The translations under genes were made by a program, and so were the position numbers. Under the pieces are notes generated by a model. That model did not search any database, was not told the DNA's origin, and saw nothing but the letters and a program-made list of their open reading frames with translations. Below, piece by piece: positions 1-64,000 of a DNA stretch of 64,000 bases (the first letter of the stretch is position 1; each line of letters begins with the position of its first letter). Source of the DNA: Chloroflexota bacterium (lineage in GTDB: Bacteria; Chloroflexota; Dehalococcoidia; Bin125); assembly GCA_009838735.1 (NCBI GenBank), contig VXQZ01000030.1, positions 62,001 to 126,000 on the forward strand, given 5' to 3'.

Positions 1-303
1 TGCGCGTCAAAGGTATTGCTCAAGCCAGCCGCGCCGGGTACGGGTGTCATTGCCGGTGGGGGCGTGCGCGCTGTGCTCGAGGCGGTCGGGTTGCGCAACG
101 TGCTCTCCAAGTCACTGGGCTCCAACAATGTCGTCAACGTCGTGCAGGCGACCCGGCGAGCATTAACTGAGCTTCGCGACCCGGTTCAAGTCCGACGCGA
201 GCGACTGCGCCTCGCAGATCGACTCCCCGACGAACCGGCGCCGGAATCATCCGAGCCGGCCGACGTCGAAGCTGAACTCGCGGCCGCCGGCGCGAGCGAG
301 TAG
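1..303 (+). CDS. rpsE: 30S ribosomal protein S5, 3' part only
   Basis: The reading frame is open from the first base and ends at TAG 301-303, giving 100 residues of the C-terminal part. The stretch after residue 6 ([20 protein letters not shown], then the SLGSNN loop) is the classic S5 C-terminal domain, which lies in the 30S body and takes part in decoding fidelity. The start and N-terminal RNA-binding half are upstream of the window. The tail after the conserved fold is acidic and Ala/Glu-rich. It is followed 6 bases later by rpmD, as in other spc operons. Confidence 0.96.
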
Positions 304-309
304 CACGAC

Positions 310-498
310 ATGACAACGCTCAAGATCACGTACACCAAGTCGGCCATCGGCTATCGCGCCGACCAGGGTCACACGATTCGTTCGCTTGGTCTGCGCAAAC
401 TGGGCCAGAGTACGACCAAAGATGACACTCCTGACGTTCGTGGGATGTTACGCAAGGTCTCCCACCTCGTCACCGTGACGGAAATCGAGGACGAGTAA
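310..498 (+). CDS. rpmD: 50S ribosomal protein L30
   Basis: This is a 62-residue protein of usual L30 length. It carries the family pattern: an N-terminal beta strand ([11 protein letters not shown]), then the [14 protein letters not shown] helix-turn segment and a C-terminal [16 protein letters not shown] segment. L30 binds 23S rRNA in the large subunit. The stop TAA shares its last base with the ATG of rplO, so translation of the two is probably coupled. The order rpsE-rpmD-rplO is the standard bacterial spc order. Confidence 0.96.
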
Positions 499-989
499 TG
501 GTCCTGCGACTGAACGACCTGAGCCCGCCGCCCGGCTCCCGCAAGCGCCGCAAACGGGTCGGTCGGGGTAATGCGTCGGGCAAGGGCACCTATTCCGGAC
601 GCGGACTCAAAGGGCAGCGCTCCCGCGCGGGTCGTGACTACAACGCCGTGTTCGAGGGCGGCGCAATGTCCATGATGCGGACCCTGCCCCGCCGCAAAGG
701 GTTCAAGGCGCCCTTCCGTGTGGAAGCGCAACCAATCAACGTCGTCGATTTGGACCGCCGTTTCAGCGACGGTGATACGGTCGATGCAGACGCGCTCGTC
801 GCCGCGGGGCTCTTGCGGCGCAGAACCCAGCGGTTCAAGGTGCTCGCCGGTGGCGAAATCGCCGGCGCCCTGCATCTGAACGTGGAACGAATCTCTCCGG
901 CCGCGCTAGCGAAGATCGTTGCTGCGGGCGGCAGTGTTGAGGTCATCAATGCAGAGAACGCAGACAGCAGCGGGGCCGACGAGGCCTAA
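498..989 (+). CDS. rplO: 50S ribosomal protein L15
   Basis: This 163-residue protein begins with the L15 signature: LNDLSPPPGS, a basic KRRKRVGRGNASGKG segment and the GRGLKGQRSRAG loop that threads into 23S rRNA. The globular C-terminal half ends in VEVINAENAD. It is slightly longer than the usual 145-150 residues because of the C-terminal tail, and that tail region also encodes the start of secY in another frame. The ATG overlaps the rpmD stop by one base. Confidence 0.96.
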   Translation: MVLRLNDLSPPPGSRKRRKRVGRGNASGKGTYSGRGLKGQRSRAGRDYNAVFEGGAMSMMRTLPRRKGFKAPFRVEAQPINVVDLDRRFSDGDTVDADALVAAGLLRRRTQRFKVLAGGEIAGALHLNVERISPAALAKIVAAGGSVEVINAENADSSGADEA

Positions 990-2697
990 GCTGCTGCAGG
1001 CGTTGGTTGACGCCTGGCGACAGCCGGACGTCCGCCAAAAGGTCGCGTTCACGCTGGCCATGCTAGTCGTGTTCCGGCTGGTCGCGCACGTTCCGATTCC
1101 CGATATCAACAAGACCCAGCTCGAAAACGCGCTGGACAACAACCCGGTCCTCGGCTTCCTCAACCTGTTCTCCGGCGGCGGCCTCGACAACCTCTCGATC
1201 GTCGCCCTCGGCGTCTACCCCTACATCACGGCCTCAATCGTGATGAACCTGATGCAGCCGATGATCCCCAAGCTGCAGGCGCTGGCCCAGGAAGGTGAGT
1301 CTGGCCGCAACCGGATACAGCTCTACACCTACTGGCTGGCCGTGCCGATGTCTCTGGTCCAGGGCTACGGACAGTTGTTGCTGCTCGAAAACGCCCGAGC
1401 GATCACAGGGATCGGCTTTGGCGCCGAGGAGTGGCTGCCCACGATCTCGGCACTGATGACGATGACCGCCGGCACCATGTTCCTGATCTGGCTAGGCGAA
1501 CTGATCACAGAGAAGGGCGTCGGTAACGGCATCTCGCTGATCATCTTCGCCGGCATCGTGGCCAGTTTCCCCACGCTGTTCAACTCGGTCCGGCTCTCGG
1601 ACATTGGCTGGTCCGGCATCGCCGTCGTGATCGCAATCGCGATTGCCCTGGTTGCGCTGATCGTCTTCTTCCAGGAGGCGCAGCGGAGGATTCCCGTTCA
1701 ATACGCCCGATCGGTATTCAGAGGCGGGAGGATGTACCGCCAGAGCGGTCAGTCCTACGTGCCCTTACGCGTCAACTCGGCAGGCATGATCCCGCTGATC
1801 TTCGCCTTCTCGATCATCATCTTCCCCTCGGTTCTGGCCGGTTGGATCACCGGCGCCGCCGGGGAAGAATCGCAGACGCAGGTCGCGGTCGAACTGCCCT
1901 TCACCCGAGAAGATGCTGATACCACGCTGGCAACGCTGCTCCCCGACCTCAATGCGTCGGGAGAGTTCGTCGTCAATGACGGAATCATCGAGTGGGACAG
2001 GGAAGAAGACACCTTCCAGACCGTGCTCGACCGGATCAACTCGAACTCGGATTCCAACGTGCTCACCCAGGTCGAGACCACCTCTGATCCAGTCTCCGGT
2101 GAGACGTTGTACGCGTGGCGGATCGACGCGAATGAGATCTCCGAGGAACCGATTCGGCTGGCCGACCGCGAAGGCAACTTCATTGCGGTGTCGGAAATCA
2201 AAACTCACGAGGATCCGGTCGACAACCCTCTGACTCCCGACATCGCCGAAGGACAGACGCTCGGCGAACGGCCGGGATGGATCATCCGTGCGGCGGATTG
2301 GGTCCAGCTCAACCTGTCACCCGGGCGTCCGGCCTACTGGGGACTTTCCTTCATCCTCGTGGTCGGCTTCACCTTCTTCTATACATTCGTCACCTTCCAG
2401 CAACAGAACCTGGCCGAGAACCTCCAGAAACAGGGAGGATTCATCCCCGGGATCAGACCGGGACGGCCCACGCAGGACTACATCAATCGCGTGTTGGCAA
2501 GGATTACCTGGGCGGGAGCGTTGTTCCTCGGCTTTGTCGCGGTGGTCCCATTCCTCGCGACCGAGTTCATCCCCGATTCCACAGCCCTTACTATCTCGTC
2601 GACCGGTCTCTTGATCGTCGTGGGAGTAGCCCTCGACACGATGCGACAGATTGAGGCGCAACTCCTGATGCGCAATTACGAAGGGTTTATCCGCTAA
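949..2697 (+). CDS. secY: Preprotein translocase subunit SecY with a large extracytoplasmic insertion
   Basis: SecY forms the protein-conducting channel of the Sec translocon in the cytoplasmic membrane. Family landmarks include the N-terminal FTLAMLVVFRLVAHVPIPD segment, GLDNLSIVALGVYPYITASI (plug and TM2 region), and EKGVGNGISLIIFAGI. Near the C-terminus come PGIRPGRPTQDYINRVL and LLIVVGVALDTMRQIEAQL. The protein is about 582 residues, whereas the family is usually 420-450. The excess is one block of about 140 residues, roughly residues 305-445, placed between the TM7 (VLAGWITGAAG) and TM8 (AYWGLSFILVVGFTFFYT) regions. That loop faces outside the cytoplasm in known SecY structures. The chosen ATG at 949 overlaps rplO by 41 bases and has a GAGG 7 bases upstream. 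The gene is followed 2 bases later by adk. Confidence 0.95.
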   Translation: MQRTQTAAGPTRPKLLQALVDAWRQPDVRQKVAFTLAMLVVFRLVAHVPIPDINKTQLENALDNNPVLGFLNLFSGGGLDNLSIVALGVYPYITASIVMNLMQPMIPKLQALAQEGESGRNRIQLYTYWLAVPMSLVQGYGQLLLLENARAITGIGFGAEEWLPTISALMTMTAGTMFLIWLGELITEKGVGNGISLIIFAGIVASFPTLFNSVRLSDIGWSGIAVVIAIAIALVALIVFFQEAQRRIPVQYARSVFRGGRMYRQSGQSYVPLRVNSAGMIPLIFAFSIIIFPSVLAGWITGAAGEESQTQVAVELPFTREDADTTLATLLPDLNASGEFVVNDGIIEWDREEDTFQTVLDRINSNSDSNVLTQVETTSDPVSGETLYAWRIDANEISEEPIRLADREGNFIAVSEIKTHEDPVDNPLTPDIAEGQTLGERPGWIIRAADWVQLNLSPGRPAYWGLSFILVVGFTFFYTFVTFQQQNLAENLQKQGGFIPGIRPGRPTQDYINRVLARITWAGALFLGFVAVVPFLATEFIPDSTALTISSTGLLIVVGVALDTMRQIEAQLLMRNYEGFIR

Positions 2698-2699
2698 CA

Positions 2700-3365
2700 A
2701 TGAGCGAACCAACCATGTACGTCATCCTGTTGGGACCGCCGGGGGCCGGCAAGGGCACGCAGGCAGTCCAAACCGCGGAACGTACGGGACTCCTCCACCT
2801 GTCGACCGGAGACATGTTCCGCGAGAACCTGCGCAACGGGACAGAGCTGGGCAATCTGGCCAAGACCTACATGGACCAGGGTGAACTCGTCCCCGACGAC
2901 GTCACAATCCGCATGCTGCTCGAACGCATCGGCCGTGACGACGCCAGGGCCGGCTGCCTCTTTGACGGTTTTCCAAGAACAGTCGAGCAGGCCAAGGCCT
3001 TGGACGAGGCGCTCAGCGAGCAGGGCAATGAGATTGCCGTCACGATCTTGATCGACGTCTCCAACGAAGAGATCACACGCAGGCTCGGCGGACGTGTCAG
3101 TTGCGCCACATGCGGCAGCGTCTTCCACGAGATCTTCAACCCTCCCAACGCCGGCAGCCCCTGCTGTGGAACCGTCAAGATGATCCAGCGTGACGACGAT
3201 AAACCCGAGGCGATCGCCAACCGCCTGCAGGTCTACGCAGACCAGACCGAACCACTGGTCGACTACTACAACCAGACGGGCAAACTGGCCTCCGTGAACG
3301 GTGAGCAGTCCTCTCAGGCAGTTGGCGAGGATTTGCTCACCGCCTTGCAGGCAGTGAGCAGCTAG
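2700..3365 (+). CDS. adk: Adenylate kinase
   Basis: The enzyme interconverts ATP + AMP and 2 ADP in the cytoplasm. The 221-residue length is that of the long, LID-containing type. Visible motifs are the P-loop GPPGAGKGT (12-20), the AMP-binding STGDMFRENL region, GFPRTVEQA (90-97), and the LID. The LID has Cys135 and Cys138, then Cys155, in zinc-finger spacing. The fourth zinc position (158) is Thr, although an extra Cys lies at 156, so zinc binding may be altered. The gene sits between secY and map, its usual location. Confidence 0.96.
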   Translation: MSEPTMYVILLGPPGAGKGTQAVQTAERTGLLHLSTGDMFRENLRNGTELGNLAKTYMDQGELVPDDVTIRMLLERIGRDDARAGCLFDGFPRTVEQAKALDEALSEQGNEIAVTILIDVSNEEITRRLGGRVSCATCGSVFHEIFNPPNAGSPCCGTVKMIQRDDDKPEAIANRLQVYADQTEPLVDYYNQTGKLASVNGEQSSQAVGEDLLTALQAVSS

Positions 3366-3379
3366 AGTCGGAACGGTTG

Positions 3380-4153
3380 ATGTCCACATCCCAGCGCCCG
3401 CGCCAGGTCATTCTCAAGAGCGAGGCCGAAATCGAGCAGATGCGGCCGGCCGGCCAGATGGTGGGCGAAACACTGGCCGAACTGCGCGAGCTGGCCAAGC
3501 CGGGCCGCAAGCTGTCGGAACTCGACCAGCATGTGATCGACAAATTCAATCGGCTGGACGTGATCCCCACGTTCCTGGGCTATCAGGGATTCCCGCACAC
3601 GATCTGCGCATCGGTCAACGAGGAAATCGTGCACGGATTCGCCACCGAGAGGCGTCTCGAAGACGGCGATATTCTCTCGATCGATCTGGGCGCGACGATC
3701 AATGGCTGGGTGGGAGACTCGGCGATCACGTTCGGCATCGGCTCGATCTCGGCCGAAGCGGAGCGGCTGCTACAGGTCACTTCCGAGTCGCTACAGGCCG
3801 GTATTGCTGTGGCCAGCGTCGGCGTGCGTAAAGGCGATATCGGTGCAGCCATCCAGGAAGTGATAGAATCAGCGGGTTACGGAGTCGTCCGTGGCTATGT
3901 GGGGCACGGTGTGGGACGTGACATGCACGAACCGCCCAGCATGCCCAACTACGGTCGTCGCGGCTCCGGCATGACCATGCGTCGCGGGATGGTCGTCGCT
4001 TTGGAGCCCATGGCGACGATCGGAGATCCGGAGACCGCGGTGCTGGACGATGGCTGGACTGTCGTCACCGCCGACGGAAGCCTGTCGGCCCATTTCGAAC
4101 ACACCGTCGCGCTGCGTGACAGCGGGCCGGCGGACATTTTGACTCAGGCCTGA
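3380..4153 (+). CDS. map: Methionine aminopeptidase, type I
   Basis: This cytoplasmic dinuclear metalloprotease removes the initiator Met from nascent chains. At about 257 residues it is the short type I form. The five metal ligands are visible: Asp102 and Asp113 (in [18 protein letters not shown]), His176 (GHGVGR), Glu209 (ALEPMA) and Glu240 (HFEHTVAL). The substrate His183 is also present. The sequence at the start reads TTG ATG; I chose the ATG at 3380, but the TTG at 3377 cannot be excluded. The gene lies 14 bases after adk. Confidence 0.95.
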
Positions 4154-4175
4154 GCAAACAAGCAACGGAGGCTTG

Positions 4176-4460
4176 GTGGCGAGAAATCGAAACACCGGAT
4201 CGGGACGACGAACCAGGCGCGCCCCAGCGCCTTCGCCGCCCCCAAAGCAGGACAAAATCGAGGTCGAGGGCGTCGTCAAGGAACTGCTGCCCAACGCCAC
4301 CTTCAGGGTCGAGTTGCCCAACGGCCACGAAGTATTGGCACACTTGGCCGGCAAAATGCGACAACACCACATTCGAGTCTTGCGCGGTGACCGTGTTCTC
4401 GTCGAGCTCTCCGAGTACGACCTGACCCGCGGGCGCGTTGTCTACCGATTCAAGAGCTGA
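4176..4460 (+). CDS. infA: Translation initiation factor IF-1 with a basic N-terminal extension
   Basis: The last ~70 residues are the IF-1 S1-like OB fold: [63 protein letters not shown]-1 blocks the ribosomal A site during initiation. Family members are usually about 72 residues; this one has roughly 20 more at the N-terminus, rich in Arg and Pro. GTG at 4176 is favoured because GGAGG (4167-4171) ends 4 bases before it; a TTG at 4173 is too close to that site. No rpmJ follows, although it does in most alpha operons. Confidence 0.92.
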
Positions 4461-4522
4461 ACCAGTCCTGGAACAGAACACGGTCCGCCACGACCGAAGC
4501 TGCAGGCGAGAGGAACCGGCGC

Positions 4523-4903
4523 ATGGCGAGAATCTCGGGCGTTGATGTCCCCGACAACAAGAAGGCCCCCTTCGCGCTTCGCTACATCTACGGCATCGGA
4601 GCCACCCGCGCAAAAGAAATCGTCGACAAGGCCAACATCGACCCCGATCAGCGCATTCGCGACCTTTCCGACGCCGAACTGGCGCGAATTCGTGAAATCG
4701 TCGATCGGGACTACCTCGTCGAAGGAGACCTCCGACGGGTTGTTCGAGGCAATGTCCAGCGCCTGATCGATATCAATTGCTACCGGGGTCAACGCCACCG
4801 GCGCAACCTGCCCATGCGCGGACAGCGCACGAGGACCAACGCCCGCACTCGCCGCGGAACAAAGAAGACAGTTGCCGGCCGACGTCGAGCCGTGAAGCGC
4901 TAA
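4523..4903 (+). CDS. rpsM: 30S ribosomal protein S13
   Basis: This 126-residue protein starts [14 protein letters not shown], the diagnostic S13 N-terminus. It contains the helix-two-turn-helix region ([20 protein letters not shown]) and the basic C-terminal tail with [20 protein letters not shown], which contacts the head of the 30S subunit and the P-site tRNA. GAGAGGA lies before the ATG. The preceding 62 bases contain no room for rpmJ. Confidence 0.96.
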
Positions 4904-4922
4904 GTCAGCAGAGGGGAACGGG

Positions 4923-5324
4923 ATGAGCAGTAGCCAACGACGAGAGCGTAGCCGGCGCCGGCGCGAGCGCAAGAATGTGCCGCACGGCCGGGCCTATATC
5001 CAGTCGACCTACAACAACACGATCATCACCATGACCGACCTGGCCGGCAACCCCGTCGCCTGGGCATCGGCAGGCAGCACCTCCGCCACTCGTGGCTCGC
5101 GCAAGGGCACACCGTTTGCCGCTCAACTCGCCGCTGAAGATGCCGCGCAAAAGGCGATGAGCCACGGCATGCGTCAGGTCGATGTCTACGTCAAAGGCCC
5201 AGGACAGGGACGCGAGTCCGCAGTCCGCGCGCTTCAGGCACAGGGTCTGACCCTGCTGTCGATCCGTGACGTCACACCCATCCCCCACAACGGCTGTCGG
5301 CCGCGCAAGCGCCGACGCGTATAG
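4923..5324 (+). CDS. rpsK: 30S ribosomal protein S11
   Basis: This 133-residue protein has a lysine/arginine-rich N-terminus followed by the S11 core: [59 protein letters not shown] and the terminal [21 protein letters not shown]11 lies on the platform of the 30S subunit next to mRNA. A GAGGGGAACGGG site precedes the ATG. The gene is 19 bases after rpsM. Confidence 0.96.
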
Positions 5325-5390
5325 CGACTACCCACCTGCCCAACCAGGGCAACCACAGCCAACCACGACGACGGACAGAGAGAAGCGCCA

Positions 5391-6017
5391 ATGGCTCGAT
5401 ACACGGGACCCGTCTGCCGAATCTGCCGACGCGCCGGCGAAAAGCTGATGCTCAAGGGCGAACGTTGCGTTGGCCCGAAGTGCGCGATTGACCGGCGCAA
5501 TCAACCGCCCGGCCAGCGATCGCCGCGTCGGCGCAAGATCTCCGACTATGGAGACCGGCTCAAGGAAAAGCAGAAGGTACGCAAGAGCTACGGCGTCCTC
5601 GAGCGTCAATTCCAGCGCATGTTTGCCGAAGCGAACCGCCGCCCGGGCGCAACCGGCGAGAACCTGCTGCAGATGCTGGAGCTGCGCCTCGATAATGTGG
5701 TCTACCGGCTGGGCATCGCCGAGTCGCGAGCCCAGGCTCGACAGCTGGTCAATCATGGCCACATCTCCCTCAACGAACGCAAGGCGAGTGTCCCCTCGAT
5801 CGAAACCCGGATCGGCGACAAGATTGGCTGGACCGAGCGGGGCCGCAAGAGCAAGTTCTACGAGATGGCGCGAACCTGGCAGGGTTCCCGCGAGGTACCC
5901 GGTTGGCTGCGCATCGACCCCATTCAGTTGGAGGGCGAGCTGACCGCTGTTCCCGCCCGAGAAGACATTGACATGCGAGTCGACGAAAACGCCATCGTCG
6001 AGTATTACTCGCGCTAA
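5391..6017 (+). CDS. rpsD: 30S ribosomal protein S4, zinc-binding type
   Basis: At 208 residues it has usual S4 length. The N-terminus contains four cysteines, Cys9, Cys12, Cys26 and Cys31, in the spacing of the zinc-containing S4 paralogue. The S4 RNA-binding domain (LRLDNVVYRLGIAESRAQARQ, VNHGHISLNERK) is in the middle. S4 is a primary 16S rRNA binder and in many bacteria represses its own alpha operon. The 66-base gap from rpsK is the longest so far in the operon and could hold such a control site, but I cannot fold it here. Confidence 0.96.
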   Translation: MARYTGPVCRICRRAGEKLMLKGERCVGPKCAIDRRNQPPGQRSPRRRKISDYGDRLKEKQKVRKSYGVLERQFQRMFAEANRRPGATGENLLQMLELRLDNVVYRLGIAESRAQARQLVNHGHISLNERKASVPSIETRIGDKIGWTERGRKSKFYEMARTWQGSREVPGWLRIDPIQLEGELTAVPAREDIDMRVDENAIVEYYSR

Positions 6018-6065
6018 GCCCGGCAATCCACCGCAACCCACAGTCCCAGGGAGGGACACGACAAC

Positions 6066-7238
6066 GTGATCCTGGCTACCGAAACTCCCAAACTCTCGAT
6101 CGAAGACGAGCGCGACGACTATGTGCGCATCGCGGTCGAGCCTCTCAGGCGCGGGTTCGCGCACACCGTAGGCAACGCCCTGCGCCGTGTGTTGCTCAGC
6201 GGAATCCGCGGAGCCGCCATCACTTCAGTGCGGATCGACCAGGTCCAGCACGAGTTCTCCACGATTCCCGAGATGAAAGAGGACACCACCGAGTTCCTCC
6301 TCAATCTGCGCGAGATTCGTATCCACGCCATCGCCGACCGCCCCGCGGAAATGCACCTCAGCGTCACCGGCGCGACCCGCATCACCGCTGGCGACATTGA
6401 GGTGCCTGGCGACTACAAAATCGTCAATCCCGACCTCTATCTGGCCACGCTGGACGGCGATGATGGCCGGCTCGACGTGGTCATGGATGTCGAGACCGGC
6501 TTCGGCTTCCAGCCGTCCGAGCGCAACAAGAACGGCGAGCATCTGCTCGGGGTGATACCGCTCGATGCAGTCTTTACACCGGTCCGCAAGGTCTCCTATG
6601 AGGTCCTGCCCGCATCTGGCGGACGAGGTAGTGAGTTCGAGCAGCTCCTGATTGAAGCATGGACAGACGCCACAATCTCCGGCATCGACGCTGTTCAATC
6701 GGCTGCCCGCTCCTTGCGCACCGAACTCGAACTGTTCGAGACCATGGGCCAGCCAATCACTGCGCGGCAGCTTCCCGCGCACGCCAGAGTCGGCCTGACC
6801 GCCGAACAGTACGACATGCCGATCGAAGAGCTACAGCTCTCCGTTCGGGCACACAACTGCCTCAAGCGCAGCGGCCTGATGCTCGTTGGCCAAATTCTTG
6901 AGAAGAGCGACGACGAACTGCTCACACTGCGCAACTTCGGGGAGAAGTCATACATCGAGCTCATTGACAAGTTGCTCGAGTTGAACTTGATCGACGAAGA
7001 CGATCCACGGGTTCGCCGCGCGCGTGACGGCGTGTTTGCGCCCAGCAGTGAAGAAACAATGACGACACTGCCGCCAGCGCCAGAAGACGAACCTGCCTCC
7101 GTCCCGTCCCTGGCTGCCGCGTCTGCAGGAGAGCAGGAAGCGGCGGTCGGCGGCGACGAAGACCCGGAAATCACCGGCTCGCTGGGCGCGGCACTGCTCG
7201 AAGCTCTGCGCGAGGCGGGCAGCACTGTCGAGGAGTAA
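6066..7238 (+). CDS. rpoA: RNA polymerase alpha subunit
   Basis: Alpha forms the dimer on which RNA polymerase assembles. The N-terminal domain shows VEPLRRGFAHTVGNALRRVLLS near residues 18-40. The C-terminal domain, which binds UP elements and activators, is seen as LQLSVRAHNCLKRSGLMLVGQIL and LRNFGEKSYIELIDKL. Beyond the usual end (about residue 320) there are some 65 extra residues that are acidic and Ala/Pro-rich. The start is GTG 6066 with AGGGAGGG about 9 bases upstream. It lies between rpsD and rplQ as usual. Confidence 0.96.
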   Translation: MILATETPKLSIEDERDDYVRIAVEPLRRGFAHTVGNALRRVLLSGIRGAAITSVRIDQVQHEFSTIPEMKEDTTEFLLNLREIRIHAIADRPAEMHLSVTGATRITAGDIEVPGDYKIVNPDLYLATLDGDDGRLDVVMDVETGFGFQPSERNKNGEHLLGVIPLDAVFTPVRKVSYEVLPASGGRGSEFEQLLIEAWTDATISGIDAVQSAARSLRTELELFETMGQPITARQLPAHARVGLTAEQYDMPIEELQLSVRAHNCLKRSGLMLVGQILEKSDDELLTLRNFGEKSYIELIDKLLELNLIDEDDPRVRRARDGVFAPSSEETMTTLPPAPEDEPASVPSLAAASAGEQEAAVGGDEDPEITGSLGAALLEALREAGSTVEE

Positions 7239-7295
7239 GCGAATGGGCGGGCGGCAGCATTCCCAACAGCCCGACAGCGACTACAGGAGTCGACG

Positions 7296-7700
7296 ATGAG
7301 GCATCGAAAGAGCGGGCGCGGGCTGAGTCGCAGCCGATCGCATCGTTCCGCCCTGGTCCGCAACCAGGTGACGGATCTGCTTCGCCACGAGGCGATCGTA
7401 ACCACCGAGGCCAAGGCCAAAACGATCCGTCCGGTGGCCGAAAAGATGATCACGCTGGGCAAGCGGGGCGACCTGCACGCCCGCCGTCAGGCCGGCGCGG
7501 TGCTCACCGACCGCAAGGTGCTGCGAACCCTGTTCGACGACATCGCGCCGCGGTTCGCCGAGCGCAACGGCGGCTATACCCGGATCATCAAGCTCGGACC
7601 GCGTCGAGGAGACGGTGCCCAGATGGCCCACATCGAACTGGTCGAACGAGCCGCACCGGAAGTCGAAGAAGACGCCGGCGAAGAAACACAGGACGAATAG
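7296..7700 (+). CDS. rplQ: 50S ribosomal protein L17
   Basis: The 134-residue protein begins [20 protein letters not shown], the L17 N-terminus, followed by the conserved [21 protein letters not shown] segment and [26 protein letters not shown]. It ends in a short acidic tail. L17 binds 23S rRNA near the exit tunnel. A CAGGAGTCGACG site precedes the ATG. The position after rpoA is universal in bacteria. Confidence 0.96.
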
Positions 7701-7715
7701 GTCGAGATCAGAGCA

Positions 7716-8492
7716 GTGAGCCAGCGGTGGGCGCTTCTGCTCCAATACGACGGTACGGAGTTCGCAGGGTCGCAATGGCAGCCGAGTCGTCCAACGGTCC
7801 AGCGTGCACTGCAGTCCGCCCTGCAATCGTTGACCGGATCGGAGTGTCCGGCCTCAATGGCGGGCCGCACCGATGCCGGCGTCCACGCCACGGGGCAAGT
7901 CGCCTCATTCGTGACGGACGTCTCGATCGACGACATGCCGGCTCACCGCTGGGTCCGAGGTCTGAATCACTTTCTACCCTCCTCGGCCGCCGTGCAGGCA
8001 GCCGTTCCGGTGAACGTTGGATTCGATCCACGCCGCGATGCCCGGTCACGGACATACACCTACACGTTGCGACTGTCGAATCAGCGTCAACCGTTGTGGC
8101 AACGTCGAGCCTGGGTCGTGCCGACCGCATTCGATTGCGAAATGGCGAGAGCGGCGCTGTCGGCCCTGATCGGAACGCGCGACTTCGCGGCGTTCACGCC
8201 GCCGGCACCGGATCGAACGACGAGCCGGACCTTGTACGAAGCGGCGCTCACCATCGGCGCCGATTCATGCCGAGTCAGCGTTCGCGCCGACTCGTTTCTG
8301 CAGCACCAGGTTCGCCGAATGGTCGGAGCCGTTGTGGAAGTCGCTCGTGGGCGTGTCAGCCTGGAGAAATTCGCGCTGCAGCTGGATGCCGCAGAGCCCG
8401 GCTCGATGGGACCGACCGCCCCCGCCCGCGGTCTCAGTCTGACCGAAGTCGAGTACGAACCGCCCTTGTTCAACACAGACCATTGCCCCTGA
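7716..8492 (+). CDS. truA: tRNA pseudouridine(38-40) synthase TruA
   Basis: TruA isomerises uridines 38-40 in the anticodon stem-loop. The 258-residue protein has the family start LLLQYDGTEFAGSQWQP and the catalytic motif AGRTDAGVHATGQ, with the nucleophile Asp53. Other landmarks are LNHFLPSSAAV, RDARSRTYTYTL, and LQHQVRRMVGAVVEVARG near the C-terminus. The start is GTG 7716, only 15 bases after rplQ, so it is read with the ribosomal operon. The order rplQ-truA-rplM-rpsI is common in several Gram-positive and Chloroflexota genomes. Confidence 0.95.
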   Translation: MSQRWALLLQYDGTEFAGSQWQPSRPTVQRALQSALQSLTGSECPASMAGRTDAGVHATGQVASFVTDVSIDDMPAHRWVRGLNHFLPSSAAVQAAVPVNVGFDPRRDARSRTYTYTLRLSNQRQPLWQRRAWVVPTAFDCEMARAALSALIGTRDFAAFTPPAPDRTTSRTLYEAALTIGADSCRVSVRADSFLQHQVRRMVGAVVEVARGRVSLEKFALQLDAAEPGSMGPTAPARGLSLTEVEYEPPLFNTDHCP

Positions 8493-8537
8493 TCCCACCA
8501 GTGGGTCAATCAGAGGGACGTTGAGGGAGACTGAAGC

Positions 8538-8972
8538 ATGTCGACGACCGTTCTTGGATCACATCAGGTGCCTCGCACCTGGCATTTGATCGACGCAGCC
8601 GACCGGCCGCTCGGTCGCTTGGCGACCGAGGTCGCCACACTGTTGCGCGGCAAGCACAAGCCGGCGTTTCATCCATCTCAGGACATCGGCGACTACGTCG
8701 TCGTCGTCAACGCGGGCAAAGTGGCCGTCAGTGGTCGCAAGCTCGAGCAGAAGATGTACTACCGGCACTCTGGCCACCTGGGCAATCTCAAAGAGACCAC
8801 CCTCAAGGACATGCTGGCCAAGCGTCCCGAGCGGGTGATCGAGCACGCCGTACGCGGCATGCTGCCCAAGAATCGCCTCGGACGTACGCAATATCGGCAC
8901 CTCCGCGTGTACGCCGGAGCCGATCATCCACATGCAGGACAGTTCGCCGGCGCGCCAGCGGAAGCGGAGTAA
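8538..8972 (+). CDS. rplM: 50S ribosomal protein L13
   Basis: The 144-residue protein has the L13 hallmarks: [29 protein letters not shown], then [30 protein letters not shown], and [13 protein letters not shown]13 is an early assembly protein of the 50S subunit. GAGGGAGAC lies upstream of the ATG. It is paired with rpsI three bases later, the universal bacterial pair. Confidence 0.96.
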
Positions 8973-8975
8973 TCG

Positions 8976-9374
8976 ATGACCACCGCAGGACACTACTACT
9001 ACGGACTGGGGCGTCGAAAGACGTCCATTGCCCGTGTTCGCCTCTACCCGGGCAATGGCCAGATCACAATCAACGGCAAGGACGCAAACGACCTCTTCCG
9101 GCGTCCCGAACAGCGCCGCATGATCGAAGAGCCGCTGCGTCACACCGGTATGCAAAACAGCTTTTCGGCGGTCGTTCGTTGCACTGGCGGAGGAATCAAC
9201 GGCTGGGCGGGGGCGATACGCCTCGGCATTGCCCGTGCGCTGCTTGCCAGCGACGAGACCCTTCGCCGCCCCCTGCGCCAGGCGGGCATGCTGACCCGGG
9301 ATCCGCGAGCCAAGGAACGCAAGAAGCCGGGCCTCAAGCGGGCACGCAAGGCGCCGCAGTACACCAAGCGCTAG
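8976..9374 (+). CDS. rpsI: 30S ribosomal protein S9
   Basis: This 132-residue protein starts with YYYGLGRRKTSIARVRLYPG and ends in the conserved basic tail KKPGLKRARKAPQYTKR. That C-terminal Lys-Arg reaches the P-site tRNA. Internal landmarks are GGGINGWAGAIRLGIARALL. It is the last gene of the ribosomal block. The convergent metK stop lies only 7 bases away, so no intergenic terminator fits between the two. Confidence 0.96.
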   Translation: MTTAGHYYYGLGRRKTSIARVRLYPGNGQITINGKDANDLFRRPEQRRMIEEPLRHTGMQNSFSAVVRCTGGGINGWAGAIRLGIARALLASDETLRRPLRQAGMLTRDPRAKERKKPGLKRARKAPQYTKR

Positions 9375-9381
9375 ACGCCCC

Positions 9382-12751
<3,370 letters not shown>

Positions 12752-12761
12752 GGCGGAAACG

Positions 12762-13700
12762 TTAGCGGCTCGACTGGAACAGCGTCGAAGCGGGAACGTT
12801 GTCAACCGCAACCAATGATGTTCTGTCGGCCACCAATTCGCGAGTCGCCAAACAGATGCCTTCGATGCCGAACTGTTCAATCGCGAATGACGCCGCAGCG
12901 CAACCCCACACCGCTCCCTCGACCAGATCGCAACCTCGCGCAACGGCGCTGAGCAATGCGCCAATGAACGTGTCGCCGGCCCCGGTTGGATCGATCACAT
13001 GGATGCCCGGCACGGCGCTAACCCTCGTCAGCCGATCCCCTTCGAATATCTCAACACCCTGAGAGGCCTTCTTGTGGATGAACACCGACGGACCCAACGA
13101 ACGAATCACGCTCCAGGCGGCCGCCGGCAATCCGGGATCGTCTTGCTCACCCTGCCACTGGATCAGGTGAGCAGCTTCCAGCGTGTTGATTGAGACGATG
13201 TCCGCATAGCGAAGCTGATCGCGAAACTCCTCACGCCGCTCGGCCACTTCGCGTTCGATCGTGTCGATGGCGACCAACTCCGGCTCAACCATCTGCGTCA
13301 TGGCCCGATGGTTCTGGTCCGGGTTGCCGGCGGTCAGTAGCACATATGGGGCGTGCCGAATCGCTTCATCGACGACGATCGGATGCGTGTCGTAGACGCC
13401 CGCCCGCGTATACAGCGTTTCGCGAACGTCGCCGTCCGACGAGTATCGACAACCCCAGCGGAAGTTGGGACCTTCAACATGTTCAATCCCGTCGAGATCA
13501 ACTCCCCGATCGATGAGCGGCTGTAGCAGCGTCTGGTCGAAGTCGTCACCAATCACCGAGATCGGCGCCGCCCGGGCCAGGATCGAAGCAGCCAGGCTGG
13601 CATAGACCGCTGAACCGCCGAGAACCTGGTCGATATCCCCGGCCTGGCTGTGGATCTCGTCGAGCGCAATCGCCCCGACGACCGCCAGATCCACGATCAC
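12762..13700 (-). CDS. PfkB-family (ribokinase-like) sugar or nucleoside kinase
   Basis: This 312-residue kinase has the N-terminal GGSAVYASLAASIL region and the C-terminal PfkB signature DPTGAGDTFIGALLSA, whose second Asp is the catalytic base. The substrate is not evident from sequence. The context suggests a ribose-containing product of the SAM cycle: adenosine released by AhcY, or a methylthioribose-type sugar released after MtnP. The start is GTG 13700, in a GTGA overlap with the mtnP stop. Confidence 0.9.
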   Translation of the reverse strand: MIVDLAVVGAIALDEIHSQAGDIDQVLGGSAVYASLAASILARAAPISVIGDDFDQTLLQPLIDRGVDLDGIEHVEGPNFRWGCRYSSDGDVRETLYTRAGVYDTHPIVVDEAIRHAPYVLLTAGNPDQNHRAMTQMVEPELVAIDTIEREVAERREEFRDQLRYADIVSINTLEAAHLIQWQGEQDDPGLPAAAWSVIRSLGPSVFIHKKASQGVEIFEGDRLTRVSAVPGIHVIDPTGAGDTFIGALLSAVARGCDLVEGAVWGCAAASFAIEQFGIEGICLATRELVADRTSLVAVDNVPASTLFQSSR

Positions 13701-14575
13701 GGCAATCTGCCTTCGATCAGCAAGGAGTATCGTTCCAATGTTTCCTCGGGGATGCGCCGAGGATCCGTCATGATCGCGCCAAACAACGCCCCGTCTGCGG
13801 TTGACGTCCAGTCGTCGGGAAGACGTTCGGTGAGATCGGAGATGATGCGCTGGGCCGACTGAACGTTCTGCGCCACGATCTCCGCGACGGCGGCGGCCGT
13901 CACGTCGGCCTCGGACTCGTGCCAGACGTCATAGTCGGTGGCTGTGGCGAGCATCGCGTACGCAATCTCCGCCTCCCGCGCCAGCTTGGCCTCGGGCACT
14001 GCGGTCATCCCAATGATCGATGCATCCCACGAGCGGTACAGGTGAGACTCGGCTCTCGTGCTGAACAGCGGACCTTCCATCGCGATGTAGGCCCCGCCCG
14101 CATGCACAGTCTGGCCCACGCGACCGGCGCTCTCGACCAGGCGATTGCTCAAGTCAGCGCAGAACGGGTCGGCAAAGCCGACGTGAACCACGATGCCGTC
14201 GCCAAAGAACGTGGTCGGCCTGCCCGCTCGCGTGCGATCGATGATCTGGTCTGGCACCACCATGTGTCCGGGCACGATCTCCTGCTTGAGCGAGCCCACA
14301 GCCGAAACTGCCAGGATGCCCTGAACGCCGAGTGCTTTCAGCGCCCAGATGTTCGCCCGCACTGGAATCTCGTGCGGCATCAACCGATGTCCAACCCCAT
14401 GGCGAGGCAGAAAGGCGACCCGCTTGTCATGCAGGGTGCCGATCACGATCTCATCCGAGGTGTCTCCGAACGGTGTCGATGTGCTCCAGCGTTCGACATC
14501 GTTCAGACCGGGCATTCGGTAAAACCCCGAGCCGCCGATCACGGCGAGTTGAGCGGTCGGAGGTGAGCTTGGCAT
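13697..14575 (-). CDS. mtnP: S-methyl-5'-thioadenosine phosphorylase
   Basis: This is a 292-residue purine nucleoside phosphorylase of the MTAP type: LAVIGGSGFYRMPGL at the start, FLPRHGVGHRLMPHEIPVRANIWALK (phosphate site) and AVSAVGSLKQEIVPGHMVVPDQ. The purine pocket is in AYIAMEGPLFSTRAES and GMTAVPEAKLAREAEI. It splits methylthioadenosine into adenine and methylthioribose-1-phosphate. Adenine can then be used by the neighbouring Apt. It is 18 bases downstream of apt. Some family members prefer inosine or adenosine, so MTA specificity is inferred. Confidence 0.93.
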   Translation of the reverse strand: MPSSPPTAQLAVIGGSGFYRMPGLNDVERWSTSTPFGDTSDEIVIGTLHDKRVAFLPRHGVGHRLMPHEIPVRANIWALKALGVQGILAVSAVGSLKQEIVPGHMVVPDQIIDRTRAGRPTTFFGDGIVVHVGFADPFCADLSNRLVESAGRVGQTVHAGGAYIAMEGPLFSTRAESHLYRSWDASIIGMTAVPEAKLAREAEIAYAMLATATDYDVWHESEADVTAAAVAEIVAQNVQSAQRIISDLTERLPDDWTSTADGALFGAIMTDPRRIPEETLERYSLLIEGRLP

Positions 14576-14593
14576 TGGCGCGTCCTTTCGGCG

Positions 14594-15124
14594 TCAATAG
14601 ACCAGCATCGAAACGATGTCTTGCGGAAGCAAACGTTCGCGTCCGTTGAGCGCTTCGAGCTCGATCAGGAACGCGACGGTCGCAATCTCCGCGCCGGCTT
14701 GAAGCACCAGTTGCAACGATGCCTCCGCGGTCCCCCCGGTTGCCAGCAGGTCGTCAACCAGGGCGACGCGCGCGCCACTGCCTAGAGCGTCGGCGTGCAT
14801 CTCGATGGTGGCGGAGCCATACTCAAGTTCGTATGAGCGCGAGATCGTCTCGGCGGGCAACTTGCCAGCCTTGCGGATGGGCACGAACGGGCGATTGAGG
14901 CGCTGCGCGATCGGTGCGCCCAAAATGAAGCCGCGAGACTCGACGCCCACGATCGCGTCGGCGCCCTCGCAGTGCTGGGTCAGCCAGTCAATCGCCTGTC
15001 CAAAGGCGTCAGGCTCGGCCAGCAGTGGTGTGATGTCGCGGAACAGGATCCCCGGCTCGGGAAAGTCGGGAATGGCCCGGATGTACTGCGCAACCAGGTC
15101 GCGTGCCGTGGGCGTATCGGTCAT
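14594..15124 (-). CDS. apt: Adenine phosphoribosyltransferase
   Basis: Apt joins adenine and PRPP to give AMP. The 176-residue protein has the standard Apt layout: IPDFPEPGILFRDITPLL near the N-terminus, GVESRGFILGAPIAQRL, RKAGKLPAETIS, and the PRPP-binding loop VALVDDLLATGGTAEA. It is the first gene of the SAM-cycle operon. A TACGCT box lies 6 bases before the ATG with no clear ribosome-binding site, so the transcript may be leaderless. Confidence 0.96.
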   Translation of the reverse strand: MTDTPTARDLVAQYIRAIPDFPEPGILFRDITPLLAEPDAFGQAIDWLTQHCEGADAIVGVESRGFILGAPIAQRLNRPFVPIRKAGKLPAETISRSYELEYGSATIEMHADALGSGARVALVDDLLATGGTAEASLQLVLQAGAEIATVAFLIELEALNGRERLLPQDIVSMLVY

Positions 15125-15190
15125 AGGGCCAGCGTACTAGCGGTCGTGCTGTTCAGTCGCGTTCGGTTCCCGCTTCGCTGGTACGCTGGC
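15125..15190. promoter_or_regulatory. Divergent promoter region with a 10-bp inverted repeat
   Basis: Between apt (minus) and the methyltransferase gene (plus), the 10-mer GCCAGCGTAC (15128-15137) recurs as its exact reverse complement at 15181-15190. Each arm holds a TACGCT hexamer reading outward, which could be the -10 box for each direction. For apt this places the start codon 6 bases after the box. For the plus gene the start is 33 bases after the box and has its own ribosome-binding site. The promoter role is inferred. Confidence 0.4.
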
Positions 15191-15220
15191 TCTCAGGTGC
15201 CCAGGGCAAGCGGAGGCCGC

Positions 15221-16033
15221 GTGGACGATCCTCTCAACTGGTCGACAGACGATCAGGAGCGCGCGCTACGCGTGATCGCGCCCTGGTACGACCTGGATTT
15301 CGGATCTCTCACTGACGACGTCGAGATGCTCCGAGAACTTACTGCGCCAGGGCAACGGGTGCTTGAGCTGGGAGCTGGCAGCGGGCGTCTCGCCGTTCCC
15401 CTTGCTGAGCACGGCTGTCATGTGACCGCCGTGGATTCGTCCGAGGCGATGCTGTCCCTTGGTGAACGACGCATGCGCAATGCCGCAGTCCGAGTTGTCC
15501 GCGGTGATATGCGTTGTCTGGAGCTCCAGGAGAGGTTCGATCTGGTCGTGATCGGTCTCTCCACGTTTCAGCATCTGCTCCGTCGCCGAGATCAGCTCGC
15601 CGCCCTGCGCACGGCGCGACGTCATCTGGCGGAGGGCGGACACCTGCTAATCGATTGGACGGCGCCCCGCGTCGACGATATCGAGCCGTCAATCCAGATC
15701 CTGCAGGTCGAATGGATGCGGCAGGCAGAGTCGGGAGCCATGGTGACCAAGAGCGCTTCGCAGGAGCTGTCGCAGGATCGTCATTGCGGCGACCCGATCG
15801 ATCGCGCGCTGCCGATTGCCTGGATCACCTACCAGTACGACTCCGTCGACGAAACGGGTCAGGTTCGCCGTTCGCTGGCCCGATTCCCCTTGCGGGTCAA
15901 TCTCGGTGTGGGAGAAATGGCCGGCCTGCTTGCCCAATCGGACCTGCAAGGAGTGAGCTGGTTCGGCTCCTGGGACCTGACGCCGGTAGGCCTGGGCGAC
16001 CGGATAATCGTGATCGCCGAGGAGGCGTCGTGA
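15221..16033 (+). CDS. Class I SAM-dependent methyltransferase
   Basis: The 270-residue protein has a methyltransferase fold: motif I RVLELGAGSGRLAVPLAEHG, the acidic strand-2 end VTAVDSSEAML, then VVRGDMRCLEL and FDLVVIGLSTFQHLL. The rest resembles small-molecule methyltransferases; the substrate is unknown. GTG 15221 is chosen because CGGAGG ends 4 bases before it; upstream in-frame codons would run back into apt. The stop overlaps the next gene as GTGA. The location across from the SAM operon is suggestive but not informative about substrate. Confidence 0.85.
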   Translation: MDDPLNWSTDDQERALRVIAPWYDLDFGSLTDDVEMLRELTAPGQRVLELGAGSGRLAVPLAEHGCHVTAVDSSEAMLSLGERRMRNAAVRVVRGDMRCLELQERFDLVVIGLSTFQHLLRRRDQLAALRTARRHLAEGGHLLIDWTAPRVDDIEPSIQILQVEWMRQAESGAMVTKSASQELSQDRHCGDPIDRALPIAWITYQYDSVDETGQVRRSLARFPLRVNLGVGEMAGLLAQSDLQGVSWFGSWDLTPVGLGDRIIVIAEEAS

Positions 16034-17319
16034 CCACCCACCGGGCTGTCGCCGCGATTGCCGCCTTGCTTCTGGCCGCGCTGGTCGTGGCCTGCGGATC
16101 CTCCAATCCGAATGAGCATGTGCAATCGAATGAGTTCTTTCGGCCGGCGGCGGCGGAGTCGGGACAACAAGCCGCGGCCGCTGGCGAGGATCAACCCGAA
16201 CAGGGCCAGCAGCAGGCTGCGGACCGTCCGGACGATGGCGACGACTCACAGCAGTCGGAGTCCTCGCGGCAGGCCGACGGGCAGGGTTCAGCGCAACAGG
16301 CAGCGGCTGACGAAGAGCCGGACCAGGACGAAGACCGGCCCGCAGCCCCGGCAAGCGAGGACGCACCGCTCGACACCTCCGACGACATTGTCCGCCGATA
16401 CACCAATCCCAGCTACGGCTACTCGTTCGAGTTGGTCTGTTCGCCCTTCTGCGATCCGAACTCGAATGGCATTGACCGGGTGTCCTTCCTGTCGGAGACG
16501 GGAAGAGCGTTGATCGGCGTAGACGTTCATGAGGACGATGGATCTGATGGCGAGATGTTCCTGAGATCGACGCTCGCCCTGACCGACAATGTCGAGTTCT
16601 CGTCTGTTGAAGAGACCTCCCTCGTCACCGGCGAATCGGCCGTGCGCTTCAACTGGGATGAGGATCGTCGCGCCACAGGCGGGTTCCAGGTTCGCTGGCA
16701 TGCGCTGCTTGTACGGGTCCAGGATGTGGCCATCATCATGCGCGTCGGAGCTGTGCTGGACGACTACGACGGTGTGTCTCAGTCCCTCGAGCGCGCCATC
16801 GAATCGTTCCTGTTGCCGCTTGAAATCACCGCGCGGCCCGGCCGCTATGACCGATTCGATTTCACCATCGCCTACGACACCGCGGATGTCTCACAGGAAT
16901 TTGGGCAGCCAACCAACAGTCCGCCAAGTGCGGAGGCCGGTATCTTCGTTCTCCAGTCAGCGACCGCCTTGAAGGCCGTGCTGACCTGGCAGGTACTAGG
17001 TGAGGCGTTCTACGACGGCGACACTGCCATTCAACAGTCGCTGCGCGACTCCCTGGGCATCGAGAACATCACCGGCCTCCGTGACTGGGGGCCGGTGGAT
17101 GGTCAACAGGCGCGCACCGGAGAGACCGAGACGCAGTTTGGCGAAGGCGTCATGAAGATCCAGTCATTCGCCTGGTACTGCCGAGACGGTGGACGCGAGT
17201 TCGCGCTCCACGTGCTCGACCCCGACGACCCGGAATCCGTAGCATTACCGTTGATCGAGAGTTTCCGCTGCACCACCGCGAGCGAAGACGATGCGGCAGA
17301 GGCAGGTGGAGACGAATAG
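16030..17319 (+). CDS. Lipoprotein with a Gln/Ala/Asp-rich linker
   Basis: The 429-residue protein starts with a lipoprotein signal: positively charged start, hydrophobic AAIAALLLAALVVA, then Cys with a LVVAC lipobox at about residue 22. About 90 residues of low-complexity Gln/Ala/Glu/Asp sequence follow and probably form a tether through the cell envelope. The folded part (from SYGYSFELVCSPFC onward) seems to contain two similar halves, each with a Y-x-Y or FDF-type strand followed by an amphipathic helix. I do not recognise the family. The GTG start overlaps the methyltransferase stop (GTGA), so the two are probably coupled. Confidence 0.8.
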   Translation: MTTHRAVAAIAALLLAALVVACGSSNPNEHVQSNEFFRPAAAESGQQAAAAGEDQPEQGQQQAADRPDDGDDSQQSESSRQADGQGSAQQAAADEEPDQDEDRPAAPASEDAPLDTSDDIVRRYTNPSYGYSFELVCSPFCDPNSNGIDRVSFLSETGRALIGVDVHEDDGSDGEMFLRSTLALTDNVEFSSVEETSLVTGESAVRFNWDEDRRATGGFQVRWHALLVRVQDVAIIMRVGAVLDDYDGVSQSLERAIESFLLPLEITARPGRYDRFDFTIAYDTADVSQEFGQPTNSPPSAEAGIFVLQSATALKAVLTWQVLGEAFYDGDTAIQQSLRDSLGIENITGLRDWGPVDGQQARTGETETQFGEGVMKIQSFAWYCRDGGREFALHVLDPDDPESVALPLIESFRCTTASEDDAAEAGGDE

Positions 17320-17345
17320 CACACGCAGCCGTGGAGCAACGTCTC

Positions 17346-18455
17346 ATGCAGCGATCAGCTATTCGCGGAAGTAGCCACCGGCCCATCACTGTCGCACTCG
17401 ATGCGATGGGTGGCGACAATGCGCCGGCCAATATTGTCCGTGGAGCCTTGAGCGCAGCTCGTGATACCGATGTCGACATCATCCTCGTCGGGCGCGGCCG
17501 CGAGATTCGCTCCCACTTGCCCGCGGCGCAGCGCAACTTGCGGATCCACGAAGCCTCAGAAGCCATCGCGATGGACGCCCCGCCGACTGCGGTTCGGCGA
17601 ATGCGCGACTCATCGATCATGGTCGGTCTGAAGTTGCTGAAGGACGGCGAGGCCGACGCGTTTCTCTCATTCGGCAACACCGGCGCCGTCATGGCCGGAG
17701 CGCTCTTCACGCTTGGTCGCGTTCCCGGCGTGGGCCGTCCTGCACTCGGCGCGCTGTTCCGCAACGGGCGCGGAACCACATCGCTGCTGCTGGATGTGGG
17801 AGCCAATGTCGAAGCTCGGCCCCAACATCTGGCCCAGTTCGCCACGATGGGGCGCGCCTACGTGGAGCGCGTCCTCCGCCACCGGAACCCCAGCGTGGGG
17901 CTGCTCAACGTCGGCGAGGAGGAGGGCAAGGGCACCAGCCTGCATCAGGACACCTATCTCCTTCTTGAGCGGCAGGAAACAAACTTCGTTGGCAACATCG
18001 AGGGGAATGAAATGGTTGCTGGAGCGGCCGATGTGATCGTCTCCGACGGGTTCACCGGCAACGTCGCCGTCAAACTGACCGAGGGCCTGGTCGAGCAGCT
18101 CTTTGGAGAGCTCAAGCGCAGCATCCAGGCCAGCGTGATCCACATGGCTGGCGCCTGGCTCATGCGCGGTGCATTCCGTGGCCTGCGAGCCCATTGGGAC
18201 TACGCCAAGGTCGGGTCGGCCCCTCTCTTCGGGATCGACGGTGCCGTGCTGGTCGGCCATGGACGTGCCAACACCGAAGCCGTGGCCAGCGGAATCCGCT
18301 CGGCCCGAAGCGTCGTCGAGGCGGGCGTTGTCGACGCGATTCGCGACGCCGTTGCCGGAACCGCTCCGGTGAATGACGAGGATCCGGACGATGCGCCGCC
18401 CAGTTCGCAGCGCGATGGTCAGGTGAGCGACACTTGGCGCTACGAGCGCCGCTGA
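17346..18455 (+). CDS. plsX: Phosphate acyltransferase PlsX
   Basis: PlsX makes acyl-phosphate from acyl-ACP for phospholipid synthesis and acts at the membrane surface. Family landmarks are ITVALDAMGGDNAPANIVRGAL, AFLSFGNTGAVMAGALFTLGR, LLLDVGANVEARPQHLAQFA, GLLNVGEEEGKG and VIVSDGFTGNVAVKLTEGL. The end of the core is PLFGIDGAVLVGHGRA. It is about 369 residues with a hydrophilic C-terminal tail. The ATG at 17346 has GGAG 9 bases upstream; a GTG at 17331 in the same frame is a less likely start. Confidence 0.95.
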   Translation: MQRSAIRGSSHRPITVALDAMGGDNAPANIVRGALSAARDTDVDIILVGRGREIRSHLPAAQRNLRIHEASEAIAMDAPPTAVRRMRDSSIMVGLKLLKDGEADAFLSFGNTGAVMAGALFTLGRVPGVGRPALGALFRNGRGTTSLLLDVGANVEARPQHLAQFATMGRAYVERVLRHRNPSVGLLNVGEEEGKGTSLHQDTYLLLERQETNFVGNIEGNEMVAGAADVIVSDGFTGNVAVKLTEGLVEQLFGELKRSIQASVIHMAGAWLMRGAFRGLRAHWDYAKVGSAPLFGIDGAVLVGHGRANTEAVASGIRSARSVVEAGVVDAIRDAVAGTAPVNDEDPDDAPPSSQRDGQVSDTWRYERR

Positions 18456-18460
18456 TTCTT
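18436..18460 (+). terminator. Possible terminator hairpin at the end of plsX
   Basis: GGCGCT ACG AGCGCC (18436-18450) forms a 6-bp GC-rich stem with a 3-base loop and is followed by GCTGATTCTT. It includes the last codons and stop of plsX. The T-run is weak, so termination here is uncertain. Confidence 0.3.
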
Positions 18461-18487
18461 GACGAGTCGCTCGAGCAATGCGATACA
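18459..18487 (+). promoter_or_regulatory. Possible sigma-70-type promoter of trxA
   Basis: TTGACG (18459-18464) and GATACA (18482-18487) are separated by 17 bases. The -35 box is a good match and the -10 box a poor one. The trxA start is 48 bases further on. Only inference supports this. Confidence 0.35.
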
Positions 18488-18535
18488 TTTGTCTCGTTAG
18501 CGCCGATGATTCCGTAGTTCGCTTGGAGGATTGAG

Positions 18536-18862
18536 ATGGCAAAGCCGCAGGAAGTAACTGACGCGAGCTTCCAGGCAGACGTCAAAGACAACGATCTGCC
18601 GGTCCTGGTCGACTTCTGGGCGCCTTGGTGTGGCCCCTGCCGCATGGTTGCCCCGATCGTGGACGAACTCTCCGACGAGTACGACGGTCGGGTGGCGTTT
18701 TACAAGCTGAACACCGACGAAAACCCCGGAATCGCCACCGAATACGGTATCCGCAGCATTCCCACGCTGCTGGTCTTCAAAAGCGGCGAAGTGGCTGGTC
18801 AGATAGTCGGCTTTCGGCCCAAGAGCGACCTCGCCAAGCGACTTGACGAAGTCCTCACCTAG
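18536..18862 (+). CDS. trxA: Thioredoxin
   Basis: This 108-residue protein has the thioredoxin fold and the active site FWAPWCGPCRM, with redox Cys32 and Cys35. The cis-proline loop IRSIPTLLVFKSGE is also present. It reduces disulfides in cytoplasmic proteins. GGAGGATTGAG precedes the ATG. It stands as a single gene between plsX and a hairpin terminator. Confidence 0.97.
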   Translation: MAKPQEVTDASFQADVKDNDLPVLVDFWAPWCGPCRMVAPIVDELSDEYDGRVAFYKLNTDENPGIATEYGIRSIPTLLVFKSGEVAGQIVGFRPKSDLAKRLDEVLT

Positions 18863-18889
18863 TCGTCATTCCACATAAGTTCTCCTCCG

Positions 18890-18930
18890 AACGGGTCCGA
18901 CGTCGCCGCTATCGGCGTTGTCGGCCCGTT
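18890..18930 (+). terminator. Hairpin terminator after trxA
   Basis: AACGGG-T-CCGAC (18890-18901) pairs with GTCGG-C-CCGTT (18920-18930); inner GC bases extend the stem around a CTAT loop. A short TTT follows on the plus strand. It lies 28 bases after the trxA stop and before the LLM gene. Confidence 0.55.
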
Positions 18931-18996
18931 TGGCGTATCCTGCGCCCATTCCTACCTGATGTGCGTACCGTGGCATCCTGAAACGAGGCAATCCTG

Positions 18997-20169
18997 ATGA
19001 AAGTCGGCGTCCACTTCAACTACCAGAACTACAGCGACTGGGACCGATTCGAGGCGCAGGCCGTCTCCCAGGAGCCTCAGATCAGTGACCAGCAGGTTTA
19101 CGAGGAGGAGATACACCTCGGCGGCTTGGTTGAACCCCTTGGCTTCGACTCTTACTGGTGTATCGATCACCACTTCTCGCCCTACATCATGACCTCGGGC
19201 GCGATGCAGAACCTGACTTACTTCGCGGGCAAGACGGAGCGAATCGATTTTGGCACCATGGTCATCGTGCTGCCCTGGTACGACCCGGTGGCAATCACCG
19301 AACAGATCACGGTGCTCGACAACATGCTCCAGGGCCGCAAGCTGACACTCGGCCTCGGCCGCGGCGCGGCCAAGCGAGAGTTCGAAGCCTTCCGTTCGCC
19401 GATGGGCGAATCGCGCGACCGCTTCATGGAGTCGCTCGAGGTCGTACGCAAGGGTCTGACCCAGGAGTTCTTCTCACACGAGGGCGACTTCTACACCATT
19501 CCCGAGACCACGATTCGCCCACGTCCACGCAACCCGGAGGAACTGCTCAGTTCGATGCGCGTTGCCTGGATCTCTCCCGAGACGCTGGAGATCGCCGCGA
19601 ATGCCGGGCTGGGGATGCTCTTCACCAACTCGAAGAAGTGGGAGGAGTACCAGGCCGACGTTCTGCACTTCAACCAGATCCGCGTCGCCAACGGTTGGGA
19701 GCCCAAACAGCCGACCGTGGTCGCCAATGTCGCCTGCTTCGACACCGAAGAAGAGGCCTGGGACGTCATGCTGGAGCACACCGGCAAGTTCCAGGAGAGT
19801 GTCGAGCGTCACTACCACTTCTCCGAGTCGGCCCGCTTCGCCGCGACCAAGGGCTACAAGTACTACGCCGAGTTTGGCAAGACCAACGAGAAGACCACCC
19901 CTGAGCAGCGCGCCCAGTTCGCGGCCATGCCACAGGCCTGGGGCACGCCCGACCAGGTGATCGAGAAGCTCAAGCACATCCAGCAGATGACCGCCGCGGA
20001 AGAAATGATCATGAACTTCCGCATCTCGGGCGGCATGCCGGCCGAAACGGCCGAGCGCAGCATGCGCCTCTTCGCTTCCGACGTCCTGCCGGCGCTCCAC
20101 GAGCTCGAAGGCACGATGCCGGAGGAACTCTCGGGTCGCCCAGCGGCAGAAGCCGTCCCGGCCGACTAG
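18997..20169 (+). CDS. LLM-class flavin-dependent oxidoreductase (luciferase-like)
   Basis: The 390-residue protein is a TIM-barrel luciferase-like monooxygenase. Landmarks are FDSYWCIDHHFSPYIMT, TERIDFGTMVIVLPWYDPVAITEQITVLDNML, GRKLTLGLGRGAAKREFEAF (flavin phosphate loop), FYTIPETTIRPRP and the closing GTPDQVIEKLK. Members use FMN or F420; CofE and an NpdG-like protein elsewhere in this window make F420 possible, but sequence alone does not decide it. It has a GAGG ribosome site, and the serine hydrolase gene follows 4 bases later, so the two are probably one transcript. The substrate is unknown. Confidence 0.9.
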   Translation: MKVGVHFNYQNYSDWDRFEAQAVSQEPQISDQQVYEEEIHLGGLVEPLGFDSYWCIDHHFSPYIMTSGAMQNLTYFAGKTERIDFGTMVIVLPWYDPVAITEQITVLDNMLQGRKLTLGLGRGAAKREFEAFRSPMGESRDRFMESLEVVRKGLTQEFFSHEGDFYTIPETTIRPRPRNPEELLSSMRVAWISPETLEIAANAGLGMLFTNSKKWEEYQADVLHFNQIRVANGWEPKQPTVVANVACFDTEEEAWDVMLEHTGKFQESVERHYHFSESARFAATKGYKYYAEFGKTNEKTTPEQRAQFAAMPQAWGTPDQVIEKLKHIQQMTAAEEMIMNFRISGGMPAETAERSMRLFASDVLPALHELEGTMPEELSGRPAAEAVPAD

Positions 20170-20173
20170 GCGC

Positions 20174-21310
20174 ATGTCTCAGGTAGAGCTGCAAGGCACG
20201 TGCGAACCGCGCTTCGGCGCGGTTCGCGACGCGTTCGAGGCCAACTGGACTGACCTTGCCGAAGTCGGTGCGTCGCTCTGCGTGATCGTCGGCGGCGAAA
20301 CGGTCGTCGACCTCTGGGGCGGACACGCCGACGCCGAGCGTTCTCGAGTCTGGGAGCGCGACACCATCGCCAACGTCTACTCCTCGACCAAGGGCATCGC
20401 CGCGGCCGCCGCCGCGATGCTGGTTGACCGCGGCCAGCTCGACGTCGAGCGCCCGGTGGCCGACTACTGGCCGGAGTTCGGACAAGCGGGAAAGTCGGAG
20501 ATCAGGGTCCGTCACCTCCTCACGCATGAGGCCGGACTGGCCGGGGTAGACGAGGAGTTGCCCGACGGAGCCGTACTTGACTGGGATCGCATGGTCGGCG
20601 CGCTGGAGCGACAGGCGCCGATGTGGACGCCCGGGGAAGGCATGGGCTACCACGCAATCACCTACGGTTGGCTGGTCGGTGAAGTGATCCGCCGGATCGA
20701 CGGCCGCAGCTGCGGCGAGTTCGTCCGCGACGAGATCGCCGGACCGCTTGGCGTGGATTTCTTCATCGGCCTGCCGGAGTCGGAGGACTCCCGGACCGCA
20801 GATCTGCTGCCTGCGCCCGGCGCCGGACCGATTGGCGTCGGCACGCAGGACAACCTCGCAGCTCGGGCGCTGGGGTTGGCCGCTCCGCGATTGGCGGGGA
20901 CGGTCAACTCGCGTGAGTGGCGCGCAGCCGAGTTGCCGGCCGCCAATGGGCACGGCAACGGGCGCTCATTGGCCGCGATCTACTCATCGCTCGCCCAGGG
21001 CGGAGGCGGCCTGCTGTCAAGCGATTCGATCGAGGCTTGCGGGGCGACGGAGCATGCCGCGCGCGAGGATATGGTGCTTGGATTCCTCGTCCGGCGATCG
21101 CTGGGTTTCATCCTCAGCACCGCTGGCGGTCGCTATGAATGGGGACCGAATCCACGGACGTTCGGGCATTCGGGGGCAGGCGGTTCGCTGGGTTTTGCCG
21201 ACCCGGATGCTGAGATTGGCTTCGGCTACGTGATGAACCAGATGTCGGCCGGGCTTGGCGCCGACCCCCGCTGGAAGCCGATGATCGACACTGTGTACGC
21301 AAGCCTGTAG
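20174..21310 (+). CDS. Beta-lactamase-fold serine hydrolase (class C / EstB type)
   Basis: This is a 378-residue member of the beta-lactamase superfamily that includes carboxylesterase EstB and D-aminopeptidases. The S-x-x-K catalytic motif is SSTK at residues 70-73. The second motif is a Tyr in GYHAITYGWLVGEV, and the third element is HSGAGGSLGFADP. There is no signal peptide, so it is probably cytoplasmic, which argues against antibiotic resistance. It is likely co-transcribed with the LLM oxidoreductase. The convergent radical SAM gene ends 4 bases away. Confidence 0.88.
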   Translation: MSQVELQGTCEPRFGAVRDAFEANWTDLAEVGASLCVIVGGETVVDLWGGHADAERSRVWERDTIANVYSSTKGIAAAAAAMLVDRGQLDVERPVADYWPEFGQAGKSEIRVRHLLTHEAGLAGVDEELPDGAVLDWDRMVGALERQAPMWTPGEGMGYHAITYGWLVGEVIRRIDGRSCGEFVRDEIAGPLGVDFFIGLPESEDSRTADLLPAPGAGPIGVGTQDNLAARALGLAAPRLAGTVNSREWRAAELPAANGHGNGRSLAAIYSSLAQGGGGLLSSDSIEACGATEHAAREDMVLGFLVRRSLGFILSTAGGRYEWGPNPRTFGHSGAGGSLGFADPDAEIGFGYVMNQMSAGLGADPRWKPMIDTVYASL

Positions 21311-21314
21311 CGAC

Positions 21315-22154
21315 TCAGGCCGTCAGCCTCCGACCTCCCCGGTTCAGATGTCCCCGCAACTCCTCCAGCACAAGCTGGCGACGCGACTCGGTCCAGCCCA
21401 GTTCTCTGGCAATGCCCAGCGCTGGCTGCCGCGTGCCCGACGCGAACGGCCCGCTGGCCTCATGGAACGTGTTGATGTGGACCCGCGACACGCCGGTCTC
21501 CAGAATCCGCTCGGCAAACGCCCGAGCATCGTGCAGCGGCAGCAACGGAGAGACGTTGATTCGCGTCCGGAGTCCGGCGTCACTCAGCTGGCGGAGGGCA
21601 TCGAAGCGGCGATCTATGCTCGCGCACTGGGGCTCGAACCGTTTGCGGATCTCGTCGGAATCGGTGGTGATGCTCATCGTCACGTTGAAGTGCTCGAAGG
21701 TCTTGAACAGATCTATGTCGCGTGTGACCAGCGGGCTGCGAGTGAGCACTGCCAGGCGCGCGCCTCGATGTTCGAGGATCGGCAGCAGTGAACGGGTCAG
21801 CTCCAGCCTGGCTTCAATCGGCTGATAGGGGTCAGTCGCGCTGCTCATCAGGACCGTTCGGCCATGCAGGTTCTGGCGAGAGTTGCGCAGCTTGGCGATC
21901 GCGTTGGTCTTCACCCGTACCCACTGACCCCAGCGCTCGCGCTGCTCCTCCTCGGGCACGAAGAACGCCGCGTAGCAATAGGTGCAGGCAAAGGTGCAGC
22001 CCTGGTAGGGGTTGATGACGAAATCAAGGTCGGCGAGCCGTCCGGTCGGTCGGGCGAGGATGGCGGAAGAGTCGGCGTAGATGACGTCGGCGACACCCTG
22101 GGTGGAGGGTCGGGAGGATGTGGGATTGGGGTCGAAGAGAGAGAGTTGCAACAT
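21315..22154 (-). CDS. SplB-like radical SAM protein (COG1533 type)
   Basis: The 279-residue protein has the radical SAM cluster motif C-X3-C-X2-C in INPYQGCTFACTYCYA. Then come KTNAIAKLR, VLMSSATDPYQPIEARLELTRSLL and LTRSPLVTRDIDL, typical of the SplB-like 'DNA repair photolyase' group. True spore photoproduct lyase function is unlikely here; members outside spore formers have no assigned role. ATG 22154 is chosen because it lies 6 bases after a TTGACT-N17-TACTCT promoter and opens the conserved LQLSLFDP segment. The upstream ATG at 22205 lies in a repeat element and has no ribosome site. Confidence 0.85.
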   Translation of the reverse strand: MLQLSLFDPNPTSSRPSTQGVADVIYADSSAILARPTGRLADLDFVINPYQGCTFACTYCYAAFFVPEEEQRERWGQWVRVKTNAIAKLRNSRQNLHGRTVLMSSATDPYQPIEARLELTRSLLPILEHRGARLAVLTRSPLVTRDIDLFKTFEHFNVTMSITTDSDEIRKRFEPQCASIDRRFDALRQLSDAGLRTRINVSPLLPLHDARAFAERILETGVSRVHINTFHEASGPFASGTRQPALGIARELGWTESRRQLVLEELRGHLNRGGRRLTA

Positions 22155-22189
22155 CTGTGCAGAGTACAGATGTTCTACTAGTGAGTCAA
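22150..22189 (-). promoter_or_regulatory. Leaderless promoter with an overlapping palindromic operator
   Basis: On the minus strand TTGACT (22189-22184) and TACTCT (22166-22161) are exactly 17 bases apart. The ATG at 22154 follows 6 bases later, so transcription would begin at or next to the start codon. A perfect palindrome, AACATCTGT (22150-22158) with ACAGATGTT (22166-22174) around 7 bases, covers the -10 box and start codon. That is the position of a repressor operator. Confidence 0.6.
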
Positions 22190-22199
22190 CCGACAGATC

Positions 22200-22286
22200 C
22201 GTCATTCCAGCAATCGCTGGAACCTCGATCGCAAGCGATCGTTTGCGAGCCCCAGAGCGAGATTCTCAGCGAAGCTGGGAATGACG
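22200..22286. repeat. REP-like palindromic elements, inverted pair
   Basis: Two copies of an element beginning CGTCATTCC face each other: CGTCATTCCAGC-AATC-GCTGGAA at 22200-22222, and the reverse complement of CGTCATTCCCAGCTTCGCTG and adjoining bases at 22257-22286. Between them lies another small palindrome, CGATCGCAAGCGATCG. Related elements occur at 27167 and 49939. The pair sits between two codirectional minus-strand genes and could end transcription of the amidohydrolase gene. Confidence 0.65.
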
Positions 22287-22305
22287 GATTCTGATTGCCG
22301 CCGGG

Positions 22306-24015
22306 TTAACGGGCGCCTCGGATGAGTTGGCCGGGGCGTGCTCCGGTTTCTTCTCCGTGGCGGGAGATGACCTCACCGCTGACGATGGTGGCGACGTAGC
22401 CGCGCGACTTCTGGATCAGGCGCATGGCTTCGGTCGGCAGATCGTGGACGGCTTGCGGCGGCTCGAGCTGCAGGGCGTCGTAGTCGATGACGTTGACATC
22501 GCCCTTCTTACCGACCTCGAGCGTGCCCCGGTCGCCGAGACCGTAGAGCTCGGCAGTGTCGTTGGTCATTCGCTTCACGACCCACTCCAGCGGCAGCTTC
22601 TCGCCGCGGCTGCGGTCTCGCGACCAGTGGGTAAGCATGAACGTCGGCATCGAGGCGTCGCAGATTACGCCGCAGTGGGCGCCGCCGTCTGAGAGGCCCA
22701 TCGCGACGCGCGGGTGCATCATCATCTCGCGGGTTGCGTCGAGGTTGTTGTGGGCGTAGTTGAAGAGCGGCGCGAAGAGCACGTTCTGGCCGTCGCCCTG
22801 GCTGAGGAAGTCGTAGGCGAACTCCAGCGCCGTCTGACCGGCGGCCTCGGCGCGAGCCGCGACCGATTCGTCGGCGGTTGGCTCGTAGTTGGGCGGGTCG
22901 GTCATCGGGTAGAGCTTGTTCCACATGACGAAGCCGAGCGCCGCGTCGGGCGCTTCGACCTCGCTGAGGATCTTCTCCTTGCGCTGCGGGTCGCGCATCG
23001 CCTCGGCCCGCTCGGCCCAGTCGAGCTCGTCCAGTTCGCGGTAGCTGGCCGAATGGATGAACGGGTGGCGTCCACGCAGCGTGAGCAGAATCGAGATACC
23101 GCGGGCGGCGACCTGTGGGTAGAGCTCTGCGCCGTCTTCGAGCGCTTCGAGCGAGCGGTCGAGCGCGTCGCGCCAGGCCTCGGGCTCGTTGTCGAACTGG
23201 ACCATGGCGAAGCTGACCGGTCGCTCGATCTCGGCCGAGAGTTTGCGCATCCAGGCGATCTCGAGTTCGGGCGCGTTGGCGTCGTCGCCGGTCACGCCGG
23301 CAGGCGCGACCTCGTAGATGCCCGTGCCGAGCTCCTTGAGCGCCTGGCCGATACCGAACAGCTCGTCCTCGGCGGCGAAGGTGCCGGGCACCGGCTCGCC
23401 GTCAATCGCGCGGTGCGCCAGCGTCCGCGAGGTGGTGAACCCAAGCGCGCCGGCCTTGAGGCCTTCCTTGACGATCGAGGCCATCTCCTGGATGTCCTCG
23501 GGGTTGGCGTCCTCGTTGCGCGCGCCGCGGTCGCCCATCACGTAGGCACGGACTGCGCCGTGCGGCACCTGGGTGCCGATGTCGATCGCCTTGGGCAGCG
23601 TGTCGAGGAAGTCGAGGTACTCGGGGAACGATTCCCAGCCCCACTGCATGCCTTCGGCCAGGGCGGAGCCGGGGATGTCCTCGACGCCCTCCATCAGGCC
23701 GATCAGCCAGTCGCGCCGGTTCGGAGCGGCCGGCGCGAAGCCGACGCCGCAGTTGCCGAACACGACAGTCGTCACGCCGTGCCAGAAGGACGGCGTGAGC
23801 AGCGGATCCCAGGTGATCTGGCCATCGAAGTGTGTGTGGATGTCGACGAAGCCGGGAGTGACCATTAGGCCCTCGGCGTCTATTTCTTCTCGGCCGAGGT
23901 CGTTGATTTCACCAATGGCGGCGACGACGCCGTCGTCGATGGCGACATCAGCCTGCCGGGCCGGCGCGCCGGTGCCGTCGACGACGAGTCCGTTACGGAT
24001 GACGAGATCGTGCAT
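22306..24015 (-). CDS. Amidohydrolase of the N-acyl-D-amino-acid deacylase group
   Basis: The 569-residue protein opens with the amidohydrolase beta-sandwich DLVIRNGLVVDGTGAPARQADVAI and the metal motif FVDIHTHFDGQ, with His60 and His62. It closes with the second half-sandwich, GTLEVGKKGDVNVIDYD. Further landmarks are VTTVVFGNCGVGFAPA and GLSDGGAHCGVICDASMPTFMLTHW, typical of D-aminoacylase-like enzymes. It hydrolyses an amide or cyclic amide, but the substrate is not known. There is no signal peptide. GAAGGAATCCCC before the ATG is the ribosome site. Confidence 0.9.
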   Translation of the reverse strand: MHDLVIRNGLVVDGTGAPARQADVAIDDGVVAAIGEINDLGREEIDAEGLMVTPGFVDIHTHFDGQITWDPLLTPSFWHGVTTVVFGNCGVGFAPAAPNRRDWLIGLMEGVEDIPGSALAEGMQWGWESFPEYLDFLDTLPKAIDIGTQVPHGAVRAYVMGDRGARNEDANPEDIQEMASIVKEGLKAGALGFTTSRTLAHRAIDGEPVPGTFAAEDELFGIGQALKELGTGIYEVAPAGVTGDDANAPELEIAWMRKLSAEIERPVSFAMVQFDNEPEAWRDALDRSLEALEDGAELYPQVAARGISILLTLRGRHPFIHSASYRELDELDWAERAEAMRDPQRKEKILSEVEAPDAALGFVMWNKLYPMTDPPNYEPTADESVAARAEAAGQTALEFAYDFLSQGDGQNVLFAPLFNYAHNNLDATREMMMHPRVAMGLSDGGAHCGVICDASMPTFMLTHWSRDRSRGEKLPLEWVVKRMTNDTAELYGLGDRGTLEVGKKGDVNVIDYDALQLEPPQAVHDLPTEAMRLIQKSRGYVATIVSGEVISRHGEETGARPGQLIRGAR

Positions 24016-24162
24016 GGGGATTCCTTCAGTACATTGCGCGGGTTGAGCGCAGTATGCCAGATGCCGAGATGCGGCGACCAGAGAACTGCGACGGGCACGC
24101 CGAGGCCGTGGTTGGTGGGGGCACGAAAAGAAAAAAAACGCGGCGATCAGGTTGGGGTTCGA

Positions 24163-24498
24163 CTACAAGGGGTCGTCGTCCTCGTCGGGGGAGTCTTCCT
24201 CAGGGAGGGCGGCCCCCGCCTGCGCGGGGGCGGCTTCGAAGAGCTGAGGAGCATCGTGGTCGCGTTCGAAGTGCTGAGGGGCGTCTTGGTCGTAGAGATC
24301 GCGGAGTTTGTGGCGGGCGGCGTCGAAGGGGTCAGTGGCGAGGTAGCGCTGATAGTTGAGTCGCGCGCGGTCGGTGGGGGCGAAGAGTTCGCGCGCGATG
24401 GCGTCCAGGGCATTGAGCCGACGGTAGGCCGGGGCGTTGCTGTTGGCGCGGCGCCAGAGGTTGTCGATGGCGGCTCGGTAGTGGAATGGATTGGGCAT
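24163..24498 (-). CDS. Small hypothetical protein with an acidic tail
   Basis: The frame encodes 111 residues. The first 75 are charged and predicted helical (IDNLWRRANSNAPAYRRLNA, LNYQRYLATDPFDAARHKLR), and the tail ends in EEDSPDEDDDPL. The ATG has AAGG 8 bases upstream. No family is recognised. A run of eight A on the plus strand (24131-24138, U8 in the transcript) lies 25 bases beyond the stop. It is read in the same direction as its neighbours. Confidence 0.5.
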   Translation of the reverse strand: MPNPFHYRAAIDNLWRRANSNAPAYRRLNALDAIARELFAPTDRARLNYQRYLATDPFDAARHKLRDLYDQDAPQHFERDHDAPQLFEAAPAQAGAALPEEDSPDEDDDPL

Positions 24499-24632
24499 GA
24501 CGGTGACCTTCGTGATTGGATGCAGTGATACACATGTTCTGTTTATTGTGTGCTGAATCGGAGGGTTCGTCAAACGCGTGAGGATCGATTGAGGTGGCCT
24601 GATAGACATCGCGACGGTCTACCAGGATTGCA

Positions 24633-26273
24633 CTAGCGTTGCTCGATCCTGAGCAGCTCCGAGCGGGCGATCTCGTAGGCCGCTTCGGTGTTCTCGGCGA
24701 AGTGGGTGTCGGGCGCGTGGTTGTTGTTGAGCAAGGCTCGGAGCAGTCGGCCGACGTTGGGCGCGAGCGAGCCGACAATCACAACCAGTCGCCCGTCCTG
24801 TTGTCCCGCTCTGATCAGCTCAGCGATCATCGTGGCGCCAGAGTCGTCAATGACCTTCGTCTTCGAGCCGTCCATGATCACGATTCGGTGTTCCTCAATG
24901 TCGAGCAACAGCGATTGCTTGATCCGCCTCGCTGAGGCGACTGTCACCCGTTCGGGCAACACGATCAGACCGCAGTGAGCTGCGAACGGATCCCGCCCAG
25001 ATGCATCCGATTCGGTTAGCAGCACTCGGTCCAGGAGTGGCACCGAAATCAGCCCGCTCAGCTCCCGGTCCTCGTCTCGCCTCGAGTTCAGCACGAGCGT
25101 CAGGATCGCCCCGACCAATACAGCGTCGGCGAAGCCGACGAAGACCGTACACAGCATCGTCGCGAGCATGCAGAAGGCGTATGACCTCTCCATTTGAGGA
25201 ATGGAGCGAAGGAATCGCCAGTCGATCATCTGCCAGGCGGTGACGATCATGATCAACGCGATGACCGCCAGCGGGATCTGCTGGATGATTCCCTCAAGCA
25301 CCGTGACCGCTGCGACCACGACCAACAACACGGTCAAACATCCGATTGCCGTGCGTCCGCCGTTGTAGGTGAACACCAGGCTGGCCGGTCCGATGGCTCC
25401 CGGCAAGCCGCCGATTGAAGTTGTCACCACGGTCCCGAGACCCAGTCCGAAAGTCAGCCGGTTGGGTTGGTGATCCGAGCCGCTGACCAGATCGCAATTG
25501 ATGGCGCCGATCAGCGTCGCCAGGCTGTTGAGCAGTGCGACCAGAATGGCCGGTTCGATGACCTCGACGAACAGATCGAGCGACAGGCCAGAGAGTTCGA
25601 GTTCCGGAGATTCGAATGAGAGCGAGGGCACGACCGGCGAACCGTTGAACCAGAACACGCCTAGCGCCGTGCCGACGACGAGTACGATCAATGACCGGGG
25701 CAGTCTGGTTGCCACCCGTCCCCGCCAGACGAGGGCGACGGCGAGACAGATCAGGCTCAGCGTGAGAGCGTCGCTGTTGCGGCTGCCGAACCGGTCGATC
25801 ACCTCATCGACGAGCGGAACAACGCCGGAGGCGGCCGACTCAAATCCAATCGCGTGTCCGACCTGGCTGAAGAACAGCAGGATCCCCAGGCCGGACCAGA
25901 ATCCGGCGAGCACCGAGTGAGGCAGATAGGCGATGTAGCGCCCCAAACCCAGAGCGGCGAACACGATCTGCGCCGCGCCTGCCAGGACGCCGATCGCCAC
26001 GGCCTCCGTCAGCGAGTTGCTGTACTGGGCGAAGATCATCGAGACGACCAGCGCCGGCGAGATCAGGATGCCCCGCCCGCCGCCGACAATCGCAGAGTTC
26101 AGCGCGAGCGCGATTGATCCGTACATCCCGGCAACCGGCCCCAGGCCGGAGAGGATGCCAAAGCCGATTGCGAATGGTATTGAAGTGACGCCAGCGAGCA
26201 GACCGCCGATCAGGTCGCCCCGCAGATCGTCAAGGCCGTATCCCTCTGGTCGCAGTCGGAAGGAAGGCCTCAT
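24633..26273 (-). CDS. SulP-family anion transporter with STAS domain
   Basis: The 546-residue inner-membrane protein starts with the SulP pattern LRGDLIGGLLAGVTSIPFAIGFGILSGLGPVAGMYG, followed by about a dozen hydrophobic segments. The SulP core is seen again at ALLNSLATLIGAINCDLVSG and GGLPGAIGPASLVFTYNGGRTAIG. The last ~110 residues form a STAS domain (RIVIMDGSKTKVIDDSGATMIAEL). SulP carriers move sulfate, bicarbonate or dicarboxylates; the substrate is unknown here. No clear ribosome site is seen before ATG 26273, and an upstream GTG at 26333 is possible. Confidence 0.9.
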   Translation of the reverse strand: MRPSFRLRPEGYGLDDLRGDLIGGLLAGVTSIPFAIGFGILSGLGPVAGMYGSIALALNSAIVGGGRGILISPALVVSMIFAQYSNSLTEAVAIGVLAGAAQIVFAALGLGRYIAYLPHSVLAGFWSGLGILLFFSQVGHAIGFESAASGVVPLVDEVIDRFGSRNSDALTLSLICLAVALVWRGRVATRLPRSLIVLVVGTALGVFWFNGSPVVPSLSFESPELELSGLSLDLFVEVIEPAILVALLNSLATLIGAINCDLVSGSDHQPNRLTFGLGLGTVVTTSIGGLPGAIGPASLVFTYNGGRTAIGCLTVLLVVVAAVTVLEGIIQQIPLAVIALIMIVTAWQMIDWRFLRSIPQMERSYAFCMLATMLCTVFVGFADAVLVGAILTLVLNSRRDEDRELSGLISVPLLDRVLLTESDASGRDPFAAHCGLIVLPERVTVASARRIKQSLLLDIEEHRIVIMDGSKTKVIDDSGATMIAELIRAGQQDGRLVVIVGSLAPNVGRLLRALLNNNHAPDTHFAENTEAAYEIARSELLRIEQR

Positions 26274-26695
26274 ATGTCGATTGGTCGGTGTCGCGACTAC
26301 GGGCGTGCGATTCCCGCTTCGGAATGAAGGCACTTGTCTCGTACGAGGGATCGGATTGAACAGATGTCGAGGTCGGGCGACTCGCGGTACCAGACTGGGA
26401 CGTTCCTGCCGTGCGCCTGCGTGACGTGGGGATCACCGATCATGATTACTACCTCAGTCCGTGGCGCGATCGTGTCGATACAGGCGATGCTCGGCCCAGG
26501 GTGCAAGGTATTGCATCAGCTTGATGACGTTGGGGTCGATCCAAATGTGTTCAGGTTGTGATGTGGTACAGAACCACGTGTGTTTCCTGTTGCATACCCA
26601 CACACTGTGGCTGACGCTGGTCAGGTTTCACACGAGTACTGCTACGCCAGAGTCATTGGGGGCGGAACAGAATCGATCGCTCGGTGCAGGCGCTC
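26274..26695. other. Intergenic stretch without a supported gene
   Basis: About 420 bases hold no frame with a recognisable product, good ribosome site or conserved pattern. A short minus-strand frame (26297-26506) gives a 69-residue product that I cannot place; it may be a decayed remnant. A small hairpin GTGGT-ACAG-AACCAC lies near 26560-26576. The base composition looks less GC-rich than neighbouring genes by eye. Confidence 0.5.
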
Positions 26696-26824
26696 GGGCA
26701 CGACCGCTGTTCGCCAGGGCAATCGGGTGCGACCACTACTCGGTTTGGCGGTCCGGTGCGACCGCTACTCGGCTTGGCCGTCCGGTGCGACCGCTATTCA
26801 CTTTGGCGGTCGGGTGCGACCGCC
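26696..26824. repeat. 29-bp tandem repeat (minisatellite), about 4.4 copies
   Basis: Units start at 26696 (diverged), 26725, 26754, 26783 and 26812 (partial). The core reads GGTGCGACCGCTACTCGGCT and continues TGGCGGTC. Copies 2-4 differ at only a few positions. Because 29 is not a multiple of 3, each copy puts a TAG-type stop in a different minus-strand frame. The C-terminal end of the small membrane protein gene (26794-27129) runs into the array. There are no spacers, so it is not CRISPR. Confidence 0.8.
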
Positions 26825-27129
26825 AGGAAGGGAAACAGCGCGATGAAGGTGAGGAGGCTGGCCAGGCCCCAACGAATGGGGTCGCGGCCCTTAATCCGGG
26901 CGAGCCAGGCGGCCAACGCGGCGTATCCGACCCAGAGCACGCCCCAGGTCCAGCCGACGGTCTCGGCGAAGTCGTCCGGCTCGTCTTCTTCGGTTCTGAC
27001 CTCGCTCGTGGTGTTGGAGTCCTCATTGTCGTTGACGTACACCACGAGCATGGCGATGAAGGGGATCCAGATCGCGTAGAGGAGGATCGCGATTGCAAGT
27101 CGGTCGCGGGGCCAGAGCCAGCGTCGCAT
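26794..27129 (-). CDS. Small membrane protein of unknown function
   Basis: The 111-residue protein has a basic start (MRRWLWPRDR) and a hydrophobic segment (LAIAILLYAIWIPFIAMLVVYV). An acidic loop (TEEDEPDDFAET) follows, then two more hydrophobic stretches (WGVLWVGYAALAAWLA and WGLASLLTFIALFPFLAVA). Three membrane spans are likely. The last residues APDRQSE and the stop are supplied by the 29-bp repeat array, so the original end of the gene may have been lost. The family is not recognised. Confidence 0.7.
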   Translation of the reverse strand: MRRWLWPRDRLAIAILLYAIWIPFIAMLVVYVNDNEDSNTTSEVRTEEDEPDDFAETVGWTWGVLWVGYAALAAWLARIKGRDPIRWGLASLLTFIALFPFLAVAPDRQSE

Positions 27130-27166
27130 GCTCAGTATCCGTGAATGCGAGGAGGTTCCTGTGCGC

Positions 27167-27199
27167 GGCGAGATACCCGCGGCGAGCGCGGGAATGACG
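27167..27199 (-). repeat. 33-bp REP-like palindrome, copy 2
   Basis: On the minus strand this 33-mer begins CGTCATTCCCGCGCTCGCCG and ends GGGTATCTCGCC, with CCCGCG pairing with CGCGGG. It differs at two positions from the copy at 49939-49971. It lies between two codirectional minus-strand genes, just after the stop of the SMP-30 gene upstream region and before the small membrane gene's start. Confidence 0.75.
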
Positions 27200-27209
27200 T
27201 GGTGAGATG

Positions 27210-28172
27210 TCAGCGCTGGTGGATCAGGGGCTCGCCCGGGATTGGGGAGCGGGCGTGGACGACGTAGTCGCTGCGAATTGAGCCGATGTAGAGGTCGCTC
27301 AAGTCGTCGCCGCCCCAGCTCACATTGGTCGGCGCCTGCATGATTTCGCCTTCAAGGTCTTCGATCATCGTCACGACCTCGAACTGCGGGGTGATCGCGA
27401 CGACCTTGTTGGACATCGGCAGGGTGACCCAGAGGTTGCCCTCCTGGTCGAATCCGCAGCCGTCGGTGAGGCCCAGCTCGCCGCGCTGCTCGGCGCTCAG
27501 CGGCCGCATGGCAGCGAGGTCGGCGACCGACTTGCCCAGTTGCGGCCCGTAGACTTCGGGCTCTCCGAGGGAGCCGTCGTCGTTGATCGGGTAGCGCAGC
27601 ACGTGGCAACCGGTTGTCGAGCAGACGTAGGCGTTCTCTTCCCGCGGGTCGAGCGTGATGCCGTTGGCGAACTCGATCTCGGTGGCGAGCATTGTCAGCG
27701 AACCGTCGGTCTCGATCCGGAAGAGGAAGCCGTCGGGGTCGCCGGAGAAGGCGTCGCCGCCGGATCGCGAGGTCGAGTGGGTCACCCAGATCCGTTCCTG
27801 GGAATCGACGTGCGGATAGTTGGAGGCGACGAGCGGGATGCCGTCGATCTGATCGGCGAGGACTTCGATTTCGCCGGTGTCAACGTCGAGCCGCTGCACG
27901 GGTCCGACACCGCTGTCGTCGGAGCCCTGGCCATCGAGTCCGCCGACGTTGGCGATGATGATTCGGCCGTCGGTGTCCATGTTGTTGCCGTTGGGCGCTC
28001 CGCCGGCGTTGCCGACCCGGTTGAGCGTGCCGTCGGGCAATGCTTCGGCCGCGGCCGAGGCCTGGTCGGACATCCAGACACGGCCGTCGCGGGAGACGAC
28101 GACGTCCTCGGGTCGCTGGACGCCGACGCCGACTTTGCTGAGTTGGTCCTTGCGGATGGGAGTGAGGGGCAT
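27210..28172 (-). CDS. SMP-30/gluconolactonase-like beta-propeller protein
   Basis: The 320-residue protein shows repeated beta-propeller blades of the SMP-30/lactonase kind: GVQRPEDVVVSRDGRVWMSDQ, NGNNMDTDGRIIIANVGG, PHVDSQERIWVTHSTS and FANGITLDPREENAYVCSTTGCHVLRY. The last clear blade is GCGFDQEGNLWVTLPMSNKVVAI. Such enzymes hydrolyse lactones using a divalent metal. There is no signal peptide. ATG 28172 gives the family-like start; a longer frame upstream would overlap the esterase gene, which ends 13 bases before. The two probably form one transcript. Confidence 0.85.
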   Translation of the reverse strand: MPLTPIRKDQLSKVGVGVQRPEDVVVSRDGRVWMSDQASAAAEALPDGTLNRVGNAGGAPNGNNMDTDGRIIIANVGGLDGQGSDDSGVGPVQRLDVDTGEIEVLADQIDGIPLVASNYPHVDSQERIWVTHSTSRSGGDAFSGDPDGFLFRIETDGSLTMLATEIEFANGITLDPREENAYVCSTTGCHVLRYPINDDGSLGEPEVYGPQLGKSVADLAAMRPLSAEQRGELGLTDGCGFDQEGNLWVTLPMSNKVVAITPQFEVVTMIEDLEGEIMQAPTNVSWGGDDLSDLYIGSIRSDYVVHARSPIPGEPLIHQR

Positions 28173-28185
28173 GGTTCGGTTCTCT

Positions 28186-29712
28186 CTAGGAAATGACTTC
28201 GTCCCAGACGCCGACTTCGGGTCCGCGCCAGTCGTGCTCGACTCTCGGGTTGTCACCGAGGACCTGGATGGGCTTTGCGCCTGCGTCCCAGGCGGGAGCG
28301 TCGACGCCTTCGCCGGCGGGATTGCCGGTTTTGGCGAAGGCGAGCCAGGTGTCCATCGTCAGTTCGGAGAAGGCGTCGGCGACTGGACCGCTGCCGCAAA
28401 ACTCGGGCGCGACGGCGTGTGTGCCGAAGACGAAGGGCAGTTCGAGCGCGTGGCAGGAGCCGAGGGCGCCGTTCATGGCGGGAGATTCCCAGTCGAAGAG
28501 GTAGGCGTAGGTTGGCGCGCGAGAGGTCTGGGCGTCTGCGAGACGCAGGCCGGGGATGCGTAGCATGACGTCGCCGATCGCGGCGACGAAGATCTCGTCG
28601 GGGGAGTCGTCCTCGCCACGTTCGCGCCGAGCCGCCCGGTAAGTGGCAAAGGCCGAGGCGCCGTCGGGATGCATCATGCCCAGCAGTCCCGTGACCGCCT
28701 CTTCGGACATCGGGTCGGCTGCGCCCGCGGCGGCCAGCAACTTGAGTTCCTCGTCCAGCGAACCGACTAACGTCGCGACTCCGTCGGCAGAACCGTCGCG
28801 GATGTGGTCGATTGGCAGCGAGGAGAGGAACGCGCCGTCGATCACCGGCTGGAACGGCATCTGCGGCGTCGGAGATGCCTCGCCGTCGGACAGGTCGGCG
28901 GCCGCATCTGGGTTGGCGAGCGGATCGACCGCGACCGACGCGGCCAGGATGGCCGAGGCATCAGCGGCCATTAGGGCGTCGACATCGTCGGCCGCGACGC
29001 CGAGCGCTTCGCAGAACTTGAACGCGGTGGCGTTGGTTTCCTTGACGCTGAGACCATTGTGGCCGGCGCCGCTCTGGGGAATCGCCTTCTGGAACAGCCC
29101 GTCCGACTCGGGCGAGGCCATCAACGAGGCGACGCTCATGCCACCGGCGGACTCGCCGAAGATCGTGACGTTGCCTGGATCGCCGCCGAAGTTGGCGATG
29201 TTCTCGTGGACCCACTTCAGCGCCGCAACCTGGTCTCGCATGCCGAAGTTGGTCTCGCCCAGAGCGGGCAGGTTGAGGAAGCCCAGTGCTCCGAGCCGGT
29301 AGTTGATCGTGACGATCACGACGTCGCCGCGTGAAGCGAGATTGGCGCCGTCGTAGTAATCCTCACTGCCCGAGCCAATCGTGAACGCCCCGCCGTGAAT
29401 CCAGACCATGACCGGGCGCGCGCCGTCAAGGCCGGGCGTCCAGACGTTGAGGTACAAGCAATCCTCGCTCTGCGGCTGCGGCGGGTCGGACACCGGCAGC
29501 AGCGCTTCCAGCATCTCGTTCGGGGCCTGCAGTGAGATCGGTCCGAAGGATTTGGCGTCACGCACGCCATCCCACGACTCAACCGGCTGCGGCGCTTTGA
29601 AGCGCAGTTCGCCGACCGGCGGCGCGGCAAATGGGATACCGCGGAAGACGCAGAGGCCGTTCTCTTCAGCTCCTTCGAGGGTTCCGGCAGTGGTTTGCGC
29701 GATGGCGCTCAT
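28186..29712 (-). CDS. Type B carboxylesterase
   Basis: The 508-residue protein belongs to the carboxylesterase type B (cholinesterase-like) family. It shows FRGIPFAAPPVGELRFKAPQP, SEDCLYLNVWTPG and the oxyanion loop WIHGGAF near residue 106. The nucleophile elbow FGESAGG has Ser188, and the His is expected in the GSCHALELPFVFGTH region. No signal peptide is seen, so it acts inside the cell. AAGGAGACAAACG is its ribosome site. It pairs with the downstream lactonase, suggesting catabolism of an ester or lactone substrate. Confidence 0.92.
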   Translation of the reverse strand: MSAIAQTTAGTLEGAEENGLCVFRGIPFAAPPVGELRFKAPQPVESWDGVRDAKSFGPISLQAPNEMLEALLPVSDPPQPQSEDCLYLNVWTPGLDGARPVMVWIHGGAFTIGSGSEDYYDGANLASRGDVVIVTINYRLGALGFLNLPALGETNFGMRDQVAALKWVHENIANFGGDPGNVTIFGESAGGMSVASLMASPESDGLFQKAIPQSGAGHNGLSVKETNATAFKFCEALGVAADDVDALMAADASAILAASVAVDPLANPDAAADLSDGEASPTPQMPFQPVIDGAFLSSLPIDHIRDGSADGVATLVGSLDEELKLLAAAGAADPMSEEAVTGLLGMMHPDGASAFATYRAARRERGEDDSPDEIFVAAIGDVMLRIPGLRLADAQTSRAPTYAYLFDWESPAMNGALGSCHALELPFVFGTHAVAPEFCGSGPVADAFSELTMDTWLAFAKTGNPAGEGVDAPAWDAGAKPIQVLGDNPRVEHDWRGPEVGVWDEVIS

Positions 29713-29768
29713 CGTTTGTCTCCTTGGTTACGGTTGAAACGATGTGAGGCTACCGTTTTCTTGAGCAT

Positions 29769-30458
29769 CTAGCTGTAGATGAAGTCATCAGCGCCCGGGC
29801 AGCGGTCGAGCAGAACGCATTCGGCGCACCTCGGTCGTTGCTTGTGGCAGACACGCCGCCCGTGGCGGATCAGGGTGACGTGGAAGTCGTAGTACCTGTC
29901 GGGCGGGAGCTGGGCTTCGAGCATGTCGTGCGCTGGTACGGCGGCGACCCTGGATCCGATCAGTCCGAGCCGCTGGGCGACTCGATGGACGTGAGTATCG
30001 ACAGGGAGCGCAGGTCGGCCGAGCGAGAAGAGCAGGACGCAGGCAGCGGTCTTGGGTCCGACGCCGGGCAGTTCAGTGAGCCACGTCTTGGCTTCGTCGA
30101 TTGGCATGTCCTCCAGCCGTGAGGCGTCCCAGTCAGGACCGAGTCGGTCGCGCAGCATGGCCAGCAGCGCTTGCATACGCGGGGCCTTCGTCCGTGCCAG
30201 ACCGCCCGGCCGAATCGTCTCCTCCAGTTCCTCGACCGGCGCTTCGAGCACGGCGTCCCAGTCGGGATAGCGCTTCAGCAGCTGTTGGAAGGCGCGGCCG
30301 GAGTTGGTGTCGGAGGTGTTCTGCGACAGCAGCGTGAGGACGAGTTCGGTCACCGGATCATTGGTCGCGCGCCAGGGCGTAAGCGGAGCCTCGCGGATCA
30401 GTCGGCTGATGATCGCGGTGGGGCGGAGGGGTTTCGGTGGTCGGCGTCGGCGGGGCAT
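29769..30458 (-). CDS. Endonuclease III-like DNA glycosylase
   Basis: The 229-residue protein has the HhH-GPD fold of base-excision glycosylases. The helix-hairpin-helix is LTELPGVGPKTAACVLLFSLG, with Lys136 at the position of the EndoIII catalytic lysine. The catalytic aspartate is Asp154 in PVDTHVHRVAQRLGL. A [4Fe-4S] site is given by Cys204, Cys211, Cys214 and Cys220 (C-X6-C-X2-C-X5-C). The basic N-terminus MPRRRRPPKPLRPTA is repeated in a short frame at 30724-30777. It may be Nth itself or a related paralogue. Confidence 0.88.
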   Translation of the reverse strand: MPRRRRPPKPLRPTAIISRLIREAPLTPWRATNDPVTELVLTLLSQNTSDTNSGRAFQQLLKRYPDWDAVLEAPVEELEETIRPGGLARTKAPRMQALLAMLRDRLGPDWDASRLEDMPIDEAKTWLTELPGVGPKTAACVLLFSLGRPALPVDTHVHRVAQRLGLIGSRVAAVPAHDMLEAQLPPDRYYDFHVTLIRHGRRVCHKQRPRCAECVLLDRCPGADDFIYS

Positions 30459-30460
30459 GG

Positions 30461-30727
30461 CTAGCCAACTCTCTCGACGATAAGGAGCGTGGCATACCAC
30501 ACCACCAGGAAGCCTGCGATGAGCGCAATGCCCTTTCGGGTGGAAATGGCGTCCTTACCCCAGGCAATGAGCGTCACGCCGAGGAGCGGCACACCCAGAA
30601 CCGGCAAAGCGAACAGGGTCAGTATCACGCCCGGTGGTGGTCCGTCCAAAACGAGCCGAGCCCAGTTCAGGTCCAGGAGTTCCACGCAGCCGCTCCCGAC
30701 GTCATTGAAGCTGGTCCATAGAGTCAC
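30461..30727 (-). CDS. Small two-span membrane protein
   Basis: From GTG 30727 the frame codes for 88 residues: a polar start (TLWTSFNDVGSGC), then hydrophobic segments PGVILTLFALPVLGVPLLGVTLIAW and KGIALIAGFLVVWYATLLIVE. The GTG overlaps the stop of the 17-residue frame at 30724-30777 (GTGA), the overlap style used by many gene pairs in this window. The stop lies 2 bases before the endonuclease ATG. The family is not recognised. Confidence 0.5.
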   Translation of the reverse strand: MTLWTSFNDVGSGCVELLDLNWARLVLDGPPPGVILTLFALPVLGVPLLGVTLIAWGKDAISTRKGIALIAGFLVVWYATLLIVERVG

Positions 30728-30777
30728 ACACCTGCGGTCGGTCTGAGCGGCTTGGTGGTTCGTCGTCGGCGGGGCAT
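30724..30777 (-). pseudogene. Duplicated 5' end of the endonuclease III-like gene
   Basis: A 17-residue frame, MPRRRRTTKPLRPTAGV, matches the first 15 residues of the downstream glycosylase (MPRRRRPPKPLRPTA) at 13 positions, then stops. At the DNA level several matching codons differ at third positions, so the copy is not recent. It could be the leftover of a gene copy split by arrival of the small membrane gene, or a coupled leader peptide. Confidence 0.6.
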
Positions 30778-30783
30778 CTGTGA

Positions 30784-31161
30784 CTACGGTTCCACGTTTG
30801 ACCGACCTCGTGAGGAGAGTTCGTCCCGCTTGTGATGTCCTGACGGAACAGCCTTGCGAGGAAGAAACAGCCAGACCGTGATCAGAACGGTAGCTCCGAA
30901 ACCCCATCCCGCAACATGGGTGCCCCAGATGTGGTCGCCGCCGTCACTAACGGCAACGATCACGGCGATGCTTCCAATGCCGGTCAGGAGACCCAGTGCG
31001 AATCCTCCGAGTTCGTTTCGATCCTTGACATGCATGATCCAAGCCCCGGCCACGCCGTACCAAAGGGGCATCATGACGGCAAACACTAACGCAATCGCAA
31101 TTGCATCGAGCCCGATCGCATCCAACACCAGTCGCAGTACCGGGAGAACCGAAGAATCCAT
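30784..31161 (-). CDS. Small multi-span membrane protein
   Basis: The 125-residue protein has hydrophobic segments LDAIAIALVFAVMMPLWYGVAGAWIM, GGFALGLLTGIGSIAVIVAV and VAGWGFGATVLITVWLFLP, with a basic C-terminal tail (RKAVPSGHHKRDELSSRGRS). Three spans are likely. The layout of two hydrophobic clusters around a polar loop recalls the membrane protein at 26794. The family is not recognised, and the start at ATG 31161 is a best guess. Confidence 0.55.
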   Translation of the reverse strand: MDSSVLPVLRLVLDAIGLDAIAIALVFAVMMPLWYGVAGAWIMHVKDRNELGGFALGLLTGIGSIAVIVAVSDGGDHIWGTHVAGWGFGATVLITVWLFLPRKAVPSGHHKRDELSSRGRSNVEP

Positions 31162-31242
31162 GCAATTGAACCCGCTCAACCACCAACGTCGCGAAGGCGT
31201 TGGCACGAAGGATACGAGTCTCGCAAGGATGTCACCGTTCGG

Positions 31243-32406
31243 TCAGTGACCAGAGAGCACGGCAGTCGCGAGTCCGCTCTGCGGGAGTCGAGCCAACTCA
31301 TCGACGTACGTGCTATCGCCGCGCATGACTCGGAAGAAGGCTCTCCAGAGGTAGTTGATGTGCTTTGAGGTCCTGAGCGCTAGCCAGGGCCAGGTGGTGA
31401 CGCACCAGTAGTAGAGGCGGGAGATCGTTCGGGCGGCGTTGAGCTCTGGTTGGATGTGCTGGTTGATTGATTCGGTGTAAACAGCGGCTGGATTGTTGCT
31501 GTCGAGAACGGCGTCGGCGGCGAGGTTGGCGGAGTGGACGGCGTAGGCGATGCCCTCGGCGGTGAACTCGTCGGCCAGGCCGGCGGCGTCGCCGAGGAGC
31601 AGCGCACGGCCTCTGGCGACCGGTTCTCGGATCGAGCGGCGATAGCGAATCGGGTGTCCCTGGACGTGGAGCACGTCGGCGTCTGCGAGTCCGAGCCGAG
31701 ACAGGTAGCAATCCGTCTGCTTGCGAATGGTGCGGCCTCGTTTTGGTGCGGTGACAACGCCGACCGAGAGTTTGCCCTCTTTGGGGAACACCCAGCCGTA
31801 GCCCCATGGTCGATAGCCGACGTCGACGTTGGCGGCCTGATGCCAGTGATCCAGAGCATCGCGTGGCGCAGCGATTTCGACTTCATATGCGGCGCTGCGA
31901 GTGGGGGCGGAATCGATGCCCAGCCAGCGCGCCGTTAGTCCGGTCGTGCCATCGGCAGCGAGAACATGGCGCGCCCGGACCGCTCCCGTCGAGGTTTCGA
32001 CTTCGTAGAAGGCATCTTCCTCGACGATTGATTGGACCGTCGTCGCGTCCCGCACCGACGCGCCCGACTCGGCGGCCAGATCGGTGAGGAACTGGTCGAA
32101 GCGGTCTCGCATCACCATCCAGGCGAGTGGACGTTCCGATTTCTTGCGGAACTGAGGTTGGCCGAAGCGCGAGACGTCGATCGTGTCGACATGGCCCTCG
32201 CTGACCGGAGCAATATCGAGATCGTCCAACAGTAGAAGCGTTCGGGCGGGGACGCCCCCGCCGCAAGCCTTGTAGCGGGGCAGCGATTGCTTCTCGAGGA
32301 GCAGGGTGGAAGCTCCAGCAGCGCTCAGTTGCTGCGCCGCTCGCGCGCCGGCGGGGCCGGCTCCGATCACCAAGGCATCCCAAGTCCGTGCACCCGCCAA
32401 GGTCAT
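31243..32406 (-). CDS. Geranylgeranyl reductase-family flavoprotein
   Basis: The 387-residue protein starts with an FAD Rossmann motif (ALVIGAGPAGARAAQQL) and the family pattern SLPRYKACGGGVPART. It continues with RPLAWMVMRDRFDQFL, YGWVFPKEGKLSVGVV and the second FAD motif ALLLGDAAGLADEFTAEGIAYAV. Family members reduce prenyl double bonds of quinones, chlorophyll side chains or lipids. Here a menaquinone or isoprenoid substrate is plausible but unproven. It is divergent from the acyl-CoA dehydrogenase gene. Confidence 0.88.
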   Translation of the reverse strand: MTLAGARTWDALVIGAGPAGARAAQQLSAAGASTLLLEKQSLPRYKACGGGVPARTLLLLDDLDIAPVSEGHVDTIDVSRFGQPQFRKKSERPLAWMVMRDRFDQFLTDLAAESGASVRDATTVQSIVEEDAFYEVETSTGAVRARHVLAADGTTGLTARWLGIDSAPTRSAAYEVEIAAPRDALDHWHQAANVDVGYRPWGYGWVFPKEGKLSVGVVTAPKRGRTIRKQTDCYLSRLGLADADVLHVQGHPIRYRRSIREPVARGRALLLGDAAGLADEFTAEGIAYAVHSANLAADAVLDSNNPAAVYTESINQHIQPELNAARTISRLYYWCVTTWPWLALRTSKHINYLWRAFFRVMRGDSTYVDELARLPQSGLATAVLSGH

Positions 32407-32434
32407 GGTTGATCAGCGTATCGGGAGGGTTGGC

Positions 32435-32440
32435 TATACT
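32435..32440 (+). promoter_or_regulatory. Probable -10 box of the acyl-CoA dehydrogenase gene
   Basis: TATACT (32435-32440) in the divergent gap gives a leader of about 50 bases to the ATG at 32496. No convincing -35 box is found at 17 bases; TTGATC lies 20 bases upstream. Confidence 0.4.
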
Positions 32441-32495
32441 TTCTGCGCCTGCGATTTGGTCGCGGGATGGTGTGCAGAGACCCGAGGAGCCAAGC

Positions 32496-33674
32496 ATGGA
32501 CTATCAATTCACCGAAGCTGACAACGCGTTCCGCAGTGAGGTGGTGGACTTCATCGGCAACAACTGGGTGCCGGCGTCCGTCTCGGATGATAACCCCGAC
32601 GCCGGGTTTGAGGCCGAACGCGCCTTCGAGAAGCGGGCGGCGTCCAAGGGCTGGCTGACCATGGCCTGGCCGGAGGAATACGGCGGGCGCGGCGCGAGCC
32701 ACATCCAGCAAATGATCTACCGCGAAGAAGCGGCCTATCGCGACGCGCCCGGCTCGGGCGGACAGGGCATCTCGATGGTCGGCCCCTGTCTGATGCTGCA
32801 CGGCACCGAGGACCAGCGCCAGGAGCACCTGCCGCGCATCGCCAACGCCGAGTCCTATTGGGCACAGGGCTTCTCCGAGCCCGGCAACGGCTCGGACCTC
32901 GCCGGTCTGCAGACCCGCGCTGTGCGCGACGGCGACGACTTCGTGATCAACGGTCAGAAAATCTGGACGTCGGGCGCGCAGCACGCCGACTGGATCCACG
33001 TGCTCACGCGCACCGACACCGAAGCGCCCAAGCACCGCGGCATCTCCTACTTCTTGCTCGACATGAACACGCCGGGCATAGAAGTGCGCCCGCTGATCAA
33101 CATGCTCGATGAGCACAGCTTCAACGAGGTCTACTTCACCGACGTGCGCGTGCCCGCAGCCAACATGATGGGCGAGTACAACCGCGGTTGGTACGTCGCG
33201 GCGACGCTGCTCGACTTCGAGCGCTCCGGCGTGGCCTGGTCGGCGACTTCGCGCAAGAGCGTGGAGCTGATGTCCGAGTACGCAGCCGAGAAGCCGGGCC
33301 GCCGCGGCGGGGACAAGCTGATCAACGATCCCGGCGTGCGCAACGGCCTCGCCAACCTGATGATCGAGTCTGAGATTGCCAAACTGATCTCGTACCGGGT
33401 GGTCTGGATGCAGTCGCAAGAACTCGTCCCGAACCACGAAGCCTCAATGTCGAAGATGTTCGGCTCGGAGTTGGGCCAGCGAGTCGCCCGCTTTGGCGTC
33501 AACATGATGGGTCTGCACAGCCAGCGCATCGACCCCGACGATCCCGACGCGCCGCTCGCAGCGCGGATCGGACGCTCCTACATGTCGTCCGTCCCCAGCA
33601 CGATCGCGGCAGGCACATCCGAGATCCAGCGCAACATCATTGCCACCCGAGGTCTGCAATTGCCGCGTCAGTAG
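32496..33674 (+). CDS. Acyl-CoA dehydrogenase
   Basis: This 392-residue flavoenzyme oxidises acyl-CoA to the enoyl-CoA. It shows the N-terminal helical domain (FRSEVVDFIGNNWVP, GWLTMAWPEEYGGRG), WAQGFSEPGNGSDLAGLQTRAVRDGDDFVINGQKIWTSGA for the middle beta domain, and VYFTDVRVPAANMMGEYNRGWY. The C-terminal IAAGTSEIQRNIIATRGL is the usual FAD/CoA end motif. GAGGA precedes the ATG. Substrate chain length is unknown. A strong hairpin follows the gene, so it is probably a single-gene transcript. Confidence 0.93.
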   Translation: MDYQFTEADNAFRSEVVDFIGNNWVPASVSDDNPDAGFEAERAFEKRAASKGWLTMAWPEEYGGRGASHIQQMIYREEAAYRDAPGSGGQGISMVGPCLMLHGTEDQRQEHLPRIANAESYWAQGFSEPGNGSDLAGLQTRAVRDGDDFVINGQKIWTSGAQHADWIHVLTRTDTEAPKHRGISYFLLDMNTPGIEVRPLINMLDEHSFNEVYFTDVRVPAANMMGEYNRGWYVAATLLDFERSGVAWSATSRKSVELMSEYAAEKPGRRGGDKLINDPGVRNGLANLMIESEIAKLISYRVVWMQSQELVPNHEASMSKMFGSELGQRVARFGVNMMGLHSQRIDPDDPDAPLAARIGRSYMSSVPSTIAAGTSEIQRNIIATRGLQLPRQ

Positions 33675-33703
33675 TCCAGCGATCGGTTCTGGGCGTAACA
33701 GGA

Positions 33704-33729
33704 GCGGCCTCCGCGGAGGCCGCTTCTTG
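33704..33729 (+). terminator. Rho-independent terminator after the acyl-CoA dehydrogenase gene
   Basis: GCGGCCTCCG-CGGAGGCCGC (33704-33723) is a perfect palindrome followed by TTCTTGT. It lies between convergent genes and could serve both, although the T-rich side favours the plus strand. Confidence 0.75.
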
Positions 33730-33752
33730 TATCTCGATCGCTTTGAATCGCG

Positions 33753-34250
33753 CTACTCCGAACGTGCGCCCCTGAGCAGATCACCCACGTGCTCGCGCAC
33801 GTGGCCGACGGCAACGCCTTCAAGGACGTCGAGCAGCGTCCCCTCGACGCCTCCTGCGGAGCGGGTCGGCTGCTGGAGCAGCTCATCGTCGGCAGCTCGG
33901 ATGGCGTCGATCGTCTCGGCCCGGTTTCGCCGAAACTCGGTCAGCAGTTGTTCGACCGGTTGGTCGTCTCGACGGGCGACCTGCTTGGCGTTGTAAGCGT
34001 CCATGTCGAAGCCGGCGCCACCTCCCTGGGGGACGTCATCGCCGCCTGCCCGCTGCTCGGCTCGCTCGATCAGTCGGGGATATGTCCATTCGATTGCGGC
34101 GATGTGGGCCAACAGCTGCCGCGCGTTCCAGCCCTGCTCGTAGACGCCCCGCTCGAAGGCCTCTGCTGGGAGTTGCGCGACGGCCTCCTGGAACTCCTCG
34201 CTGTCTTGCTGCAGGGCAGAGATCAGATCTTCGCGGGTGGAGATCGTCAT
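33753..34250 (-). CDS. DinB-like four-helix protein
   Basis: This 165-residue protein is of the DinB/YfiT-like metal-binding helical-bundle type. LLAHIAAIEWTYPRLIERA carries the first His, and VAVGHVREHVGDLLRGA carries the H-X3-H pair. Such proteins often act as thiol-dependent transferases (bacillithiol or mycothiol) or have unknown roles. The ATG overlaps the stop of the upstream short-chain dehydrogenase gene (ATGA), making it the last gene of the hpnG-hpnA-SDR-DinB operon. Confidence 0.8.
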   Translation of the reverse strand: MTISTREDLISALQQDSEEFQEAVAQLPAEAFERGVYEQGWNARQLLAHIAAIEWTYPRLIERAEQRAGGDDVPQGGGAGFDMDAYNAKQVARRDDQPVEQLLTEFRRNRAETIDAIRAADDELLQQPTRSAGGVEGTLLDVLEGVAVGHVREHVGDLLRGARSE

Positions 34251-35113
34251 GAGGCCGGCCACTCCGCTCCGGTGATCTCGTTGGACAGCTCCCAGAGGCG
34301 TTCGGCCGCCTGACGGTCGCTTGCTTGTGGCTGCTGTTGCGTGAGGGTGTGACGGTCGAAGTACTCGCCGGCGTCGGCGCGCCGGTCCGGATCGGTGACC
34401 AGCTCGACTACCGGCGCGGCGCCCTGCTCGGGACTGCGCAGCAACGGTCGCAGGAGCCTGAGGCCAGCTCGCATGGGAGCGGGAAAGTTCTGCGCGAAGT
34501 TGGTGGCCACAACGCCAGGGTGAACCGAAAAGGTTGCCAGGCCGACATCGTGTGTGCGTCGGTGAAGCTCGTTGGTGAACATGATGTTGGCCAGCTTTGT
34601 TGCGCAATACGGCCGGATACCACCCCAGTAGTGCTCGAAGTTGAGGTCATCCAGTGGCATCGCGTCGACGCGCTCGTACACCCGCGAGCTGACATTGACG
34701 ACGCGCGCATCATCCGACCGGAGCAGCGTCGGCAGCAGCAGCGAGGTGAGAAGGACGGGCGACAGGTGATTCGTCTGCATCATCGTCTCGAGGCCGTCTT
34801 CGGTCAGTGATCGGTCGGTGAGTGTGAGCCCAGCGTTGTTGACTAGCACATCGACCCGCTCGGTGCGCTCCAGTAGCTCGTCTGCGGCCCGCCGGACAGA
34901 GGCAAACGAAGTCAGGTCCAGTTCCAGCAGTTCGACGGCGATCGACCCGCTGTCCTTCTGGATCTGGGAGATGGCCGCCTGACCTCGCTCAACCGATCGG
35001 GCAGCGGCGAACACTTGCCAACCGCGACCGGCCAGCTCGGTCGCGGCGGCTTTGCCGATGCCGCTGTTGGCTCCTGTGATCAGGACCACTGGTGGTGTTG
35101 ATTGTTCGTTCAT
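34247..35113 (-). CDS. Short-chain dehydrogenase/reductase
   Basis: The 288-residue protein has the SDR cofactor motif VLITGANSGIGKAAATEL, the NNAG motif (VDVLVNNAGLT), VVNVSSRV with the catalytic Ser, and the active-site Tyr/Lys in RPYCATKLANIMF. The arrangement resembles retinol-dehydrogenase-like SDRs that act on bulky lipids. Placed directly after hpnA with an ATGA overlap, it may modify a hopanoid intermediate, but that is inference. Start ATG 35113 overlaps the hpnA stop. Confidence 0.9.
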   Translation of the reverse strand: MNEQSTPPVVLITGANSGIGKAAATELAGRGWQVFAAARSVERGQAAISQIQKDSGSIAVELLELDLTSFASVRRAADELLERTERVDVLVNNAGLTLTDRSLTEDGLETMMQTNHLSPVLLTSLLLPTLLRSDDARVVNVSSRVYERVDAMPLDDLNFEHYWGGIRPYCATKLANIMFTNELHRRTHDVGLATFSVHPGVVATNFAQNFPAPMRAGLRLLRPLLRSPEQGAAPVVELVTDPDRRADAGEYFDRHTLTQQQPQASDRQAAERLWELSNEITGAEWPAS

Positions 35114-36111
35114 CGGCCGACTTTCTGAAACCAGGTCACCGCGTCGTTGAATGTCTCGTCCAGATCGGTCTGCGGCAAGCGCAATTCTTGGATCGCCCTG
35201 CGGCAATCGAAGAACTGGCGTTGGCGGGCGAGCCGGACTCCCGCAATAGTCGCCCGTGGCTGCTGTCTGGTCAAAGCGCTGATCAGAAACTCGTCGATCA
35301 GGGCAGCAGCGAAGGCGACAGTCGATGGGAGCGCCATCCGCGGGACTGAAGCGCCGCCCGCCACCGCTGCATGCTCGATGATCTCGCGCAGAGTCATATT
35401 GCCCTCCCCGTGTCCGAGGATGTAACGCTCTCCGATTCGGCCCATGGTCGCCGCGTTGACGTGACCCTCGGCCACATCCTGTACGTGAACGACGTTCAGT
35501 CCTGCGGTGCGGATGTAGGCGGGCATCGCGCCATTCGCCGCGTCGCGGATCAGGCGGCCGGTCGGCGTCGGCTTGAAGTCCAGCGGTCCAATCGGCGCGG
35601 TCGGCTGGACGCAGACGGCGGGAAGAGACTCGGTCTGGACCAGCTCGTGGACGAGCCGCTCGCTGAGAATCTTGGTTTCCTCATAGGGACCCGGAGCCCG
35701 ATCAATGTCGGCCCACTGACTCTCGTCGGCTGGCCTTGACAGATCGCGGGGTGGGCCTATGGCTGCGACCGATGAGGTGTGGACAACTCGATCAATCTGG
35801 GCTCGCAGTGCAGCCAACATGAGCGCTCGCGTGCCGTCGACGTTTGCGCGAAACGCATCTCTTCTGGCGCGTCGACTCAGGTCGTAACGCGCGGCGACGT
35901 TGAACAGCGTGTCGACTCCCGTAACTGCGTCCTCGAGTGACGCCGAGTCGGTGAGATCGCCATGCAAAATCTCAATCGGCAACGCGTCCAGATTGCGCTG
36001 GTCGCTGCCCGGACGCACCATGGCACGGACTTCTGCGCCAGCGTCGATTACGGCGCGCACCACGTGGGCGCCGATGAAGCCATTGGCGCCGGTAACCAGT
36101 ACTTGGTTCAC
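35110..36111 (-). CDS. hpnA: Hopanoid-associated sugar epimerase HpnA-like protein
   Basis: The 333-residue NAD-dependent epimerase has the Rossmann motif VLVTGANGFIGAHVVRAV and the catalytic YEETK. It also has the segments most typical of HpnA: VQPTAPIGPLDFKPTPTGRL, ANGAMPAYI, LNVVHVQDVAEGHV, GRIGERYILGHGEGNMTLREI. HpnA lies in hopanoid clusters and is thought to act on the side-chain sugar. Adjacent hpnG and nearby hpnH support the assignment. It follows hpnG by 19 bases. Confidence 0.85.
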   Translation of the reverse strand: MNQVLVTGANGFIGAHVVRAVIDAGAEVRAMVRPGSDQRNLDALPIEILHGDLTDSASLEDAVTGVDTLFNVAARYDLSRRARRDAFRANVDGTRALMLAALRAQIDRVVHTSSVAAIGPPRDLSRPADESQWADIDRAPGPYEETKILSERLVHELVQTESLPAVCVQPTAPIGPLDFKPTPTGRLIRDAANGAMPAYIRTAGLNVVHVQDVAEGHVNAATMGRIGERYILGHGEGNMTLREIIEHAAVAGGASVPRMALPSTVAFAAALIDEFLISALTRQQPRATIAGVRLARQRQFFDCRRAIQELRLPQTDLDETFNDAVTWFQKVGR

Positions 36112-36130
36112 GCGGCGGCCTGGAGCGGCC

Positions 36131-36823
36131 CTAGCCGCCGTTGTCGTCCGCGAGCGCGGGAATGATCAGCGTCATCGCACGCTCCAACTCGCGGATCGCA
36201 GACTCGCGCTGAAGACCCAGCGACAGCAACTCGGGCAGCAAACCGGGCCGGCGGATCGCGCCGACCGCGATGTCCAGCGCCGACGGCTTACCCCGCCACT
36301 GGACGACCTCGTTCGGGATGTCATCGTCGAGCGCGTCCATAACCACACGAACGGAGACAAACGGGATGTCGGCTTCGGCGCAGACCTCGGCCCATTCCGA
36401 GTCCTCCATCTGCACGATCTCTGCGCCCGAGACTGCGGCGGCGCGCTTCTCCGGCTTGGTGAACAGGATTTCCGGCGTCGTAATGCTGGTCACCGACTGC
36501 CAGTAGATATCGGCCTTGTTCAGCAGGCGAATGGCCTGTTTGCGAAGCTGGTCGTCGGCCGGGAAGACAGCGCCGTCGGTCTGCCGGATGGTGGTGGTCG
36601 GCAGCGTGATCGAGGGGCGACGCAGCGTGTTGGTCAGGCCGCCGGCGACCCCGATGCTGATCACCAGGTCGGGATATTCTTCGACGGCTTCCTCCGCTGC
36701 GTCACGCGCTCGCAGAGGGCCGACGCCTGACGTAATGATCCGGACGCGTCCGCGCCCCGCGATCGCCTGTCCGGCGCGGGCGGCTTTGGCCTCCCAGGGC
36801 AGTGCAGCGGTGATGGTGAGCAT
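36131..36823 (-). CDS. hpnG: Hopanoid-associated phosphorylase HpnG-like protein
   Basis: This 230-residue member of the nucleoside phosphorylase superfamily contains ITAALPWEAKAA, SGVGPLRARDAAEEAV, VISIGVAGGL and VQMEDSEWAEVCAEADIPFVSVRVVMDALDDDIP. HpnG removes adenine from adenosylhopane to give ribosylhopane (or its phosphate). Futalosine hydrolase MqnB and MTA/SAH nucleosidase are relatives and remain alternatives; the neighbours hpnA and hpnH favour HpnG. TAAACT lies 7 bases before the ATG with no ribosome site, suggesting a leaderless start. Confidence 0.75.
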   Translation of the reverse strand: MLTITAALPWEAKAARAGQAIAGRGRVRIITSGVGPLRARDAAEEAVEEYPDLVISIGVAGGLTNTLRRPSITLPTTTIRQTDGAVFPADDQLRKQAIRLLNKADIYWQSVTSITTPEILFTKPEKRAAAVSGAEIVQMEDSEWAEVCAEADIPFVSVRVVMDALDDDIPNEVVQWRGKPSALDIAVGAIRRPGLLPELLSLGLQRESAIRELERAMTLIIPALADDNGG

Positions 36824-36933
36824 GCGAGTCAGTTTAGGCCAGAGCCAGGCCCATCACGCGCCATGAAACCAACTTATGCCACTGGAGATCGTGGGGCGGA
36901 GTTCAGCTCACGGCATCGGAGCCCGGAGAATCG

Positions 36934-36990
36934 ATGAGTAGACTGGACGACAACCGAGACAACGAAGATTTCATCCGTAAGGACGATTGA
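36934..36990 (+). CDS. 18-residue upstream peptide coupled to enoyl-CoA hydratase
   Basis: ATG 36934 has GGAG 5 bases upstream and opens a frame coding for the highly charged MSRLDDNRDNEDFIRKDD. Its stop TGA overlaps the next gene's ATG as TGATG. This geometry is that of a translated leader. No function can be read from the peptide. Confidence 0.4.
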   Translation: MSRLDDNRDNEDFIRKDD

Positions 36991-37775
36991 TGTACGAGAC
37001 GTTGTTGTACGAGATTGAAGACGGCATCTGCACGATCACGCTGAATCGGCCCGAGTCGCTCAACGCACTCAATGGGACGATGCTGACCGAGCTGCCCCTG
37101 GCGTGCGAGCAGGCAGCCGCGGACGATGAAGTCCGGGTCGTGATCCTGACCGGCGCCGGCCGCCTGTTCTGCGCCGGCGGCGACCTCAAGGACACGGGTC
37201 GGGGCGACATACGCAACCTCGAGCAGAGTATCTACAGCCTGACCCACTCTGAGCGGACCTCGATCCTGCTGAACCAGATGGCCAAACCGACGATCGCGGC
37301 GATCAACGGCGGTGCAGCTGGCGCCGGCTGTTCGATTACGTTGGCCTGCGACCTGCGCTACATGTCCACCACGGCATATCTCTACACCGCGTTCCTCAAG
37401 GTCGGCTTCTCCGGCGACTTCGGCGGCACCTGGACCCTGCCGCGTCTGGTTGGCATGGGTAAAGCGCGTGAGATGTACCTGCTGCCCGATCGCGTGCACG
37501 CGGAGGAGGCGTTATCGCTGGGCCTGGCCAACGGCGTCTACGACCCGGAAGAGCTGATGCCGAATGTGCTGCAGGTCGCGGCCCAGTTGCGCGATTCGCA
37601 TCCGGGCGCGATCGCGCAGATCAAGAACAACCTCAACGACGCGTTCACGATTCCGCTGTCGGAAGCCGTCAGGCGCGAAGCCGACCGGATGCGTCGAGTG
37701 GGCGAGAGCGAGGATTCAATCGAAGCACGACGGGCGTTCGTCGAAAAGCGGCGCCCCGTGTTCAAAGGACGGTGA
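36990..37775 (+). CDS. Enoyl-CoA hydratase/isomerase family protein
   Basis: The 261-residue crotonase-fold protein has ICTITLNRPESLNALNGTML, the first oxyanion strand RLFCAGGDLK, and the second, AINGGAAGAGCSITLACDLRYMS. The downstream acidic pair seen in classic hydratases is not clear: the equivalent region reads VGFSGDFGGTWTLPRLVG. Hydratase versus isomerase or other crotonase activity is therefore open. The start is ATG 36990 with AAGGA upstream; a TTG at 36987 directly precedes it. Confidence 0.88.
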   Translation: MYETLLYEIEDGICTITLNRPESLNALNGTMLTELPLACEQAAADDEVRVVILTGAGRLFCAGGDLKDTGRGDIRNLEQSIYSLTHSERTSILLNQMAKPTIAAINGGAAGAGCSITLACDLRYMSTTAYLYTAFLKVGFSGDFGGTWTLPRLVGMGKAREMYLLPDRVHAEEALSLGLANGVYDPEELMPNVLQVAAQLRDSHPGAIAQIKNNLNDAFTIPLSEAVRREADRMRRVGESEDSIEARRAFVEKRRPVFKGR

Positions 37776-37818
37776 GTCAACCAGGCTGCTGAGGCCGACA
37801 GTCGGAAAGAGGTGCGCC

Positions 37819-38586
37819 ATGTTGCGGATGCGGCAAATCTGCCTCGTCGCGGAAGATCTGGACATGATCGAGGCGCACCTGCGCGGCGTCTTCGGACTCG
37901 AGGTCTGTCACCGCGATCCGGGCGTCGGACGCTTCGGGCTTCACAATTTTCTCATGCCAGTAGGCAACTCGTTCCTCGAGGTCGTCTCGCCGATGACGCC
38001 CGGCACCGCAGGCGGTCGCTACCTCCGGCGTCGCGGCGGCGACGGCGGCTACATGGTGATCATGCAGTGCGGCGATATCGCTGCGCGGCGAACACATGTG
38101 GCCGACCTGGGAATCCGACTCATCACGGATTCGGCAAACGATCAGACCGACGGGATCCAGCTCCACCCGAAGGACGTGCCCGGAGCGATCGCCGAGTTGC
38201 GCTGGAACACGGGTGACGACCAGCTTGACGGCCCCTGGAATCCGGCCGGCGACCACTGGCTGCCGGCGAAGCGCGAGCACGTCATCACGGCGATGACCGC
38301 TGCCGAGTTGCAAAGCGACGATCCGGTGGCAATGGCGGCGCGTTGGTCGGAAGTTCTGGAGATTCCAGTCGGCTCAGACAGCGACGGTCATCCGACCGTT
38401 GCCCTGGATGACGCCACACTGCGGTTTGTGGAGACCACCGACGGCCGCGGCGAAGGACTGGGCGGGCTGGACGTGGCGACCGTCGATCGCGGGCACGTCG
38501 TGACGACGGCGCGGCACCACGAGCTCGAAGTCTCAGAGGACGAATCCGTGGTGATGCTCTGCGGCGTCCGATTCCGGCTCGTCTAA
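37819..38586 (+). CDS. VOC/glyoxalase-like protein
   Basis: The 255-residue protein begins MRQICLVAEDLDMIEAHLRGVFGLEVCHRDPGVGRFGLHNFLMPVGNSFLEVVSP, in short pieces a vicinal-oxygen-chelate beta-alpha-beta-beta-beta module. A weaker second module lies in the C-terminal half (WSEVLEIPVGSDSDGHPTV). Family members include lyases, dioxygenases and epimerases. AGAGG precedes the ATG. It is 43 bases after the enoyl-CoA hydratase gene and probably co-transcribed. Its stop overlaps the convergent hpnH stop. Confidence 0.8.
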   Translation: MLRMRQICLVAEDLDMIEAHLRGVFGLEVCHRDPGVGRFGLHNFLMPVGNSFLEVVSPMTPGTAGGRYLRRRGGDGGYMVIMQCGDIAARRTHVADLGIRLITDSANDQTDGIQLHPKDVPGAIAELRWNTGDDQLDGPWNPAGDHWLPAKREHVITAMTAAELQSDDPVAMAARWSEVLEIPVGSDSDGHPTVALDDATLRFVETTDGRGEGLGGLDVATVDRGHVVTTARHHELEVSEDESVVMLCGVRFRLV

Positions 38587-39590
38587 TGGATCGAGCCGAC
38601 GAAGCTGCGCAGGCCAGCCTTGAGATTCGTTGTCGCGTCGATCACCGCCGACGCCTCGTAACCCGAATGGACCATGCAGTCGACGCACTTCGGGTTGCCT
38701 GACGCAACGCCGTAGTTCTCCCACTCGGTCTCTTCGATCAGCTCTTGCCAGCTCTCGGCGTAGCCCTCGTCCATCAGGTAGCAGGGTCGCTGCCAGCCAA
38801 AGACGGTGTAGGTCGGATTGCCCCAGGGCGTGCAGTCGTACTCGATTTCTCCTTTGAGGAAATCGAGGAACAGCTCGGAATGGTTGAACTTCCAGTGTTT
38901 GGGAGGGTCGTTGAGGATGTCGCGGAAGAGTTCCTTGGTCTGGTTACGGGCGAGGAAATGCTCCTGGTCGGGCGCCTTCTCGTACGGGTAGCCGGGGGAG
39001 ATCATCAGTCCGTCAACGCCGATGTCCATCAGCTTGTCGAACATCATCCGGATCCGGTCCGGTTTGGCGCCAAGGAAGAACGTGCTGTTCGTCGTCACGC
39101 GGAACCCGCGCGCTTTGGCCGCCTCAATCGCCCGGATCGCCACATCCCAGATCCCGTCGCGGCAGACCGAGTCGTCATGGTCCTGTTCGTAGCCGTCGAC
39201 GTGGACTGAGAACGTCAGGTACGGATTCGGCTCGAAATCCTGCAGCCTGCGCTCCAGCAGGATCGCGTTGGTGCAGAGGTAGACGAACTTCTTGCGCTCG
39301 GTGTAGCCGTTCGCGATCTCAACGATGTCCTTGTGGATCAGCGGTTCGCCGCCGGCGATCGCCACCACCGGCGCGCCGCACTCCTCGACGGCGTCCCAGC
39401 ACTGTTGCGGCGTGAGTCTTCGCCGGAGGATGTCCGTCGGATGCTGAATCTTGCCGCAACCAGCGCATTCGAGATTGCACTGCAACAGCGGCTCAAGCAT
39501 CAACACCAGCGGATAGCGCTCCGTTCGGCGCAGCTGCTGGCCGACGACATACTTGCCGACCTGGATGGTTTGTCTCAGGGGTGTGGCCAT
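38583..39590 (-). CDS. hpnH: Adenosylhopane synthase HpnH (radical SAM)
   Basis: HpnH joins the 5'-deoxyadenosyl radical to diploptene to make adenosylhopane. The 335-residue protein has the radical SAM cluster C-X3-C-X2-C at Cys38, Cys42, Cys45 in PLLQCNLECAGCGKIQ, then VAIAGGEPLIHKDI, FSVHVDGYEQDHD and a C-terminal Cys pair (NPKCVDCMVHSGYEASAV). All are typical HpnH features. hpnG and hpnA lie about 1.8 kb further along, separated by two plus-strand genes. A TAGAGT box lies 9 bases before the ATG. Confidence 0.93.
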   Translation of the reverse strand: MATPLRQTIQVGKYVVGQQLRRTERYPLVLMLEPLLQCNLECAGCGKIQHPTDILRRRLTPQQCWDAVEECGAPVVAIAGGEPLIHKDIVEIANGYTERKKFVYLCTNAILLERRLQDFEPNPYLTFSVHVDGYEQDHDDSVCRDGIWDVAIRAIEAAKARGFRVTTNSTFFLGAKPDRIRMMFDKLMDIGVDGLMISPGYPYEKAPDQEHFLARNQTKELFRDILNDPPKHWKFNHSELFLDFLKGEIEYDCTPWGNPTYTVFGWQRPCYLMDEGYAESWQELIEETEWENYGVASGNPKCVDCMVHSGYEASAVIDATTNLKAGLRSFVGSIH

Positions 39591-39674
39591 TGGTTGTCCA
39601 CTCTATCTGGTCTTACACAGGCTATCGCCACACGTGTGTTGCCGTGGAGCCGGATTTATTGCACGTGTTGCAGT

Positions 39675-40265
39675 TTAGAGGAGTTCGAGCGCGCGACGGT
39701 ACTCCTCGGGCGTGTTGAGGTTAATCGTCACGATCGGATTGTCCATCTCCACGAAGATAGTCCGCTCCGCATGCCGCCGTCTGACTTGTCGAAGTCCCTG
39801 TCGACGTTCGCTCACGGCACTCAGCTCAGGTAGCAACTCGGAACGAAACATTGGCGGATGTCCGTTGCGTCCGTCGTGTCGAGGGACCGCGATCAGCAAA
39901 TCGCGTGCTGCTTTCAGCCCGTGATGGAGGCGTTCAATCACCGACGGTTCGGTCGGTTGGTCTACCGAAGCGACAACCACCGCCTCGGCAGCAGCCGGGA
40001 CGCTGCGTGCGCCGGTCCGAATCGAGGATGCCCGCCCCTCGCGCCAGTTGCGATTGGTCGTCACCTGCACCACTGATCGTGCGGGCAGGACCGGGCGGAT
40101 GCTGTTTGCGTGCGCGCCGAGCACCACGACGACGGGCCGGCAGCCGGCAGTGAGCAGGGTCTCGATCTGCGCAACGACCAGCGGCCGACCGTGCCAGTCG
40201 AGCAACTGTTTCGGGCGACCCATCCGGGTCGACTCACCGGCGGCGAGGAGGATGGCGGCGTTCAT
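39675..40265 (-). CDS. MocA/MobA-like nucleotidyltransferase
   Basis: The 196-residue protein has the NTP-transferase signature AAILLAAGESTRMGRPKQLL, the Mg-binding VVASVDQP, and RNGHPPMF, which is typical of the molybdenum cofactor cytidylyltransferase MocA group. Such enzymes make the cytosine dinucleotide form of Moco used by xanthine-oxidase-type hydroxylases. The gene overlaps the CoxM-like gene by 32 bases. No large molybdenum subunit is in the window. Confidence 0.85.
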   Translation of the reverse strand: MNAAILLAAGESTRMGRPKQLLDWHGRPLVVAQIETLLTAGCRPVVVVLGAHANSIRPVLPARSVVQVTTNRNWREGRASSIRTGARSVPAAAEAVVVASVDQPTEPSVIERLHHGLKAARDLLIAVPRHDGRNGHPPMFRSELLPELSAVSERRQGLRQVRRRHAERTIFVEMDNPIVTINLNTPEEYRRALELL

Positions 40266-40896
40266 TGGGCTGGACTTGTAGCTGGTCAGCGTCGAAGCGG
40301 TCGCGGAGACGCCGGAAGAGCCGACGTACTGCGTCTTCGACATCGTCGACGGCAGCTGTATCGGTCAGATCGCCGACGCCGTAGGGTTGTGCTTCCGAAC
40401 GCGCCGTCTGCGCGGCGAGATCGATGACCTGGTCATTCAGAGTCCGGCCGCGCACGACCGACTCAATCTGCCGCGCCCGGACCGGGTAGGGAGCAACGCC
40501 GACCAGCATCACGGCGGCGTCGCCATTGAGCGACAGACGAGCAGCGGCGCTGACCTTCGGATTCGCCTTTGCGGCCGCCATTGCGGTCTGCGCGCCCTTG
40601 GGCAGCCGTGGAATGCAGAGGTGTTCGGCGGCCGTCGCCCCGTCGCGTCCATCGACGTCTACGCCGCCCTCGACGAGCAATCGCTCGTCAACGCGTGCCG
40701 TGTCCCCTCCGGCAAGTGAGAGATAAGAGTCCAGGACGATGAGCGCGGCTGCCAGAGCGTTGTGTCGAGGATCTTCCAGGCAGATCCGAATCGTCGAGAC
40801 GGAGTCGCCAATCGCGAACCAGTCGTTGAGCGTGTTCTCGCCCGTGGTCTGCAGGTCGAGGACCGTCTGTCGAAGCGGCAATCGGCGCTCACTCAC
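40234..40896 (-). CDS. CoxM/CutM-like protein lacking most of the FAD domain
   Basis: The 220-residue product resembles the second half of the medium FAD subunit of molybdenum hydroxylases. It has the late FAD-domain part (RHNALAAALIVLDSYLSLAGGDTARVDERLLVEGG), then IPRLPKGAQTAMAAAKANPKVSAAARLSL and the C-terminal CO_deh_flav_C-like region (VMLVGVAPYPVRARQIESVVRG). The usual protein is about 280-290 residues, so the N-terminal FAD-binding lobe seems missing or very short. GTG 40896 forms a GTGA overlap with the IscU-like stop. It overlaps the MocA-like gene at its end. Confidence 0.6.
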   Translation of the reverse strand: MSERRLPLRQTVLDLQTTGENTLNDWFAIGDSVSTIRICLEDPRHNALAAALIVLDSYLSLAGGDTARVDERLLVEGGVDVDGRDGATAAEHLCIPRLPKGAQTAMAAAKANPKVSAAARLSLNGDAAVMLVGVAPYPVRARQIESVVRGRTLNDQVIDLAAQTARSEAQPYGVGDLTDTAAVDDVEDAVRRLFRRLRDRFDADQLQVQPNERRHPPRRR

Positions 40897-41297
40897 CCGA
40901 TTCGACCCGTGGAGACATACTCTCGGTAGTGAGCCAACGCCTTCTTCAATGCAGCGGCGGCCAGCACCGAGCAGTGAATCTTCGCTTTCGGCAATCCACC
41001 GACCGCATCGACAAAGTCCTGACGCTTCAGCTCCGCCGCTTCGTCGATGTGCATGTCGGTGAGGACAACCGTCGCCATGCTGCTCGTCGCAATCGCGGCA
41101 GGACACCCGCGTGTTTGAAACCGCGCCTCTGCGATTGAATCATTCTCGATCCGCAGCATCAGTTTCATGTGGTCGCCACAGACCGGATTTCGATCCTCGC
41201 CCACCGCGTTGGCGTCGTCCAACACACCCGCGTTCCTCGGGTGTTGGAAATGGTCAATCACAATGTCGCTGTACGCGCGCAAATCTTCGTTTGGCAT
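40893..41297 (-). CDS. IscU/NifU-type iron-sulfur scaffold
   Basis: The 134-residue protein has the scaffold layout: YSDIVIDHFQHPRNAGVLDDANAVG, Cys40 in NPVCGD (with Asp42), Cys65 in TRGCPAAIATSS, and Cys109 in KIHCSVLA. These three Cys assemble a transient [2Fe-2S] cluster. The second motif is like SufU/IscU relatives but with Pro-Ala after Cys. No cysteine desulfurase lies next to it. It leads a small operon with the CoxM-like and MocA-like genes, so it may serve that oxidoreductase. Confidence 0.85.
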   Translation of the reverse strand: MPNEDLRAYSDIVIDHFQHPRNAGVLDDANAVGEDRNPVCGDHMKLMLRIENDSIAEARFQTRGCPAAIATSSMATVVLTDMHIDEAAELKRQDFVDAVGGLPKAKIHCSVLAAAALKKALAHYREYVSTGRIG

Positions 41298-41306
41298 GGA
41301 TTCAGT

Positions 41307-42482
41307 CTAGTCAGGCCCTTGCTGAGCCAGTTCGAGCAACATCCGAGCGATCACCCGCAGTGAACGGCTGCGATCCGTCGGGTCGAACCACTCGCGGATG
41401 CTGTGCTGGTTGTCTGACCTGCCGCCCCAGCTCATTGCCACGGCTGGTACGCCGGCGGCCATCGCCGCGTTCGCATCTGTCGAGGCAGCGATCGTGCGCG
41501 GCGCCAGACCTTCCGCTTGTAGAGCCCGGCAGGCCGCTCGCACCAGCGCCGAATCGACCGACGTGAGACCCGCAGGACGATCGCCAATCTTGCTGATCAC
41601 GAGCTCCATCGCTCCCTCGCTGCGTCGCCGTAGCTCGCGCTGGTGTCCGCGGCGGATGATCTCCTGGACATCTTCGTCCAGCCGCTCGAGCTGTTCCGGC
41701 GACTCACTGCGCAGGTCGATGTCCATCTCGGCGAACTCCGGGATCGCATTCACCGTCTCGCCGCCCCGCACGACGCCAACGTTGTATGACGTGCGCGGAT
41801 TGCGTGGCACTCGAATCTCGGCCAGTCGGTCGGCCGCTGCAGCGAGCGCAAACGCCGGATTGTATCGACCAAAGTGTCCCCAACTGTGACCGCCGCTGCC
41901 GCGGTACTGCACGCTGTAGCGACGCGATCCGATGCCCGCATTGACCACGGCGGCGGGATCCGAGTGGTCAATGGTGATGAATGCGCGGGCATTGCGCCCC
42001 TGGTCGGTTTCGAAGAAGTGTCGCGCGCCGCGTAAGTCACCGCGCCCCTCCTCGCCAACAGTTGCCACGAACATCACCTCCGATGCCCACGGCGTTCGCC
42101 CCATCGATCGCGCGATGGTCAACATGGCGACCAGACCTGCCGCCGCATCGGAGATCCCCGGAGCGTGATACTCGCCTGCTGGCACCGGTTCGCCGTTGCG
42201 GTACGGGTCGAACTCACCAGGTCGGGCGACAGCAACAGGTTGGTCCGCGCCGAACACAGTGTCCAGATGTGCACTCAGCACCACCGGATCGTCCGCCATG
42301 GACTCCGGCCGCCCAATCACATTGCCGACCGAGTCGTGCGCAACGATCAGTCCGAGCCTGTCCAGCTGCTCTGCGACATAAGCCGCTCGGACAGCCTCCT
42401 GACCCGTCGGGGCGGGAATCTCGCAGATCCTGATCTGTTCTTCCAGTATCGAATCCGCTTCGGCCTCAAAGTGATCGAACAT
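41307..42482 (-). CDS. M20-family metallopeptidase
   Basis: The 391-residue protein is a dizinc M20 hydrolase (PepT/DapE/CPG2-like). SAHLDTVFG has the first His and Asp, GISDAAAGLVAML the bridging Asp, VGEEGRGDLRG the catalytic Glu pair, and NQHSIREWFDP a late His. The dimerisation domain lies in between (SGGHSWGHFGRYNPAFALA). Substrate is probably a peptide or acyl-amino acid. The ATG shares a base with the peroxiredoxin stop (TGATG). Confidence 0.9.
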   Translation of the reverse strand: MFDHFEAEADSILEEQIRICEIPAPTGQEAVRAAYVAEQLDRLGLIVAHDSVGNVIGRPESMADDPVVLSAHLDTVFGADQPVAVARPGEFDPYRNGEPVPAGEYHAPGISDAAAGLVAMLTIARSMGRTPWASEVMFVATVGEEGRGDLRGARHFFETDQGRNARAFITIDHSDPAAVVNAGIGSRRYSVQYRGSGGHSWGHFGRYNPAFALAAAADRLAEIRVPRNPRTSYNVGVVRGGETVNAIPEFAEMDIDLRSESPEQLERLDEDVQEIIRRGHQRELRRRSEGAMELVISKIGDRPAGLTSVDSALVRAACRALQAEGLAPRTIAASTDANAAMAAGVPAVAMSWGGRSDNQHSIREWFDPTDRSRSLRVIARMLLELAQQGPD

Positions 42483-42913
42483 CAGACATCCAGGCCGAGC
42501 GCCACGAATATCTCCTGGTAATCATCCAGGTTGTTCGGCTGATAGAACGGAATCGCGAGCTGAATTGTCCCCTGGGCGTCGGCGACGAACGCTGCGCGCT
42601 GCGCGCGCTTGCCAGATTCTTCGATGACGCCAAACGCCTCGGCCGCTTCGAGTGCCGGATCGGAGAGCAAGGGGAATGGGAATTGATGTTCGTCATCAAA
42701 GCGCCCGAGTTCCCACGGCGGGTCCGATGATATTGCGACGACGCTCGCACCAAGGGCGCTGATCATGTCCTCGTCATCTCGGAACGCGCAAAGCTGCACC
42801 GTGCACAGGGGGGTATTCGCCTCCGTAAAGAAGAGGATCAGCAGCGGACCGTCGGACAGGTAGTCGCGCAGGCTGAGTTCGGTGTCCGGCAGCTGGTCGC
42901 CGACCCCGATCAC
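42482..42913 (-). CDS. Peroxiredoxin (AhpC/TSA, BCP-like)
   Basis: The 143-residue thioredoxin-fold protein has LPDTELSLRDYLSDGPLLILFF and the peroxidatic motif ANTPLCTVQLCAFRDD. The first Cys is the expected peroxidatic residue, with a second Cys five residues on as in BCP-type enzymes. GTG 42913 is preferred over 42925 because GGAG lies 6 bases upstream and it makes a GTGA overlap with the MidA-like stop. It reduces hydroperoxides using thioredoxin-type donors. Confidence 0.85.
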   Translation of the reverse strand: MIGVGDQLPDTELSLRDYLSDGPLLILFFTEANTPLCTVQLCAFRDDEDMISALGASVVAISSDPPWELGRFDDEHQFPFPLLSDPALEAAEAFGVIEESGKRAQRAAFVADAQGTIQLAIPFYQPNNLDDYQEIFVALGLDV

Positions 42914-44082
42914 GACGCGCTCCACCCCGGCAGGGCGCCCAGCGGACCTCGACTGAATCCCATCACCGCGATTCGCCCCAGGCCCCCCGGGTCGGTGAGC
43001 GTTTCGATCGCCCGCCTCGCTGCCAGATAGCGGCCAGTCTCCATCTCGGCATCAGCCACCGCCGGCATGACCGACGCTCCCATCTGCTGCAGCCACTGGG
43101 ACTGACTCAACGTCGGCAACGGTGTCAGACCTGATGCTTGCGCAGCGTCACGAACCTGATCGACATCGATGTGAGCCGTGATGTCCTGCTCGCCCGGATG
43201 GGCGTACGGATCGTGCCCCGGAACATGCTTGCGAAAGGTCATCAAGGTGCCCTCGCGCCGCCAGGAAACGTAGAGACGACTTCGCGAGTAGCCATAGTCG
43301 AACAGCAGCAGTAGTCCCCGTTCGCCCACCGCCTGAGCCAATCGGCCAACAACTGAATCCCGCTCTAATGCCACTTCGACGATCTGGTTCTCAGCCGGCG
43401 CCAGGCCATTGAGGCGCTGCAACAGTCTCACGTCACTCAACTCGCGCGTCACTTCCAGAAAACCGCCTCGCGACGAGTAGTCGACGTAGATTTCCAACCA
43501 CACGCCCCGCCGAAATGTCAATCGGTGCACCGCCAACGCGTCCAGAAGCTCATTGGCGACAACGAAGTGGTATCCAGCCGCAAGTTCGCCGAGCCCTCTG
43601 ACGGCTTCAATCCGTGCGGGATCCAACACCGCGCGCAGCCGCTCCGCCTGCCCTTCAGCGGCAGCTGAGTCGGGTTCGACCAATGTGTACCGCGTGACAT
43701 CTGCCAGCCCGGGAGCTGACGTCTGGATGTGTCGAAGCAACGATTCCGCCAGCGCGCCGGTTCCTGGACCGACCTCTGCGATCTCAAACCGTTCCGGTTG
43801 TGCGCATTGTTGCCACAACTCGAGTGCTACATGGCCAACGGCCGCACCGAAGATCGGATGCACCTCGGGGCTGGTGAGGAAATCTCCATCCCGCCCCACG
43901 GTTGGTTTGCCCCGACGGTAGTAGCCGTGCTGCGGGTGGTAGAGGCACGCATCCATCCAGTCGGCGAACGTGATTGGGCCTTCCCCGCGGATGCGGTCAG
44001 CCAGAATTCGGGAGAGCGGCGTATCGAGCGTCTGTCCGGCGACGGCCAACGGATCGAAGCTGCTCGGGCCCCGCTGAATCAT
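42910..44082 (-). CDS. MidA/NDUFAF7-like SAM-dependent methyltransferase (DUF185)
   Basis: The 390-residue protein has the family's N-terminal hallmark ITFADWMDACLYHPQHGYYRRG and GRDGDFLTSPEVHPIFG. SAM motif I is FEIAEVGPGTGALAESLL, followed by VVANELLDALAVHRL and LLLFDYGYSRSRLY. Eukaryotic NDUFAF7 methylates an arginine in complex I; bacterial partners are unproven. A TATACT box lies 6 bases before the ATG without a ribosome site, so the transcript may be leaderless. The gene heads an overlap-linked series with the peroxiredoxin and peptidase. Confidence 0.88.
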   Translation of the reverse strand: MIQRGPSSFDPLAVAGQTLDTPLSRILADRIRGEGPITFADWMDACLYHPQHGYYRRGKPTVGRDGDFLTSPEVHPIFGAAVGHVALELWQQCAQPERFEIAEVGPGTGALAESLLRHIQTSAPGLADVTRYTLVEPDSAAAEGQAERLRAVLDPARIEAVRGLGELAAGYHFVVANELLDALAVHRLTFRRGVWLEIYVDYSSRGGFLEVTRELSDVRLLQRLNGLAPAENQIVEVALERDSVVGRLAQAVGERGLLLLFDYGYSRSRLYVSWRREGTLMTFRKHVPGHDPYAHPGEQDITAHIDVDQVRDAAQASGLTPLPTLSQSQWLQQMGASVMPAVADAEMETGRYLAARRAIETLTDPGGLGRIAVMGFSRGPLGALPGWSAS

Positions 44083-44088
44083 GGCCTG

Positions 44089-44094
44089 AGTATA
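44089..44094 (-). promoter_or_regulatory. -10 box of the MidA-like gene (leaderless arrangement)
   Basis: TATACT reads on the minus strand at 44094-44089, and the ATG at 44082 follows after 6 bases. The region where a -35 box would lie is the terminator hairpin of the preceding gene. Confidence 0.45.
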
Positions 44095-44098
44095 GAAA

Positions 44099-44128
44099 CG
44101 ACCACCCCGACAGGCGCCGGGGTGGTCG
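44099..44128 (-). terminator. Rho-independent terminator of the yjbQ-like gene
   Basis: CGACCACCCCG (44099-44109) pairs with CGGGGTGGTCG (44118-44128), an 11-bp stem around 8 bases. On the minus strand the stem is followed by TTTCTATACT. It lies 28 bases after the yjbQ-like stop. Confidence 0.8.
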
Positions 44129-44156
44129 CTGGTTGGGACTGTTCGAGTCGCCCGAG

Positions 44157-44678
44157 CTACTCGCCGGGTACCCCCAGCACGGTCACGCTGACGCGACGAT
44201 TGCGCGACTCGTCCAGCTCCACCAGGAAAATGGATTGGAACTCGCCGATGTGCATTTCGCCGCTCAGCACGGGAATCGTCTCAGACGTACCCAGCATCAT
44301 GTGCTGGACATGCGAGTGGCCGTTCTCAGGCTCATTCTCGTGCATGTTGACCGTGCGGATCTCGAAGTCGTTGTGCCGGTAGTACGTATCCGGCGGACCG
44401 AACGCGATCAATCGATCGCGAAGGTCGTCCAGGAGCAGTGGTTCATGCTCCTGCAGGATGATGGCAGCGGTTGTGTGCTGTGAGAAGACGGACACCTGTC
44501 CAAATCCGACACCGGAGCGCTGTACGATTCCTCGCACCTCTTCGGTGATGTCACGGAACGACGGACCGTCTTCGGTGCGATACCGAAGTTCGTCGTGTAC
44601 GTGACGGAAGGCGTTGGCAGGCACCGCGCTATTCGTCACAGCCCCATTGACACTGCGCAGGGCTGTCGCGTTAGCCAT
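44157..44678 (-). CDS. YjbQ/UPF0047-family protein
   Basis: The 173-residue product has the UPF0047 features: PSFRDITEEVRGIVQRSGVGFGQVSVFSQHTTAAIILQE (written here in parts: FRDITEEV, FSQHTTAAIILQE), EPLLLDDL, GHSHVQHMMLG and LGEMHIGEFQSIFLVELD-like end segments. Some members have thiamin-phosphate synthase side activity; the true role is unsettled. ATG 44678 has AGGGG almost abutting it, so a start further upstream is possible. It ends before a strong terminator. Confidence 0.85.
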   Translation of the reverse strand: MANATALRSVNGAVTNSAVPANAFRHVHDELRYRTEDGPSFRDITEEVRGIVQRSGVGFGQVSVFSQHTTAAIILQEHEPLLLDDLRDRLIAFGPPDTYYRHNDFEIRTVNMHENEPENGHSHVQHMMLGTSETIPVLSGEMHIGEFQSIFLVELDESRNRRVSVTVLGVPGE

Positions 44679-44835
44679 TCCCCTTTGGTTTCTCAAGCTG
44701 CGAGATGATGTGAACAAGAGAATGAGTTCGGCGCCGACAGTTGCAGCATTCCCGGCGGCCGCCACCACTGAATATAGCGGAAAACCATCTGGGCCTGCCG
44801 ACCGGCCAACATCAGTTCCTCACGATGACCGCGGT

Positions 44836-45708
44836 TCAGCCGCTGCCCTCGGCGATCCGCGTCCGTACCCGCTCGATGAAGTCCGCGACACGGTCGGCGT
44901 CCGGAGCGCCCGTCGAATGCTCGTGATACTGCTGCAGGTCGTCAAGCGCTTCGATGTACTGACCGGTCTGGTAGCAGAGCAAGCCCCGATCGCGCCGATC
45001 CTCCAACGACCACGGCGTCAGCGCCAACAGGAAGTCGGTCGCAGTGATTGCTGCGAAGTAGTCGCGCTTGCGCACCGATGCGCCTTTGAGGTTCGTCAGA
45101 ATCCGCTGCAGAATCTGTCGCTTGGTCACCGATGCGAGGAACGAATCGGGATTCGGTCCCGCGCCGCGGTTCGTCGCGCGAAGCCGTTCACTCAAGGCTT
45201 CGCGGTCGATCTCACGCCCGGCGTGAAACGGATCAAGAAAGCGCTCGGTCTCGGCGTCTGAGTCGCGGTACTTGACCAGGAAGTGGAAAGGGGCGCCGAC
45301 CCCGTGCAACTCTAGTCCCGCCCGTCGGGCCACCTCAATCATCAGCACGGCAAGCGTGATCGGCATGCCCCGACCTGTGTCGAGCGCTGAGTGCAAGCAG
45401 CAATTCGTCGGGTCGTAATAGGTGTCGGTGTCGCCCCGGAACTCATGCTCGTCGAACAAGACCTGCCGAAGCCGCTCGACCCTGTCGAATCCCGTTGCCC
45501 CGGCCGCTTCTCGGACCTCCCCGGCGAGTTCATCCAGCTTGGCGAGGGCGACCAGCTGATTGAACTCGGGATCTACGATTCGACCGATCAGGAAGCAGCA
45601 CAGGTCGAGACGGACAGCATGCTCGTGTCCCCTGGCCAGAGTTCCAAACTGCCGCGCCAGATGAAGATCGTGATGTTTTACGAAACGTTGCGTTACATCT
45701 TCACCCAT
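44836..45708 (-). CDS. SirB1-like transglutaminase-fold protein with TPR tail
   Basis: The 290-residue protein matches the SirB1 (DUF1347-type) group: YYDPTNCCLHSALDTGRGMPITLAVLMIEVARRAGLELHGVGAPFHFLVKY in short runs, with His of the FHFLV segment aligning with the family's catalytic-like His. The C-terminal part (YFAAITATDFLLALTP, GLLCYQTGQYIEALDDLQQY) looks like a tetratricopeptide pair. Function is unknown. A TAGCCT box lies 6 bases before the ATG with no ribosome site. Confidence 0.8.
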   Translation of the reverse strand: MGEDVTQRFVKHHDLHLARQFGTLARGHEHAVRLDLCCFLIGRIVDPEFNQLVALAKLDELAGEVREAAGATGFDRVERLRQVLFDEHEFRGDTDTYYDPTNCCLHSALDTGRGMPITLAVLMIEVARRAGLELHGVGAPFHFLVKYRDSDAETERFLDPFHAGREIDREALSERLRATNRGAGPNPDSFLASVTKRQILQRILTNLKGASVRKRDYFAAITATDFLLALTPWSLEDRRDRGLLCYQTGQYIEALDDLQQYHEHSTGAPDADRVADFIERVRTRIAEGSG

Positions 45709-45746
45709 GAATCGAGGCTAGCAGGCACACCGTGAGCCGACGCGCC

Positions 45747-45752
45747 TATGAT
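45747..45752 (+). promoter_or_regulatory. Possible -10 box of the GltD-like gene
   Basis: TATGAT (45747-45752) gives a leader of about 25 bases to the start at 45785. A clear -35 box is not seen. Confidence 0.3.
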
Positions 45753-45784
45753 GAAGTCAGGTCGCACGGTTCGGAGCGAGGAGC

Positions 45785-47347
45785 GTGTTGGCTGAGATGT
45801 CGGACGACGAGTCAGTTTCCACGGCCACGTCTGCAGACGGAACAACCGATCCCGCGACTGGCCAAGCCAACAGCAGCCGGCCCAGAGTCAAGAAGCAACA
45901 GTTCACGCGCGCCGGCCAACCCATCGATCGCCGCCAGCGATTGCGCATTCCACCGCACCACGTCACCAAGCAGACCCCACATGATCGGGTCCGCAACTGG
46001 GATGAGGTCTATTACGGCTACACCGCCGGTCCGGCGATGTTCGAAGCTCAGCGCTGCATTCAGTGTCCGGCCGCGCCCTGCACACAGGCCTGTCCCGTCG
46101 GCAACGACATCCCCGGCGCGCTGGCCTTCCTCGAGATCGGCAAGCTGGCCGACGCCGCGGCCGTGTTCCGCCAGACGTCCGAGATGCCCGAACTGTGCGG
46201 CCGGCTCTGTCCCCAGGAGGCGCTCTGCGAAGGATCCTGCGTCGTGGGCAAGAACGCCAAGCCGGTCGCGATCGGCAAGCTGGAAGCGTTCCTCGGCGAC
46301 TGGGATCGCGAGCAACGTGGCGGCTTCCCAATCCCGCAACCCGAGATCGAGACGGGACAGCGAGTCGCTGTTGTCGGAGCAGGTCCAGCCGGACTGGCCG
46401 TCGCCGAACAGATGCGCAGCGCCGGCCACGCCGTCACGGTCTTCGAGGCCTGGCCATCGGCCGGTGGTGTCCTCCGCTACGGCATCCCCAACTTCAAAAC
46501 GGCCAAGGACATCGTTGACGAAAAGGCCGATGCCCTCGTTGCCGCTGGTGTGGAATTCCGGTTCGATACCCGAGTCGGCGCCGATGTCGGCTGGGATGAA
46601 CTGTCCAGGTGGGACGCCGTCTTCCTCGCCCATGGCGCAAGCATGGGCAAGCAGCTGGGACTTGAAGGCGAGCGCCTCGCCGGCGTCTACAGCGCGACCG
46701 AATTCCTGGTTCGAGCCAACCTCGGCGAGGAATCCCTGCCCACTGCACTGCGGAGCCGCCCACACGTTGGACGAAACGTCGTGGTCGTCGGTGGCGGGGA
46801 CACCTCAATGGACTGCGTGCGCTCAGCGATCAGACTCGGCGCCAACGACGTCACCCTGCTCTATCGGCGCACCGAAAACGAAATGATCGGTCGTGAAGAA
46901 GAGCGGCGGCACGCCCGAGAAGAGGGCGTCACCTTCGAATACCTGACGACGCCGGTTCGTCTCATCGGCAAGGATGGGGCATTGGTCGGAATTGAGTGCG
47001 TCCGAATGAGTCTCGGTGAACCCGATGACAGCGGACGCCGGCGACCGCAGCCGATGCCTGGCTCCGAGTTCGTGATTGACTGTGACTCGTTTGTCGTCGC
47101 GGTCGGCTACGACGTCGGCCGCGACCTGTACGGCGACTCGGGCATCGACATCAACGACTGGGGTGAGGTCATCGTCGACGAACAGGGCCGCACCTCAAGA
47201 CCGGGCGTCTTCGCCGGCGGCGACAACGTGATCGGCGCCGATCTTGTGGTGACCGCCTTGCGCGGAGCCCATCAGGCGATCCCGGCCATGTTCAGCTATC
47301 TCGAAGAGCTCCAGGCCGAACGCGCCCTGGCCATGGCGGCCGGCTAG
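45785..47347 (+). CDS. GltD-like NAD(P)-binding flavoprotein with iron-sulfur domain
   Basis: The 520-residue protein has the layout of the glutamate synthase small subunit and related oxidoreductases. Cys91, Cys94, Cys99 and Cys103 bind one [4Fe-4S] cluster, and a second Cys set lies in ELCGRLCPQEALCEGSC. FAD site VAVVGAGPAGLAVAEQM is near 195, and the NADPH site VVVVGGGDTSMDCVRSAI near 335. No gltB large subunit is adjacent, so it may serve a ferredoxin or another partner instead. The start is uncertain among GTG 45785, TTG 45788 and ATG 45797, all near GAGGAG. Confidence 0.88.
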   Translation: MLAEMSDDESVSTATSADGTTDPATGQANSSRPRVKKQQFTRAGQPIDRRQRLRIPPHHVTKQTPHDRVRNWDEVYYGYTAGPAMFEAQRCIQCPAAPCTQACPVGNDIPGALAFLEIGKLADAAAVFRQTSEMPELCGRLCPQEALCEGSCVVGKNAKPVAIGKLEAFLGDWDREQRGGFPIPQPEIETGQRVAVVGAGPAGLAVAEQMRSAGHAVTVFEAWPSAGGVLRYGIPNFKTAKDIVDEKADALVAAGVEFRFDTRVGADVGWDELSRWDAVFLAHGASMGKQLGLEGERLAGVYSATEFLVRANLGEESLPTALRSRPHVGRNVVVVGGGDTSMDCVRSAIRLGANDVTLLYRRTENEMIGREEERRHAREEGVTFEYLTTPVRLIGKDGALVGIECVRMSLGEPDDSGRRRPQPMPGSEFVIDCDSFVVAVGYDVGRDLYGDSGIDINDWGEVIVDEQGRTSRPGVFAGGDNVIGADLVVTALRGAHQAIPAMFSYLEELQAERALAMAAG

Positions 47348-47357
47348 TCGGATCTGC

Positions 47358-47804
47358 TCACTCGGCCGGAGAGCATCCCGGCGCTCCGGGAATGTCCACT
47401 TCCGCCACGATCTCCTCGGCTGCATTGCGGCACAGCACCACTTCGGCGTCCCGATCCTCTCGCGGATTGCTGATCTGATGGATCGCGCGCGGCGGCACGT
47501 AGAGAAAATCGCCCGTCTCCACCTCGTGTACGTGCTCCAGCCGCTCCCCATACGACATCACAATCGGCCCCTGGAGGATGTACATGGCGGTCTCACAGTT
47601 GACGTGCCAGTGCGGCGTCGAGTACATCCCCGGAGGAATCTTTTGCCGTGTCATGAAGACTGCTTCCGACCCTGACAGGTCGCCCGAGACGCCGAACTGG
47701 ATGGCCATACCCGAGCGGTGATTTGACCACTCGGCGACCTCGCCATCTGTCATGACGACGACGCCGTCCAGCGCCCCGTCCGATTCAGAATGTTGTTCAG
47801 ACAT
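47358..47804 (-). CDS. Cupin-domain protein
   Basis: The 148-residue protein has a single cupin barrel: PPGMYSTPHWHVNCETAMYILQGPIVMSYG carries the H-X-H...E metal site, and GDFLYVPPRAIHQISNP the late His. ATG 47804 is chosen because GGAG lies 6 bases upstream. The role is unknown; such proteins are isomerases, dioxygenases or sensors. It is convergent with the GltD-like gene. Confidence 0.85.
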   Translation of the reverse strand: MSEQHSESDGALDGVVVMTDGEVAEWSNHRSGMAIQFGVSGDLSGSEAVFMTRQKIPPGMYSTPHWHVNCETAMYILQGPIVMSYGERLEHVHEVETGDFLYVPPRAIHQISNPREDRDAEVVLCRNAAEEIVAEVDIPGAPGCSPAE

Positions 47805-47860
47805 GCAACGCTCCACGTGTATGCAGGTTTCGTAACCAAACCGAGAAAGACGATACCAGC

Positions 47861-47876
47861 AGGCCGCGAACGGCCT
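47861..47876 (-). terminator. Hairpin with UUCG loop after the PPC-domain lipoprotein gene
   Basis: On the minus strand AGGCCG-TTCG-CGGCCT forms a stable 6-bp stem with a UUCG loop, 28 bases after the stop at 47904. A T-rich stretch (TCTTTCTCGGTTT) follows about 10 bases later. Confidence 0.45.
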
Positions 47877-47903
47877 CGTCCGGAATTTGTGACAAATCAG
47901 GGA

Positions 47904-49262
47904 TCAGCTCGGCGGGCCAATGCTGTGAGCCCAGTCGTCGACCAGCCAGTGACCGCCCAACTGGATCAGCTCCATCCGCATCCAGTCGCTCTCCGACAGC
48001 TGGAAGTAGACCCGGCCGCGGGCTGTGTGAAGCACGTCGCCATAGGACACTGACTGGAGGATTTCGCCTCCCAGGTCGATGGACTGGATCTTCTGAATGT
48101 CCCGGCCCACGTCGTCGGCGTCGTCCCAGCCCCAGATCGTCAACGCTTCAGGTCCGGCCAGCGCCAGAATCGTGGCCGAGTCGCCGTCGCGCAGCGCCTG
48201 CAGGAACGTCAGCGCAGCCCCCGCCAGGTCCGATGCGACCGCTTCGTTGACGTCGCTGGTCGGTAGACCTTCCTGGACCGTAACGCGGTAGGTGCCGATC
48301 AACTGACGCTGTCCCGCCTTGTTGGATGCTGGCCAGACCTCGACCCGCCAGAGACCGGCGGAGTCAGCGGTGAAGTAAATCTCGGAATCCAGTCCATGCC
48401 CGCCATCGTCATCGATCTGCAGCAGGTTGCCATCCGGCTGGAACAGTTGCGCGAAGACGTCAACGCCAGTGTCCCCGTCGACCAGCACGAACAGTTGCTG
48501 ACCAACTTCAGCCTGGAACTCGAACACGTCGACATCGCCCGGGGTGTTCAGTCGACCGTCATTGGTGGTGCCCACGGCAATTATCGCGTTGTCATCGTCG
48601 GCCCCAATGGTCAGCGTTTGCACCTGGATGATGAAGTCGCCGATGCCATTGGAATCGAACGGCTGCACCCGAATCAGTTGTAACCCTTCAACCGGTACCT
48701 GGGCGATCAGCAGAGAGTCGCGGTTGGTGGTCGACAGGTCGTCGTTCACGGCCACTTCAACGCCATCCGGCTGCAGCAGCGTGACGACGGGATCCATCCC
48801 GCCCTTGCCGTCAACGAAGATGCGCAGCCAGGCCCCCGTCGACGCCTGGAATTTGAACAGCTTCTCCGTGTCGTCGGCGGAAATCGAAGAGGCAAACAGC
48901 TCCCCTTCGTTCAGCGTGTCGCGATCCGGGTCGCTGACCGCTTGCTCGCCCTCTCCGGACTGGTCACTGGTCTGTTCCTCGGCAGGAGCCTCCTGAGCCT
49001 CAGCCTGCTGGGCCGGTGCTTCGGGTTGAGCCTCCTGGCCTGCCTCTTGCTGTGCTGACTGAGCGCTCTGCTGCTGCTCCGCAGCATCGATCGGCTGCGC
49101 CTGCTGCTCTTCCTGCGCTTCGGCAACGGTCTCCTGCTGAGCCTGTTGCGCCACTTCCTCCGGCGCGTCATCCCCGCAAGCGGCGAGCGACGCCGCCAGC
49201 AGTGTGACTCCGGCGAACATCCCGACCGCGGCGCGAGGGACACGCTCAGAAATTTCCAACAT
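47904..49262 (-). CDS. Lipoprotein with PPC-type beta domains
   Basis: The 452-residue protein has a lipoprotein signal (VGMFAGVTLLAASLAAC, LAAC lipobox) and a Gln/Ala/Glu-rich tether of about 80 residues. Two pre-peptidase C-terminal-like beta modules follow: one at FASSISADDTEKLFKFQASTGAWLRIFV, the next at GDVDVFEFQAEVGQQLFVLVDGD. The C-terminal ~110 residues contain a small alpha+beta unit (ALTFLQALRDGDSATILAL, WMRMELIQLGGHWLVDDW). It is probably anchored on the outer face of the membrane. Function is unknown. Confidence 0.85.
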   Translation of the reverse strand: MLEISERVPRAAVGMFAGVTLLAASLAACGDDAPEEVAQQAQQETVAEAQEEQQAQPIDAAEQQQSAQSAQQEAGQEAQPEAPAQQAEAQEAPAEEQTSDQSGEGEQAVSDPDRDTLNEGELFASSISADDTEKLFKFQASTGAWLRIFVDGKGGMDPVVTLLQPDGVEVAVNDDLSTTNRDSLLIAQVPVEGLQLIRVQPFDSNGIGDFIIQVQTLTIGADDDNAIIAVGTTNDGRLNTPGDVDVFEFQAEVGQQLFVLVDGDTGVDVFAQLFQPDGNLLQIDDDGGHGLDSEIYFTADSAGLWRVEVWPASNKAGQRQLIGTYRVTVQEGLPTSDVNEAVASDLAGAALTFLQALRDGDSATILALAGPEALTIWGWDDADDVGRDIQKIQSIDLGGEILQSVSYGDVLHTARGRVYFQLSESDWMRMELIQLGGHWLVDDWAHSIGPPS

Positions 49263-49293
49263 AGGAGCACCTAATCCCTGCCGCCTCATCTTC

Positions 49294-49299
49294 ACTATA
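49294..49299 (-). promoter_or_regulatory. -10 box of the PPC-domain lipoprotein gene
   Basis: TATAGT on the minus strand (49299-49294) gives a leader of about 25-30 bases to ATG 49262. No clear -35 hexamer at 17 bases. Confidence 0.35.
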
Positions 49300-49338
49300 C
49301 GAGCAATGCGGGGTTATCGGCTGAAGTTATCCGTTCGA

Positions 49339-49368
49339 TTGGATGCCGGGAACCGGCGCGGATATACT
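49339..49368 (+). promoter_or_regulatory. Promoter of the four-cluster ferredoxin gene
   Basis: TTGGAT (49339-49344) and TATACT (49363-49368) are 18 bases apart, about 37 bases before the GTG start. Both hexamers are fair sigma-70 matches. Confidence 0.5.
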
Positions 49369-49405
49369 CCTGTTAGCGTGATCGGGGAACGCAGAGGAGT
49401 TGGCC

Positions 49406-49903
49406 GTGGCCTACGAAATCGTCGAGACGTGCATCGGCTGTACGGCCTGCACCAACCGATGTCCGACCAACGCCATCTGGGGCGAGCGCAACACCATCCA
49501 CTACATCGACCCCGCGCTCTGCATCGATTGCGGCGCCTGCGGTGCGGTCTGCCCGGTCGAGTGCATCCTCGACGACGACGGTGACATCTGCCGCAAGTTC
49601 GCCAAGAAGGAATGGCCCAAGGCCGAGGTCGACCCCGACAAGTGCATCGGCTCGGGCTGCGAAATCTGCATCAACGTCTGCCCGTTCGACGCGCTGGAGC
49701 TCGACTTCACCAACGAAGCCTCCGACTTCTTCGGTCAGGCTGTGGTCATCGAAAAGAACTGCACCGGCTGCCGGCTCTGCGAGCAATCGTGCGGCTGGGA
49801 CGCGGTCCACATCTTCCCGCGCCGGCCAATGCTCAAGAAGCTCCATTACCCCGGCGACAAGCCCACCCCGGGCCAGGAGAAGTTCCTCCGCACCCGCGCC
49901 TAG
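49406..49903 (+). CDS. Ferredoxin with four [4Fe-4S] motifs
   Basis: The 165-residue protein has four cysteine quartets: Cys9/12/15/19, Cys39/42/45/49, Cys80/85/88/92 (C-X4-C-X2-C-X3-C) and Cys119/122/125/129. All could hold [4Fe-4S] clusters. Two are the bacterial ferredoxin pair, and the remaining two resemble the DMSO-reductase or formate-dehydrogenase electron-carrier type. GTG 49406 has GAGGAG 6 bases upstream. It is a single gene; the GltD-like oxidoreductase about 2 kb away is a candidate partner. Confidence 0.92.
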   Translation: MAYEIVETCIGCTACTNRCPTNAIWGERNTIHYIDPALCIDCGACGAVCPVECILDDDGDICRKFAKKEWPKAEVDPDKCIGSGCEICINVCPFDALELDFTNEASDFFGQAVVIEKNCTGCRLCEQSCGWDAVHIFPRRPMLKKLHYPGDKPTPGQEKFLRTRA

Positions 49904-49938
49904 AGCTTCGATTTTCCCCGGCCCTCGACACCTATTCT

Positions 49939-49971
49939 CGTCATACCCGCGCTTGCCGCGGGTATCTCGCC
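49939..49971 (+). repeat. 33-bp REP-like palindrome, copy 3
   Basis: The 33-mer begins CGTCATACCCGCGCTTGCCG and ends GGGTATCTCGCC, matching the copy at 27167-27199 (opposite strand) at all but two positions. A partial relative (GCGAGATGCCCGCGACTCGG) follows at 49997-50016 in opposite orientation. It lies between convergent genes, where it could stop transcription in both directions. Confidence 0.75.
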
Positions 49972-50040
49972 ATAAGCGCCACGCTCCTCAAACTCAGCGA
50001 GATGCCCGCGACTCGGTAAGGAAACAAGGGAGATTGGGCA

Positions 50041-50059
50041 GGCGAATTGGCCGTTCGCC
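50041..50059 (-). terminator. Small hairpin after the ABC substrate-binding protein gene
   Basis: GGCGAA (50041-50046) pairs with TTCGCC (50054-50059) around TTGGCCG. It is 1 base past the stop at 50061 on the minus strand. There is no T-run. Confidence 0.3.
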
Positions 50060-50060
50060 T

Positions 50061-51101
50061 CTACTGGTGAATGTCCTCGAGGAACGAGCGGTCCAGCGCC
50101 GCCTCGAGGTCGATGTCGCCGTCCAGGGCCTCGTACTCCAGCAAGACATCGGTCAGTGCGCGGAATTGCTGTTGTGTGAACCAACCAACCCCGTTGGCCC
50201 GAGTCAGGTCGCTCAGGGCATTTTCGATTTCGACGTCCAGAATGAACCGCTCATGCACGAGGTCCGGCGGAGGATCCTCGGGCAGGAACTTGGCGGTCGA
50301 CTCGATCGCGGCCGCCGGATCGTCAACCGAGAACTCGAATGCACGCACGGTGGCGCGTAGGAATCGCGTCAGCTTCTCCCGATTCGTCTCGTCCTCCAGG
50401 AACTCCTCGCTGACCAGGTACACCACGCCAAGCGTGGGCACGCCGTAATCGGCGGCCTCGAACACCGTGATCTCCTGGTTCAGATTCCGGCTCAGGGTGT
50501 CCGGCTCGTTGGAGAGGAAGACCGGGTACACCTCAACTTGTTGTTCAACCAGCACGACCGGATTGAATCCGACATCGATCATGTTCATGTCGTCGGTGGT
50601 CAGCCCGTGCGCCGAGAGCATCGCGTGGAACTCGGCCTGGACAATCCCTTTGAACCCCACATCGCGGCCGGCAAAATCGGCCGGCGACTCAATGCCAGAC
50701 GAATCGAGCACGGCGTATCCGAAGTCTCCGCGCTGCCCGAACAGCATCACCGCGACATACGGAGCACCGGTGTTGGCCCGAATCTGGAGCATCTCCGAAG
50801 CCGGAAGCGTCGTGATGTCGACCTCACCGGACAGCACAAGACCCTTGTGCGCGCCGGTAAAGCCGGCGTGCTGAATCTCGACCTCGAGGTTCTCGTCGGC
50901 AAAGAACCCCTGATCCTCGGCGACATAGACCGCGACGAACGGCAGGTTCGCCTGCTCCTTGAATCCGGCCATGTAGGTCATCGTCAGGGCGTCGTCGGAG
51001 TCGTCGCCGGAACAGGCGACGCTGATCGCCGCCGCCAGGCCGGCGATCAGCGCAAGCGAGAGCAACAATCTGGTGCGAATGGAAACAGACATCTGGGACA
51101 T
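50061..51101 (-). CDS. NMT1/THI5-like ABC substrate-binding lipoprotein
   Basis: The 346-residue protein has a lipoprotein signal (LLLSLALIAGLAAAISVAC). The body is the periplasmic-binding fold of the SsuA/TauA/ThiY group: FVAVYVAEDQGFFADENLEVEI, GEVDITTLPASEMLQIRA, SPADFAGRDVGFKG and EEFLEDETNREKLTRFLRATVRA. Ligand could be a pyrimidine thiamin precursor, riboflavin, taurine or an aromatic sulfonate; sequence does not decide. It is last in the ABC operon, after a 154-base gap. ATG 51092 is an alternative start. Confidence 0.88.
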   Translation of the reverse strand: MSQMSVSIRTRLLLSLALIAGLAAAISVACSGDDSDDALTMTYMAGFKEQANLPFVAVYVAEDQGFFADENLEVEIQHAGFTGAHKGLVLSGEVDITTLPASEMLQIRANTGAPYVAVMLFGQRGDFGYAVLDSSGIESPADFAGRDVGFKGIVQAEFHAMLSAHGLTTDDMNMIDVGFNPVVLVEQQVEVYPVFLSNEPDTLSRNLNQEITVFEAADYGVPTLGVVYLVSEEFLEDETNREKLTRFLRATVRAFEFSVDDPAAAIESTAKFLPEDPPPDLVHERFILDVEIENALSDLTRANGVGWFTQQQFRALTDVLLEYEALDGDIDLEAALDRSFLEDIHQ

Positions 51102-51255
51102 GGGCGCAGGGCTCCTCTGGCTGGTCGGACGCCGGGCGCTTCTTCTTGCCGGGCCGGCTAGCCGGAGCCGCTTCCGAGGGGTTGCCACGGCGATAGCGAC
51201 CGACTCCAGATTATGAATCGTGCCGGTATCGGGCAAGTACAAGCGGCGACGCGGA

Positions 51256-51531
51256 TTACTCCTCGCCGTGCACGCTTCGTGGTTCGCTGATCACCGAAGA
51301 CTTGAACCACCAACCGTCCACCGCGTCGCGACGGAACTCCGCGATCAGCCGGTGTTCGTTGCGAACCTTCAGGTCGGTGCCCAGGTCAACGTCGTCGCCT
51401 TCGAGCTCCAGCACCAGGCCATCGTTCGAGAACTTGATCACGACTGAGTCGGCGGCGAGGGCCTCCTGCTGTTGCGGCAGCCGGTGGTCGGTGTTGTCGG
51501 AGTCGTCGGTCGATGTATCGGTCGTAGTCAT
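51256..51531 (-). CDS. Small acidic hypothetical protein in the ABC operon
   Basis: The 91-residue protein has an Asp/Ser/Thr-rich start and a body that looks like a short beta sheet (DSVVIKFSNDGLVLELEGDD, RLIAEFRRDAVDGWWFKSSV). It lies between the permease and substrate-binding protein genes on the same strand, 20 bases after the permease. The family is not recognised. There is no signal or membrane segment, so it is presumably cytoplasmic. Confidence 0.6.
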   Translation of the reverse strand: MTTTDTSTDDSDNTDHRLPQQQEALAADSVVIKFSNDGLVLELEGDDVDLGTDLKVRNEHRLIAEFRRDAVDGWWFKSSVISEPRSVHGEE

Positions 51532-51551
51532 GTCTGCTCCAACAATTGAGC

Positions 51552-52397
51552 TTAAGAGGCGGTAACCGGCTGGTCGAGTCGCCAGGAAAAGAGGCGCTCG
51601 GCAACGACCACAGCCGTCGACAGCGTCACGCCAATCAGCGTCAGCATCAGCACCGCCGCAAACACCTGCTCGAGCCGCAGGTTGTTCTGCTCGATCCAGA
51701 TCACCGCTCCCAGGCCGCCCTGTCCCGACAGGAAAAACTCCGCCACCACCGCGCCAATCAAGGACAACGTGACGGAAATCTTCAGCGACGCGAACAGATA
51801 CGGCACCGCCGCCGGTAGGCGCAGATGCCGGAAGATCTCCCAGGTCGACGCATCAACCGAGCGAAAGTAGTCATGCATTCGTGGATCGACGTCGCGGAAT
51901 CCGGCAATAGCGTTGATCAGCACGGGGAAGTACGTGATCAGGGCGGCGATCGCGATCTTCGGGTTCCAGCCGTGGCCAAACCAGATGATGAACAACGGGA
52001 TCAACGCCACCACCGGAGTGACCTTGACCATGATCGCAATCGGCAGCACGGCCCGCTCCAGCACCTGGGAATGAGCCACGCCGGCAGCCAGCAGCGTGGC
52101 CGCCACTGTGCCGATTGCGAGCCCGCCCAGCGACACCCCCAACGTCTTCAGACCCTCGTTGAAGTAGCGGCCGAAGTCTGAGAAGAAGTTCTCAATCACC
52201 CCTGTCGGGCGTGGCATCACCCACACCGAGACTTCGGCAAGCCGTACCCACACTTCAATTGCGACCGCCGCAATCAACAACGCAATCAGGGGCGGCACAA
52301 TCCAGCCAAGCAGCGGCCGCACATCCGGCGCTGCCAGCGGGATCCGTCCGGTCGTCGGTTCGAGATGGTCCAGATCGCGGATCGGCTCGGAGATCAT
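51552..52397 (-). CDS. ABC transporter permease (SsuC/TauC type)
   Basis: The 281-residue inner-membrane protein has about six spans and the ABC permease EAA region near EIFRHLRLPAAVPYLFASLKISVTLSLIGAVVAEFF, which contacts the ATPase. The N-terminus (LLGWIVPPLIALLIAAVAIEVWV) is typical of the nitrate/sulfonate/taurine group. ATG 52397 is 7 bases after the ATPase stop. A longer upstream frame overlaps the ATPase gene and is rejected. Confidence 0.9.
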   Translation of the reverse strand: MISEPIRDLDHLEPTTGRIPLAAPDVRPLLGWIVPPLIALLIAAVAIEVWVRLAEVSVWVMPRPTGVIENFFSDFGRYFNEGLKTLGVSLGGLAIGTVAATLLAAGVAHSQVLERAVLPIAIMVKVTPVVALIPLFIIWFGHGWNPKIAIAALITYFPVLINAIAGFRDVDPRMHDYFRSVDASTWEIFRHLRLPAAVPYLFASLKISVTLSLIGAVVAEFFLSGQGGLGAVIWIEQNNLRLEQVFAAVLMLTLIGVTLSTAVVVAERLFSWRLDQPVTAS

Positions 52398-52404
52398 GGC
52401 GGAC

Positions 52405-53286
52405 TCAAGCAGCGTCCAGCGGCACGGCAGCCGTGGTCGGCGAGCGCAGCGCCGCCCGCACAATCGCGGTGTCGTTGATGAATCGGTCCGAGTGTTCGTG
52501 CTCAGGTTGGCGCGGTCGCGGCGTGGTGATTGGAATGTCGGCAATGATCCGGCCCGGTCGCGGCGACATCACCAGGACCCGATCGGCGATCGCCACCGCC
52601 TCCGCCACCGAATGCGTCACGAACACCGCGGAGCGAGGCGGATCGCGAGGATCGTGCGAGACGCTCCACAATCGTTGCAACTCGTATCGCATCAGCTCGC
52701 GCGTAATCTCGTCCAGCGCCGCGAACGGCTCGTCCAGCAACAACAGCGGCGGATCGATCGCCAGCGCCCGGGCCAGCGCGGCGCGTTGCTGCATCCCGCC
52801 CGACAACTCCGCCGGCCGATAGCGCTCGAACCCACTCAGCCCAACAATCTCGATCAGCTCTTCCACGTTGGTCGGCGAATGCGTCTCCCGGGGGTTGAGC
52901 TGCAGCCCCAGCCGGACATTGTCCTCCACACTGCGCCAGGCCAGCAGCGCCGGTTCCTGGAACACGAGCCCGAGGCGTTTGTGGTGCTGAGCTTTCTTCG
53001 GCGTCTGACCGAAGATCGTCACCGCCCCTCCGGACGGCGGAGTCAGCCCCGCGATCATGCGCAGCAGCGATGTCTTGCCACAGCCCGACGGACCGACCAG
53101 CGCCGTGAACTCTCCGGCCCGAATGGTCAGGCTGGTCGGATCCACCGCCTCCAGCAGCGCGCCCTGCTTCGTCTCGTAGGTCAGGCGGACATCTCTCAGC
53201 CGTACGGCCGGCTCGGCATCCGGTTCGATCGGATGCTTGATCACCAGCGGCGTCGCGGTGGCTGAGGGGTTGGTCGAGCTGGTCAC
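52405..53286 (-). CDS. ABC transporter ATP-binding protein (SsuB/TauB type)
   Basis: The 293-residue ATPase has Walker [18 protein letters not shown], the Q-loop [14 protein letters not shown], the signature [18 protein letters not shown], Walker [14 protein letters not shown], and the switch [19 protein letters not shown]. This is the nitrate/sulfonate/taurine/thiamin-precursor import class. GTG 53286 is chosen; a longer frame would translate the direct repeats at 53319-53398, which look regulatory. Confidence 0.92.
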
Positions 53287-53318
53287 GGCGTTCGCAGGGA
53301 TTGGCGTTAGCCTGTTTC

Positions 53319-53398
53319 TTGTGCGTCTCGCGCAAGCAACGGTTAGTTGCGTCTCGCGCGAGCAACCATCAGTTGTGTCTCGCGCAAGCAATCCTCAG
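53319..53398. repeat. Three direct repeats of 26-28 bp in a divergent promoter region
   Basis: Copies at 53319-53346 (28 bp), 53347-53372 and 53373-53398 (26 bp each) share TTG(TG)CGTCTCGCGC(A/G)AGCAA followed by a variable 3 bases and (T/C)AG. Each unit has an inner palindrome around CTCGCGCGAG flanked by TTGC and GCAA. They lie between the ABC operon (minus) and the NpdG-like gene (plus), where tandem operators would sit. Confidence 0.7.
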
Positions 53399-53422
53399 TT
53401 TAGGCGTAGATCGGGAGCGGGT

Positions 53423-54091
53423 ATGGCGACCATTGGCTTCATCGGCGGCACGGGACCTGAGGGACTGGGACTGGCGATGCGGCTGGCCATGGCCGGTGAA
53501 CGCATCCTGATCGGCTCTCGCCGGATCGAGCGGGCAGAAGACGCCGCTCAGACCGTCCGCGACGCCGTCACTGAGGCAGGCGGAAGCCCCGACGCCGGCG
53601 GCGGTGTCAATCGAGATGTGGTCGAGCAATCCGACGTTGTCATCATCGTCGTCCCCTTCGACGGTCACGAGGCGACACTCAACGACCTGCGTGATTCGAT
53701 CGGCGACAAGCTGGTCATCGACGCCGCCGTGCCGCTGACCATGGAAAATCGCGTACCCGGCATATCTGAAGTGCCGCAGGGCTCGGCCACCGAACAGGCG
53801 CAGGCTCTACTGCCCGATGCCCGCGTCGTCGGCGCCTTCCACAACCTCAGCGCGCGCAAACTGCAGAAACTCTCCGATCCAATGGAGGGCGACGTCCTGA
53901 TCACCGCCGACGACGCTGATGCCAAACAGGAAGTCGTCGACCTGGTCGGCAAGATGCCCGACCTGCGCCCCATAGACGCCGGACCGCTCTCGATGTCGAA
54001 ATTCGTTGAGGACCTGACCGCGCTGATCATTGGCATGAACATGCGCTACAAGACCCAGGCCGCCGTCCGCATGGTCGGAATCGACGACTAG
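53423..54091 (+). CDS. NpdG-like F420-dependent NADP oxidoreductase
   Basis: The 222-residue protein has the NADP Rossmann motif IGFIGGTGPEGLGLAMRLAMAG, SRRIERAEDAAQ and VVIIVVPFDGHEATLNDL. VVGAFHNLSARKL and ITADDADAKQEVVDLVGKM are typical of F420H2:NADP oxidoreductase. It exchanges hydride between F420 and NADP. ATG 53423 has GGGAG upstream. cofE follows 44 bases later, which supports an F420 role. Confidence 0.85.
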   Translation: MATIGFIGGTGPEGLGLAMRLAMAGERILIGSRRIERAEDAAQTVRDAVTEAGGSPDAGGGVNRDVVEQSDVVIIVVPFDGHEATLNDLRDSIGDKLVIDAAVPLTMENRVPGISEVPQGSATEQAQALLPDARVVGAFHNLSARKLQKLSDPMEGDVLITADDADAKQEVVDLVGKMPDLRPIDAGPLSMSKFVEDLTALIIGMNMRYKTQAAVRMVGIDD

Positions 54092-54125
54092 CTCCCTCTC
54101 CCCGAGGGAGAGGGTTGGGGTGAGG
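54092..54125. repeat. Palindromic CCCTCTCCC/GGGAGAGGG repeat
   Basis: CCCTCTCCC (54094-54102), loop CGA, GGGAGAGGG (54106-54114) form a perfect 9-bp stem, followed by TTGGGGTGAGGG. This consensus is a common extragenic palindrome in many bacterial genomes. It lies between npdG-like and cofE and overlaps the presumed ribosome site of cofE. Confidence 0.65.
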
Positions 54126-54135
54126 GAGAACAGCC

Positions 54136-54897
54136 GTGGCCGCTCCGTCCGAGTACCGCGTCTTCGCCGTCGGTGGCATTCCCGAAGTCGTTGAGGGTGA
54201 CGATCTCGCGGAACTGATTCACTCCGCGCTGATCGCACAGGAAACGCCGCTCGAGTCGGGCGATGTCCTGCTCGTCACTCAGAAGATCGTCTCCAAGGCC
54301 GAAGGCCGCGTCATCCGACTGGACGATGTCAGCGCCGGCGGTTTTGCCCAGGACTGGGCCGACGACTGGGAAAAAGACGCGCGAGCAGTCGAACTAGTTC
54401 TGAGCGAGTCGAAGCGCATTGTGCGCATGACCCGGGGCCTGATCCTCTCCGAAACCCGTCACGGCTGGGTATGCGCCAACGCCGGCGTCGATCAATCCAA
54501 CGTCGGCGGCGGCGACGCCGTTACGCTCCTGCCCGTCGACTCCTCCGCGTCGGCCCTCACAATTCGCCGGGGCCTGGTTGCCCGTGGCCAGGTCGATGTC
54601 CCGGTCATCGTCACCGACACCTTCGGCCGTCCCTGGCGCAACGGACTGACCAACGTCGCCATCGGCGTCAGCGGCATGAACCCGATTCGCTCATATGTCG
54701 GAGAAGTCGACGCCGAAGGCTACGACTTGCGCGTGACCGAAATGGCAATCGTCGATGAATTGGCATCCGCCGCCGAACCGGTGATGAACAAGCTCGACAA
54801 GGTGCCGGTCGCTGTGGTTCGAGGCCTGAAGGTGCCCGTCGAAGAGTATGACCACACACCGCTCGTCCGCCCCGCCGAGATGGACCTGTTCCGCTAG
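54136..54897 (+). CDS. cofE: Coenzyme F420 gamma-glutamyl ligase CofE
   Basis: CofE adds L-glutamates to F420-0 with GTP and is a key step of F420 maturation. The 253-residue protein has the family core: GDVLLVTQKIVSKAEGRVIRL, RHGWVCANAGVDQSNV, VPVIVTDTFGRPWRNGLTNVAIGVSG and ELASAAEPVMNKLDKVPVAVVRGL. The start is GTG 54136; a GAGGGAG site is supplied by the preceding palindrome. No FbiB-type nitroreductase domain is fused at the end. Confidence 0.94.
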   Translation: MAAPSEYRVFAVGGIPEVVEGDDLAELIHSALIAQETPLESGDVLLVTQKIVSKAEGRVIRLDDVSAGGFAQDWADDWEKDARAVELVLSESKRIVRMTRGLILSETRHGWVCANAGVDQSNVGGGDAVTLLPVDSSASALTIRRGLVARGQVDVPVIVTDTFGRPWRNGLTNVAIGVSGMNPIRSYVGEVDAEGYDLRVTEMAIVDELASAAEPVMNKLDKVPVAVVRGLKVPVEEYDHTPLVRPAEMDLFR

Positions 54898-54906
54898 GAC
54901 CAACCA

Positions 54907-55362
54907 ATGGCCGCCGCATTCAGTATTGACGCCGATTTCGAATGCTCATTGGACCAACTCTGGTCGTACGTGTCTCACGTACCCAACCAGGATCACTGGG
55001 TCTTCGGCATGTCAGACTCTGAGGTGGTCGGCGGCGGAGATATCGGTGTCGGCTCCGTGATCGAGGGCACATCGACAGAGCAAGGCAAATCTCTTCGCGT
55101 GACAATGACCGTCACTGAATGCGACCCGCCAACACGAATCTCCTGGGAGAACACCGACGGCCACACGCCATTCGTCACGGTGATCACCTGCTCTGGCGAC
55201 GAAACTGGCTCGCGCATGCGATACCACGTCACGCTCTTTCCGACCGCGCTCCTGATGAAGATCGTCATGGGTCCGCTCCGGCCGTTCGGCAACATCGTCG
55301 CCAACCGGATGTTGCGACAGGAAATCTCGCATCTCCGCCACGCAATGGGACTCCAACCCTGA
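54907..55362 (+). CDS. SRPBCC-family protein, copy 1
   Basis: The 151-residue protein has the polyketide cyclase/START-like fold: FECSLDQLWSYVSHVPNQDHWVFGMSDSEV in parts (LWSYVSHV, NQDHWVFGMSDSEVVGGG), a beta sheet with RVTMTVTECDPPTRISWENTDG, and a C-terminal amphipathic helix (MGPLRPFGNIVANRMLR). Such proteins bind small hydrophobic ligands. It shares NQDHW and GMSDSE with the following gene, so the two are tandem duplicates. It starts 9 bases after cofE. Confidence 0.85.
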   Translation: MAAAFSIDADFECSLDQLWSYVSHVPNQDHWVFGMSDSEVVGGGDIGVGSVIEGTSTEQGKSLRVTMTVTECDPPTRISWENTDGHTPFVTVITCSGDETGSRMRYHVTLFPTALLMKIVMGPLRPFGNIVANRMLRQEISHLRHAMGLQP

Positions 55363-55817
55363 TGGTCAGCCTGAGCGCCTCCGCCCAGGTGACAATCAAT
55401 CGTGAGCCAGCCGACGTGTGGGCCTACGTCTCCGACGTCACCAACCAGGACCACTGGGTCGATGGAATGTCAGACTCTGAGATCGTCGGCAACGGACCGG
55501 TCGGTCGCGGCACGCAGATTCGTGGCGTCTACACCTACGGTGGCAACGACGGCCCGGTCGAGATGACCATCACCGAGTTTCGAGAACGCCGAGAGCTCGC
55601 AATCGAAACGTCGGAAGGACCCTTCCCCTTCACCGGCCGACTGACCCTAGAGCGATCTGGACCTTCAACGATTGTGACCAACTCGATGACGGCCGGTAGC
55701 GATCACGTCGTCACCTCGATCATGTTCACCGTCCTCCGACCGTTGATGAAGATGATGATGGGTCGTCAGATGCGCAAGGAACTGGATCAGCTCAAGGCCA
55801 TCCTCGAACGCGACTAG
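55362..55817 (+). CDS. SRPBCC-family protein, copy 2
   Basis: Also 151 residues, it repeats the layout of the preceding protein: DVWAYVSDVTNQDHWVDGMSDSEIVG, then VEMTITEFRERRELAIETSEG and a terminal helix (LRPLMKMMMGRQMRKELDQL). The ATG shares a base with the previous stop (TGATG). It is the last gene of the npdG-like-cofE-SRPBCC pair operon. Its ligand is unknown; F420-dependent chemistry on a shared substrate is only an inference. Confidence 0.85.
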   Translation: MVSLSASAQVTINREPADVWAYVSDVTNQDHWVDGMSDSEIVGNGPVGRGTQIRGVYTYGGNDGPVEMTITEFRERRELAIETSEGPFPFTGRLTLERSGPSTIVTNSMTAGSDHVVTSIMFTVLRPLMKMMMGRQMRKELDQLKAILERD

Positions 55818-55839
55818 CAGCGTCCCACTGTGGCCGGGC

Positions 55840-56421
55840 CTAACGTTCCCGCTCGTCCGTGAATGCGATCGAGAAGTCATCGAACAGAATCCCGGCCTCC
55901 GAAGCGGCTGTTTGTGTGCGCTCATGCGCCTCCAGAAACGCCTCCCGTTCCCCGTCCTGAAGCGCAACGAACTGAGCGTTGTAGCCGCTATGCAACAGCG
56001 CAATGCCAGTCAGATAGCGATGGTGCCAGTCCTCCGCCTTTTCCGGTGGCTGTAGGTCGAACAGCGCGTCCCTGAAACGTTCGGTCGTCGGCAGACCGCG
56101 TCGCAGGTTCTCGCGATGGACCCGGCAATCGACTTGCTCATCGACGCAGCGCGTCGCCGTTTCAGGATCGATCACCGTCTGGATTTCAAGCGTCGCCCGA
56201 GCGACCAGATTGCAGAGTTGGTCGTAGTAGCTGCCCACCGGATACGTACAGTCGGCGTTGACCGCCGGCTCCGCAGGTGGCGGGTCACCCTCGAAGATGT
56301 CCAGCTCCCGCAGCAGGAACAACGCGGCCACAAACCCAATAATTCCGCCAATGATCGGAATCAGCAGCGAAGAGGACTGTCGGCGCCGTCCCGAGCGCCT
56401 CGGCTCCTGACTAGAGGACAT
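55840..56421 (-). CDS. Single-span membrane-anchored protein
   Basis: The 193-residue protein has a basic start, one membrane span (SLLIPIIGGIIGFVAALFLL) and an external-type domain with four cysteines (ADCTYPVG, DQLCNLV, TRCVDEQVDCRV) that could form disulfides. The rest is helical (HHRYLTGIALLHSGYNAQFVAL). The family is not recognised. ATG 56421 overlaps the upstream hydrolase end by 11 bases. Confidence 0.65.
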   Translation of the reverse strand: MSSSQEPRRSGRRRQSSSLLIPIIGGIIGFVAALFLLRELDIFEGDPPPAEPAVNADCTYPVGSYYDQLCNLVARATLEIQTVIDPETATRCVDEQVDCRVHRENLRRGLPTTERFRDALFDLQPPEKAEDWHHRYLTGIALLHSGYNAQFVALQDGEREAFLEAHERTQTAASEAGILFDDFSIAFTDERER

Positions 56422-57274
56422 CGTCAAGGAAGTCGCGCACCGCTTCGACGAAGGCCTCCGGCTGATCGCCGGCCACCGAGTGCCCGGCCTCGGGAATCGT
56501 GACCAGGCGCACCACAGGAACCTGGTCGGCGAACTCCTCCGCCTGCTCTCGCTTCAGCACCGGGCTCTTCTCCCCGTGCAGTAACAGAGTCGGAACCGTC
56601 AGCGCCCTCGCCGTCTCCCAGATGCCCCCTCGCGCGTCGGCGACTCCTCGGAAATCGGCCTGGCGAAACCGTTCGTCGAACATCTTCGCCATCTTGCCCT
56701 CCGGCGTTTCGCGTAGCGAAACTGCCAGCCGCTTGCGGATGCCTTCCTTGGAGCGGAACGGATAGTACTGATGCGTCATCTCGACCCATGCCTCGAGCGA
56801 ATCCAGCTCGTACGGTCCCGCGACAAACTGGCGGACCTGCTGAACCCCATCAACGCTCACGCCGGGTCCGACGTCGATCAGCACCAACGCCCGCAGCAGG
56901 TCAGGGTGCTGTGCAGCAAACGTCATCGCGTTCATGCCGCCCATCGAGTGCCCCAGCACCACCGGACGGTCCAGATCTTGGTTCTCGACGAACTGACGGA
57001 TGTCCTCGGCCATGTGGTCGCGCGAGTAATCCGCGAGCTCGGACGCTCGGTCCGAGTGGCCGTGGCCCCGCTGATCGAGCGCATACCAGTGCAACCGGTC
57101 CGACAGCGCCGGCGCAACCTCGTCGAACGAGTGGCAGTTCAGCGCGAATCCGTGCAGGGCCACGGCGCCGACCTCGGCGTCGCCGCCGTGGTCGACGTAG
57201 TGAAGCTGAAGCCCATTGACCGTCGCAGTCTGTCCGCTTGACAAGGCAATGTCTCTCTTCCTGCGTCCACGCAT
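56411..57274 (-). CDS. Alpha/beta hydrolase
   Basis: The 287-residue protein has the alpha/beta hydrolase order: oxyanion VALHGFALNCHSFDEVAP, YALDQRGHGHSDR, the nucleophile elbow LGHSMGGMNAM, acid near LLLHGEKSPVL, and the His in IPEAGHSVAGDQPEAF. It resembles haloperoxidase/ester hydrolases such as MhpC or RutD types. Substrate is unknown. GGAAGGTGA precedes the ATG. It is divergent from the NCS2 gene with a shared CTATAG segment in the 27-base gap. Confidence 0.88.
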   Translation of the reverse strand: MRGRRKRDIALSSGQTATVNGLQLHYVDHGGDAEVGAVALHGFALNCHSFDEVAPALSDRLHWYALDQRGHGHSDRASELADYSRDHMAEDIRQFVENQDLDRPVVLGHSMGGMNAMTFAAQHPDLLRALVLIDVGPGVSVDGVQQVRQFVAGPYELDSLEAWVEMTHQYYPFRSKEGIRKRLAVSLRETPEGKMAKMFDERFRQADFRGVADARGGIWETARALTVPTLLLHGEKSPVLKREQAEEFADQVPVVRLVTIPEAGHSVAGDQPEAFVEAVRDFLDDVL

Positions 57275-57301
57275 TCACCTTCCCTATAGACTACGCGCGC
57301 C

Positions 57302-59062
57302 ATGCAGGAACGCGGACCGACCCTGCGCTACGCCGTGAACGAGCGACCGCCGCTGTTCATCGCGGCCGGCTTGGGTTTGCAAAACGCCCTGTTTGTCATC
57401 TCCGGGGCAATCCTGCTGCCGATATTGCTGCGCGCCGCCGACTTGATCACCGCCGGCGAGGCTGCCTTCCTGATCTCGGCGTCTCTGCTCACGGCCGGTC
57501 TGTCGACCGCTGTGCAGGCACTACGCTTCGGCGCCGTAGGTTCCGGCTTCATGCTCTTCATGGGCACTTCGGGCACCTTCTTCGCTGCGACGTTCGATGC
57601 CATCGCGCTGGCGGGCATCGGCTTTGTCGCCGCCTTGGCACTGATTGCGGCGCCAACCGAGATTCTCATCGCACAGTTCTTCCGGTTCTTCCGCAACGTC
57701 TTAACCCCAACGGTCGGTGGCGTCGTGGTGATGTGTGTGGCGGTGACCGTCGTGCCGCTGACCATCAAGCAATGGAATGGCGTCGGTACCGATCATGCTG
57801 GATCATTGGAGTACATGCTGATCGGTGGCGTGGCCGTCCTCGCCATGGTCGCGATGATCGTCCTGGCGCCGGCGCGCTATCGGCTCTGGTCCCCAATCCT
57901 TGGACTCGCCGCTGGTTGTATCGCAGCGGCGATCACGGGTCACTGGTCCTTCAACCATGCCAGCGACGCGGCAATCTTGGGCTTCCCGATTGGTGAGTGG
58001 GAAGCGCCGACCTTCCCCACCTCGGGCGCCGCGTTCGCCGTCCTCGGTGCGTTCGTCATCGCCACGCTCGCCGGTACGTTCGAGACCGTCGGCGACGCCA
58101 TCGCAATCCAGAAGGTGTCGCTGCGGAACTTCCGACGCATCGACTACGATTCCGTGCGCGGCGCGCTCAATGCCGACGGTGTGGGCAACGCGCTCGCCGG
58201 GATCTTCTGCACGACGCCCAACACGACCTACTCCTCACCCATTGGCATGGTGCCAGTGGTCGGTGTCGCCTCCCGCTGGGTCGGGCTCTGGGGCGCCGGA
58301 CTGATGATCGTGATGGCCTTCTTCCCCATCTTGGGCGGCTTCGTGCTCGATCTGCCTGGTCCTGCGGTCGGCGGTGTGTCCTTCGTCGCGCTGTTGCTGC
58401 TGTTCATCGTCGGCATGCAGACCGTCGTCGATGCCGGCATCAACACGAGAACGGCGCTGATCGTCTCACTCGGCTTCTGGGGCGGCTTCACCGGTGAGTT
58501 CGCGGACGAACTGGGGCTGCCATTCGTGGAACACATCCCCGAAGCGTTGGCACCAATCACAGGCAACGCGATCGCGCTTGGTTCCGTCATCGCCGTGCTG
58601 ATCTCAACCATCTTTGTCCTGATGCCAAAGCGACGGTACCACTGGCAAGGAGCCGCATCCACGGATTCCCTCGACCAGGTGATCGCATTCGGCAAAGACG
58701 TGTCCAGCGGGTTTAGGCTGGAAACCGGTCCCGCGAATCGCCTCGGTCTGTGCCTCGAAGAACTGTTCACGCACGTGGTCGAGAACGGCGATCCCGACCG
58801 CACGGTTCGCATTGAGGCCACGGCCAACGAGGACGAGGTCGAAGTGGTCGTCACCGACCGATCCGACGTGCGGGACGTAGAAGTGCCCAATGTTCCCCCC
58901 GATCTGTTGGCGGCCGACAGCGATGAACTGCAGGACCTTGGCCTCGTCCTGTTGACCCGCCTGGCTACCAGCGTGAACCACACATCGATTGCTGGCTGGC
59001 AATATGTCTCATTCGTCATCGCGCGACAGTACCGAGAGATCCGGGTCGTCCAGCAACAGTGA
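57302..59062 (+). CDS. NCS2 nucleobase permease fused to a degenerate GHKL-like domain
   Basis: Residues 1-445 are a xanthine/uracil permease: [36 protein letters not shown], and [17 protein letters not shown], where the conserved family Glu/Asp lie. [22 protein letters not shown] also fits the NCS2 core. Residues about 447-586 look like an RsbW-type GHKL (HATPase_c_2) domain: [16 protein letters not shown] (N-box, the Asn replaced by His), [17 protein letters not shown] (the DxG box altered) and [30 protein letters not shown] binding may be lost, so it could be a regulatory domain. The stop overlaps the release-factor-like gene by about 59 bases. Confidence 0.88.
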
Positions 59063-59588
59063 CGCCTGGCTGTCACTCTCCGACGACGAGCTGTTGGCCC
59101 AATGCCGACTCGAACGCTTCCGTGCGTCAGGACCGGGGGGCCAACACCGGAACAAAACCGACTCCGCCGTCCGGCTGACCCATGAGCCGACCGGCGTCGT
59201 CGGCTTCGCTTCGGAGCGTCGCTCGCAACACCAGAACCGCACAGTGGCATTGGTTCGGCTGCGCCGCGGCCTCGCCCTGGAGGTACGAGCCGAACCGCAA
59301 CTCGACATGTACCATCCACCGACCTCCTTGCAGCGAATCCTTCCCCGAACGGTCCAGACCGAGATATCGCGCAAGGAGCGTGTCGGCCCGAAGCACCGAG
59401 AATTCTGGACGGGCGTCGGACCATTGCTCGACCTGTTCGATGCAGTAGCCGCGTCCACTGGCGACTGCGCCTCATTGCTCGGCTGCTCGTCGAATCAACT
59501 GACCAAGCTGTTCGCGTCGGAGTCGCATCTCTGGGCGGCGGCCAACGCGATCCGTCAGCGCCACGGACTCAGTCCGCTTCGGCAATGA
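59004..59588 (+). CDS. Peptide chain release factor-like protein (RF-1 domain only)
   Basis: The 194-residue protein has the GGQ loop in [23 protein letters not shown] and [25 protein letters not shown], typical of stand-alone RF-1-domain proteins. It has no stop-codon recognition domain. The C-terminal [20 protein letters not shown] resembles a small helix-turn-helix tail seen in related proteins. It may rescue stalled ribosomes by hydrolysing peptidyl-tRNA. ATG 59004 overlaps the permease end, and its own end overlaps ridA on the other strand by 20 bases. Confidence 0.8.
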
Positions 59589-59964
59589 CGGCGTCGACCT
59601 CGATCTCGACCAACATCTCGGGATCGATCAATCCACTCACCTCGACCATAGTGGCCGCCGGCGGATGTGCGCCGAAGGCGGCCCTCAGGTGCTCTCCCGT
59701 CGCCTCGTACTGTCCGATGTCTGTGATGTAGATCCGCACACGCACGACATCCGCGAGTGAGCCCCCCAGGTCCGCCAGCGCATCGCCAATGATTCTCAGA
59801 CATCGAGCCGTTTGTGCTCCCACGCCGCCGGACGTCACCCGACCGTCCGGCTCGACCGCCGCCGTCCCGCTCACGTGAATCTGATTCCCCACTCGCACCG
59901 CCCGGCAATAGCCAAAACGCTCTTCGAATGGCCCGCCAGATGAGGTTCGTTCTCGCGTGATCAT
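59569..59964 (-). CDS. ridA: RidA-family (YjgF/YER057c) protein
   Basis: The 131-residue protein has the RidA signature: [58 protein letters not shown] and the active-site Arg in that helix-strand. RidA hydrolyses reactive enamine/imine intermediates; many paralogues have other jobs. ATG 59964 overlaps the hpnE stop as ATGA. The 3' end overlaps the release-factor-like gene. Confidence 0.9.
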
Positions 59965-61367
59965 GGCAATGAGCCCCCATCCTCCAGCAGCACCTGAGCA
60001 GCGGCCCGACCGCTGCGAACCGCCGATTCCATCGTCGCGGGCCAGCCGGTCGCTGTCCATGCGCCCGCCAGCACGAGGTTGCCAATCGGCGTCTTCGGCC
60101 TCACTCGATGAGCGTTCATCCCGGGCTTGGGCCTGAACGTGGCCTCCGATTCCTTGACTACCCGCGTCGCCAACAGCGTGGCGCCGGCAGTTCGTCGCAG
60201 CGCCCGGCGCACCGCGCGTTCGACGCGAGCCACGATCTCAGCCTGCGGCAGATCGACGAGATCGTGGGCCCCACTGAGCGACACTGAAATCCAGTGCGGC
60301 GGCGTCGGCCATCCATGAATCTGCGACCGCTGGAAGATGAACTGAGCATCCGAATCCAGCACGCCGACAAAGTCACGCCCCATCACCTGACGATCCCACT
60401 GCATATGCACATTGACAATCGGGCTGACCTCATGCTGGCTCAGCCGCCAGAACGGTTCGCGCCGCCGCCAGTGGGCCGGCAGCAGGTCGAAGGCTTGCTT
60501 CGGCGGCAACGCTAGAACGACCGCGCTGATGTCTGTCTGTTCGCCTCGGCTTGAGCGAATGCCCGTGACCTCAAAGTCGTTGGTCAACATCCCATTGACG
60601 CTGGCGTTCAACTCCAGCTGCGCCCCGCGTCGCTGAAGCTGCTCCACGGCGGCCTCAGCAACTCGTCCCAGGCCTCCGGTGAACAGACCGATGTCCGCCG
60701 CCCTCGCCTCACGGCTGAACCCTTCCTGAAAGACCTGGATTCCTTGCGTCGCCGAGACGTCCGAGCAGCGATCGTTGCAGGTTGGCAGGATGATCAGATC
60801 CCAGAACCGCTCGATCACCCGCTCGCTCTGATGATGTTCGCTGAGCCAGCGGGCAAACGATTGCCGATCGAGCGCCAACCGTTCGAACTCGCTCATCCGT
60901 CGGATCGGCAAGAACGCGAACCCCAGTCGCGCCTTCTCGCTCATGCTCAGATGCTCATACGTCGCAATCGACGGCAGCATGTGCAGCGGAGCCGGCAGCA
61001 AGGATCGTCCCAATCTGCCCAGAGCTCGAGGCTGCCGCCCGGAAATCACGCTGACGCGATGCCCCGATGACGCCGGGTCAATGACCGCAACCTCCAGATG
61101 TTCTTGATAGCGAATAATGTCGGCGCAGCCGATCCGCTCAAGAAACTCCTGAAACTCGGTGCAGCAACGCATCGTGATGTGCTGACCGTTGTCCAGCACC
61201 ACATCGTGATTGGGATCCTCGAATGAGTACGCCTTCCCGCCGGCATACGGTCGTCGCTCGAACAGCGCGACCCGGCGTCCCGCCTCCACGAGATCAAGTG
61301 CAGCACTCAGTCCGGCCAGGCCGCCTCCAACAACGGCGATCGGAGCATCCGCGCCGTAGTCAGTCAC
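59961..61367 (-). CDS. hpnE: Hydroxysqualene dehydroxylase HpnE
   Basis: HpnE reduces hydroxysqualene to squalene with FAD. The 468-residue protein has the FAD motif IAVVGGGLAGLSAALDLVEAG and ERRPYAGGKAYSFEDP, then NGQHITMRCCTEFQEFLERIG typical of this amine-oxidase-like group. The C-terminal dinucleotide motif is GNLVLAGAWTATGWPATMESAVRSG. Its start is uncertain: GTG 61367 overlaps the hpnD end by 8 bases, and a TTG at 61382 is the alternative. It is the last of hpnC-hpnD-hpnE, linked to ridA by ATGA. Confidence 0.92.
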   Translation of the reverse strand: MTDYGADAPIAVVGGGLAGLSAALDLVEAGRRVALFERRPYAGGKAYSFEDPNHDVVLDNGQHITMRCCTEFQEFLERIGCADIIRYQEHLEVAVIDPASSGHRVSVISGRQPRALGRLGRSLLPAPLHMLPSIATYEHLSMSEKARLGFAFLPIRRMSEFERLALDRQSFARWLSEHHQSERVIERFWDLIILPTCNDRCSDVSATQGIQVFQEGFSREARAADIGLFTGGLGRVAEAAVEQLQRRGAQLELNASVNGMLTNDFEVTGIRSSRGEQTDISAVVLALPPKQAFDLLPAHWRRREPFWRLSQHEVSPIVNVHMQWDRQVMGRDFVGVLDSDAQFIFQRSQIHGWPTPPHWISVSLSGAHDLVDLPQAEIVARVERAVRRALRRTAGATLLATRVVKESEATFRPKPGMNAHRVRPKTPIGNLVLAGAWTATGWPATMESAVRSGRAAAQVLLEDGGSLP

Positions 61368-62280
61368 CGTCGCGTTGGCCAACTCGGGCGACGTTAGGCA
61401 TTGCGCCCCTGAGCCACAGTTCCAGCATCCTCACCACCCGTCCCGCTTTGGACGGCGAGACCCGTTGGCTGTAGACGTCATACTCCCGCGCCACGATCGC
61501 ATCGAGGATCATGCGGTACACGCCCTGGAGACCGTTGCAGCAGGCCCGGCTGCGAGGCCCATCGAGCAGCGGGATCAGACGTTCTCCCTCGCGGTAGAAG
61601 TCGTAGGCTCGCTGCGCGTAATCGGCCATCAGGTGGCGGAAGCGGTCGTTGTATTCGCTGCCAAGAATCTCGTCCTCGGTCACGCCATGCAGGGCCAGAT
61701 CTTCCTGCGCGATGTAGATCCGGCCCCGTTCCGCGTCTTCCTTGACGTCGCGCATGATGTTCGTAATCTGTAACGCCTTACCCATTGCAACGGCCGAGCT
61801 GATCGCCAGATCAGATTGCCGGCGGTCGTAGCCGAAGATGCAAATGCAGATCAGACCAATCACCGACGCCGCCCGGTAACAATACTGCTCCAGGTCGGCC
61901 CAACGCTCATAGCGCGTGTACGTCAGGTCGTGCTCCATCCCCAGTACCAGCTCCTCGAAGTGCTCGCGAGGAATGTCGTACCGCTGGATCGCGTCGGCCA
62001 GACCGGCCGTCAGCCAGGCTGGATCAGCGTCGCCCCCGCTGTACGCGGCATCCAGGAGTTCCTGCGCCTGGCTCAGCGCGGCCGCGCGCTCCTTCTGCGT
62101 CCCCGCATCGTCAACCGCGTCGTCAACCGTTCCGGCATACGCGTAAGCCGCGTAGATCGCTTGCCGCTTGTCCCCGGGCAGCGCCGAGAACGCGATATAG
62201 AAGTTCGTCGCCCGCCGCCGGGTGAAGGCCTGGCACTGGCGGTACGCGGGGGCGACCTGGGGATCGATTCCTCGTGGCAT
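61360..62280 (-). CDS. hpnD: Presqualene diphosphate synthase HpnD
   Basis: HpnD condenses two farnesyl diphosphates to presqualene diphosphate. The 306-residue protein has the two metal-binding Asp motifs AYAYAGTVDDAVDD and NIMRDVKEDAERGRIYI, plus TRRRATNFYIAFSALPGDKRQAIYA and YCYRAASVIGLICICIFGY. These are diagnostic of the squalene/phytoene synthase family. A phytoene synthase is less likely given hpnC and hpnE on both sides. It is 7 bases downstream of hpnC. Confidence 0.92.
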   Translation of the reverse strand: MPRGIDPQVAPAYRQCQAFTRRRATNFYIAFSALPGDKRQAIYAAYAYAGTVDDAVDDAGTQKERAAALSQAQELLDAAYSGGDADPAWLTAGLADAIQRYDIPREHFEELVLGMEHDLTYTRYERWADLEQYCYRAASVIGLICICIFGYDRRQSDLAISSAVAMGKALQITNIMRDVKEDAERGRIYIAQEDLALHGVTEDEILGSEYNDRFRHLMADYAQRAYDFYREGERLIPLLDGPRSRACCNGLQGVYRMILDAIVAREYDVYSQRVSPSKAGRVVRMLELWLRGAMPNVARVGQRDGD

Positions 62281-62287
62281 GTTCGCG

Positions 62288-63208
62288 TCAGGGTAGTTTC
62301 AGTTGAATCGCCGCGCGCAACGCCAGCCAGGCTCGTGTACCCGTGCCGACTCTGGGCCGGCGCGTCAACGTGTCATAGTCCTGCCGCTCGATCGCCTTCA
62401 GGACCGCGCGTCCGCCGTCGGTGAACAGCCGCAGGTCAATCGCCAACTCGGGCGGCACCTCGTCGATCAACCGCTCCCCCTTGCGGAACCAGACCTCCGC
62501 TCGGTCGACCTGGAAACGCATCATCGTCCGGTAATCGTCGGGACACTGCTGGCGCCGAATCCCTTCCGCAATGTCCTCCTCCGACAGTCCGAACGCCTGT
62601 AACTCGTCCAACGGCAGATACATCCGGTCGGCGTCGAGGTAATCGCGCCGAACGTCTTGCCAGTGATTCGCGATCTGTAGCGCCGTGCAAGTCGCATTCG
62701 ACAGGTCGACCCGATACCGCCCTTCATCAGTCGTCGTGTCGATATCCCAGAGCGCCAGCACCATTTCCCCCACCGGATTGGCCGACAGGTCGCAGTAGCC
62801 GAGCACATCCTGAAAGGTCTCATAGCGCGTCTTGTGCTGATCCAGCCGGTTGGCCTCGATCAGTCGACGAAACGGATCGGCGCGCAGCGGCTTCGATTCG
62901 GCGACGTGCTGCAGCGCCACGTTGATTGGATGCTGCGCCCGGCTACCATCGAAGGCCCGCTCCAGGTCCGCCTGCCAGTGATCGAGCCGCTCGAGACGCA
63001 CCGCCGGCTCGGCGTCGGGATCGTCGCCCAGGTTGTCCGTGAACCGGCAGAACGCATACACCGCGAACATCGGCGCTCGCAGCTCGCGAGGCAGAAACCA
63101 GCTGACGACTGTGAAGTTCTCGCCGTGCCGACGGCTGTATCGCCCGCACCAGCGCAGCGCGTCGGCCGAGTCGCCGGCGAATGCGCTGCCCTCGCTAATG
63201 ACGCTCAT
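62288..63208 (-). CDS. hpnC: Hydroxysqualene synthase HpnC
   Basis: HpnC converts presqualene diphosphate to hydroxysqualene. The 306-residue protein has GENFTVVSWFLPRELRAPMFAVYAFCRFTDNLGDDPDA, the first Asp motif in short form, and IANHWQDVRRDYLDADRMYLPLDEL, the second. YCDLSANPVGEMVLALW is typical of HpnC. It is the first gene of hpnC-hpnD-hpnE, and the dodecin gene ends 23 bases upstream. Confidence 0.92.
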   Translation of the reverse strand: MSVISEGSAFAGDSADALRWCGRYSRRHGENFTVVSWFLPRELRAPMFAVYAFCRFTDNLGDDPDAEPAVRLERLDHWQADLERAFDGSRAQHPINVALQHVAESKPLRADPFRRLIEANRLDQHKTRYETFQDVLGYCDLSANPVGEMVLALWDIDTTTDEGRYRVDLSNATCTALQIANHWQDVRRDYLDADRMYLPLDELQAFGLSEEDIAEGIRRQQCPDDYRTMMRFQVDRAEVWFRKGERLIDEVPPELAIDLRLFTDGGRAVLKAIERQDYDTLTRRPRVGTGTRAWLALRAAIQLKLP

Positions 63209-63231
63209 CGGCGCTCAATGCCTGCCGAGTC

Positions 63232-63471
63232 CTAGTCCTGCTCGAGGTCGGCCGGATCGAGAATGCGGAAGCCAACCCCCAGTTTGACCTGGAACCAGCC
63301 AATCTCGCCGTTCTGAATCGGCCCGCGGATCTCGCGAACCTCAAACCAGTCCAGGTTGCGCAGCGTCTCTCCGGCGCGCTCAATCGCGTTGCGAATCGCC
63401 TGGTCGACGCCATCCGGCGACGAGCCCACCAACTCGATGATCTTGTACGTGTGATCTCGGTGTTCCGCCAT
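63232..63471 (-). CDS. Dodecin-family protein
   Basis: The 79-residue protein is a dodecin: HTYKIIELVGSSPDGVDQAIRNAIERAGETLRNLDWFEVREIRGPIQNGEIGWFQVKLGVGFRI has the beta-alpha-beta-beta fold, split here as TYKIIELVGSS, AIRNAIERAGETLRNLDWFE and GWFQVKLGVGFRI. The conserved Trp (DWFEV) stacks flavin in the dodecamer. It stores riboflavin, FMN or FAD. AGGAGGA is its ribosome site. Confidence 0.92.
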   Translation of the reverse strand: MAEHRDHTYKIIELVGSSPDGVDQAIRNAIERAGETLRNLDWFEVREIRGPIQNGEIGWFQVKLGVGFRILDPADLEQD

Positions 63472-63501
63472 GTCGTCCTCCTGATCCTTCTACTTCTGGA
63501 C

Positions 63502-64000
63502 TTACCCCGCTCCCAGTTCGAGATCAAGGATTTCGTAACAGGCCCAACAGAGTTGCTTGCCCTGCAGCGGTATCAACGTCAACACTGCCTGGCCGCATTC
63601 CAGGCAGATCAGCCGCTGTTTCGTGTCGAAGCGCATCACGACCAGGTCGTGCAACTCCCCGTCCGCCGACGCCACGTGCCGAGTCAGCACCGCATCCTCG
63701 ACGAATCCCAGCCGTTCGAAGATTTTCCGTGCGCCCACCTGATCGGGCGTCATCTGCGCGATGATCTTGGCCACGTCGTCGTGCAGCGCGCTCTCGAATG
63801 CCAGTCCCAGCAGCACGTGACCCAGACCGACCCGGCGCGCGCCAACGTCGACCATCACCCGGATCTCCGCCACATGACGAGTCCAGCGCAGCCGCCCGCG
63901 CTCGATCGTCGCGTAGCCGATAATCTGCCCGTTCTCCTCCGCCACCACCGAACGGATTCGCCCGGCCTCGGTGTCGTGAATCCAGTCGCCAATGTCGGCG
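63502..64000 (-). CDS. GNAT N-acetyltransferase with C-terminal Cys motif, 5' end beyond the window
   Basis: The frame is open to the right edge, so the start is outside. The visible part holds a GNAT core (RIRSVVAEENGQIIGYATI, VMVDVGARRVGLGHVLLGLA, ARKIFERLGFVEDAVL) followed by an extra 40 residues with LICLECGQAV and KQLCWACYEI. These two C-X2-C pairs may form a zinc ribbon. The substrate is unknown. Confidence 0.82.
   Translation of the reverse strand, partial: ADIGDWIHDTEAGRIRSVVAEENGQIIGYATIERGRLRWTRHVAEIRVMVDVGARRVGLGHVLLGLAFESALHDDVAKIIAQMTPDQVGARKIFERLGFVEDAVLTRHVASADGELHDLVVMRFDTKQRLICLECGQAVLTLIPLQGKQLCWACYEILDLELGAG

Follow-up and report, generated by a model that had tools for sequence, protein, structure and literature searches.

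The SplB-like radical SAM gene in the window (the whole 64-kb stretch of Chloroflexota DNA that was analysed) is highly likely to be a repair-type gene transcribed from a leaderless, LexA-repressed SOS promoter, as judged from sequence comparisons. LexA is the bacterial repressor that is lifted in response to DNA damage, and the SplB-like promoter very probably carries an ordinary LexA site, with LexA as its regulator. An earlier note on this DNA had proposed that a repressor controls the gene and that DNA damage is involved, both of which agree with the sequence; its unknown regulator is not supported, and a known one, LexA, takes its place. A working LexA box is now available for a Chloroflexota genus. 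The features discussed below are collected in Table 1.

Table 1. Positions of the promoter elements, predicted boxes and genes in the window
Feature	Position	Strand	Remarks
SplB-like radical SAM protein, 279 aa	21315..22154	minus	PF04055 6.7e-15; CxxxCxxC
Start codon ATG and putative transcription start (leaderless)	22152..22154	minus	ATG in 14/14 promoters
-10 element TACTCT	22161..22166	minus	17 nt from -35; 4-nt overlap with the box
-35 element TTGACT	22184..22189	minus	TTGAC kept in relatives
Predicted LexA-type SOS box AGAACATCTGTACT	22163..22176	minus	core GAAC-N4-GTAC at 22164-22175
Reported 9-bp palindrome	22150..22174		probably incidental, apart from the arm within the LexA box
'MPNP...EDDDPL' family copy	24163-24498	minus	2.4 kb from the SplB-like promoter
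Second, weaker box AGAACATGTGTATC	24527..24540	minus	precedes the 24163-24498 gene, behind TTGACG-N17-CACAAT

We compared 14 promoters of the SplB-like gene, namely that of the genome under study, 12 from the same genus and one from the same family (a further relative, L013, is truncated by a contig end). The layout read by the earlier note on the minus strand, TTGACT-N17-TACTCT-N6-ATG, is real, and the letters and coordinates of both the promoter and the palindrome, AACATCTGT-N7-ACAGATGTT, proved correct. The spacing between the -35 and -10 elements is kept in most of the 14 promoters, and the -10 columns read T14 A13 C9 T11 C6/A6 T12. The -10 element ends 6 nt before the ATG (GCACAG on the minus strand), leaving no room for a leader; most relatives are alike in this respect, with the ATG lying 6–10 nt past the -10 element in those that are readable and 6 nt past it in most. 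By sequence, then, the promoter is leaderless, as the earlier note had it, which rests on the promoter layout, on the kept ATG and on in-frame stops upstream of it in four relatives. Because of these stops, and because the ATG at 22154 is kept throughout, we rejected the longer frame in the ORF list, which starts at 22205 and would contain the promoter. The base preceding the ATG is C in 11 of the 14 promoters, and the resulting C-A at the start codon would fit a transcript whose first base is the A of the start codon. Immediately upstream of the -35 hexamer, at 22196-22292, lies an element bounded by inverted ends, ATCCGTCATTCC...GGAATGACGGAT, which is absent from the relatives and has only a partial, 37-bp second copy in the genome; it is possibly a MITE or the terminator hairpin of the upstream gene.

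Besides TTGAC, TANTNT and the ATG, the footprint across the 14 promoters conserves a block, AGAACATNTGTACT, which consists of the left arm of the palindrome and its flank (left and right are given in the orientation of the gene, i.e. on the minus strand). The columns G-A-A-C-A-T-N-T-G-T-A of the box hold 1.3–2.0 bits each, except for N with only 0.5 bits, compared with 0.9–1.6 bits for the TTGAC columns and 1.4–2.0 bits for positions 1, 2 and 6 of the -10 element. A chance origin of the promoter together with the left arm is therefore unlikely on sequence grounds. The predicted box, AGAACATCTGTACT, includes the left arm and runs into the beginning of the -10 element, and it is kept in the promoters of the orthologues, five of which score weakly. 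That the conserved arm is promoter sequence only, with no regulation behind it, is extremely improbable: the overlap of the box with the -10 element explains part of the conservation (TAC), but GAACAT sits in an otherwise free spacer and is nevertheless among the most conserved stretches, and the letters of the box turn up at further genes with a different placement relative to the promoter.

The palindrome itself fared differently from its left arm. By itself it is weak evidence for an operator; the window contains 33 inverted repeats with perfect 9-bp arms and a loop of 0–20 nt, versus ~12 expected from order-1 Markov simulations. No second copy of the whole palindromic element was found in the 3.15-Mb genome at up to three mismatches, so that the further copies near regulated genes for which the earlier note had called are lacking for the palindrome, whereas the left arm recurs in promoters genus-wide. 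The inner columns of the right arm, just upstream of the ATG, hold 0.2–0.4 bits across the 14 promoters (the C at -1 excepted), and the three right-arm bases closest to the spacer are unconserved. Pairing between the two arms is no better than when arms are permuted among the genomes (p = 0.23; p = 0.50 without the genome under study), so that the arms are neither both conserved nor co-varying, and the spacer between them varies in the relatives (7, 8 or 10 nt). On the grounds of non-conservation, the permutation result and the single copy in the genome, we rejected the palindrome as the operator. It is very unlikely that the full palindrome serves a dedicated, unknown repressor, even with its perfect 9-bp arms here, a perfect palindrome with other, compensated letters in one relative (AACATGCGT-N7-ACGCATGTT in L006) and a near-perfect one in another (L011). 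The mirror-image right arm is probably due to chance, being mostly the start-codon region and not conserved in relatives; because of the compensated palindrome in L006, the palindrome may have a secondary role in single genomes. Thus, in place of the 25-bp palindromic operator of the earlier note, the conserved site is a 12–14-bp LexA-type box that extends from the spacer into the -10 element.

To relate this box to LexA, we turned to lexA and other SOS genes of the genus. The genome has one copy of lexA (PF01726 over cut-off; an S24-like region and a cleavage-type AG were recognised by eye), and LexA is present in 15 of 15 genus genomes, in one of which it is truncated at a contig end. Thirteen genus genomes have a box after the -10 element of the lexA promoter. 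Eight of these boxes read GAAC-N4-GTTC, one is a single-base variant, and the remaining four read GTAC-N4-GTTC, whose reverse complement, GAAC-N4-GTAC, is the form at the SplB-like gene. Perfect GAAC-N4-GTTC sites precede the ImuB-like polymerase genes in all seven cases with a readable promoter, and the recA promoters have a conserved GCAC-N4-GTTC together with an AGAAC-type site adjoining the -35 element. The same type of box is therefore found at lexA and at other SOS genes (recA and imuB-like); a LexA-type box looked for in the dinB promoter was not found.

A symmetric LexA matrix trained solely on the lexA and imuB-like sites ranked 22163-22176 first in the window with 15.5 bits (runner-up, 12.0 bits). 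On the 14 orthologous sites, seven scored above 13 bits and five below 8 bits (-1.4 to 7.3). Over other stretches of the same genome, the matrix pointed mainly to promoters of small multicopy genes, a result that speaks to consistency and not to an independent rate, as those stretches had been preselected for carrying the pattern. Genus-wide, AGAACATNYGTACY occurs 135 times with at most one mismatch, versus 33 times for the reversed pattern. Against LexA speak the half-site that is GTAC rather than GTTC and the 5 of the 14 orthologous sites that are poor by matrix, as do the more distant relatives and the second SplB-like gene of the genome, described below, where such a box is mostly lacking or not evident. 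AGAACATNTGTACT could be the site of a non-LexA regulator, for example a multicopy small HTH protein with the site in its own promoter; several of the multicopy genes behind a AGAACATNTGTACT-type site do encode HTH proteins, and sites with inner AT and GTAC differ somewhat as a class from those of lexA and imuB-like genes, which have variable inner bases and GTTC. We consider this very unlikely, as four species have GTAC in their own lexA box, a matrix trained on nothing but lexA and imuB-like sites picks out the GTAC class, and the SplB-like gene family is LexA-regulated elsewhere (PMC3323433, PMC8565304). Compared with the LexA/SOS boxes of Gram-positive bacteria (GAAC-N4-GTTC), the predicted LexA box shares the GAAC half-site, the 4-nt centre, the overlap with promoter elements and the occurrence at lexA, recA (degenerate) and imuB-like genes, but differs in having GTAC as one half-site and in sharing TACT with the -10 element of a leaderless promoter. 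The literature searched held no description of a LexA box for this Chloroflexota genus, which is not proof of absence.

Regulation by LexA would then proceed as follows. LexA would sit on AGAACATCTGTACT, where the spacer between the promoter elements passes into the -10 element, and would thereby block RNA polymerase from initiating. Following DNA damage, RecA-stimulated self-cleavage of LexA would free the promoter, and the mRNA made from the freed promoter would begin with the A of the start codon or with a base beside it. None of these steps would need the right arm of the palindrome.

The protein encoded by the gene carries the radical SAM motif CxxxCxxC at C53, C57 and C60, which are invariant, and its predicted model (mean pLDDT 89) has the radical SAM fold, with the spore photoproduct lyase structures 4fhg/4fhc as the best fold match (TM ~0.5); a sequence search of the PDB gave nothing useful. 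It is closest to the PA0069 and Rv2578c-type families, in each case under the curated cut-off. The PA0069-like family NF033668 is the best curated match, but at 125.3 bits against a cut-off of 360 the protein falls outside it. The nearest named relative comes from 'Chloroflexota bacterium RHO2_bin_60' (89% identity). We therefore describe the protein as COG1533/PA0069-like, for which "SplB-like" is right at the level of the superfamily. A true spore photoproduct lyase is not supported: although the fold and CxxxCxxC are shared with that enzyme, the score for TIGR04070 is 23.2 bits against a cut-off of 400, and the catalytic cysteine is lacking. Spore photoproduct lyase has a catalytic hydrogen-donor cysteine ~40 residues past the cluster (C140 in the 4fhc series). 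The cysteines of the SplB-like protein are found only at positions 53, 57, 60 and 177, and with none between C60 and C177 the hydrogen donor has no evident counterpart. The same genome has a second SplB-like gene (L066, G000:C31:29835-30533), which is 52% identical and has no box evident by eye.

In alphaproteobacteria the LexA box is GTTC-N7-GTTC, and sites of this form are carried by the alphaproteobacterial homologues among 80 named loci of the SplB-like gene. Exact matches to this type or its complement number 19 in the searched regions, ~50x background and with a few outside the alphaproteobacteria, and the Poisson value overstates their significance because the species are related. Exact GAAC-N4-GTTC is mostly lacking in the more distant Dehalococcoidia and Bacilli relatives, and a scan of the Bacilli relatives for the Gram-positive LexA box gave one exact site only. 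Control of splB by LexA/SOS has been predicted or reported in alpha- and betaproteobacteria (PMC3323433) and in Bacteroidetes (PMC8565304); a literature search on Rv2578c with LexA found no paper. Those genes resemble ours in being SplB-like (COG1533) radical SAM genes with a LexA box in the promoter, but the LexA sequence is another and the gene described here belongs to a Chloroflexota genome and has a promoter without room for a leader. The gene would thus be a further SplB-like gene under SOS control, in another phylum and with a very different LexA sequence. Such recurrence across phyla speaks for a useful function of this poorly understood family of radical SAM proteins after DNA damage, one that would extend to members without the lyase's catalytic cysteine.

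Many of the AGAACATNYGTACY sites precede short genes that occur in several copies per genome. We tentatively suggest, as a possibility that falls somewhat short of an even chance, that the SOS regulon of the genus takes in several lineage-specific families of multicopy small genes, most copies having a LexA-type box in the promoter. If so, many scattered small genes would be induced by DNA damage together with the lexA, recA, imuB-like and SplB-like genes. Within the genus, a genome holds between 0 and 20 copies of the 'MPNP...EDDDPL' family; of the 30 copies read, all have a GAAC half-site upstream and 17 an exact GAAC-N4-GTWC. Its protein has a conserved acidic C-terminus and a predicted four-helix N-terminal domain; the family gave no match in Pfam or PHROG, nor the domain in the PDB. 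One copy lies near the SplB-like promoter in the window (Table 1), a closeness also seen in several relatives, and the box preceding it, AGAACATGTGTATC, scores 6.3 bits (rank 26 in the window). Mimicry of the SSB tail by the small proteins (EEDDDP[LW]) was considered and rejected, since the SSB proteins of this genome end in MPFE or QPF and the likeness is unconvincing.

Boxes of this kind also precede other genes. A second multicopy group behind the box, on other contigs and in other genomes (L051, L041, L091, L093, L084 and L105), encodes proteins with an HTH domain, which resembled HTH_38 in the single member examined. The box also precedes additional small multicopy genes (L035, L039, L060, L062 and L086), some of which share the C-terminal tail NPLDD or EEDDDYP; several of them lie at contig ends, as repeats do. 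Single genes of other kinds are a ComM/YifB-type Mg-chelatase-like ATPase, by reading, with a AGAACATGTGTACC box 50 nt before its start (L095 in G004), and an unassigned 484-aa ORF, which shares its AGAACATCCGTACT box between two genomes (L092 in G005 and L101 in G001).
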